A stretch of DNA of 25,226 nt, taken from the IMG/VR virus record IMGVR_UViG_3300025641_000040, positions 1-25,226 of that record; one strand, written 5' to 3'. The notes under the pieces are model-generated. The model saw only the letters and a list, made by a program, of their open reading frames with translations. It had not been told where the DNA came from and searched no databases. This stretch comes from a virus. Below are positions 1 to 25,226 of the stretch, piece after piece. Both the position numbers and the translations under genes were made by a program. How positions within the stretch are numbered: the first letter of the stretch is position 1; the number at the start of each line of letters is the position of its first letter.

Positions 1-221
1 AAAATAATAGGTTCTAATATAACATTACCATCTTGCTCTTCTTCAAAAATACTTTTTTGATTTTTAGCATAACGCATAGATCTGTTTTGTCCAGTCTCTT
101 CGTCAAAATATAATAATGCACTTCTTTTTGTATTCCTTGATGGAATTGTGTAGCTCAATGGAGCTTTGTCTCTGGTAAGCTTGTAGCTTTTATTTACAAA
201 AGCTTCTTTCTTTTTTTTCAT
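1..221 (-). CDS. Hypothetical protein, 5' part only (cut by window edge)
   Basis: The reading frame starts at an ATG at 219-221 and stays open for 73 codons to the left edge, so the C-terminus lies outside the window. It begins MKKKKEAFVNKSYKL and continues with a basic, hydrophilic sequence, with RNTKRSALLYFDEETG in the middle and an acidic patch (FEEEQDG) near the edge. I recognise no domain. It is the first gene after the capsid gene and its terminator, so it may begin the next late block (head completion or tail), but that is inferred from position only. No clear -7 box is visible between it and the terminator. Confidence 0.6.
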   Translation of the reverse strand, partial: MKKKKEAFVNKSYKLTRDKAPLSYTIPSRNTKRSALLYFDEETGQNRSMRYAKNQKSIFEEEQDGNVILEPII

Positions 222-243
222 TTTGATTTGATTTAAAGTTTAT

Positions 244-281
244 AAAAAAAAGGAGAGGGCCGCTATGCGACCCAAGTCCTT
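244..281 (-). terminator. Rho-independent terminator after the capsid gene
   Basis: Read on the minus strand, the transcript forms GGGUCGC-AUA-GCGGCCC (7 pairs including one U-G wobble, three-base loop). It is flanked by a second helix AAGGA/UCCUU across a small internal loop and followed directly by a run of U. It starts about 13 bases after the capsid stop codon. It is one of the few GC-rich hairpins in this AT-rich sequence, and fits a strong stop for the very abundant capsid transcript. Confidence 0.85.
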
Positions 282-293
282 AATGTAATCATC

Positions 294-1712
294 TTATTTG
301 AATAAGAAGAAGTTGTTAGCACCTAAAGTACATAAAGCTCTTTCAGATAAGAAGTTTACTTCCATAGCATCTAAGCTAGAAGTAGCTGCTCCACCTGCTG
401 AACCTGTAATCCAAGTCTTATAACGTCTGTCTTCAGTTTCTGAAGCTCTGTAACGTACATGTAAGAATGGTCTTTTAGCGTTTTTACCTAACACTTGGTC
501 ATATACTGTAGTAGAACCTGCAGGTACAAGTACCCCATTAATAGCTCCACCTACTAAACCTCCACGCATTGTAGGGTCGTTAAGATATTTCCAGTCTGTT
601 TTGTAAAAGTCATAACCTCTACGGAATCCTGAGAAACCTAAGTTAAGAGCCATTTCTTCATCATTGTCAAAAAGACCATATGATGTACCACCTGCTCCAT
701 AAGAGTTTTGTGATGCCAACATATCATCAATATCAAATCCAAACTCTCTGTTTAAGAAAATAACATTTTCTTCAATAGAACCTTGCTTGTCTAATCGCTG
801 AATAATAGCATCAAAATCTGCAAGAGCTGTTGGGTTACCACCACTCCATACATTTCCTCTTTCTTCAACTACATAGAAAAGTCCTTCTGAACCTTTGTTA
901 CCTACACCACTTGCTACACCTTCAACAATTGCTGCTGCTCCTGAAGCTGCTTCAGCTGGTACTGCTTCAACCATAGCTGTTTCTAAATAGTCTTCAAAAC
1001 GAAGTCTAGTTTCATGCTCTGATTTCATATACCATAAGAAACCTGTTGCTCCATTTTCAGTTGTAACTTCAATCCATCCAATCTGCGCCATGTCAGAACC
1101 ACTTACTGCGTAACGGTCTTTAATGATAATTGGAGAATTAGAGAAAATCTGATCATCAGCTTCTAATTGACCCTGCATTCCAATAGATCCTTTCTGGAAT
1201 TCTGAACCATAAATAAATAAAGAACATACTACTGCTGCTGCAACTCCTTGACCTGCTGCTTCATAGTAAGCTACATCAATTGTTCCAGCTCCTGTATTAA
1301 CTGCTGTTACAATAGCTTTGTTGCTAAGAACTGAACCTGCTGTGCTGTCAGATAACATAATTGTTTGTCCAACACGAATAGCAATAGAACCAGCTCCTGG
1401 TACTAAAGTATCTCCAATTGTTAAAGTAGCTGTTAACTGTCCTGCTGCTGCTGCAGAAGTTACGTTAGTATACTTCGTGTGTAATCTTCCTTGTTCTGCC
1501 CATTTAATAAGGTCAGAATTAGAAGGCATCTCAGCACCAACCATTCTTAAGAATGATGCTACTGTTCTGTTTCCATAACGTTCAAATTCTTTTTCGTAAG
1601 TATCTGGAAGATACTGATTTAAGAAATCAAAGTTAGTAATATAATTTGTCTGTAATAAGACTTGTTCTGAACTTGGCTGCAAGTCAAAACCTGGTACTGC
1701 ATCTACTGCCAT
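294..1712 (-). CDS. Putative major capsid protein
   Basis: This 472-aa protein is assigned as the major head protein mainly from context: it follows terminase, portal and scaffold-like genes in the standard head-module order, and a strong terminator follows it. The N-terminus (MAVDAVPGFDLQP) leads into an alpha/beta region (FDFLNQYLPDTYEKEFERYG). Residues about 90-170 form an Ala/Gly/Thr/Val-rich beta-like insertion (TATLTIGDTLVPGAGSIAIR, then TAVNTGAGTIDVAYYEAAGQ). The rest is mixed alpha/beta and ends ALCTLGANNFFLFK. No signal peptide or membrane segment is seen. The length fits HK97-fold capsid proteins carrying an insertion. The fold is not proved by a motif; a structural prediction would settle it. 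There is a 24-base AT-rich gap between it and the scaffold-like gene, probably co-transcribed from the promoter at 2847. Confidence 0.8.
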   Translation of the reverse strand: MAVDAVPGFDLQPSSEQVLLQTNYITNFDFLNQYLPDTYEKEFERYGNRTVASFLRMVGAEMPSNSDLIKWAEQGRLHTKYTNVTSAAAAGQLTATLTIGDTLVPGAGSIAIRVGQTIMLSDSTAGSVLSNKAIVTAVNTGAGTIDVAYYEAAGQGVAAAVVCSLFIYGSEFQKGSIGMQGQLEADDQIFSNSPIIIKDRYAVSGSDMAQIGWIEVTTENGATGFLWYMKSEHETRLRFEDYLETAMVEAVPAEAASGAAAIVEGVASGVGNKGSEGLFYVVEERGNVWSGGNPTALADFDAIIQRLDKQGSIEENVIFLNREFGFDIDDMLASQNSYGAGGTSYGLFDNDEEMALNLGFSGFRRGYDFYKTDWKYLNDPTMRGGLVGGAINGVLVPAGSTTVYDQVLGKNAKRPFLHVRYRASETEDRRYKTWITGSAGGAATSSLDAMEVNFLSERALCTLGANNFFLFK

Positions 1713-1736
1713 AATTTTTGTTTTAAATTTTTAAAC

Positions 1737-2831
1737 TTATTTTTTACTTCTAATTTTTAATCCTCTGCCGCTTGTATCTGAAATTTGCCTAGCTTTAAAT
1801 CCACCTTCTCCAATCACTTGGGGAGTTTTTCTTACCGACATGTTGACGTTTTTACTTTTTTTACTAACATCACCTATCGCATCAGACTTCCCTTGCTCAT
1901 AAAAATAATTGGCAAAACGCTGAGGATCCATTGCAGCAGCTAATGCCGAATGCCACCCTTTAGCATCTTTAATTAAACCATTATCATCAACATACTTGCC
2001 AATAAAATTGTTTAAATCGCTTTGTTTAGACTTCATTTCAGCAGCATCGCCATAAGAATAGTTTACGTTTTTATCTCCTACATTGAACTCAAAACCTTTG
2101 AACTCGGAATTAAAAACTTCACTTGTTTGTTTTTTGAAAAACTCACTTTTTCTTTTAGCAACTTCTTCAGCTGACTTTGAATTTTCTATATAACTCTTGT
2201 AAGCTTGTATATCTTTAGCTTGTTCTTCAGAAATAGAACCCCCACTTGACTCAAGAGGAACTCTGTATTTTTCTTTTAACTCATTAAGATATGTTTTTGC
2301 TTTTGAAAGTTCTCTTTTTTTAGCAATATTCTTTTTCTTTATCTCTTTTTCATCATCTAACTCTTCATCATATGAAAACTTTTCTTCCATTAGATAATAA
2401 ATGTCTTCACTATCTAAGTCTGATTCAGTTAAAGAATAGTACTCTTCTAATACCTGGTCTTCATTTAAGTCATCGTAATTTTTATTTACTTTTACGAAAT
2501 CTTCAAATCCACGCCCTGTAGCTTTTTTATAATCTAAATATTTAGAAACATCTTCAGGTAAATCTTTTGCTTGCTCTCTTTCAACAAACAAATCATCTAC
2601 AGATGATATATCTTTATTATATCTGGTTTTAATATATGAAAGAACATCTTCGTCTTTTAATCCGATATCTTCATTTATCGGTTCTTCATCTACTTTATTT
2701 ACACTTGTATCTTCAACAGAAGTAGTTTCTACCTGTGTTAATTCTTCATCATGTTTTTCAAGCAGTTTTGCTTCTACTTCCTGAACAGATTTTTCTGTTA
2801 CAGGGTTTACTTCTTTTACTTTAAATTCCAT
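1737..2831 (-). CDS. Putative capsid scaffolding protein
   Basis: This 364-aa, highly charged protein is probably the internal scaffold for head assembly. The first ~170 residues are strongly acidic and Glu/Asp-rich (EEPINEDIGLKDEDVLSYIK, SYDEELDDEKEIKKK). Helical, coiled-coil-like Lys/Glu segments follow at about 155-240. The C-terminal third holds ALAAAMDPQRFANYFYEQGK and a basic tail ending GLKIRSKK. An acidic helical body with a short basic C-terminal segment is typical of phage scaffolds, where the basic end contacts the coat protein. It lies between portal and capsid genes, the usual scaffold position. No serine protease motif was recognised, so a protease-scaffold fusion is unlikely but not excluded. 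A Bacteroidota-type -7 box sits just upstream. Confidence 0.7.
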   Translation of the reverse strand: MEFKVKEVNPVTEKSVQEVEAKLLEKHDEELTQVETTSVEDTSVNKVDEEPINEDIGLKDEDVLSYIKTRYNKDISSVDDLFVEREQAKDLPEDVSKYLDYKKATGRGFEDFVKVNKNYDDLNEDQVLEEYYSLTESDLDSEDIYYLMEEKFSYDEELDDEKEIKKKNIAKKRELSKAKTYLNELKEKYRVPLESSGGSISEEQAKDIQAYKSYIENSKSAEEVAKRKSEFFKKQTSEVFNSEFKGFEFNVGDKNVNYSYGDAAEMKSKQSDLNNFIGKYVDDNGLIKDAKGWHSALAAAMDPQRFANYFYEQGKSDAIGDVSKKSKNVNMSVRKTPQVIGEGGFKARQISDTSGRGLKIRSKK

Positions 2832-2846
2832 TTGATTTTATTTTTA

Positions 2847-2854
2847 CAAAGTTA
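2847..2854 (-). promoter_or_regulatory. Bacteroidota-type -7 box (TAACTTTG) for scaffold-capsid genes
   Basis: The minus strand reads TAACTTTG, matching TAnnTTTG, 15 bases before the scaffold-like gene's ATG and in the 40-base gap after the portal gene. A clear -33 TTG is not visible. A separate promoter here would raise scaffold and capsid expression above that of portal and terminase. Confidence 0.5.
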
Positions 2855-2871
2855 ATATTTAATTATTTTAA

Positions 2872-5328
2872 TCATCTAGGCTCAAATTCAGCAAGATCAA
2901 AACCATCAAGACTATCTTCGTTAGATTCAAAACTTACTGATGGTAGATTATTTTTTCTTTGTTCTATTAATTTAGATTGCTCTGTATTAGCTTGAGATAT
3001 TCGTTTAGATTTAGCACCTTCTCTTTCATCTTCCCTTTTCTGTAATCCCTCTTGTTGCATTTTAGCCACTTCAACATCTACTCCTTTTAATTTCATTTGT
3101 AATGAAAATTCAAGATTCATTAACTCAGCTTTTATAGAAGCTTCACCCTGCATTTTTTGAACACCAAATTTCATTTTAGCTTCCTCTAATTGAATTAGAG
3201 CTTTCTGTTCCATTACAAATTGTTGCATCTTAGCTTGAGCAGCCATTTGTTGAGACTGTTGATTTATTTGAGCTTGTTGTTGAGCAGCAGCAGCTTTTTG
3301 TTCTTGTATAGTGTCTTCTTTGGATTTTCTTTTTAATTTTAAAACTTGATTAGCTAATTTTATATTTCTTATTTCACGAATATCAATAGCATCTTCTAAA
3401 TTTATAGAATCTCTTTGAAGAGCCATTTGAATATTTTGTTCAAGCATTTTTCTTTCCTCTTCGTCTGGTTCTATTTCTATAAATATACCAAAGTCACTTA
3501 AATATAATTTACTAATCTCATCAAGTATCCCTACATTAAACTTACCTATTTGATTTACAAATTCTTCTTTAAAATCAGAATACTCTAAAACATCAGCAAT
3601 TCTACTAGATAATGCAGTACATAACCTTTGTGTTATTTGAAGTCCTGAATCTAATATATGTCTTGTTGCGGTGTTACTACTTAATGCGGCTAACTTTTGT
3701 AGTCCAACTAAAGAATAAGAATCAGGAGTTGAGCCATCTCTAGCTTCATTTAATCCTGTTACATCCCTTAACATTTGCATGTAATGATTATATGTTCCAA
3801 CTAAACTTTGAATTTTGCCTTGACCTGAACTACTGTTTAATTGTTGAATAGGAACTTTTGCTTGGTTATAATCTCCATCTTGAGTATAGCTTCTACCAAT
3901 AACACTACCTGTTTGAAAAAACATTCTAAGTGCATCCTCTGGATTATATGCTTGTCCAGTTCCTAAATCTACTTCATTAAGACCATCTGCATCTATAAAT
4001 ACACCATCTGGAACAATTCTAGATATTACTTGTTGAAGTTTTAAATGAGTAATCTGAATTAAATCTGCAAACGTAATCATACGCCTTGTAAGTGATTCAA
4101 ATACACCTTTATACATTCTAGGCGCACAAGCTACATATTCAGGATATACTTCCTGTGATGCTGATTGAGGTCTAGCCATGTTTTCAGCCATCTGCCATTT
4201 TAAAAGTATACTAGTACCCATTACCATTACACCTTCATACCAAACATCTATGGTTTTAGATACCTTTTCAAAATTACCCTCCTCCATCATTTCATCTGTA
4301 GGATTAAAAGTATCTTCTTTTTCAATTACTTTTTCAGCTCCAACTGAATTTACTTTTTTCTTATAAGTAAAAGTGTGAGTTGTTTTGTAATTAAAAAACA
4401 ATACCGTAGCACTATCTTTACTAAATAAGCTGTTGTTGTAATATTGAGCTGTATTATTATAATCATACCAACTTTGACTGTATTTGGATATTTCATCCAT
4501 ATCCTGTCTTGTTAAAGTAGTATCTATTTTTTTTAATTCTGTAATTGGAAGTGTTTTAATTTCACCCCAATAAAAACAATCATCAAAATGAGGATCTTCA
4601 GTATAGCTATAAACTACATTAGCTGGATCAACATATTCTATTGATATACCTGAACCTGGTTTAAATGAGTTTTTACAAATACTTATTCCTAAAACAGTTT
4701 GATCGTAGTATAATTGTTTTTGTATTTCGTAATATCTATTTTCAGCTAAAACAGTATTGATTGCTTCTTCTGAAGCTATTTCAATAGAAGGCTTATACTT
4801 AAGCTGCATATGTAATGCCAACTCTTCTGAAGTATTTGGAATATCCTCTTCTGATGTAGCAAATACATCTATACCTGTTTGCTGCTGAATCTGCTGCATA
4901 AGAGGTTTTGCTAACATATCTTTTTCTAAAGCAACTTGATATTGGCTTCTTTTATCCAAAGACATTCCATCTTGCGCATAGGAATTTATTTTAAACATCC
5001 TATCGGCCATTCCGTTTACAACAATATCTACAAACTTGGGAATAATAGGTACAGGAGTCCAATCAAGATTTAAATAACTTAAATCTCCATCTATTGCAAG
5101 TTCATTTTTATATTTAGCAATTGATTGTTCTCCACGAGCATATAGTCTTAATCTATGGAAATCTGCCCATTGATTATAGAATCTACTTTGTCCACCATCT
5201 TTCCTGAACCATTCATATTGAATAGCCTGTCCTATTTGTAGTCCAAACTCAAAAGAATCTTTTTCCTTGTCTGAAACAAATTGACTAGGAAATCCAGTTG
5301 CGTTTAACGTGATTTTTACATCCTCCAT
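2872..5328 (-). CDS. Portal protein
   Basis: This 818-aa protein is assigned as the dodecameric portal at the packaging vertex. The gene directly abuts the large terminase gene (terminase stop 5329-5331, portal ATG 5326-5328), the classic terminase-portal order. Residues about 1-640 are an alpha/beta body with typical portal-like stretches such as DWTPVPIIPKFVDIVVNGM near residue 100 and a stem-like helix region (VGTYNHYMQMLRDVTGLNEA). The C-terminal ~170 residues are a long Gln/Lys/Glu-rich helical segment (QEQKAAAAQQQAQINQQSQQ), as in portals with a C-terminal coiled barrel, ending DSLDGFDLAEFEPR. It is on the large side for a portal but within the range seen in podovirus-like phages. Assignment rests on size, organisation and neighbours more than on a diagnostic motif. 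Confidence 0.8.
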   Translation of the reverse strand: MEDVKITLNATGFPSQFVSDKEKDSFEFGLQIGQAIQYEWFRKDGGQSRFYNQWADFHRLRLYARGEQSIAKYKNELAIDGDLSYLNLDWTPVPIIPKFVDIVVNGMADRMFKINSYAQDGMSLDKRSQYQVALEKDMLAKPLMQQIQQQTGIDVFATSEEDIPNTSEELALHMQLKYKPSIEIASEEAINTVLAENRYYEIQKQLYYDQTVLGISICKNSFKPGSGISIEYVDPANVVYSYTEDPHFDDCFYWGEIKTLPITELKKIDTTLTRQDMDEISKYSQSWYDYNNTAQYYNNSLFSKDSATVLFFNYKTTHTFTYKKKVNSVGAEKVIEKEDTFNPTDEMMEEGNFEKVSKTIDVWYEGVMVMGTSILLKWQMAENMARPQSASQEVYPEYVACAPRMYKGVFESLTRRMITFADLIQITHLKLQQVISRIVPDGVFIDADGLNEVDLGTGQAYNPEDALRMFFQTGSVIGRSYTQDGDYNQAKVPIQQLNSSSGQGKIQSLVGTYNHYMQMLRDVTGLNEARDGSTPDSYSLVGLQKLAALSSNTATRHILDSGLQITQRLCTALSSRIADVLEYSDFKEEFVNQIGKFNVGILDEISKLYLSDFGIFIEIEPDEEERKMLEQNIQMALQRDSINLEDAIDIREIRNIKLANQVLKLKRKSKEDTIQEQKAAAAQQQAQINQQSQQMAAQAKMQQFVMEQKALIQLEEAKMKFGVQKMQGEASIKAELMNLEFSLQMKLKGVDVEVAKMQQEGLQKREDEREGAKSKRISQANTEQSKLIEQRKNNLPSVSFESNEDSLDGFDLAEFEPR

Positions 5329-7554
5329 TTATTGTATAATTTGGCTATAACTTCCCTTATTGTCATATCTTGCAAAGTTAAGTTTTATTTTTGATTTCTT
5401 TTTAATGGGTTGGTAGAGATTCTTTTGTGTAGCCATTATAGCTAAACCTGAACTTATTGACGCATCAAACTTTGTTCTATTGTTAATATCAAACCTTGCC
5501 CAGTCTTCTAATGTTCTAATAAAATACATTGAACCTATTAAATCAGAGTCTCTAAAAGCACCTGACAAATCAAATCCCACATGTTTTTCAATATAAGATT
5601 CTATAGCTGCTGCGTGAGCTTGTTTTATATCTTCAGAACTGTTTGGCATACCACCTAATTCTTTTTCTGTTTTAGAAAGTTTTGTGTAAATTTTGTCAGG
5701 TCTATTCATAGAAAACCCCCTGTACCCTCTATTTTTAAAATGATATAATAAACGTGGTTTGTTATTTTCAATAAGAATAGGCATTCCATAAAATACACAC
5801 GCCATTAACACATCTTCAAAAAATATTTCAGCTGTTTGAGGTCTTGCTATGTACTCTAAAAAAAACTCATTAGTTGGCCCTTCATCCATATGGAATTTTG
5901 TCATACCATGTAATGCACCATTTGACCCTCCACCACCAACAGTCCCTGATATATCATAACTGTCACAACCAAAAGCTCCCATGTGTTCATTTCCAGGATA
6001 TTTAATTCCGTTTTTAAAATAGTATTGATTTTGTAATTGTTTATTTGGAGTCCATGTAACATAAAATCTACCCCTATCATTTGGAGAAAAAATAACTTCT
6101 GTATCTTGTATTCCATTTTTCCAAGAAAAAGAACCTCTTGTTACAAATCTGTCTTTTATTAAAGAATCATTGTAATCTATTTGTTGATATAACTTCTGTA
6201 AATTAAATAAAGATTGTTTGCTTTCATCTCTAAAAGCATGTGATTCTGTTCTTGGAAATTGTCTATAGTATTCGTTTAATCCATCAGGGTCAGACTTGAG
6301 TCCTTCAACTTCATTATTCCAATGATCAACAACTCCTTGGTCTATAACCTCTCCTAAAGGGCCTTCTAATTCTTTTAAAGGTTCATCAAATACAGGATGC
6401 CCATATATATCAATAAATCCTTCATAATTCCATTCCATAGGGATGAAAAGTGAATATAGTCCGCTTTTGGTTTGACCATTCTTGTTTCGTTTTCCCACAT
6501 CGGAATCTAAATACAATTTTTTAAAATTACCTCCTCCTTTTTCAAGAGAATTTGAGGTACTTCCCATCATACATTTTCCAATAATTCTAGAACCTAATCT
6601 AAGACAGGTTTTAGTAACCCTCCAGTTATTTAATATATTATCAGGTCTTTCCCATTTCCCACTTTCATCGTGAGCAAGTATTTTTAATTTTTCCCCATCG
6701 TATGAGTTGTCCCCTGTGTTTTTCCAGTCAATGGTGGTATCGAGACCTTCGAGTTCCTCAACGGCTTGATTTTGATCAAGTTTCTTTCTGGTAAGTTTGG
6801 ATGCTGGGATTCTATACGCAAGCTCCGTCTTCGGCCTGTCCATTCCGTCTTGGATTGGTTTGAAGAAGAACGGATAGTTGAGGGATATTGGTACGACCTT
6901 ATCGGTGAACATCTTCTTAGCATCCGACCCTGTTTTTGACAATATGCCAAAACGTGAGTCACGTGAGGTGGTTGCTGTATGCACGAGTTCTGATGAGGAC
7001 ATAAACGAAAAGCCTGAACGCCTGTTTTTAAGATAGCACATTCCGTATGAACGAACGTCCGCTTTGCATGCCTCCCAAAATATATAGAATAATCTATTGG
7101 ACTCTCTAAAGTCTGGCTGCCCAATATCAATTTTGGTCCAGCACAAGTACATGTAATGAGAGCCAGTAATATAAGTAGGAACGTTTTTGTTATTAAACCA
7201 AAAACCTTCTTCACGCCTTTCAAACTCTTTGTCAATATAGTCATACCATTTTTCTTTAAAAGTATCAGGATATTTTTCCCAATCAAATACATTTTTAATT
7301 TTACTTAACTCTTTAGGATATTCTAATTTACCCCAATAATTACCTTCAAAATTATAAACATCTTTTTTTTGAGGTAAAGCAATTTTTAAGTTTTGTATTT
7401 CATATACTTCATCAATCGTGCCATCTTTAGAAATAACAACTATATCAAACTCCTTGTTATATCCATACTTCCATTTCTTAGATTTATTGTAAGACTTTAA
7501 TACCTTTTGAGGTATAACATTTTCAAGTATTTTATATAAAGTTTGTTTATACAT
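5329..7554 (-). CDS. terL: Terminase large subunit (packaging ATPase and nuclease)
   Basis: This 741-aa packaging motor protein has recognisable motor and nuclease motifs. The P-loop is deviant: KNRRSGFSF at residues 176-184 lacks the usual GK[ST] lysine but matches the K-x-x-R-x-G-[YF]-S pattern of phage lambda gpA, where the lysine comes first. Walker B is KILAHDE, with D296-E297. The coupling motif is MGSTS at 330-334. An RNase H-like nuclease domain follows, with candidate metal ligands D531 (FGCDSYD), E596 (LIENNK) and D697 (KFDASIS). The first ~130 residues are an N-terminal extension. The start overlaps the upstream gene's stop as TAATG. Bases about 6721-7080 (residues ~159-278, containing the P-loop) are distinctly GC-richer than the flanks. 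Confidence 0.93.
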   Translation of the reverse strand: MYKQTLYKILENVIPQKVLKSYNKSKKWKYGYNKEFDIVVISKDGTIDEVYEIQNLKIALPQKKDVYNFEGNYWGKLEYPKELSKIKNVFDWEKYPDTFKEKWYDYIDKEFERREEGFWFNNKNVPTYITGSHYMYLCWTKIDIGQPDFRESNRLFYIFWEACKADVRSYGMCYLKNRRSGFSFMSSSELVHTATTSRDSRFGILSKTGSDAKKMFTDKVVPISLNYPFFFKPIQDGMDRPKTELAYRIPASKLTRKKLDQNQAVEELEGLDTTIDWKNTGDNSYDGEKLKILAHDESGKWERPDNILNNWRVTKTCLRLGSRIIGKCMMGSTSNSLEKGGGNFKKLYLDSDVGKRNKNGQTKSGLYSLFIPMEWNYEGFIDIYGHPVFDEPLKELEGPLGEVIDQGVVDHWNNEVEGLKSDPDGLNEYYRQFPRTESHAFRDESKQSLFNLQKLYQQIDYNDSLIKDRFVTRGSFSWKNGIQDTEVIFSPNDRGRFYVTWTPNKQLQNQYYFKNGIKYPGNEHMGAFGCDSYDISGTVGGGGSNGALHGMTKFHMDEGPTNEFFLEYIARPQTAEIFFEDVLMACVFYGMPILIENNKPRLLYHFKNRGYRGFSMNRPDKIYTKLSKTEKELGGMPNSSEDIKQAHAAAIESYIEKHVGFDLSGAFRDSDLIGSMYFIRTLEDWARFDINNRTKFDASISSGLAIMATQKNLYQPIKKKSKIKLNFARYDNKGSYSQIIQ

Positions 7555-7841
7555 TATTTTGACCTTCCTTCAGCAAACCCTTTAAACGATGAAGCTTTAT
7601 TATCTATATTATTAGTATCAAGCATATTGTTTTCTTCTTCAATTTTTGTTAAAATTTCAAAAGCATCAAATATAGCTAACTTCTTAGACGCTGCTGCATT
7701 TTTTAATCTATCTGCTGCAATATCAGGAGATAACCCATCTAAGTCTTTTTTTAAAATACCTTCATTAGCAACTTTAATAAGTTCTTGTACAGCTTTTTTA
7801 CCTGCTTTTATAATTTCTAATTTTAATTCAGTATTGTTCAT
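7554..7841 (-). CDS. Small helical protein, candidate terminase small subunit
   Basis: This 95-aa, predicted mostly helical protein contains KLEIIKAGKKAVQELIKVAN, then ADRLKNAAASKKLAIFDAFE and a Glu/Asp-rich linker (ILTKIEEENNMLD), and ends FAEGRSK. It lies immediately upstream of the large terminase with a TAATG stop-start overlap, the usual place of a small terminase. The size and helix content would suit the oligomerising core of such a protein. No helix-turn-helix is obvious, so the role is inferred from position. The preceding gene overlaps it by four bases (ATGA), so all three are probably translated together. Confidence 0.6.
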   Translation of the reverse strand: MNNTELKLEIIKAGKKAVQELIKVANEGILKKDLDGLSPDIAADRLKNAAASKKLAIFDAFEILTKIEEENNMLDTNNIDNKASSFKGFAEGRSK

Positions 7842-8404
7842 AAAACCATTGTTATATTTTTATCAAACATTCTATATAGTTTTTCACCATCTACATTAAA
7901 TTCATATTCACTATCTGGCTGAAAAGAAACTTTATCGCCTTTATTAATACCCTTACTAATTAAGTACTTATTAGGATACTTAACTAAGCCAATTAATGGC
8001 TCTTCCTCTGCGTGAGTTTTAAGGTAATGATTCCCACCCTTTTCAATAGGTTTAATCATGCAGTATTTAGAATGAGCTTTCCATTCTCCATTTTGCTTAT
8101 ACATAAAAAACTGATCGTTGTCTATAAAAAACAAATCGTCCTTAAAGAAGCTTTTTCCGCTCTTTTCTCTACCCTGCATATCATTGTAGTACTTAAATAC
8201 ATTATGATGCACTAAAAGGGTGTCTCCTGGCTTTATAGGGCCTGTGTAGTTTATCGGAGTTTCAACAACTATTGCGTATCGATTAGATACAGTATGATCT
8301 TCTTTAGATGAACTTGTTATTAAATTAACATTTCCAATCTTTATAGTGTTATCATACCTTTTGTTATTGCTCGGTTTTACAATAAAATTAAAAGGTGATT
8401 TCAT
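7838..8404 (-). CDS. Tandem GroES-like (double Cpn10) protein
   Basis: This 188-aa protein reads as two GroES-like barrels in series. Domain 1 (about 5-105) starts FNFIVKP. It then has IGNVNLITSSSKEDH (23-37), where GroES has its mobile loop GGIVLTGSAAAKS, followed by NRYAIVVETP and IKPGDTLLVHH (57-67), matching the GroES pattern VKVGD-hydrophobic. Domain 2 (about 111-188) has SKYCMIKPIE, LIGLVKY and GDKVSFQPDSEYEFNVDGEK, ending DKNITMVL, closely parallel to the GroES C-terminal strand pattern GDKVLF...DGEE...DILAVL. Domain 2 lacks an evident hydrophobic mobile-loop tripeptide. Fused double-GroES proteins are known as chloroplast Cpn20. The gene sits in the head module rather than beside groEL, suggesting a role in head-protein folding. 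It overlaps both neighbours by ATGA. Assignment is from motif reading by eye. Confidence 0.68.
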   Translation of the reverse strand: MKSPFNFIVKPSNNKRYDNTIKIGNVNLITSSSKEDHTVSNRYAIVVETPINYTGPIKPGDTLLVHHNVFKYYNDMQGREKSGKSFFKDDLFFIDNDQFFMYKQNGEWKAHSKYCMIKPIEKGGNHYLKTHAEEEPLIGLVKYPNKYLISKGINKGDKVSFQPDSEYEFNVDGEKLYRMFDKNITMVL

Positions 8405-8631
8405 TCAAAATTTATATTATATTCAATTGATATTGGCATATTAGAATTAAACTCTTTCCAAAGGAATATTTCTCCTTTTTTGTTTTCAATCCAAATTTTT
8501 ATAGAATTGTTTTCTTCTATATGCTTTATCAAATGTATACAATAATTTCCATTTAAAATATCTTGACCTAATATATAGTGCATAGCACTAGACTTATAGT
8601 CTGCTCCTACTGAAATTTTTCTTATATCCAT
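8401..8631 (-). CDS. Hypothetical protein (76 aa) in the head module
   Basis: This 76-aa protein begins MDIRKISVGADYKSSAMHYI and ends MPISIEYNINFE. Alternating hydrophobic residues (YCIHLIKHI, SIKIWIENKK, GEIFLWKEF) suggest a small beta-rich fold. No membrane segment or catalytic motif is visible, and I do not recognise a family with a known function. Its stop overlaps the start of the double-GroES gene (ATGA), so the two are likely translationally coupled and may work together. It opens the packaging/head operon after the fibre genes. Confidence 0.75.
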   Translation of the reverse strand: MDIRKISVGADYKSSAMHYILGQDILNGNYCIHLIKHIEENNSIKIWIENKKGEIFLWKEFNSNMPISIEYNINFE

Positions 8632-8654
8632 TTAATTTAATTTTTATTTTAATT

Positions 8655-9098
8655 TTAGAAACAAATCCCTATAGATGTTACCAAACCTGTATCTGGGCCT
8701 GATATTGGTATTTCTATGGTAAATTTACCTGAACCTGTCCCATTAGAGTTAAATTGTCTTCTTCCTCCACCAAATAAAGGAGTAGTTCCAGCAGAATCTG
8801 AATAAACAATATCTCCTACAGCTGGGAAAGCACCACTACCATTATGGTAAAAAGTAGTATTAGAACTTGTAATAGTACAAGGATTTCTTGGAGAAGAAGT
8901 ATTACTAAGAAAAGACGTAAGAGCATTTTGCGATCCGTAATCTCTAAAGTTTAGTAACTGATTCTTACTTCCTTCGTATGTTGAATTAAAATAACTAGCA
9001 TTAGCATCATTAAAACAATCGTTTAAATCATCTGTTGTTGGGTTAACTTCTGTAACCACATCTTGTAACGTAAAAGTTGTAGTATTTGGAACACCCAT
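8655..9098 (-). CDS. Putative small virion appendage protein
   Basis: This 147-aa protein has an N-terminal half with GVPNTTTFTLQDVVTEVNPT, a helical DDLNDCFNDANASYFN segment and SKNQLLNFRDYG. The C-terminal half is Gly/Ser/Thr-rich beta (SGAFPAVGDIVYSDSAGTTP, GTGSGKFTIEIPISG), as in phage fibre or spike domains. Its ATG overlaps the stop of the S74 fibre gene by one base (TAATG), so it follows that fibre in the same transcript and is plausibly part of the same adsorption structure. No peptidase, lyase or carbohydrate-cleaving motif was seen. Function is inferred from composition and context. Confidence 0.6.
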   Translation of the reverse strand: MGVPNTTTFTLQDVVTEVNPTTDDLNDCFNDANASYFNSTYEGSKNQLLNFRDYGSQNALTSFLSNTSSPRNPCTITSSNTTFYHNGSGAFPAVGDIVYSDSAGTTPLFGGGRRQFNSNGTGSGKFTIEIPISGPDTGLVTSIGICF

Positions 9099-11869
9099 TA
9101 TATCCCTGCTTTTTCTAATCTTGCTTCTAATTCAGCAATTTTAGCTATTAATAAATCTATGTATTTAACTGTTTTATATCCTTCTGCATCATCCGCAACA
9201 AACTCAGGATGAGTTTTTTCTAATTCTTGAGCTATAACACCTGTTCTATATAAGCCCTTTTCTTCTTTCATTTCAAAAGACTTCCAAGCAACATCTATTT
9301 TATTAGGCGTTAATGTCTTTACTTTTGTTTTTAATCTTTCGTCAGAAGACAATATAAAGTTAGTTGCAGTAACTGTAGAAGTAAATCTACCTGTACCTGA
9401 TACGTCTAATTTATATCCTGGACTTGTATTTCCAATACCAACAGATGTATTGTTTGGGTTAACACTAAGCGTTTCTGAACCTCCTACAACTAAATCAATT
9501 CTACCATTTTCAGTAGTTATAAAGTTTTCAGCATCTAAACCGTCAACGTCTCCTAAGAAAAATGTACCATTAACAGAATCAACATCCATCATTCTGTCTC
9601 CAGAGTTTTGTATTAAAAAGTCAGGACGATTAACTAGTACTTGGTTATTGGTAACCTCTAGTCCTTCACTATTACCAGTAACAACTCTCCATTGGTCTAG
9701 TGCATGGAATTCCATGTATGTATCAGCATCTCCACTATGAGATATTTTTTGACCTATAATAACTTCATTACCAAATGATTTCGTTCCTCCAAAAAATTGA
9801 GTTCCTCCTGCTGTAACAATACCTGCCAACGCTCCAGTTGCAGGCTCTATATCACAGCTTGTTCCATCAGAAGAATGTATTCTGACAGCTCCAACAAAAT
9901 GTTGAGATGATAAGTCGGTATCAACATTGGGTGCTGAATTTGTTATAGTAACAGCTCCTGATGAACCTCCACCACTTAACCCTGTTCCTGCGGTTACCGA
10001 TGTTATATCCCCTGTATTACTTGTAAAACCAGCATCATTAAGAAATATACTTAAGCCAATTTCACCTGCAGCTTTTCTACGTTCTGCTCCACCATCTAGT
10101 ACTATAAACTCATCAGTAGTAAGCATAGCTGCTGTCATATCAACAAACTCAGATAAATCTAAACTTAATCCTGTTGCTGTTGCATCTAAACCAGCACCTA
10201 ATGTAATTTCAGTTAAATCTAATGTAACAGCAAATGTAGAGTTACCAGATTGATTAGCTGTAAATGTTGCTCCACCATCAAGACCTGTACTAGTAGTCAT
10301 TGTAAGCGTTCCGTTATTAACAGTAGGTAATGAACCAGATGTTATATATCCTGCTCCGTTTGTAATTGCATTATTGTTTAATGAAATATTAGCCGTACCA
10401 TCAAAAGAAACACCTGCAATAGTTCTAGCATTTAATAACTTAGTTGCACTTCCTGCATTACCTGTAATAGTTGTCTGTACAACATTATTTACAACTCCTA
10501 AGTTTGCTCTAGCTGCTGACGCTGTACTTGCTCCTGTTCCACCATTAGCAACTGATAAATCAGTACCTGACCAATCTGCATTGTTAATAGCTAAGTTACC
10601 TCCAAGTGTTAAGTTACCTGAACTTGTAACTGTACCTGTAAGAGTTAATCCATTTTGTGTACCTGTTCCACCAACGCTTGTTACTGTTCCTGATGTACTT
10701 GAAGTACCTGCACCTATTAAACTTCTAACCTCAGCTGCTGATATACCTGAATTTAAACTTGGTACAGTACCATTAGATAAAATTGCAGGAACACCTGTAT
10801 CACCAGTTACAGTACAGTTTAATGTAACACTACCTGACGTTCCTCCACCAGACATTCCTGTGCCAGCTACTACAGCTGTTATATCTCCTTGAGGTATGCT
10901 TGGAAAAGTTGTTAAATTACCTGCACCATTTACGTACTGAGAAGCAGTTCCTGCCATTGTAATACCAAGTGTACCTGATGTAGTTACTGCTGAACCTGTG
11001 TTAAATGCATTTCCTCCATGAGAAATTCCTACACTTGTTACAGTTCCTGTGTTTGTAGTATAACCTGCTCCGTTAGTTAATTGGTTATTATTTGTTGCTA
11101 TTGTAGTACTATTAAAAGCATTAGATCCAAATGTATATGCTTGGTTTGATGCACCTAATACACTATATGTAAGTGTATTACCTGATTTACTTATACCATT
11201 AAGATAAAAGTTATCATTATTATCATTTGGATTAAACGTAATAGTGTCTGTACTAGCATTAGTTGTAATGCTCATTCCTCCAGTTGCAACAAAAGTAAGT
11301 GTATCATTATTGTTATCTGCAACAACTGTTGATTGTCCACTAACCGCAATATTTTTAAATATACTTTGTGATGAACCTCTGTCAGAATTGGTAATTGTTA
11401 CAGTTCCAGATGTTCCACCACCACTAATACCTGTACCTGCTGTAACACCTGTTATATCCCCTACGTTAGAAGTCCAACCTGCGTTATTATTGAATATACT
11501 TAAAGGAATAGAAGAAATAAGTTGTTTATTACTTACTGTGCCATTTACTGCAACTAAGCTATCTGTACCAAGCAATGTTCCACCTGCACCTAATTCATTT
11601 AAGTCTAAAGTTAATCCTATTGTTTTATTAGCTGATTGATTAAGAGAAAATGATGTTGCTCCATCTAAACCTGTTCCTGTAGTTACAGTTACCGTAGCAT
11701 TACTTACAGTAGGTACACTATTATCAACATAATTTTTATTTGCTGCATCTGTTCCTGCTGAAACAGTATCTACACCTTGTATTCTACCTGTTCCGCCTAA
11801 AACTATATCACCACCAGAAACTGTTAAATCTCCACTAATTTCAGCGTTATTTATTAACTTAATTCCCAT
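9098..11869 (-). CDS. Tail fibre with C-terminal peptidase S74 intramolecular chaperone
   Basis: This 923-aa fibre protein has a Gly/Thr/Ser/Asn-rich body of low-complexity beta repeats. The module GDIT-x-V-x-AGTG-x-SGGG-x-SG occurs three times (GDITGVTAGTGISGGGTSG; GDITAVVAGTGMSGGGTSG; GDITSVTAGTGLSGGGSSG). The last 86 residues form a peptidase S74 domain: SSDERLK at 841-847, then YRTGVIAQELEKTHPEFV and a C-terminal helix (IDLLIAKIAELEARLEKAGI). The Ser842-Lys847 spacing matches the Ser-Lys dyad of the endosialidase family. These domains drive trimer folding, then cut themselves off. The mature fibre would therefore end near residue 841. One stretch (10881-10963) is shared with the neighbouring 828-aa fibre. 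Confidence 0.88.
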   Translation of the reverse strand: MGIKLINNAEISGDLTVSGGDIVLGGTGRIQGVDTVSAGTDAANKNYVDNSVPTVSNATVTVTTGTGLDGATSFSLNQSANKTIGLTLDLNELGAGGTLLGTDSLVAVNGTVSNKQLISSIPLSIFNNNAGWTSNVGDITGVTAGTGISGGGTSGTVTITNSDRGSSQSIFKNIAVSGQSTVVADNNNDTLTFVATGGMSITTNASTDTITFNPNDNNDNFYLNGISKSGNTLTYSVLGASNQAYTFGSNAFNSTTIATNNNQLTNGAGYTTNTGTVTSVGISHGGNAFNTGSAVTTSGTLGITMAGTASQYVNGAGNLTTFPSIPQGDITAVVAGTGMSGGGTSGSVTLNCTVTGDTGVPAILSNGTVPSLNSGISAAEVRSLIGAGTSSTSGTVTSVGGTGTQNGLTLTGTVTSSGNLTLGGNLAINNADWSGTDLSVANGGTGASTASAARANLGVVNNVVQTTITGNAGSATKLLNARTIAGVSFDGTANISLNNNAITNGAGYITSGSLPTVNNGTLTMTTSTGLDGGATFTANQSGNSTFAVTLDLTEITLGAGLDATATGLSLDLSEFVDMTAAMLTTDEFIVLDGGAERRKAAGEIGLSIFLNDAGFTSNTGDITSVTAGTGLSGGGSSGAVTITNSAPNVDTDLSSQHFVGAVRIHSSDGTSCDIEPATGALAGIVTAGGTQFFGGTKSFGNEVIIGQKISHSGDADTYMEFHALDQWRVVTGNSEGLEVTNNQVLVNRPDFLIQNSGDRMMDVDSVNGTFFLGDVDGLDAENFITTENGRIDLVVGGSETLSVNPNNTSVGIGNTSPGYKLDVSGTGRFTSTVTATNFILSSDERLKTKVKTLTPNKIDVAWKSFEMKEEKGLYRTGVIAQELEKTHPEFVADDAEGYKTVKYIDLLIAKIAELEARLEKAGI

Positions 11870-11888
11870 ATTTTATATTAAAATTATA

Positions 11889-11922
11889 GAGATATGTTAC
11901 ACTATATAGTATAACATATCTC
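11889..11922. terminator. 34-base near-perfect palindrome between two fibre genes
   Basis: Arms GAGATATGTTA (11889-11899) and TAACATATCTC (11912-11922) are perfectly complementary and enclose ACTATATAGT, itself a palindrome, with a single C/A mismatch between them. It fills the 63-base gap between the 828-aa and 923-aa fibre genes. On the minus strand it is followed by AT-rich sequence but no long U tract, so it may act as an attenuating terminator, an mRNA stabiliser or a recombination point rather than a full stop. Confidence 0.55.
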
Positions 11923-11932
11923 CATTAAATAA

Positions 11933-14419
11933 TTACCCTACATATGTAAGCAATGCTTTGTAAGCACTATCTGCAACTGTACCACTAAACTTAACAGTTA
12001 AGGTTGTTCCTGACCTTGTAACTTCTGTAAATACAGTTTCTCCTGCAGCCGATACAATTTCACATTTAACATCTATGGCAACTGCTCCACTAAAAGAACT
12101 AGTTACATTATAATCAAATGTTGTTATGCCACCTGTTGTACTACCTCCTGTTAAGAATATAGAATCTCCTTGTGCTGTGATTGTTGGTATTGCAGAAGTT
12201 AATGCATATCTACCATCTAAATCTACAGTTAAAGCACTTAAGCCTTGTCTTGATGCTGTAATAATACCGTTACCAGTATTAAAAGATAGCGCACTTAAGT
12301 AGTTATTGTTATCTGTTGGGGTTACCCATGAACCATCCCCTCTAAGGAATGTAGTAGAACCACCTCCTGCAGGAACGTGACCTACATCACTACCTCCATC
12401 ATATGCCATTGACTGTACTTTAACAGCACCTGTAGTTGGATTAACAATAATTGGAGTACCTGTTGAAGTACCTGCTGCAATTTCATCAACACTAGTTACT
12501 GTTTGAGTATTTGTATCTACCCATGGTACGTTAACTACTAAGTTATCTCCTGAGTCAACTTGAACCTTATATGTTCTACTTGATGTTGAACTAGATGTGT
12601 TTGCTGCTACAGATTGAGTTCCATCTACATTTGCGTTTATAGTATTACCTGATAAACTTAAACCTGTACCTGCAGCTCTTTGCGTGTTTGTGTTTGTTGG
12701 GGTTACCCATGAACCATCACCTCTTAAGAAAGTAGTACTTCCACCCCCTGAAGGTACAATACCTAATGTAGAACCTCCGCTATAAATATCAGAAGAAACC
12801 CATCCATTTGATGTTACATTAAAGTGAGCTGAATTAAATCCTGCAATACCTTTTGTTGTAGCTCCATCACTAGAACCTGCTGTTGCAACTCCAATGTTAT
12901 TTTGAACAACTGTCCAATCAGCTAATGTTGTTGGAGCATCTGATTCAGCAATAATTAAATCACCATCTTCAACTGCTTCTCCAAAAAAGTTACCTGCTGC
13001 AGTTACTGCATATGTCCAACCCTGCTTTATACTAGCACTTGGACTAACATCTAAGTCAGGTGTGTTAGTTGCTGCGTTATATCCTCCTTGGAAAATTAAA
13101 GCTCCTGAACCTGCCAACGTAGAATCTACATAACTCTTAGAAGCTGCCGAAGCTGCTGCACTTGGAGTTACTGGAACTGTTACTTGTCCTGTAAAAGAAC
13201 CTGTTCCTGAAACACTTAAGTTACCACTTGTTAATGTTACATTATCTCCAACTGTTAAATCAGAAGCTATTGTAACGTCATCTGGTAATCCAATAGTAAT
13301 ACTACCATTATTACCTACACTTTCTGAAATTGAAATTTCATTAGTTGTACCACTAAAAGTAACTGTACTATCAGTTCCTGAACTTGCATCCAAAGTAACA
13401 ACAGCTGTGTTAGCAGCTCCTGCTGAAACAGGTAGTGTATATGTTGTATTTGTATTTGGATTCGCAGGCAAAGTAAATGTTGTTATTTCATGACCTGTAA
13501 CGTGTCCTGTTCCATTGGTTGTTACATCTGTATATGCATCGAATGTCCCTCCAAATGATAAAGTAGCAGCATCTGTAGTACCTGTATCAGCCTGACTTGC
13601 GTGAGAAATAGTTACAGAACCACTTGAACCACCACCTGTTATTGGCGATGTTGTACTTACATTTGTAATATCTCCTTGAGGTGCTAAAGCAATTAAACTT
13701 GATACAGCAATTTCTTTTACTGTACTATCTGTTGCATCCTCATATAAAATTTTATCAGCAGCAACTATAGTTGTTCCATCTGCAGCTGAATCTATAATGT
13801 TATTTGTACCTGTATAGTCTACAGCTAAAGAAACAGAACCTGAAGTTCCACCGCCTTGAAGACCTAATCCTGCATTTACAGCAGTAATATCTCCTTGAGG
13901 AATAGATGGAAATGTTGTTAAATTACCTTCACCGTTTATATATTGAGCAGAAGTACCTGCCATTGTAATTGCTAGAGTTCCTGAACCTGTAATAGGAGAA
14001 CCTCCTACTGTAAATGCATTACCTGCGTGAGTCTGACCTACTGATGTTACAGTACCGTCAAATTGATCATTAGAAGTAATTGTAATAGTACTACCTGAAC
14101 GTGTAACACTAGTTGTTCCTGCTCCATCAAATAAAATACTATCAGTACTAGATGGATTAGAAGCTACTAAATTAATAGTAGCAGTTCCATCTCCTGAACC
14201 TGTTGCTGTTAAATCATAAGTGGTATTAGTATCTGCAGAAGATTGAAGAGCTACCCAGCTTCCTCCTTCACCAACTTTTAACTGATTGTCTGTAGTATTG
14301 TAGTATAACTGACCATCTACAGGAGTTCCTGCAGCTGCATCATTTATCTCGTTTTGAATTTTTGCATTGAATAACTCGTTTTTGTTAAAATCAATACTGT
14401 TTAAAAAATTAATTGCCAT
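11933..14419 (-). CDS. Tail fibre protein (828 aa) without S74 domain
   Basis: This long Gly/Thr/Ser-rich fibre begins MAINFLNSIDFNKNELFNAK, an anchor-like segment, followed by a repeat YNTTDNQLKVGEGGSWVALQ. The middle has the shared fibre module (TFPSIPQGDITAVNAGLGLQ). A segment around NAATNTPDLDVSPSASIKQG, then DGDLIIAESDAPTTLADWTV, resembles a part of the 990-aa adhesin. Two near-identical copies of GGGSTTFLRGDGSWVTPT follow (DNA near 12315-12337 and 12696-12718 identical over 23 bases). The C-terminal tip (IDVKCEIVSAAGETVFTEVT, then TLTVKFSGTVADSAYKALLT) has the beta pattern of receptor-contacting fibre tips. It lacks a self-cleaving chaperone, so trimerisation must rely on its own tip or on a partner. 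Confidence 0.8.
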   Translation of the reverse strand: MAINFLNSIDFNKNELFNAKIQNEINDAAAGTPVDGQLYYNTTDNQLKVGEGGSWVALQSSADTNTTYDLTATGSGDGTATINLVASNPSSTDSILFDGAGTTSVTRSGSTITITSNDQFDGTVTSVGQTHAGNAFTVGGSPITGSGTLAITMAGTSAQYINGEGNLTTFPSIPQGDITAVNAGLGLQGGGTSGSVSLAVDYTGTNNIIDSAADGTTIVAADKILYEDATDSTVKEIAVSSLIALAPQGDITNVSTTSPITGGGSSGSVTISHASQADTGTTDAATLSFGGTFDAYTDVTTNGTGHVTGHEITTFTLPANPNTNTTYTLPVSAGAANTAVVTLDASSGTDSTVTFSGTTNEISISESVGNNGSITIGLPDDVTIASDLTVGDNVTLTSGNLSVSGTGSFTGQVTVPVTPSAAASAASKSYVDSTLAGSGALIFQGGYNAATNTPDLDVSPSASIKQGWTYAVTAAGNFFGEAVEDGDLIIAESDAPTTLADWTVVQNNIGVATAGSSDGATTKGIAGFNSAHFNVTSNGWVSSDIYSGGSTLGIVPSGGGSTTFLRGDGSWVTPTNTNTQRAAGTGLSLSGNTINANVDGTQSVAANTSSSTSSRTYKVQVDSGDNLVVNVPWVDTNTQTVTSVDEIAAGTSTGTPIIVNPTTGAVKVQSMAYDGGSDVGHVPAGGGSTTFLRGDGSWVTPTDNNNYLSALSFNTGNGIITASRQGLSALTVDLDGRYALTSAIPTITAQGDSIFLTGGSTTGGITTFDYNVTSSFSGAVAIDVKCEIVSAAGETVFTEVTRSGTTLTVKFSGTVADSAYKALLTYVG

Positions 14420-14426
14420 GTTTGTT

Positions 14427-15056
14427 TTAGTTTAAATATGCTTTCCCAGAAAATCCTGCAGAAAAGGTTAAGGTTAGGTTGTTATTGTCTATATATTCGA
14501 CTTCTCCAAAAATTAAGAACTCGTTACTATTTACTGTTGATACTGAAGGAAATTTACCTAAATTATGGTTTATATTCCATGTTGTTGCCGCAACTCCTTG
14601 TGTAAAAGTAAAAGTTGCATCAGTATTATCTTGCCAATTAGCGGTTAATGTTGCTCCACTTTCTTGAGTAGCAGTTAATGTTTTTGTTGTTGTTCCAGTA
14701 ACAGCTAAAGATGTTATATTATCATCATATGCTGTATTCCAATCTGTAGAACTACCACCTGTTGTCGTTATAACACCTGCAACATCAACATCAGTTTGTA
14801 TTTTTAAATTACCTACTATATTTTCAATATAAGCATTTGTTCCATCATGAAAAATACTAAGTTCGTTTCCTGAACCCCAAAATGATTTTACATTATTGCC
14901 ATGATAAGTAGGCCCATTCATTATACCACCAGCTACAGGAAGATATGGCCCTCCTGTAACATATACATTGCTATCTACTGATCCATCTGCTTTTAAAAAT
15001 TGCGAAGCTGTTCCTCCGTTAATTTCAAACTCATTAGAAATGTACTTTTTACCCAT
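14427..15056 (-). CDS. Short tail fibre-like protein with HNLGK-type tip
   Basis: The first ~35 residues of this 209-aa protein (MGKKYISNEFEINGGTASQF, LKADGSVDSN) match the start motif of many fibre modules. The middle has GSGNELSIFHDGTNAYIENI. The C-terminus, TWNINHNLGKFPSVSTVNSN followed by EVEYIDNNNLTLTFSAGFSG and KAYLN, is a familiar phage fibre tip: W-x-h-x-HNLGK-x-PSV ... Y-h-D-x-N ... F-x-GKAYLN. Such tips usually contact the receptor or cap a trimer. The gene directly abuts the upstream 990-aa adhesin gene and sits seven bases before the 828-aa fibre, so the three are probably one transcript and one appendage set. Confidence 0.78.
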   Translation of the reverse strand: MGKKYISNEFEINGGTASQFLKADGSVDSNVYVTGGPYLPVAGGIMNGPTYHGNNVKSFWGSGNELSIFHDGTNAYIENIVGNLKIQTDVDVAGVITTTGGSSTDWNTAYDDNITSLAVTGTTTKTLTATQESGATLTANWQDNTDATFTFTQGVAATTWNINHNLGKFPSVSTVNSNEFLIFGEVEYIDNNNLTLTFSAGFSGKAYLN

Positions 15057-18029
15057 TTACCAGTTGTTTTGAACTATATTAACCCAAGCGTATGTTGCTG
15101 CGCCTGTTTGCATTACCATATCAACATAACTGTTATTACCACTTACCCTATATCTTTGAGTTCCTACATTAGATGCTGTTGGTGAGGAAGAATCATCTCC
15201 CATTCTTATAGCCCCATTTACATCTAATCTTGCTTGAGGAGTATTTGACCCTGTTAAACCTACACCTACATCACCACCATTTCTGAAAATAACATTCTCA
15301 GGCCCTGTGGTTTCATCAATAATTAAATCTCCTGACGCATCAGTTGATATCGACCAACTTGGAACAGCACTACCTAATGAACTAAATAATAATGAACCTG
15401 CATCAAGATTTATATCTCCTGTTACATCTAATTCATGATTTGGACTTACATTATTAATCCCTATATTAGTACCACTTTCAAACAGAATTGAATTTCCAAT
15501 AGCAGTAGTTCCACTCCATTTAGTTATATATCCTGCAGTACCGCTTCCTGTAATTCCTGAACCTCCACCACCTGTGGCAACTTCAATAACTTTTCCTGTT
15601 GCAGTAACAGCTAAGTTGTAAGCTGCTGTTGCTGTAATATTTCCTAAACCATAACTCGGCAATTGTAAATCCCCTGACTTTAATAATACTAAAGCATTAC
15701 TTTTATTTAAAGCGTCTTCTCCATTACCAACAGTTAAAATTCTATCTGCAGCAACCCAAGCACTTTTGCTTCCTGTAATGTCATCATTAAAAGAACCTAA
15801 TACAGTTTCTCTAAAAGAAAAACTTTGTAAATCATTACCGATTGCTAATGCATTATCTCCATTAACTACATGTCCATGACCTATACCTATTGTTTTAGGG
15901 TCATCAGCATTTATCTCACTTCCTATTGCAACAGTTCTTGCTGCACCTGCTTCTACATCATATCCTAACGCAATTGCTGCTTCTCCGTTTGTTTCTGACT
16001 CAAATCCTACCGCAAAAGCATAATTACCTACTACAGCTGACCTATACCCCATTGACGTACTTGAATCTCCTGTTACAGTTGATTCAAATCCTGAAGCAAA
16101 AGAATTACTTCCTGATGCTACCGTAGAGTTATTTAAAGCTATTGACGAAGCTCCTGATGCTGTAGTACCTAATCCTATAGCTGCTGCAGATATGCCTGAA
16201 GCCATGTTTGTTTTACCAATTGACACCGCATCTGCTGCTGAAGAAGTATTTGTATTACCTATCGCTACTGCATGAGATGCACTAACTATGTTTTCATCAC
16301 CTATTGCTACTGCATAATCAGATGCTACAGCTACACTATTCTGATAACCAATACCTATAGAGCTTGAAGACCTAACATTATTTCCTTTACCTTGTGCAAA
16401 AGCATAATCACCTATAACTGAATTGGAAGAACCTAAAGCAGCTCCACCTGTGGAAGAAACTGTATTAGAATGACCTAAACTTATACTTGAAGCTCCTGTA
16501 GAATTATTACTAACTCCAATTGCTATTGCTTCTCCATTACCTACTGAACCTGCTACATTTATATCACCAATTGCAATTGATTTATCTGATGCACTAACAC
16601 TATTTGAACCTATTGCTAAAGAATCTAATCCATTTGCATCAACTATAGAACCAATTGCTACTGATTGTTCTCCTAATGAATGTGCTATTTCCCCCATTGC
16701 AACTGAATAATCTCCTGTTGCTATTGAATCTTTACCCATAGCAAACGAACCTATACCTATTGCTTCTGAACCATCTCCCATTGCAACTGAAAAGTTTCCT
16801 GTTGCTGTCGTTCCTTTATTCGTAGCTAATGATTGAAGACCTGTTGATGTAGTAGTTTGTCCTAAAGATATAGAAGAAGTTCCTACTGAAGTTGCACCAT
16901 CTCCCATTGCAACTGAATAATTTCCTGTTGCTATAGTATCAAGACCTACAGTAAATGAAGCCTGTCCTGTTGCAGTTGATTGATTACCCATAGCAACTGA
17001 AAAGTTTCCATTTGCAGCTGAACTATCCCCTGTTGCAAAAGAATTGTCTCCTGCCGCTAAAGTTCCGTTTCCAAAAGCACTTGCATTTGCTCCAGCTGTA
17101 TCACCTGAAGTGTTAAATCTTAAAGATGTAGCTCCTGTTCCTAATTTTATTGGAGCATCACCAAGTTCTCTTGGAGCTGTCCATATCGCTATATTACCTG
17201 TCGTTCCTTGACCTGTTAATACAGATGAGTTATCAATTTTATCCCAAAATACATTTCCTGCAACATCTTCAGAGATAATTGCCCAATCGCCTGGTTCCCA
17301 ATCTGTTATTGTTCCACCTGCTGCATCTGTTAAAGGGGTTGTTCCTGCTATTGACACCACCCAATACTTACCTGTATTGTCGGATGTTAATGGGTAAGCT
17401 TGTAAGTCAGGTACATTTGTTGAAGCATTCCAAGCAGCTTGATATTCTAATCCTGAACCTTGAAAGTTTTCCCATTGAAGCTGACCATCAGCTCGTGAAA
17501 CTAAAACTTGTTCAGAATTTCCTAAAGTACCTGTTGAATCTTTTACAGGCCCTTGAATGTTTAATACTGATTCAATAGTTGCTTCAGTACTATCATCAGT
17601 TCCTAATGTTGTATTTCCTCCTACAGATAATGTTCCTGCTAAAGCAGAATTACCTGTTATTGTTAAATTTGATCCTGCAGTAATATTTTGAGCCACTATC
17701 AATGATCCCACTCCTGCTCCGTTATTTAAAGTAACGGTTGTACCAAGAACTTCAGTAGGAGTTCCTCCCAATGAAGCTGTATCTTGATAGAATAATGAAT
17801 TTACTACTTTAACAGATTCAAGACCTGAAGATGAAGCAGTAAAAATAGGAAGCCTATATGACACACCATCAAATGCTGAGTCAATAACAAAATCAGCAAT
17901 ACCTTGTACTGTAAAAGTTTTTGTTTGTTTTGCAATTGGATTAGAGTTTGCTGCCGTTCCAATTAAATAATCTGCCCCCTCAATCGGAGATTGTCCAGGG
18001 TATGATGTAGTATTGCTGATTTTTGCCAT
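15057..18029 (-). CDS. Tail fibre/adhesin with ~30 YadA-head-like repeats
   Basis: This 990-aa protein has three parts. Residues 1-50 (SPIEGADYLIGTAANSNPIA, then TFTVQGIADFV) are a probable virion anchor. Residues about 196-270 hold a YQAAWNASTNVPDLQ ... DWEPGDWAIISED ... FWDKIDNSS segment seen in many phage fibres. Residues about 316-733 are some 30 repeats of roughly 14 aa with the YadA/Hep head pattern S-h-A-h-G-x-x-S-x-A-x-G (for example GNFSVAMGNQSTATG, GDYSVAMGEIAHSLG, KSIAIGDINVAGS). This predicts a trimeric left-handed beta-roll, as in bacterial trimeric autotransporter adhesins. There is no autotransporter beta-barrel or signal peptide; the C-terminus (TPQARLDVNGAIRMGDD ... YAWVNIVQNNW) is phage-like. 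It is therefore a virion adhesion fibre, not a bacterial surface protein. Confidence 0.85.
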   Translation of the reverse strand: MAKISNTTSYPGQSPIEGADYLIGTAANSNPIAKQTKTFTVQGIADFVIDSAFDGVSYRLPIFTASSSGLESVKVVNSLFYQDTASLGGTPTEVLGTTVTLNNGAGVGSLIVAQNITAGSNLTITGNSALAGTLSVGGNTTLGTDDSTEATIESVLNIQGPVKDSTGTLGNSEQVLVSRADGQLQWENFQGSGLEYQAAWNASTNVPDLQAYPLTSDNTGKYWVVSIAGTTPLTDAAGGTITDWEPGDWAIISEDVAGNVFWDKIDNSSVLTGQGTTGNIAIWTAPRELGDAPIKLGTGATSLRFNTSGDTAGANASAFGNGTLAAGDNSFATGDSSAANGNFSVAMGNQSTATGQASFTVGLDTIATGNYSVAMGDGATSVGTSSISLGQTTTSTGLQSLATNKGTTATGNFSVAMGDGSEAIGIGSFAMGKDSIATGDYSVAMGEIAHSLGEQSVAIGSIVDANGLDSLAIGSNSVSASDKSIAIGDINVAGSVGNGEAIAIGVSNNSTGASSISLGHSNTVSSTGGAALGSSNSVIGDYAFAQGKGNNVRSSSSIGIGYQNSVAVASDYAVAIGDENIVSASHAVAIGNTNTSSAADAVSIGKTNMASGISAAAIGLGTTASGASSIALNNSTVASGSNSFASGFESTVTGDSSTSMGYRSAVVGNYAFAVGFESETNGEAAIALGYDVEAGAARTVAIGSEINADDPKTIGIGHGHVVNGDNALAIGNDLQSFSFRETVLGSFNDDITGSKSAWVAADRILTVGNGEDALNKSNALVLLKSGDLQLPSYGLGNITATAAYNLAVTATGKVIEVATGGGGSGITGSGTAGYITKWSGTTAIGNSILFESGTNIGINNVSPNHELDVTGDINLDAGSLLFSSLGSAVPSWSISTDASGDLIIDETTGPENVIFRNGGDVGVGLTGSNTPQARLDVNGAIRMGDDSSSPTASNVGTQRYRVSGNNSYVDMVMQTGAATYAWVNIVQNNW

Positions 18030-18030
18030 C

Positions 18031-18270
18031 TTATTCTTTTTCTTTTTCTTTTTCTTTTATTTCACCTGTTTGCAAGTTAATAGTAGTGTTTTCTCCGTAT
18101 TTTTTTACCAACTCTGCTTCGAGTTTTCCAAATTCAGACCTAACACTTTGTACTTGCTCAACAATTAAATGTTTTTGTAGTTCTAAATCACCTAATTGTG
18201 ATTTTAAGTTTACAAAATCTGAATTCAAGGTTTGTAATTTTTCTAATTCTGTCTTTTTTAAATTTTTCAT
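18031..18270 (-). CDS. Small coiled-coil protein ahead of the fibre genes
   Basis: This 79-aa, almost wholly helical protein has a heptad-like core (LEKLQTLNSDFVNLKSQLGD, LELQKHLIVEQVQSVRSEFG, KLEAELVKKYG), a short turn (ENTTINLQTGEIK) and a tail of four KE pairs. No signal peptide or membrane span is seen. It stops one base before the 990-aa adhesin starts and has a -7 box 24 bases upstream, so it begins the fibre transcript. It could be a structural connector, an assembly chaperone for the fibres, or a spanin-like/lysis helper given the adjacent holin; the sequence does not decide. Confidence 0.72.
   Translation of the reverse strand: MKNLKKTELEKLQTLNSDFVNLKSQLGDLELQKHLIVEQVQSVRSEFGKLEAELVKKYGENTTINLQTGEIKEKEKEKE
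18034..18057 (-). repeat. Hexamer microsatellite (TTCTTT)x4
   Basis: Four exact 6-base units encode the KEKEKEKE tail of the small coiled-coil protein. Because the unit is in frame, slippage would lengthen or shorten the charged tail without a frameshift. Confidence 0.8.
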
Positions 18271-18293
18271 TTTATTAAATTAAGGTTATTATG

Positions 18294-18301
18294 CAAAGGT
18301 A
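18294..18301 (-). promoter_or_regulatory. Bacteroidota-type -7 box (TACCTTTG) for the fibre block
   Basis: The minus strand reads TACCTTTG 23 bases before the ATG of the coiled-coil gene, in the gap after the holin stop. It matches TAnnTTTG and would start transcription of the fibre genes. No clear -33 element was recognised. Confidence 0.5.
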
Positions 18302-18308
18302 GTTAATT

Positions 18309-18701
18309 TTATTTATTTTTCTTTGAAGCTTTCTCCCAACTTCTTCCAACAAAATAAGCTCCATATACTGTTACAAGTAATGTTTGGAAAATAGGTATGT
18401 ATTCTTTAGCTATTACAAAATCAGCTATATTACCATCAGTAAAACATAATGCAGTAAATATAACAGTCAAGTATATTAAAACCAACGGTCTAATATTTTT
18501 AGACAAAAAAGAATCACTTTGCATGTCATATTTCCAACGTTCACTAACTGCTTGTTGAGCTTCTGTATCTGCTTTCTCTAATATTTCTTGAATTTTTTGT
18601 TTAGCAACGAGCCTTTCTTCATCTGTCGTTATAAGTTCATCAAGAACATTTCCAACTTCTTTAATTACATTGCCACTTAGCCACTCCCATATTTTTTTCA
18701 T
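18309..18701 (-). CDS. Holin, gene-transfer-agent 3TM-holin-like
   Basis: The first ~60 residues of this 130-aa protein are amphipathic helix (VIKEVGNVLDELITTDEERL, then KIQEILEKADTEAQQAVSER). It then has SDSFLSKNIRPLVLIYLTVI, which leads into a hydrophobic span at about residues 69-88. A second span follows at about 102-122 (IPIFQTLLVTVYGAYFVGRS), and the tail is basic (EKASKKNK). The S-x-x-S-x-x-RP-hydrophobic entry to the first span and the DEE-rich N-terminus are typical of the holin family first described for gene-transfer-agent release. Its ATG overlaps the stop of the amidase gene (ATGA). It would open the inner membrane to let the amidase reach peptidoglycan. Confidence 0.82.
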   Translation of the reverse strand: MKKIWEWLSGNVIKEVGNVLDELITTDEERLVAKQKIQEILEKADTEAQQAVSERWKYDMQSDSFLSKNIRPLVLIYLTVIFTALCFTDGNIADFVIAKEYIPIFQTLLVTVYGAYFVGRSWEKASKKNK

Positions 18702-19105
18702 AATAATTCGTATTCTTTAGTTGCATCAAAACTTGGACATGCTTTAGAGGAAAAATCTCTATGTCCATGTATAACTGCGTTAGGAAATATATTTTTTAAT
18801 GTTTTTAATAATAAAATAAAACTTTCTTTTTGTTCTTTTGTTCTATTGTCTTCTGGGCAATTTTTAAGGTCTACACCGCCTGCATAACATATTCCTATAC
18901 TATTACGGTTATTTCCTTTTGTATGCGCTCCAGAGGTCTCCAATGGCCTACCTAGTTCGATCTGACCATCTCTTTTAATAAAAAAATGGTAGCCAATACC
19001 TGACCACCCTCTTTCTAAGTGCCATTCATTGATAGTAGCAGCATTAATATCCATAGTTGGATTAGTTGCTGCGCAATGAATAATTATTTTATTTATTTTT
19101 CTCAT
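18698..19105 (-). CDS. N-acetylmuramoyl-L-alanine amidase (T7 lysozyme type endolysin)
   Basis: This 135-aa amidase_2-family enzyme cuts the bond between N-acetylmuramic acid and L-alanine in peptidoglycan. All key residues of T7 lysozyme can be aligned without gaps in the motifs: zinc ligands His10 (IIIHCAAT), His115 (IHGHRD) and Cys123 (SKACPSFD), with catalytic Tyr39 (GIGYHFFIKRDG) and Lys121. The signature GAHTKGNNRNSIGICYAGG is also present. No signal peptide is seen, so it needs the holin encoded directly downstream (ATGA overlap). The length is close to T7 lysozyme but about 15 residues shorter, mainly at the N-terminus. The T7 enzyme also binds T7 RNA polymerase; nothing here suggests that. 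Confidence 0.95.
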   Translation of the reverse strand: MRKINKIIIHCAATNPTMDINAATINEWHLERGWSGIGYHFFIKRDGQIELGRPLETSGAHTKGNNRNSIGICYAGGVDLKNCPEDNRTKEQKESFILLLKTLKNIFPNAVIHGHRDFSSKACPSFDATKEYELL

Positions 19106-19250
19106 TATAATTAATCCATATTCTTTGAGCTGTATAAACTATAGAAGCCGTTAATAGAATTAATTTTAACGCCATTTCCATTTCAGTAAAAGACAGGCTA
19201 ATACTTAAAAAATTTAAAGCATATATTTTTATGTCTTGCATAGTTATCAT
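19089..19250 (-). CDS. Small membrane protein of the lysis cassette (53 aa)
   Basis: The translation begins MITMQDIKIYALNFLSISLS, has a hydrophobic stretch MALKLILLTASIVYTAQRIW (about 26-45) and ends INYNEKNK. One clear transmembrane segment, possibly two, with a short charged C-terminus. It overlaps the start of the amidase gene by 17 bases. A second possible start is Met4. Position next to amidase and holin suggests a second holin, a holin regulator or another membrane-disrupting helper; no family was identified with certainty. Confidence 0.7.
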   Translation of the reverse strand: MITMQDIKIYALNFLSISLSFTEMEMALKLILLTASIVYTAQRIWINYNEKNK

Positions 19251-19318
19251 TTTCTTATAAGTATATAATTTACTTCTAAGTCTAATAACGCACTATTATC
19301 TTGTGTATATCCTACCAT
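19247..19318 (-). CDS. Possible 23-aa coupled micro-ORF
   Basis: The frame encodes MVGYTQDNSALLDLEVNYIL plus IRK. Its stop overlaps the next gene's ATG (ATGA) and its start overlaps the previous gene's stop by seven bases. It may be a real micropeptide, or only a leader that lets ribosomes travel from the upstream gene to the small membrane protein. It could equally be chance; coding evidence is limited to the two overlaps. Confidence 0.3.
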   Translation of the reverse strand: MVGYTQDNSALLDLEVNYILIRK

Positions 19319-19569
19319 AATGCGACAATTTCTCCTGCTGTTGTACCTGTGTCATACACTTGCAATACATTTACTGGGAAAAATTGCCCTGCATAAACTC
19401 CTGTAAAAGTAACATCATCACCACCTACAGTTTTTACTCTAATATTTCCAGGTAACCCTATATATAAAGCGCACCCATTATTAGTTCCTCCTGTAACACT
19501 TGGAATTTGATCTGTGTCACTTGGAGCAACTATTGCTGCCCTACCTGCTTGTAATTTTTGATATGCCAT
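19312..19569 (-). CDS. Small putative virion protein (85 aa, beta-rich)
   Basis: This 85-aa protein begins MAYQKLQAGRAAIVAPSDTD and continues with GTNNGCALYIG, NIRVKTVGGDDVTFTGV, YAGQFFPVNVLQVYDTGTTA and GEIVALW. The even spread of short beta strands and the pattern RA-x-x-V-x-PSDT ... GC-x-LY-h-G ... VGGDDVTF ... PV-x-V recur in small phage structural proteins of unassigned role. I think a head-decoration or tail-associated protein is likely, but this is from memory of the pattern and not a proven family. It is between the micro-genes and the lysis cassette. Confidence 0.68.
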   Translation of the reverse strand: MAYQKLQAGRAAIVAPSDTDQIPSVTGGTNNGCALYIGLPGNIRVKTVGGDDVTFTGVYAGQFFPVNVLQVYDTGTTAGEIVALW

Positions 19570-19572
19570 TTT

Positions 19573-19743
19573 TTATTTATTGTAAGGAAACATTCTGTTT
19601 AAACTATCTTTTCGTTGACCACATCCGCAAGGTTTTTTTGTAACCTCACTTATTTTGTCAACAACAGCTTTTACTCCTGTTGCCTTTGTTATTTTTTCTA
19701 TTGTATCTCCTAATCCTTTTGATTTCATTTCTTGCAAGTACAT
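19573..19743 (-). CDS. Small CGCG-motif protein (56 aa)
   Basis: The translation begins MYLQEMKSKGLGDTIEKITK and continues with an amphipathic helix, VDKISEVTKKPCGCGQRKDS, and LNRMFPYNK. The motif C-G-C-x-x-R-x-x-x-LN-x-x-FPY at the end recurs in tiny phage proteins and could bind a metal or form disulphides. Only two cysteines are present, so a mononuclear zinc site within one chain is unlikely; a dimer is possible. Met6 is an alternative start. It overlaps the preceding 47-aa gene by 19 bases and leaves only three bases before the next gene's start. Confidence 0.68.
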   Translation of the reverse strand: MYLQEMKSKGLGDTIEKITKATGVKAVVDKISEVTKKPCGCGQRKDSLNRMFPYNK

Positions 19744-19868
19744 AATTTATTTGGACAACTATCGACTACTTTAAAAGTAATAAACATTAAAGCATAATTC
19801 CAACTACATTGAAATTTACACCATACTTTTTGCATCCACAATCCTAATTTTATAAAAGCTCCTCCCAT
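19725..19868 (-). CDS. Small Cys/aromatic-rich protein (47 aa)
   Basis: The translation begins MGGAFIKLGLWMQKVWCKFQ, then CSWNYALMFITFKVVDSCPN and KLCTCKK. It has five cysteines in 47 residues (CKFQC, then SCPNKLCTCKK) and a hydrophobic middle. It could be a small metal-binding or membrane-peripheral protein; no function is assigned. The start lies 16 bases after a TATATTTG -7 box, which supports it as a real first gene of a transcript. It overlaps the next gene by 19 bases. Confidence 0.58.
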   Translation of the reverse strand: MGGAFIKLGLWMQKVWCKFQCSWNYALMFITFKVVDSCPNKLCTCKK

Positions 19869-19884
19869 TTATTTTTTTATTTTA

Positions 19885-19892
19885 CAAATATA
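19885..19892 (-). promoter_or_regulatory. Bacteroidota-type -7 box (TATATTTG)
   Basis: The minus strand reads TATATTTG (preceded by TTG) in the 32-base gap before the 47-aa gene. It matches TAnnTTTG and would start a transcript covering the small genes, the virion protein and the lysis cassette. Confidence 0.55.
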
Positions 19893-19900
19893 CAACTATT

Positions 19901-20155
19901 TTATTTTCTTGATTTAGCTCCTGAACACTTCCATCTCTTTCGAGATAAGTTGTTTGGAGTATTAGGATCGTTTCTTTTTTTAGCAGAAAGTCTTTTTTTA
20001 ATTCCTAAACTCCTAGCACAATAGCTATCACCTTTAGATGTACCAGGTCTTACTCTTGGGCCTCCACCCTTAGCACTACCTGCTTGTCCGTAACTTACCT
20101 TTTTACCGCTTGCAGTAATTTTTACTTTAGCTTTACCTTTCCTCGGTGTTGCCAT
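19901..20155 (-). CDS. Basic 84-aa protein with RPGT..GDSYCARS motif
   Basis: I chose the start at 20153-20155 (MATPRKGKAKVKITASGKKV) because its ATG overlaps the previous gene's stop as TAATG. An in-frame upstream ATG would lie inside that gene. The protein is very basic and Gly-rich, with GGGPRVRPGTSKGDSYCARS in the centre, and ends LSRKRWKCSGAKSRK. It resembles tiny basic phage proteins of unknown role that share the RPGT-x-x-GD-x-YCARS string. The charge suggests nucleic acid binding, possibly as a packaged DNA-associated virion protein. Two Cys (YCARS, WKCSG) are conserved-looking. Confidence 0.75.
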   Translation of the reverse strand: MATPRKGKAKVKITASGKKVSYGQAGSAKGGGPRVRPGTSKGDSYCARSLGIKKRLSAKKRNDPNTPNNLSRKRWKCSGAKSRK

Positions 20156-20445
20156 TATTTTTTTTCTTTCTTTTTTCTTAAAGGTGAGTTTTGACCTTCC
20201 CATCTACCCATTTTTTCCATTTCAGGCTCTCCTTCGTACTTTAGTCTTTGTTTAGAAGGTTTTAATCCTCTTAATCCTAATGAAAATCCTTTTCTGTACT
20301 GAATAGAATCTCTTTTAGTAGCAGGAGTTCTACTATCAACATTATTTGCTATATTATTAGCTTGTCTTGCCTGTCCTAATAAAGTAAATTTTAATCCTTT
20401 TCTGCAATCAATTAATGCTTGTCCTTTTTTTCCTATACATCCCAT
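20155..20445 (-). CDS. Basic hypothetical protein (96 aa)
   Basis: The start is taken at 20443-20445 (MGCIGKKGQALIDCRKGLKF). It falls four bases after the stop of the upstream 41-aa gene; a longer in-frame start would overlap that gene. The protein is basic, with TPATKRDSIQYRKGFSLGLR, then GEPEMEKMGRWEGQNSPLRK and a KKKEKK tail. The N-terminal segment with two Cys (GCIGKKG...DCRKG) is unusual. No enzyme motif is visible. Its stop overlaps the next gene's start (TAATG). Confidence 0.7.
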   Translation of the reverse strand: MGCIGKKGQALIDCRKGLKFTLLGQARQANNIANNVDSRTPATKRDSIQYRKGFSLGLRGLKPSKQRLKYEGEPEMEKMGRWEGQNSPLRKKKEKK

Positions 20446-20449
20446 AATT

Positions 20450-20575
20450 TTATTTTTTACCGCATTTAGCGTAAACACTTTTTTTTATTTGTTTATCTGA
20501 AGGTAACCCATTTTTTTCTGGCTTTACACCACTTTTTACAGCTGCTGTAAAATAAGGTTTTAATTTTTTTTCCAT
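20450..20575 (-). CDS. Tiny basic protein (41 aa)
   Basis: The translation is MEKKLKPYFTAAVKSGVKPE, KNGLPSDKQIKKSVYAKCGK and K: Lys-rich with one Cys near the end. It ends four bases before the next gene's ATG and is in line with its neighbours, which supports coding. No function is recognised. Like the adjacent 39-, 84- and 96-aa proteins it is strongly positive and could associate with nucleic acid. Confidence 0.6.
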   Translation of the reverse strand: MEKKLKPYFTAAVKSGVKPEKNGLPSDKQIKKSVYAKCGKK

Positions 20576-20590
20576 TGCTATAATTATTTA

Positions 20591-20710
20591 TTATTTTTTT
20601 ACACAGTTATTTACTCGTTTAATTTTACCGCTTGCGGTTTTTTTTCTGCTTGGAGATTTCTTAGTTCCTTTAGCAACATATCCTGTCCAACACTTCTGTT
20701 TATATGCCAT
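20591..20710 (-). CDS. Tiny basic two-Cys protein (39 aa)
   Basis: The translation is MAYKQKCWTGYVAKGTKKSP followed by SRKKTASGKIKRVNNCVKK. The pattern K-CW-x-GY near the start and NCV-x-K at the end recurs in very small phage proteins of unknown role, where it brackets a Lys/Gly-rich middle. The two Cys could pair or co-bind a metal in a dimer. It lies two bases after the 253-aa gene and 15 bases before the 41-aa gene. Confidence 0.62.
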   Translation of the reverse strand: MAYKQKCWTGYVAKGTKKSPSRKKTASGKIKRVNNCVKK

Positions 20711-20712
20711 TT

Positions 20713-21474
20713 TTAGAATGTTGTTGTTTCAAAAGTAAGAACAACCTCCATTTCAGCATTACTTGTTGGAATTACCCCTGCTGCCTCTACTCCTGATACG
20801 TTAATAATTGTTCCAGCTGCAAAATTACCAAAATATCCTCCTACAGGTGATGTAGCGCTTTTAAATGGAAAACTACCATTATCTGCAACTGTTAAATTAA
20901 GACCTGCGATAATTGTACCAGCACCTGCATAGTTTGAAGTTAGTGATGTAGACCCACTTGGAGTTGTCATAGCTCTAACTTGTATTTCGTATAATGCGTC
21001 TGCTGGAATTCCTGTTACACCAGTATCAGATATCCATTTATAGCTTACTCCAATTAATTTAGCTGCAACTGGGATGATTAATACAGATGAATGATCACCT
21101 GCTGGTGCTGAAGAAACTCCAAATTCTAATGTATCTCCAAAAATACCTGGACTTCCTCCAAACATGTTTTGAAAAGTACCTGTTACAGTATATATCGACC
21201 CTCTTTTTGTGTCAACTTTTACTGTATTAGAACCCATGTCTGTTAAAACAATGTTTTCACCTGCTTCAAGTGTTACATTATCTACAACACCATTGTTATC
21301 TGTTAATGTTATTGCATAATCATCTGTACCGCTAACTGCTCCTGTTAAGTCATATCTTAAACCTACCTTTTCGGATGCAATTTGAACATTTTCTGTTCCT
21401 GTGTATCCTACCAAGAAATCTACATCCGCTTGGTCTGTTTTTAATTCAAATTGTGAAAATTTTATATTTGCCAT
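20713..21474 (-). CDS. Putative virion/fibre-associated beta protein (253 aa)
   Basis: The N-terminus (MANIKFSQFELKTDQADVDF, LVGYTGTENVQIA) resembles the anchor of the 990-aa adhesin (ADYLIGT...TFTVQGIADFV) in layout, suggesting attachment to the same virion site. The rest is Gly/Thr/Val-rich beta sequence (TLEAGENIVLTDMGSNTVKV; VLIIPVAAKLIGVSYKWISD; AEMEVVLTFETTTF). No catalytic motif is seen. It is separate from the main fibre block, being placed among the small basic genes. It may be a head fibre, decoration protein or small tail appendage. Confidence 0.68.
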   Translation of the reverse strand: MANIKFSQFELKTDQADVDFLVGYTGTENVQIASEKVGLRYDLTGAVSGTDDYAITLTDNNGVVDNVTLEAGENIVLTDMGSNTVKVDTKRGSIYTVTGTFQNMFGGSPGIFGDTLEFGVSSAPAGDHSSVLIIPVAAKLIGVSYKWISDTGVTGIPADALYEIQVRAMTTPSGSTSLTSNYAGAGTIIAGLNLTVADNGSFPFKSATSPVGGYFGNFAAGTIINVSGVEAAGVIPTSNAEMEVVLTFETTTF

Positions 21475-21486
21475 TTTTTATTTATT

Positions 21487-21645
21487 TTATGCACATAATT
21501 CTGGAATCATTCTACTATCTCCAATTACTGTTTCTTGTTCGCAAAAATCATCAAGCTCTGTTATTATAAAACAGATTTCTGGTATATCTTCGTTTCTTTT
21601 GTCTTGAAACGGTATTCCGTTTCCTATAGCTGCTCCTAATCCCAT
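21487..21645 (-). CDS. Small acidic protein (52 aa)
   Basis: The translation is MGLGAAIGNGIPFQDKRNED, IPEICFIITELDDFCEQETV and IGDSRMIPELCA. It is acidic with three Cys, in contrast to its basic neighbours. Its ATG overlaps the stop of the 103-aa gene (TAATG), which supports coding. The Gly-rich start followed by a helical acidic segment is not diagnostic, and no function is assigned. Confidence 0.62.
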   Translation of the reverse strand: MGLGAAIGNGIPFQDKRNEDIPEICFIITELDDFCEQETVIGDSRMIPELCA

Positions 21646-21956
21646 TATTTACCTCCTGTATTACCTTTGTTTTTTCTACCTGCTCCTTTTTTACCTCTAG
21701 CTCTCTTGTCTCCAGGAGTGTTAGACTTACTTCCTCTGTTTTTAGATTGAGCTTCTAACACAATACGACCTTTTTTGTGGGAAACATCTAATTTATCTCC
21801 ATTACCATAAGTCCCTTTTTCTCTATTCTCCCTATTATCTGCAACTCTTTTCTTTATTGAAGATCTTTTTTTATTGTATTTAGCCTGATAATCACGATGT
21901 TTTTTTCTTGCATCAGGGTTATCTCTGTAAAATTTAGCAGTTCTGCTTAACGCCAT
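21645..21956 (-). CDS. Basic 103-aa phage protein, possible nucleic acid binder
   Basis: I chose the start at 21954-21956 (MALSRTAKFYRDNPDARKKH) because a TATCTTTG -7 box lies just 18 bases upstream; a longer in-frame start would run through that promoter. The N-terminal half is a basic helix (RDYQAKYNKKRSSIKKRVAD, NRENREKG). Then come GTYGNGDKLDVSHKKGR and a very basic, Gly-rich tail (SKNRGSKSNTPGDKRARGKK). The pattern G-N-x-D-x-x-DVSH is loosely like an HNH loop, but the second half of such a nuclease site is not visible. A virion DNA-associated protein or a small RNA/DNA binder is more likely. Confidence 0.72.
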   Translation of the reverse strand: MALSRTAKFYRDNPDARKKHRDYQAKYNKKRSSIKKRVADNRENREKGTYGNGDKLDVSHKKGRIVLEAQSKNRGSKSNTPGDKRARGKKGAGRKNKGNTGGK

Positions 21957-21962
21957 AATAAT

Positions 21963-21987
21963 ATTTGTATATTGCAAAGATACAAAT
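21963..21987. promoter_or_regulatory. Inverted repeat between divergent genes (operator candidate)
   Basis: ATTTGTAT (21963-21970) and ATACAAAT (21980-21987) are perfect reverse complements separated by nine bases. The element fills the 39-base gap between the 103-aa gene and the winged-helix gene and covers the minus-strand -7 box. It is the natural operator position for the divergent regulator gene. Confidence 0.5.
21975..21982 (-). promoter_or_regulatory. Bacteroidota-type -7 box (TATCTTTG) for the small-gene block
   Basis: The minus strand reads TATCTTTG, 18 bases before the chosen ATG of the 103-aa gene, and overlaps the inverted repeat at 21963-21987. It would begin the transcript of the small basic genes. 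Confidence 0.55.
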
Positions 21988-21995
21988 TTAATTAA

Positions 21996-22442
21996 ATGAA
22001 AATTAGAACACCACACACACCTAAACATGATTATTTAAAGTATTGGAAAGTAGTAAGGCAATGGGCTAAAACCAAGTACGGCTTAGGTGTTGCTGAAATT
22101 GAAATGATTTTGTTCTTATATAGCGAAGGTTTTTTTAAACGAAAAGATTTTGAAGAATATATGGAAATAATGTCTTGGGACGCAAGACGCTTTGATCGAT
22201 TGCTTAAAGAAAAATGGATTGTTGTCTGGAGAGAAAGAAAAGGCAAAGAAGGTAAACTGTATGAAGTTGGCTATGCTGGGAAAAGAATGTGCCTTTCAAT
22301 TTATAAAAAGTTAAACATGGAAGAAACGGTATCAGAACACAGAAGAGCTAATCCTATATTCGACCCAAATGCGGATTATTCAAAAAAAGTTTATCGTAAA
22401 ATAATTAAAAAAATGAATCAAGAGATAAAAAAAAATCTGTAA
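21996..22442 (+). CDS. Putative winged-helix transcriptional regulator, sole plus-strand gene
   Basis: The fold of this 148-aa protein looks like a MarR-type winged helix at about residues 13-105: DYLKYWKVVRQWAKTKYGLG, then VAEIEMILFLYSEGFFKRKD (helices 2-3), FEEYMEIMSWDARRFDRLLK (recognition region), EKWIVVWRERKGKEGKLYEV (beta wing) and GYAGKRMCLSIYKKLN. The C-terminal ~45 residues are basic (VYRKIIKKMNQEIKKNL). As the only plus-strand gene, flanked by a promoter region with an inverted repeat on one side and a terminator on the other, it is a good candidate for the phage's own switch for late or small-gene transcription. It probably binds DNA as a dimer; target unknown. Confidence 0.75.
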   Translation: MKIRTPHTPKHDYLKYWKVVRQWAKTKYGLGVAEIEMILFLYSEGFFKRKDFEEYMEIMSWDARRFDRLLKEKWIVVWRERKGKEGKLYEVGYAGKRMCLSIYKKLNMEETVSEHRRANPIFDPNADYSKKVYRKIIKKMNQEIKKNL

Positions 22443-22468
22443 AGATTTTTTAATTTTCTTTACAGATT
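22434..22468. terminator. Bidirectional rho-independent terminator
   Basis: A perfect 12-bp stem (AATCTGTAAAGA / TCTTTACAGATT) with an 11-base loop lies between the convergent regulator and groES genes. The left arm includes the regulator's stop codon. A-rich sequence on one side and T-rich on the other give a U tract in both directions. Confidence 0.82.
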
Positions 22469-22489
22469 AATTTTCTTTTGTAAACTAAA

Positions 22490-22747
22490 TTACAATACTA
22501 CTACAATATCTCTCTCAGATATAATTGTAACCATTTCTTCATTTAACATCATTTTGTGACCTGCGTTCTTATCATAGAATACAAGGTCATCTTTTTTAAC
22601 AACACTTACATCTGTACCTGGAACAACTATAATTCCTTTTTTGTATCTTAGTTGATTGCTATCGTCTGAAGTTAGTAATATTCCTGACTCAGTTTTGTGC
22701 TGTTCAATTATTTCTGTAATTACAATGTACTTACCTACTGCTTTCAT
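22490..22747 (-). CDS. groES: Co-chaperonin GroES (Cpn10), short phage form
   Basis: This 85-aa GroES, taken from the ATG at 22745-22747 (MKAVGKYIVITEIIEQ), would cap the phage GroEL or host GroEL. The mobile loop is TESGILLTSDDSN (19-31), with the hydrophobic tripeptide Ile23-Leu24-Leu25 that docks on GroEL. It then has YKKGIIVVPG, KKDDLVFYDKNAGHKMMLNE and a C-terminal strand SERDIVVVL. The roof hairpin present in E. coli GroES between the VxxxG and KxGD segments is missing, as in T4 gp31, so the dome may be open at the top. A longer form starting at a GTG (22787-22789, overlapping the previous stop as GTGA) would add 14 residues (MINKEWLWMQKLNN) and cannot be excluded. It is the last gene before the shared terminator. 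Confidence 0.9.
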   Translation of the reverse strand: MKAVGKYIVITEIIEQHKTESGILLTSDDSNQLRYKKGIIVVPGTDVSVVKKDDLVFYDKNAGHKMMLNEEMVTIISERDIVVVL

Positions 22748-22785
22748 ATTATTTAATTTTTGCATCCATAACCACTCTTTGTTAA

Positions 22786-22932
22786 TCACTTTAAATTTTC
22801 CATTAAAATTTTTTTAACATTTAAGTAAACTGAATTTGCAGATTGAACAGAGATTTCTCCTTCTTTAAATAATTTTCCTGCAAAACTGTCTGCTATTTTA
22901 TCAGCTCTTCTTTCTATTAATACATTTTCCAT
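22786..22932 (-). CDS. Small unknown protein between groEL and groES (48 aa)
   Basis: The translation is MENVLIERRADKIADSFAGK, LFKEGEISVQSANSVYLNVK and KILMENLK, mostly helical and amphipathic. It starts two bases after the GroEL stop, and its own stop overlaps a GTG that could begin groES (GTGA), so it is part of the same translated unit. Cellular groE operons do not have a gene between groEL and groES; this insertion may supply a chaperonin partner or be unrelated. No family was recognised. Confidence 0.6.
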   Translation of the reverse strand: MENVLIERRADKIADSFAGKLFKEGEISVQSANSVYLNVKKILMENLK

Positions 22933-22934
22933 AT

Positions 22935-24506
22935 TTATTTTCTTTTCATTGTTACTATTGCGTTTGTACTTAATATTGTTGTCGCTACACTTACTGCATT
23001 CTTTAATGCATTCTTTGTAACCTTAGCAGGATCTATAACACCCATCTTATACATATCCCCAAACACTTTGTTTTGAACATCATATCCAAAATTGTAAGGA
23101 ACACTTGCACAAGAACATATCCTGTCTCTTATTTCTTTTATGTTTTCACCTGCATTAGTAAGTATTTGTTCTAATGGTGATATCAAAGCTCCATACATAA
23201 CATCATTAGCATTCCCATCCGCTAACAGTTCAGCACAACGCAACAAAGCTAACCCTCCGCCTGGAAGTATCCCTTCCTCAATCGCAGACTTAACAGCACA
23301 TACCGAATCCTCTACTCGATCATATTTTTCTTTCTGCTCTATATCAGAATCAGCTCCTACATAAATTATTCCTACAGCTCCAGATAATAAAGCAATTCTT
23401 TCAGAAATAAAATCTCTTTCTCTTTTGTCTGAATTGTTTTCCTTCTGAACCTTTAATTCTTCAATTCTAGTTACAGCCTCTTTACTACTCGAATCATTAT
23501 TCATAATTACTGTAGAATTCTGACCTACAATAATTTTGTCTGCATGACCTAAGTCCTCCATAGACAACATCCCAATATTATCTCCCTGTGACTCGCTGAA
23601 ATATTTTGCCCCTATAGCCAACGCAATATCACTCATCAATTCATTTGTCTTGTATCCAAAAGATGGAGGAATAATATTGCATAGCTTTAGGTTATTTTGA
23701 ATAACATTCGCTGCTAAAGTATTTGTTACATTACCTGAACAATTTCCTATAATTAAAAGCTTCTTGTTTTGATTTATTATTGGCTTTAATATATTTTCAA
23801 TCTGAAGTATATTAGTAATCTCCATGTCTGTCATTAAAACATAAACATCATCTAAAATACATTCATCGTTTCTGTGATTATTAATAAACAGCTTTGAAGA
23901 ATATCCCCTGTCAATCTTAATTCCTTTAGTTACCTCGTAGTATGTTTTGTCTGTCTTGCTGTTCTCAACCGTAAGTACTCCGTCTTTACCTAATTCCTTA
24001 TAAGCACTAGCAATCATTTTTCCTATTACATTATCATTGTTAGCAGAAATACTAGCAACATGCTGTAACGTTTTACCTGTAACTTTTTTTGAAGATAAAT
24101 CTAACTCCTTGATTACATTATCAGAAACAACTTTAATATCTCTAATTAACTGTGTAGTGTTAATCTCTGGATTACGCTGTATTAATCGCATACCCTCTTT
24201 TACAATAGCCTCAGTTAATACAATCGCAGTTGTTGTTCCATCTCCTGCAGAAGTAGCAGTTCTATCAGCAGCCTCCTTCATCATAGTAATCGCCAAGTTC
24301 TCTACAGCGTCCTCTAAGTCAATCGACTTAGCAACCGTAACCCCATCCTTAGTAATGGTAATTCCTCCTGTATGATTCTGTGATTCAATTAGTACTGTCT
24401 TGCCAAGTGGCCCTAATGTACTTTTTACTGCTCTGGAAATTGTAGTGATTCCGCTTAATAATTTGTCTCTCCCCTCCTGATCGAAGGATAATTCTTTTGG
24501 ATTCAT
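22935..24506 (-). CDS. groEL: Chaperonin GroEL, divergent phage form
   Basis: This 523-aa chaperonin subunit has all domains in order. ATP site: TLGPLGKTVLIES, Asp54 (TKDGVTVA), Asp89 (AGDGTTTA) and Asp400 (RVED), matching E. coli Asp52, Asp87 and Asp398. The apical domain has helix H (LQIENILKPIINQ) and helix I (GNVTNTLAANVIQNNLK) for substrate and GroES binding. The hinge GILPGGGLALLR is present. The C-terminus ends TMKRK without the Gly-Gly-Met tail. Most striking, the inter-ring segment SPLEQILTNAGENIKE aligns without gaps to E. coli APLRQIVLNCGEEPSV: positions 452, 461, 463 and 464 (R, E, S, V) are here Glu446, Asn455, Lys457 and Glu458. The region matching the other inter-ring contact (E. 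coli Ala109) also differs, with two extra residues. It therefore may not form the standard double ring. Confidence 0.96.
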   Translation of the reverse strand: MNPKELSFDQEGRDKLLSGITTISRAVKSTLGPLGKTVLIESQNHTGGITITKDGVTVAKSIDLEDAVENLAITMMKEAADRTATSAGDGTTTAIVLTEAIVKEGMRLIQRNPEINTTQLIRDIKVVSDNVIKELDLSSKKVTGKTLQHVASISANNDNVIGKMIASAYKELGKDGVLTVENSKTDKTYYEVTKGIKIDRGYSSKLFINNHRNDECILDDVYVLMTDMEITNILQIENILKPIINQNKKLLIIGNCSGNVTNTLAANVIQNNLKLCNIIPPSFGYKTNELMSDIALAIGAKYFSESQGDNIGMLSMEDLGHADKIIVGQNSTVIMNNDSSSKEAVTRIEELKVQKENNSDKRERDFISERIALLSGAVGIIYVGADSDIEQKEKYDRVEDSVCAVKSAIEEGILPGGGLALLRCAELLADGNANDVMYGALISPLEQILTNAGENIKEIRDRICSCASVPYNFGYDVQNKVFGDMYKMGVIDPAKVTKNALKNAVSVATTILSTNAIVTMKRK

Positions 24507-24529
24507 ATTTTCATTTAATTAGATTATTG

Positions 24530-24537
24530 CAAATATA
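24530..24537 (-). promoter_or_regulatory. Bacteroidota-type -7 box (TATATTTG) for groEL
   Basis: The minus strand reads ATTGTATATTTG 24 bases before the groEL ATG. An ATCGACA element (24561-24567) lies about 23 bases upstream, around the -33 region, so a protein bound there could control the operon. Confidence 0.6.
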
Positions 24538-24554
24538 CAATAATAATATAACAT

Positions 24555-24732
24555 GTCGTATGTCGATTTTATTTTTCCCTATATATATATAGTGTTTTAT
24601 ATTAATATATATTTTCTTTTCCCTGTTAAGTTAGTAAAAAATCGACATAATCGACACAAAGTTAATTAAACCCAATGACAGTAAGAGTTTAACGAAAGTC
24701 AAAATCGACACGAAATCGACATAAAATCGACA
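24555..24732. repeat. ATCGACA repeat array with AT-rich block (regulatory or origin candidate)
   Basis: The 301-base gap 24507-24807 has no gene. It contains five plus-strand copies of ATCGACA at 24641, 24650, 24704, 24715 and 24726. The last three are spaced 11 bases, about one helical turn, and the first two are spaced 9. One inverted copy, TGTCGAT, is at 24561, with a partial copy (TGTCGTA) just before it. An AT-rich block with (TA)n lies at about 24580-24615 between the copies. The even spacing suggests a protein bound on one face of DNA: a repressor or activator for groEL, or an iteron-type origin beside an unwinding element. Confidence 0.7.
24657..24664 (-). promoter_or_regulatory. Second -7 box (TAACTTTG) inside the ATCGACA array
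   Basis: The minus strand reads TAACTTTG directly followed by TGTCGATTATGTCGAT, so two repeat copies fall on the expected transcription start. This would be an ideal repressor operator. It could give a longer-leader groEL transcript. Confidence 0.4.
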
Positions 24733-24741
24733 TATTACCAC

Positions 24742-24774
24742 AAAAAAAAAGGGCAAACATAAGTTATACCCTTT
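24742..24774 (-). terminator. Rho-independent terminator of the two right-end genes
   Basis: On the minus strand AAAGGG and CCCTTT (six pairs, 15-base loop) are followed by a run of T extending to 24742. It lies about 33 bases after the stop of the 68-aa gene. Confidence 0.72.
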
Positions 24775-24807
24775 CTCCTGAGAAACACAAATCTAATTGT
24801 GGGAAAA

Positions 24808-25014
24808 TTATTTATATATACTGAAGAAATTTTTCTTAGCCTCAGCTAATTCAATTCCATCTGCAATCATACTAATCTTCTTAGCACGATGTTTAGCATT
24901 TTTAAAACTTGCTAGTTTTTTAATACCCATTTCGTAATAGTCACCATGCCCATCAAGCTCATGCTTGTTACGACTCGACATATACTCTTTCATTATTGGT
25001 CTTTTACTATCCAT
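24808..25014 (-). CDS. Hypothetical basic protein (68 aa)
   Basis: This 68-aa basic, helical protein has KRPIMKEYMSSRNKHELDGH, then GDYYEMGIKKLASFKNAKHR and AKKISMIADGIELAEAKKNF. No membrane segment or metal motif is clear. It begins one base after the stop of the 48-aa gene and is followed by a terminator, so the two form a short operon. I recognise no family; position just upstream of the repeat array makes a DNA-linked role possible but unproved. Confidence 0.68.
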   Translation of the reverse strand: MDSKRPIMKEYMSSRNKHELDGHGDYYEMGIKKLASFKNAKHRAKKISMIADGIELAEAKKNFFSIYK

Positions 25015-25015
25015 A

Positions 25016-25162
25016 TTATTGCCATTTAAAATGTAAACTTATTATTCCTAAATAAAGTACGAACTCTCCATAATCATAATCATCGTCTTTATTAAAAAGA
25101 CTCCAACCTACAGCTAGTCCTATAGAAAGTCTGTTCTGTAATTCTAATTCCCAATTCTCCAT
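25016..25162 (-). CDS. Small hypothetical protein with aromatic/hydrophobic strands (48 aa)
   Basis: The translation is MENWELELQNRLSIGLAVGW, SLFNKDDDYDYGEFVLYLGI and ISLHFKWQ. Two hydrophobic, aromatic stretches flank an acidic DDDYDYGE turn, a beta-hairpin-like pattern ending in W-Q. The arrangement recurs in small unassigned proteins of flavobacterial phages as far as I recall; a membrane or virion surface role is possible. A TATATTTG -7 box ends only four bases before the ATG, so its mRNA may be almost leaderless. Confidence 0.62.
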   Translation of the reverse strand: MENWELELQNRLSIGLAVGWSLFNKDDDYDYGEFVLYLGIISLHFKWQ

Positions 25163-25166
25163 TAGG

Positions 25167-25174
25167 CAAATATA
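25167..25174 (-). promoter_or_regulatory. Bacteroidota-type -7 box (TATATTTG), near-leaderless
   Basis: The minus strand reads TATATTTG, then CCTA and the ATG of the 48-aa gene. With transcription starting about seven bases after the box, the 5' leader would be absent or only a few bases. The remaining 52 bases to the window edge are AT-rich and hold no gene I can support. Confidence 0.5.
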
Positions 25175-25226
25175 CAAAATATATATTACTTATATAGAGG
25201 CTCTGGGTAATAATATAATATACGAC

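Follow-up and report, generated by a model that had tools for sequence, protein, structure and literature searches.

Micro-genes of a marine phage and their fused relatives in the T4-GC119 protein of T4-like cyanophages

As judged from sequence profiles, the DUF6321 module and the family of a 39-aa micro-protein are beads of one protein, T4-GC119, in T4-like cyanophages, in which they are fused to further micro-families. In the window, i.e., the whole stretch of 25,226 nucleotides from IMG/VR record IMGVR_UViG_3300025641_000040 that was analysed, the 39-aa protein and an 84-aa relative of DUF6321 are encoded by separate genes. The window phage is a marine, flavobacterial-type phage, and its eight micro-genes are genes.

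A cassette of eight micro-genes beside the lysis genes

Positions 19089 to 20710 hold eight minus-strand ATG open reading frames (ORFs) of 39 to 96 codons each, arranged head to tail; neighbouring ORFs overlap by up to 19 bases or are separated by up to 61. The original prediction had proposed a micro-gene cassette here, and this was confirmed by comparison with 2000 sequences sampled from the dinucleotides of the region: the minus strand of the real sequence has 8 ATG ORFs of 39 codons or more, versus 0.63 on average and 5 at most in the shuffles. The plus strand of the region has no ATG ORF of this length. Five of the eight ORFs fall below the 60-aa cut-off at which gene finders had been expected to miss many of them. 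The quoted motifs (CW-x-GY...NCV-x-K, RPGT-x-x-GDSYCARS and CGCG-x-R-x-x-x-LN) were all found, as were a 47-mer with five Cys and, at the junction of the 96-mer and the 84-mer, a TAATG stop-start; the proposed ATGA overlap exists only with the inner ATG (19728) as the start of the 56-mer. The computed pI was 9.4 to 11.6 in six of seven cassette proteins.

Broken frames in relatives had been named as evidence against the cassette, and substitution ratios as a check. Each of the eight ORFs has at least one relative in which its frame is intact, and the per-site non-synonymous rate was below the synonymous rate in every comparison (86 of the 84-mer, 14 spread over six further cassette genes, 4 of two neighbouring genes and 6 more in a second set). 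These comparisons argue strongly for coding in the 39-, 84-, 85- and 56-mers and more weakly in the 96- and 47-mers.

The 39-mer (20591..20710, minus strand like all features described here; family A, CW-x-GY...NCV) had no tblastn match in the first loci compared; its relative in locus L260 is identical at 38 of 39 residues, with 6 synonymous changes and 1 non-synonymous change. Relatives of the 41-mer (20450..20575; family G, PYFTAA.KSG..PE..GLPS.KQI..S) were found in five loci, with 71 to 85% identity in L004, L028, L052 and L053 and 73% in L260, and a dN/dS of 0.09 to 0.39. The basic 96-mer (20155..20445) shows 64% identity and a dN/dS of 0.40 to its one relative, in L004, which fits the ATG at 20445 better than the upstream GTG. 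The 84-mer (19901..20155; family D, RPGT-x-x-GDSYCARS...RKRWKC) is under extreme constraint, with a median dN/dS of 0.043 over the 32 unsaturated of 86 comparisons, and is nearly virus-only in the collections searched. Relatives are encoded in at least 593 of 600 candidate IMG/VR stretches, among the matches listed, and the best 80 of these 593 show 83 to 96% identity. The 47-mer (19725..19868) evolves fast (36 to 64% identity in L005, L028, L052 and L053; dN/dS 0.28 to 0.60). The 56-mer (19573..19743; family F, CGCGxRxxxLN) has relatives in 7 loci at 49 to 100% identity, including MW202828 (L090:12748-12918), with a dN/dS of 0 to 0.13. It is probably a 51-aa protein that starts at 19728, the point at which the ATG ORF of its L005 relative begins.

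The two remaining proteins probably stand outside the basic set. The 85-mer (19312..19569) matches the profile of phrog_12296, a phage tail-fibre family (E=1.4e-12), and is 55% identical to a Flavobacterium elemo phage protein. The 53-mer (19089..19250) has a hydrophobic stretch and resembles a membrane protein by eye; its identity is 91% in L005, 46% in L052 and L053, and 35 to 48% to 55- to 59-aa ORFs of L011, L260 and the Flavobacterium elemo phage. It lies beside the lysis genes that adjoin the cassette directly downstream, an amidase endolysin (18698-19105; Amidase_2, 4.4e-15) and a holin (18309-18701), and the stretch 18309..19105 matches phrog_822 (2.2e-59) and phrog_3427 (2.6e-29). Thus, with one member of a tail-fibre family and one membrane-like member beside lysis genes, the eight proteins are not one class.

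Upstream of the cassette lies a 103-aa basic protein (21645..21956; family E, YGNGD.xDVSHK..S.NRG; phrog_6437, 3.8e-22). Its family was considered as a degenerate HNH nuclease and this was rejected, since its profile relative is P-SSP7_048 (E 6.6e-13), which lies between the small terminase and the HNH endonuclease, and not the latter, P-SSP7_049.

Free and fused members of the micro-families

The window 84-mer matched no Pfam family at E<=1 and did not reach the cut-off of DUF6321 (PF19846). By profile comparison, it joins the DUF6321 family through free intermediates: a profile of the RPGT branch only (A3) found HTVC027P gp52 (1.1e-9), HTVC115P gp68 (1.1e-5) and P-SCSP1c gp14 (3.6e-4), and HTVC027P gp52 is a DUF6321 member (51.5 bits; cut-off, 28.5). 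A Y/F-C-A-R...W-x-C core is common to 30 free proteins. The profile of free proteins only (A1, 30 sequences from the RPGT and DUF6321-type branches) matched all 10 cyanomyophage DUF6321 carriers tested, at 5e-8 to 9e-17, and 0 of 3200 shuffles scored as high. An iterated D profile reached 1e-16 to 1e-21 against the fused D modules, which it had absorbed, so that these values are not independent; the free-protein-only test was weaker for the window branch alone. Indeed, the RPGT branch by itself came closest to S-TIM5 gp065 (1.6e-18), reached merely 0.001 to 0.012 with S-RIM8, P-HM2 and S-SZBM1_192, gave no significant match in Syn1, S-ShM2 and S-CAM4 or to S-CREM2 gp137 (11.0 bits, E 0.79, 2 shuffles as high), and had no match in S-SM1, Syn9 and Sf-FS3. 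The window protein differs from the fused modules in being a free 84-mer with a different N-terminal half, whose own branch barely reaches T4-GC119. In its AlphaFold2 model, residues 40 to 84 have a pLDDT of about 89, and confidence is mostly low up to residue 32.

Family A was also seen in Syn9 gp114, S-SM1 SSM1_115 and S-CREM2 gp160, which standalone seeds alone matched at 1.9e-12, 2e-4 and 2e-4, respectively. The window 39-mer scored 21.4 bits against a model built from six further A sequences, both free and fused, a score reached by 0 of 20,000 shuffles (maximum, 17.9), and just 12.7 bits (E 0.12) against three standalone A seeds. Moreover, family B', built from the standalone genes gp70 of Roseobacter phage CRP-902 and gp64 of CRP-7, matched the S-SM1, S-RIM8 and Syn9 carriers at 4e-16 to 3e-19. 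In S-CAM4_113, a DUF6321 module is fused to a module that P-SCSP1c encodes as a gene of its own, immediately after DUF6321 (E=2e-13; 47.0 bits versus a shuffle maximum of 27.7). The 41-, 47-, 56- and 96-aa families occurred in no fusion found. The free C profile had no match in T4-GC119, so that homology of C' to C is unsupported, and the free B profile (YPSAYA) matched fused B' weakly (E about 2). B is similar in design to B' and at most a putative relative of it. S-SZBM1_194 and S-SZBM1_195 were rejected as candidates for the T4-GC119 slot, as the D profile matches neither. As an uncontrolled observation, a Glu stands a short way ahead of most beads in the fused proteins; cutting by a head protease between beads is a guess.

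Virion evidence and explanations weighed

The published virion proteome of S-CREM2 (Table 3) lists 52 proteins, among them gp137 (D) with 4 and gp160 (A, B' and C') with 7 unique peptides. These two are the sole matches to our profiles in the S-CREM2 record, which was scanned in four pieces, the long genes gp85 and gp124 being cut by piece ends and scanned partly. The a priori chance that two of two carriers fall in a list of 52 out of 219 proteins is about 6%. Peptide coverage of gp137 was 4.1%, the detected peptides may lie outside its DUF6321 module, and the S-CREM2 authors caution about co-purification. In P-HM2, the GenBank note "similar to S-SM1 protein" stands on T4-GC119 and on nine neck, head, portal, protease or tail genes, and terminase and replication genes are without it; short stretches of Syn1 and S-ShM2 follow the same pattern. 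We read these notes as a mark of S-SM1 virion proteins, of which there are 41 (PMC3037559). S-TIM5 gp065 and its neighbour gp066 (A) are called "hypothetical", though the record labels other genes "virion structural protein".

In S-SZBM1_192, the DUF6321 module follows a T4-type capsid-targeting-like N terminus; the protein is absent from the main text of the S-SZBM1 paper, virion table included. A targeting pattern, composed after S-SZBM1_192 and S-RIM8_099 had been seen, occurred at the N termini of 5 of 752 cyanophage ORFs versus 0.006 in shuffles. The five are S-SZBM1_192, two genes beside D carriers and two S-CREM2 virion proteins, both of which the pattern picked up afterwards. It was present in 1 of 10 cyanomyophage D carriers and in 0 of 8 window proteins. 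Anywhere within 11 proteins of the T4-GC119 slots, it had 2 matches (S-RIM8_099 and S-SZBM1_194), and no match occurred in the T4-GC119 proteins of S-SM1, Syn9, S-RIM8 and P-HM2. The idea that the cassette proteins are packaged is thus favoured by their homologues, through gp137 and gp160 in the virion and the start of S-SZBM1_192; that the window proteins themselves carry no targeting sequence counts against it.

We give an even chance to the reading that the basic members (39-, 41- and 84-aa, perhaps also 56- and 96-aa) are packaged internal head proteins. They would be late mini-domains, each translated separately, that become part of the head and travel in the virion alongside the DNA, doing as free mini-proteins the job of the same-family modules on internal head proteins of T4-like cyanophages. 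This supposes that the DUF6321 modules and the 84-mer branch have a common role and that the separate window proteins are packaged within the head. The basic N terminus of the 84-mer may contact DNA, its folded, C/W-anchored part may hold the capsid or a partner, and the packaged mini-proteins might be ejected into the host. Nucleic-acid binding by the cassette proteins, as originally proposed, is putative and suggested by their charge.

Accessory DNA-packaging factors, i.e., terminase helpers acting at the portal and merely trapped in particles, would fit several gene positions. In P-HM2, S-SM1, Syn1 and S-ShM2, the T4-GC119 gene is found somewhere between the genes for the small and the large terminase, and gp137 is placed likewise in S-CREM2; the D genes of Roseobacter phages CRP-7 and CRP-212 are upstream of the large terminase, at a distance of three and four genes, and the family E gene of P-SSP7 is next to the small terminase and an HNH nuclease. 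We nevertheless consider this unlikely, as terminase genes lack the S-SM1 note, the S-CREM2 terminases are absent from the virion list in which the module carriers appear, and the start of S-SZBM1_192 points to the head interior. Across 50 cluster representatives near D and 44 far from it, functional categories were not clearly separated: portal, head-tail adaptor, major head and small-terminase families occur near D, and head and terminase families far from it too. Takeover loci typically carry sets of small, basic, variable micro-genes, which counts for host-takeover factors made in the cell and left unpackaged. To this we assign the same low probability as to terminase helpers, given the position beside lysis genes here and beside the capsid gene in P-SCSP1c, the presence of carriers of related modules in virions, and the spread of D across phages that infect roseobacters, vibrios, pelagibacters and cyanobacteria, an atypical range for a host-specific factor. 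A part in host takeover is compatible with packaging, since effectors can be packaged and then injected.

Outer capsid decoration or head-tail joint proteins are less probable still. In P-SCSP1c, the D gene comes immediately after that for the major capsid protein, but a passage of the cryo-EM study of the related phage P-SCSP1u (PMC10575957) reports no decoration protein in the icosahedral shell, and no D or D' model matched a solved structure convincingly, by sequence or by fold. That most micro-ORFs are chance or decaying frames is very improbable: the 47-mer and the 96-mer do evolve fast, within the dN/dS range of 0.28 to 0.60, but 0 of 2000 shuffles reached even seven ORFs, and the kept frames and substitution rates described above argue against decay.

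Relation to known systems

The packaged reading recalls T4 IPI to IPIII, which are likewise small, basic and head-packaged, and the targeting pattern is found at positions 4, 7, 8 and 10 of the D carrier S-SZBM1_192. In contrast, the window proteins are without such a leader, the window phage is not T4-like, and the likeness is drawn from these traits, not from sequence. Tlr6F/OLV2 (DUF5754, PF19058) resembles D and D' in that strands are followed by two helices in the models, the D strands being of low confidence, and the Flavobacterium elemo phage protein beside the 85-mer homologue belongs to DUF5754 (44 bits; cut-off, 27.4). The window 84-mer did not match the Tlr6F/DUF5754 profile, and hhalign of D with D' gave 0.2% without intermediates and, weakly, 62% and 69% with them. 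In DUF5872 (PF19197), B' matches positions 1 to 46 and C-type proteins positions 49 to 109, below the curated cut-off; B and C, whose genes neighbour each other in 78 of 80 and in 76 of 77 loci, are both absent from the window.

Tentatively, marine phages, giant algal viruses and polinton-like viruses may draw on a common modular toolkit of mini-proteins packaged in virions (DUF6321, DUF5872, Tlr6F/DUF5754 and allies), kept as free micro-genes in small podophages and strung on capsid-targeted internal proteins, possibly cut by the head protease, in large cyanophages; we regard this as possible rather than probable. Passages of PMC4642659 present Tlr6F as conserved in many viruses and without similarity to any domain of known function, and it is known from phages, virophages and giant viruses, with no role assigned. 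The shared toolkit, if true, would give Tlr6F its first function, and a role is suggested too if the link holds. DUF6321 was named in no paper of the open-access literature searched, and a fusion with related modules as beads of a virion protein turns a "conserved hypothetical" into a testable prediction of packaging in the head.

Genes of families D, B, C and D', unknown in function, are very common in viral contigs, with at least 600 candidate stretches in each scan; only D occurs in the window. Partner families are rare in the 80 loci with the closest 84-mers (A in 4, B in 3, C in 3, E in 7, F in 6 and G in 4).

The micro-gene cassette and its phage

The minus strand between 19089 and 20710 is filled by eight ATG ORFs, encoding a 39-, 41-, 96-, 84-, 47-, 56-, 85- and 53-mer, whereas in 2000 sequences sampled from the dinucleotides of this region the number of such ORFs averaged 0.63 and did not exceed five. 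The micro-gene cassette of the original prediction is real. Its frames, whose disruption in relatives had been named as the sign of an error, are preserved there, and the substitution ratios in relatives showed coding-like patterns for the cassette genes. The dN/dS of the 84-mer had a median of 0.043 and a maximum of 0.10 (32 unsaturated comparisons of 86, with 54 saturated), and values were 0 to 0.13 for the 56-mer, 0.08 to 0.19 for the 85-mer, 0.09 to 0.39 for the 41-mer, 0.15 to 0.20 for the 53-mer, 0.28 to 0.60 for the 47-mer and 0.40 for the 96-mer (one relative). The 39-mer differed from that of L260, a Bacteroidetes MAG contig, by 1 nonsynonymous and 6 synonymous changes. L260 also encodes relatives of the 41-, 84-, 56- and 53-mers; the slot of the 47-mer is taken by a Cys-rich 51-mer. 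Another relative, L005, has the 84-, 47-, 56-, 85- and 53-mers in the same order; a single 118-aa ORF takes the place of the 39-, 41- and 96-mers, to which tblastn did not link it.

The window is an IMG/VR virus record of 25,226 bases. Its large terminase showed 68% identity to the MW202828 (Manatee Spring) enzyme; identity with the Flavobacterium elemo phages was 44%, and there were further matches in Cellulophaga, Tenacibaculum and Maribacter phages. On the minus strand, a 103-mer, a 52-mer and a 253-aa protein without PHROG match at E 0.01 precede the cassette. It is followed by an amidase, a holin, four long ORFs that by eye resemble fibres or adhesins, a GroES-like protein, the terminase and the portal; next, a 364-aa protein takes the place usual for a scaffold and a virion structural protein that of the capsid. 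The 85-mer is best read as a fibre-associated neighbour and the 53-mer as a lysis-associated one. A GroEL-type chaperonin (22935-24506; 54% identity to the MW202828 protein annotated groeL) lies upstream of the cassette, widely separated from the GroES-like gene (7838-8404). The basic 103-aa protein (21645-21956; motif YGNGD-x-x-DVSHK) corresponds to phrog_6437; it had tblastn matches in 106 phage records, and its relative in P-SSP7 is flanked by the small terminase and an HNH endonuclease.

The 84-mer family and its partners

In the relatives L010, L011 and L013, the 84-mer is 94% identical to that of the window, compared to 72-74% for the terminase and 56-57% for the amidase; GroEL of L011 and L013 reaches 40%. 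At least 593 IMG/VR stretches encode an 84-mer relative (593 of the 600 candidates listed). Close relatives in 84,980 species genomes were limited to 10 contigs, every one from MAGs, and 31 records of the phage collection matched at E 0.01, comprising Vibrio, Roseobacter, Pelagibacter and cyanobacterial phages and one unassigned marine phage. An 81-aa protein of the Synechococcus phage MinM2 (L091:2926-3171), linked to the 84-mer by tblastn, is annotated "RecA-like recombination protein", a label that is apparently wrong.

C46, A47, R48, W75 and C77 are invariant across thirty free members. AlphaFold2 modelled residues 40-84 confidently (pLDDT about 89) with two main helices, and the basic N-terminus unreliably. 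Comparison with solved structures returned nothing convincing, by sequence or fold; the closest viral models include proteins of 730 and 816 aa (49-54% identity).

Local profiles were built from relative L011 for family A (which the window 39-mer joins) and from relative L004 for B and C; further ones covered the 84-mer (D), 103-mer (E), 56-mer (F) and 41-mer (G). B and C were adjacent on the same strand in 78 of 80 loci fetched with B and 76 of 77 fetched with C; D was present in 11 and 23 of these, of which 10 and 21 had it within 1 kb. Of the 80 loci whose D genes are closest, 7 also have E, 6 have F, 4 each have A and G, and 3 each have B and C, so D has many different partners and the exact set of the window is not fixed. 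By profile matching, Pfam DUF5872 looks like a fusion of B', a micro-family known both free and fused, with C, since its positions 1-46 were matched by B' and 49-109 by C-type proteins, all below cut-off. DUF5872 and DUF5754 proteins are both listed for the algal virus CpV-BQ1 (PMC12085832).

The elemo phage and MW202828 encode a distinct protein, D' (FxARHxC...), which sits between GroEL and their 85-mer homologue. The elemo D' matched DUF5754 at 44 bits and has been named Tlr6f (PMC12220804); another study describes Tlr6F as a protein that many viruses conserve and that resembles no known domain (PMC4642659). D and D' may be related: strands precede two helices in both models (the D strands at low confidence), and three proteins that combine a Tlr6F-like N-terminal half with an end of the DUF6321-like type YCARS...RRAWxC (L222:6825-7070, L239:1737-1982 and L233:3056-3307) are possible intermediates between these two uncharacterised viral families. 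Profile comparison, however, gave 0.2% when intermediates were left out and 62-69% when they were included. Since a D' module (model of L272:4001-4255) is predicted within longer uncultured-phage proteins named XkdF and ChaB, D' would be fused to larger proteins too.

Micro-family modules in cyanophage proteins

The C-terminus of T4-GC119, a protein of T4-like cyanophages, is a DUF6321 module (Pfam matches of 2.8e-22 for S-SM1 SSM1_115, 5.4e-21 for Syn9 gp114 and 9.5e-21 for S-RIM8 gp098). This module occurs as a free protein in Pelagibacter phage HTVC115P (75% identical to the module of S-RIM8, 1e-25) and in P-SCSP1c (58%, 4e-12). Profile evidence links the 84-mer to the DUF6321 family through intermediates. 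A profile of the 84-mer's own free branch (A3, 19 sequences) matched the free proteins HTVC027P gp52 (1.1e-9), HTVC115P gp68 (1.1e-5) and P-SCSP1c gp14 (3.6e-4), as well as S-TIM5 gp065 (1.6e-18). With T4-GC119 itself it reached only 0.0013 (S-RIM8) and 0.0064 (P-HM2) and did not match the S-SM1 and Syn9 proteins; values were 0.012 for S-SZBM1_192 and 0.79 for S-CREM2 gp137 (maximum of 3200 shuffles, 15.8 bits). When the free proteins of the two branches were pooled (A1, 30 sequences), the profile matched 10 of 10 cyanomyophage carriers with E-values from 5e-8 to 9e-17, and no shuffle exceeded 10.4 bits.

Other modules are shared in the same way. B' is present in three T4-GC119 proteins (4e-16 to 3e-19) and free in Roseobacter phages CRP-902 (gp70) and CRP-7 (gp64). 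Standalone seeds of family A found Syn9 (1.9e-12) and S-SM1 (2e-4) and gave the window 39-mer 12.7 bits (E 0.12); a six-sequence model of free and fused forms, built without the window 39-mer and L260, gave it 21.4 bits, a score reached by none of 20,000 shuffles. S-CAM4_113 (L359:2342-2767) fuses DUF6321 to a GLYANIHAKRKR module, whose free form is a separate gene right after DUF6321 in the T7-like P-SCSP1c (L096:5192-5368).

Virion proteomes and capsid-targeting-like N-termini

Table 3 of the S-CREM2 study lists 52 proteins with coordinates from CsCl-purified particles (PMC10665884). The S-CREM2 record, divided into four pieces with overlaps, was scanned using the A, B, B', C, C', D, D' and E profiles. 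This identified gp137 (DUF6321, 40.8 bits in Pfam, cut-off 28.5) and gp160 (C', A and B' modules) and no other ORF at E=0.1, the two long genes gp85 and gp124, which piece ends cut, being covered only in part. Both carriers are on that virion list, with 4 peptides (4.1%) for gp137 and 7 (13.1%) for gp160 (PMC10665884); taken alone, the chance of finding 2 of 2 carriers among 52 of 219 proteins is about 0.06. In P-HM2, 10 of 51 features at 84-133 kb (T4-GC119, gp13, 14, 15, 18, 19, 20, 21, 23 and 3) carry the note "similar to Synechococcus phage S-SM1 protein". Over short Syn1 and S-ShM2 stretches, 3 of 11 and 3 of 12 features have this note, namely gp14, gp15 and T4-GC119, whereas gp16 and gp17 lack it. 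Because 41 S-SM1 virion proteins and their orthologues are marked in Figure 1 of one study (PMC3037559), we infer from these notes that T4-GC119 is one of the 41; the S-SM1 record calls it hypothetical, as S-TIM5 gp065 and gp066 are labelled. The main text of the S-SZBM1 paper, which lists 30 virion proteins in Table 1 (PMC9146016), does not mention the DUF6321 carrier S-SZBM1_192. The 39-mer and DUF6321 families occur fused in proteins that one such virion table lists and another does not. Their most likely role, held with about equal belief and doubt, is that of packaged internal head proteins; putative DNA binding is plausible.

The first ten residues of T4 IPIII suffice for packaging, positions 4 and 7 acting mainly in targeting and 8 and 10 in processing (PMC9026906). 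Residue classes for a similar cyanophage pattern were picked after inspection of the N-termini of S-SZBM1_192 and S-RIM8_099. For positions 4, 7, 8 and 10, we took them to be aromatic, aromatic, aliphatic and Glu. The pattern was fitted by 5 of 752 cyanophage ATG ORFs (at least 60 aa, 14 pieces), compared to 0.006 shuffled N-termini on average and at most 1 in 500 rounds. The fits were the D carrier S-SZBM1_192; S-SZBM1_191 and S-RIM8_099, each adjoining a D carrier; and the SAM hydrolase gp6 (L353:3837-5081) and cytidylyltransferase gp154 (L352:34609-35469) of S-CREM2, the only two independent of the pattern's making and both on the S-CREM2 virion list in Table 3. The remaining nine cyanomyophage D carriers and the window proteins (0 of 8) did not fit. 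The pattern could be a means of finding packaged cargo in cyanophages. The 707-aa S-SZBM1_194 (L102:15253-17376), in which Pfam recognises a domain of the S-adenosylmethionine lyase type at 33 bits, has a capsid-targeting-like stretch in its interior.

Follow-up and report, generated by a model that had tools for sequence, protein, structure and literature searches.

An iteron array upstream of a phage groEL gene as a probable replication origin, with repeats that co-vary with the winged helix of the phage primase-helicase

The repeat array upstream of groEL in this phage is probably a theta-type replication origin whose iterons would be recognized by the winged helix at the C-terminus of the phage-encoded primase-helicase. 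Comparison of related sequences leads us to place the probability of this reading at about 0.82. The initial annotation had left a choice between an iteron-type origin and an operator through which a phage regulator controls groEL; the comparative evidence favors the former and disfavors the latter. The array, its conserved anatomy, and the joint variation of its repeat word with the winged helix are seen directly in the genomes.

The window, meaning the whole 25,226-bp stretch of viral DNA that was analyzed, is a fragment of a phage of ~61 kb. A 62,289-bp contig (G001) matches it at 99.6-99.7%, and the first bases of this contig recur near its far end, indicating a circular map of ~61 kb. The sole sizeable break in the 99.7% match, at window positions 10729-11044, falls within a repetitive fibre-like gene (9098-11869) and suggests a variable region. 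The early genes, which encode an SNF2-type helicase, an 810-aa primase-helicase, a Sak annealing protein, and two small DnaA-domain-IV-like proteins, lie on one strand, with the late genes on the other. In bacterial genome bins, relatives of the primase-helicase are found mainly in Bacteroidota, with several of the closest in bins labelled otherwise. This distribution and the TAnnTTTG box of the groEL promoter make a marine Bacteroidota the most likely host. GC skew in a 62-kb relative changes sign 1-2 kb from the array; since the coding strand also switches there, the skew is not independent evidence for an origin and was dropped as confounded by gene orientation.

The array is contained in a 301-bp non-coding stretch (24507-24807) between a 68-aa gene and groEL. 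This stretch had been described as the only large one of its kind; it is indeed the largest in the window, although other gaps of more than 200 bp exist. The locus comprises the following features, in window coordinates.

22490..22789, minus strand: groES-like co-chaperonin gene.
22935..24506, minus strand: groEL, which follows the array in most relatives.
24530..24537, minus strand: groEL promoter -7 box TATATTTG, of the Bacteroidota type TAnnTTTG, found in relatives at about -28 to -54 from the ATG.
24553..24567, plus strand: inverted iteron pair, ATGTCGT + TGTCGAT, at the -33 region of the groEL promoter.
24568..24640, no strand: AT-rich block (84% AT), a putative DNA unwinding element.
24641..24656, minus strand: inner iteron pair, two TGTCGAT copies at 9-bp spacing, which is kept in many relatives.
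24657..24703, no strand: spacer element between the iteron groups, delimited by inspection of upstream regions.
24704..24732, minus strand: outer iteron group, three TGTCGAT copies (read on the groEL strand) at exact 11-bp spacing; 10-11 bp is kept in relatives with other words.
24742..24774, minus strand: terminator-like hairpin followed by nine T residues, which ends the upstream 68-aa gene and bounds the array; same place in relatives.
24808..25014, minus strand: 68-aa gene, beside the array in many relatives.

A consensus scan returned no call for the hairpin. Of the two candidate -7 boxes that the array had been thought to overlap, TATATTTG is conserved and lies outside it, whereas TAACTTTG (24657-24664) is not conserved.

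A motif count in the window places ATCGACA on the plus strand at 24641, 24650, 24704, 24715, and 24726, and on the minus strand at 24561-24567, so that all five direct copies and the inverted one are where the initial annotation had put them. The 11-bp spacing it reported for three copies is exact for the last three, and the AT-rich block it described within the array is likewise present. A degenerate seventh copy, ATGTCGT (24553-24559), adjoins the inverted one. The six exact copies fall inside 172 bp, and none occurs elsewhere in the window, for which 0.94 copies are expected; at least six copies were obtained in 0 of 100 shuffles. When clustering was examined for 7-mers with at least three G/C over a 175-bp span, no 7-mer reached more than four copies in 200 order-2 Markov sequences of window length, against six in the window. 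Several phased direct repeats stand beside an AT-rich region, an arrangement expected of an iteron-type origin.

The comparison set consisted of groEL-linked loci from viral contigs, with upstream regions read from the groEL ATG. The array persists in close relatives that have this operon; its absence there would have spoken against it. A shared anatomy recurs in many of the loci: three to four repeats at 10-11 bp spacing, a spacer, two repeats at 9-bp spacing, an AT-rich block, one or two inverted copies, and finally the TAnnTTTG box. In relatives, 53-54 bp separate the group of three to four repeats from the 9-bp pair. The 10-11 bp spacing is constant in several word classes, and the longer distances are more variable. 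Spacer counterparts in relatives approximate TAACTTATTGATTATTAATA, a sequence kept across word classes and weakly so in the window phage; this element stays similar as the iteron word changes, and an inverted version of it occurs at helicase-site arrays. A blind scan for three phased copies, carried out before the proteins compared here came into view, returned 28 stretches, seven of them with exact 11+11 spacing, and four of these seven hold the family's groEL or helicase.

Within this fixed framework the repeat word itself differs among relatives. Nearly all copies in a genome are alike, and all copies in an array change together. By the classes, which were assigned by eye from the arrays, the word is TGTCGAT in the window's group (including G001), ATGCTTA or ATGCTGA in G006/G010, ATTCCG in G014, TGTCGCG in G037, ATTCCAA in G035/G038, TGTTAA in G046, and TGACG in G016-G018/G045.

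Across 22 genomes, the only domain whose sequence clearly tracks the word is the winged helix of the primase-helicase. The sharpest case is the pair G014/G037, with identities of 98% in the helicase body, 70% in the winged helix, and 56% in the recognition stretch. GroEL is 98% identical in this pair, and the arrays read ATTCCG versus TGTCGCG within otherwise nearly identical flanks. Similarly, G015/G043 and G046 share 88% of the body and 49-51% of the winged helix, with TGTCGAT versus TGTTAA, and the G001 group and G006 share ~85% and ~45%, with TGTCGAT versus ATGCTNA. In 17 same-word pairs with body identities of 85-99%, the winged helix averages 85.5% identity and never falls below 75%. In a partial Mantel test over the 22 genomes that took body distance into account, the winged helix scores r = 0.45 (p = 0.0005); SNF2, the exonuclease, Sak, both DnaA-domain-IV-like proteins (A and B), and GroEL are not significant in the same set. 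On the helicase body tree the words require eight changes, and the switches are nested in supported clades.

The co-variation extends to individual residues. Among ~100 loci, recognition residues SRT accompany nnACA-type words (CGACA/CAACA), SNI accompanies AGCAT, and SRI accompanies GGAAT. The pairing is not one-to-one, as CGACA and CAACA words both occur with SRT, and G006 and G010 have a common word and common SNI-FN residues, yet only 46% winged-helix identity. Upstream of the helicase gene, the AGCAT and GGAAT classes have just two to three copies, which leaves their automatic core z-scores too weak; the association of residues with words rests on inspection together with the groEL arrays.

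The primase-helicase (~810 aa) is encoded in the early region, outside the window and ~7.7 kb from the main array. Profile matches above the cut-off identify BT4734-like_N (PF08800), PriCT_1 (PF08708), and SF3/DUF5906 (PF19263), indicating a primase region fused to a helicase. The SF3 part, modeled with modest confidence (pLDDT 67.6), matches the folds of papillomavirus E1, the SaPI5 primase-helicase (7ola), the NrS-1 CTR, and AAV Rep40. In an AlphaFold (AF2) model, the last ~100 residues form a winged helix (pLDDT 88), and the predicted recognition helix begins with the variable S-R-T-x-F. This domain aligns with the P4 origin-binding domain (1ka8_A) at a Z of 5.3, a score tied with those of many unrelated winged helices. 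A Foldseek query consisting of just the winged helix returned no match with an E-value below 0.001, and comparison of the helicase profile with the sequences of solved structures gave nothing meaningful.

Many of these phages carry a second, shorter element upstream of the primase-helicase gene, consisting of a repeat pair, an AT-rich block, and an inverted repeat that touches the ATG. In most genomes with such a site, this element uses that genome's own word; it is absent from G014, G037, G012, G011, and G019. The word is not spread evenly over the genome, a distribution that would have counted against the array: 62 kb contain eight copies, six of them in the array and one at the helicase start codon. 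The array is not tied to groEL either. G020 has a full array at the helicase start and none at groEL, G013 has one of the same anatomy before another small gene, away from groEL, and the array-like clusters of G013, G011, and G019 do not immediately precede groEL, which indicates that the element is mobile relative to this gene. G019 contains two array-like clusters with similar words (TGTTGAA/TGTTGG) 6 kb apart, at L152:9562-9767 and L152:15595-15786 (G019 29562-29767 and 35595-35786), perhaps two origins.

These arrangements bear on the strongest alternative, that the sites are purely regulatory: replication would start elsewhere, and the repeats would serve to control the groEL promoter and the helicase gene through the winged helix of the helicase or a different phage protein. 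Two sites speak for such an operator: the inverted pair lies at the -33 region of the groEL promoter, and one site overlaps the helicase start codon. However, most repeats are located 140-230 bp upstream of the groEL start, beyond the AT-rich block, and the array of G020 stands at the helicase gene rather than at groEL, just as the clusters of G013, G011, and G019 are displaced. An operator specific to groEL should be linked to its promoter in every genome with an array, and G020 and G013 show no such link. The word co-varies with a domain of the helicase rather than with a known repressor. We consider this explanation unlikely, though it is the most credible of the alternatives.

The window also encodes a winged-helix-like protein (21996-22442, phrog_17028) on the strand opposite to groEL, in a gene present in nearly all relatives. 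An operator read by this protein is very improbable: the gene sits beside groES in nearly all relatives and shows a weak association with the word (partial Mantel r = 0.19, p = 0.04, 22 genomes), but G046 and G015/G043, with different words, have 91-95% identity in this protein, and G001 and G003, with a common word, just 71%. Its proposed role as regulator of the array is therefore disfavored.

The two small stand-alone DnaA-domain-IV-like proteins of the early region, encoded at L126:15974-16336 and L127:4206-4511, both on the minus strand (Bac_DnaA_C E-values 1.5e-13 and 0.0028), occur in many relatives. That the array is a DnaA-box-like origin bound by A or B has scant probability, despite their Bac_DnaA_C similarity and their position in the replication region, since B is 100% identical in G014 and G037 in spite of the different words, A diverges strongly among same-word phages, and neither correlates with the word across genomes (A, r = 0.07; B, r = -0.04). 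The word does not move with these proteins, and as its readers A and B were set aside on the identity of B in G014/G037 and the absent correlation.

If the array is an origin recognized by the primase-helicase, helicase monomers would bind the iteron groups on either side of the AT-rich block, with the 10-11 bp phasing aligning three or four monomers along the same side of the helix. Two rings could then form and melt the block, after which the fused primase would start synthesis. The same helicase may also tune expression of groEL and of its own gene, because the inverted pair covers the -33 region and a half-size element lies at the helicase gene start. Binding, melting, priming, origin activity, and groEL regulation are all proposed here from sequence comparison and models. 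A broader and more tentative idea is that a single protein couples replication to chaperonin supply, by way of a movable origin in the groEL promoter region whose sites also switch groEL and the helicase gene. Sister phages might then escape each other, or satellites, through joint swaps of the winged helix and all iterons, creating origin incompatibility types in one lineage.

The results point to an origin, its probable initiator, and a specificity code between them. Swap pairs such as G014/G037 and G015/G043/G046 suggest that the protein-DNA recognition code of an SF3 initiator can be read from genomes, and they open origin specificity and exclusion among related phages to direct testing. 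Phage contigs could also be assigned to a replication type by their iteron words. In searches of the open-access literature, we found no description of an origin in these uncultured marine Bacteroidota phages, which form a large group.

Several known systems resemble the one proposed here. Phage P4 has two repeat regions, ori and crr. Like P4 alpha, the enzyme described here is a primase-helicase with a winged helix, and in many of these phages the repeats lie in two regions. P4 alpha is itself a primase-helicase fusion, with a TOPRIM-type primase and a winged-helix origin-binding domain that binds the origin repeats (PMC4234260). Unlike P4 alpha, the phage protein has a BT4734-like/PriCT_1 N-terminus, the main array precedes groEL, and the word varies from phage to phage with the winged helix. 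ORF904 of pRN1 combines primase, SF3 helicase, and winged helix in the same domain order as the phage helicase (PMC4234260). The pRN1 origin is a stem-loop without iterons, in contrast to the phage array.

In SaPIs, iterons reportedly flank an AT-rich stretch on both sides, a finding attributed to Ubeda et al. in 2007. The SaPI Rep proteins (the SaPI5 primase-helicase and SaPIbov1 Rep) and SCCmec Cch2 are self-loading helicases, in which the C-terminal domain recognizes short iterons at the cognate origin (PMC7581432). The phage system is similar in that iterons surround an AT-rich block and the fold search matches the SaPI5 enzyme. However, a SaPI origin immediately follows rep, whereas in the present case ~7.7 kb separate the main array from the helicase gene, and a half-size copy stands at the start of that gene. 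SaPIs are satellites, while the present elements are ~60-kb phages of Bacteroidota. Finally, iteron plasmids and lambda O/ori also combine an AT-rich unwinding region with adjacent direct repeats in phase, and their initiators are specific for the cognate repeats. The initiators of those systems lack a helicase, whereas initiator, helicase, and primase appear here to be one protein.
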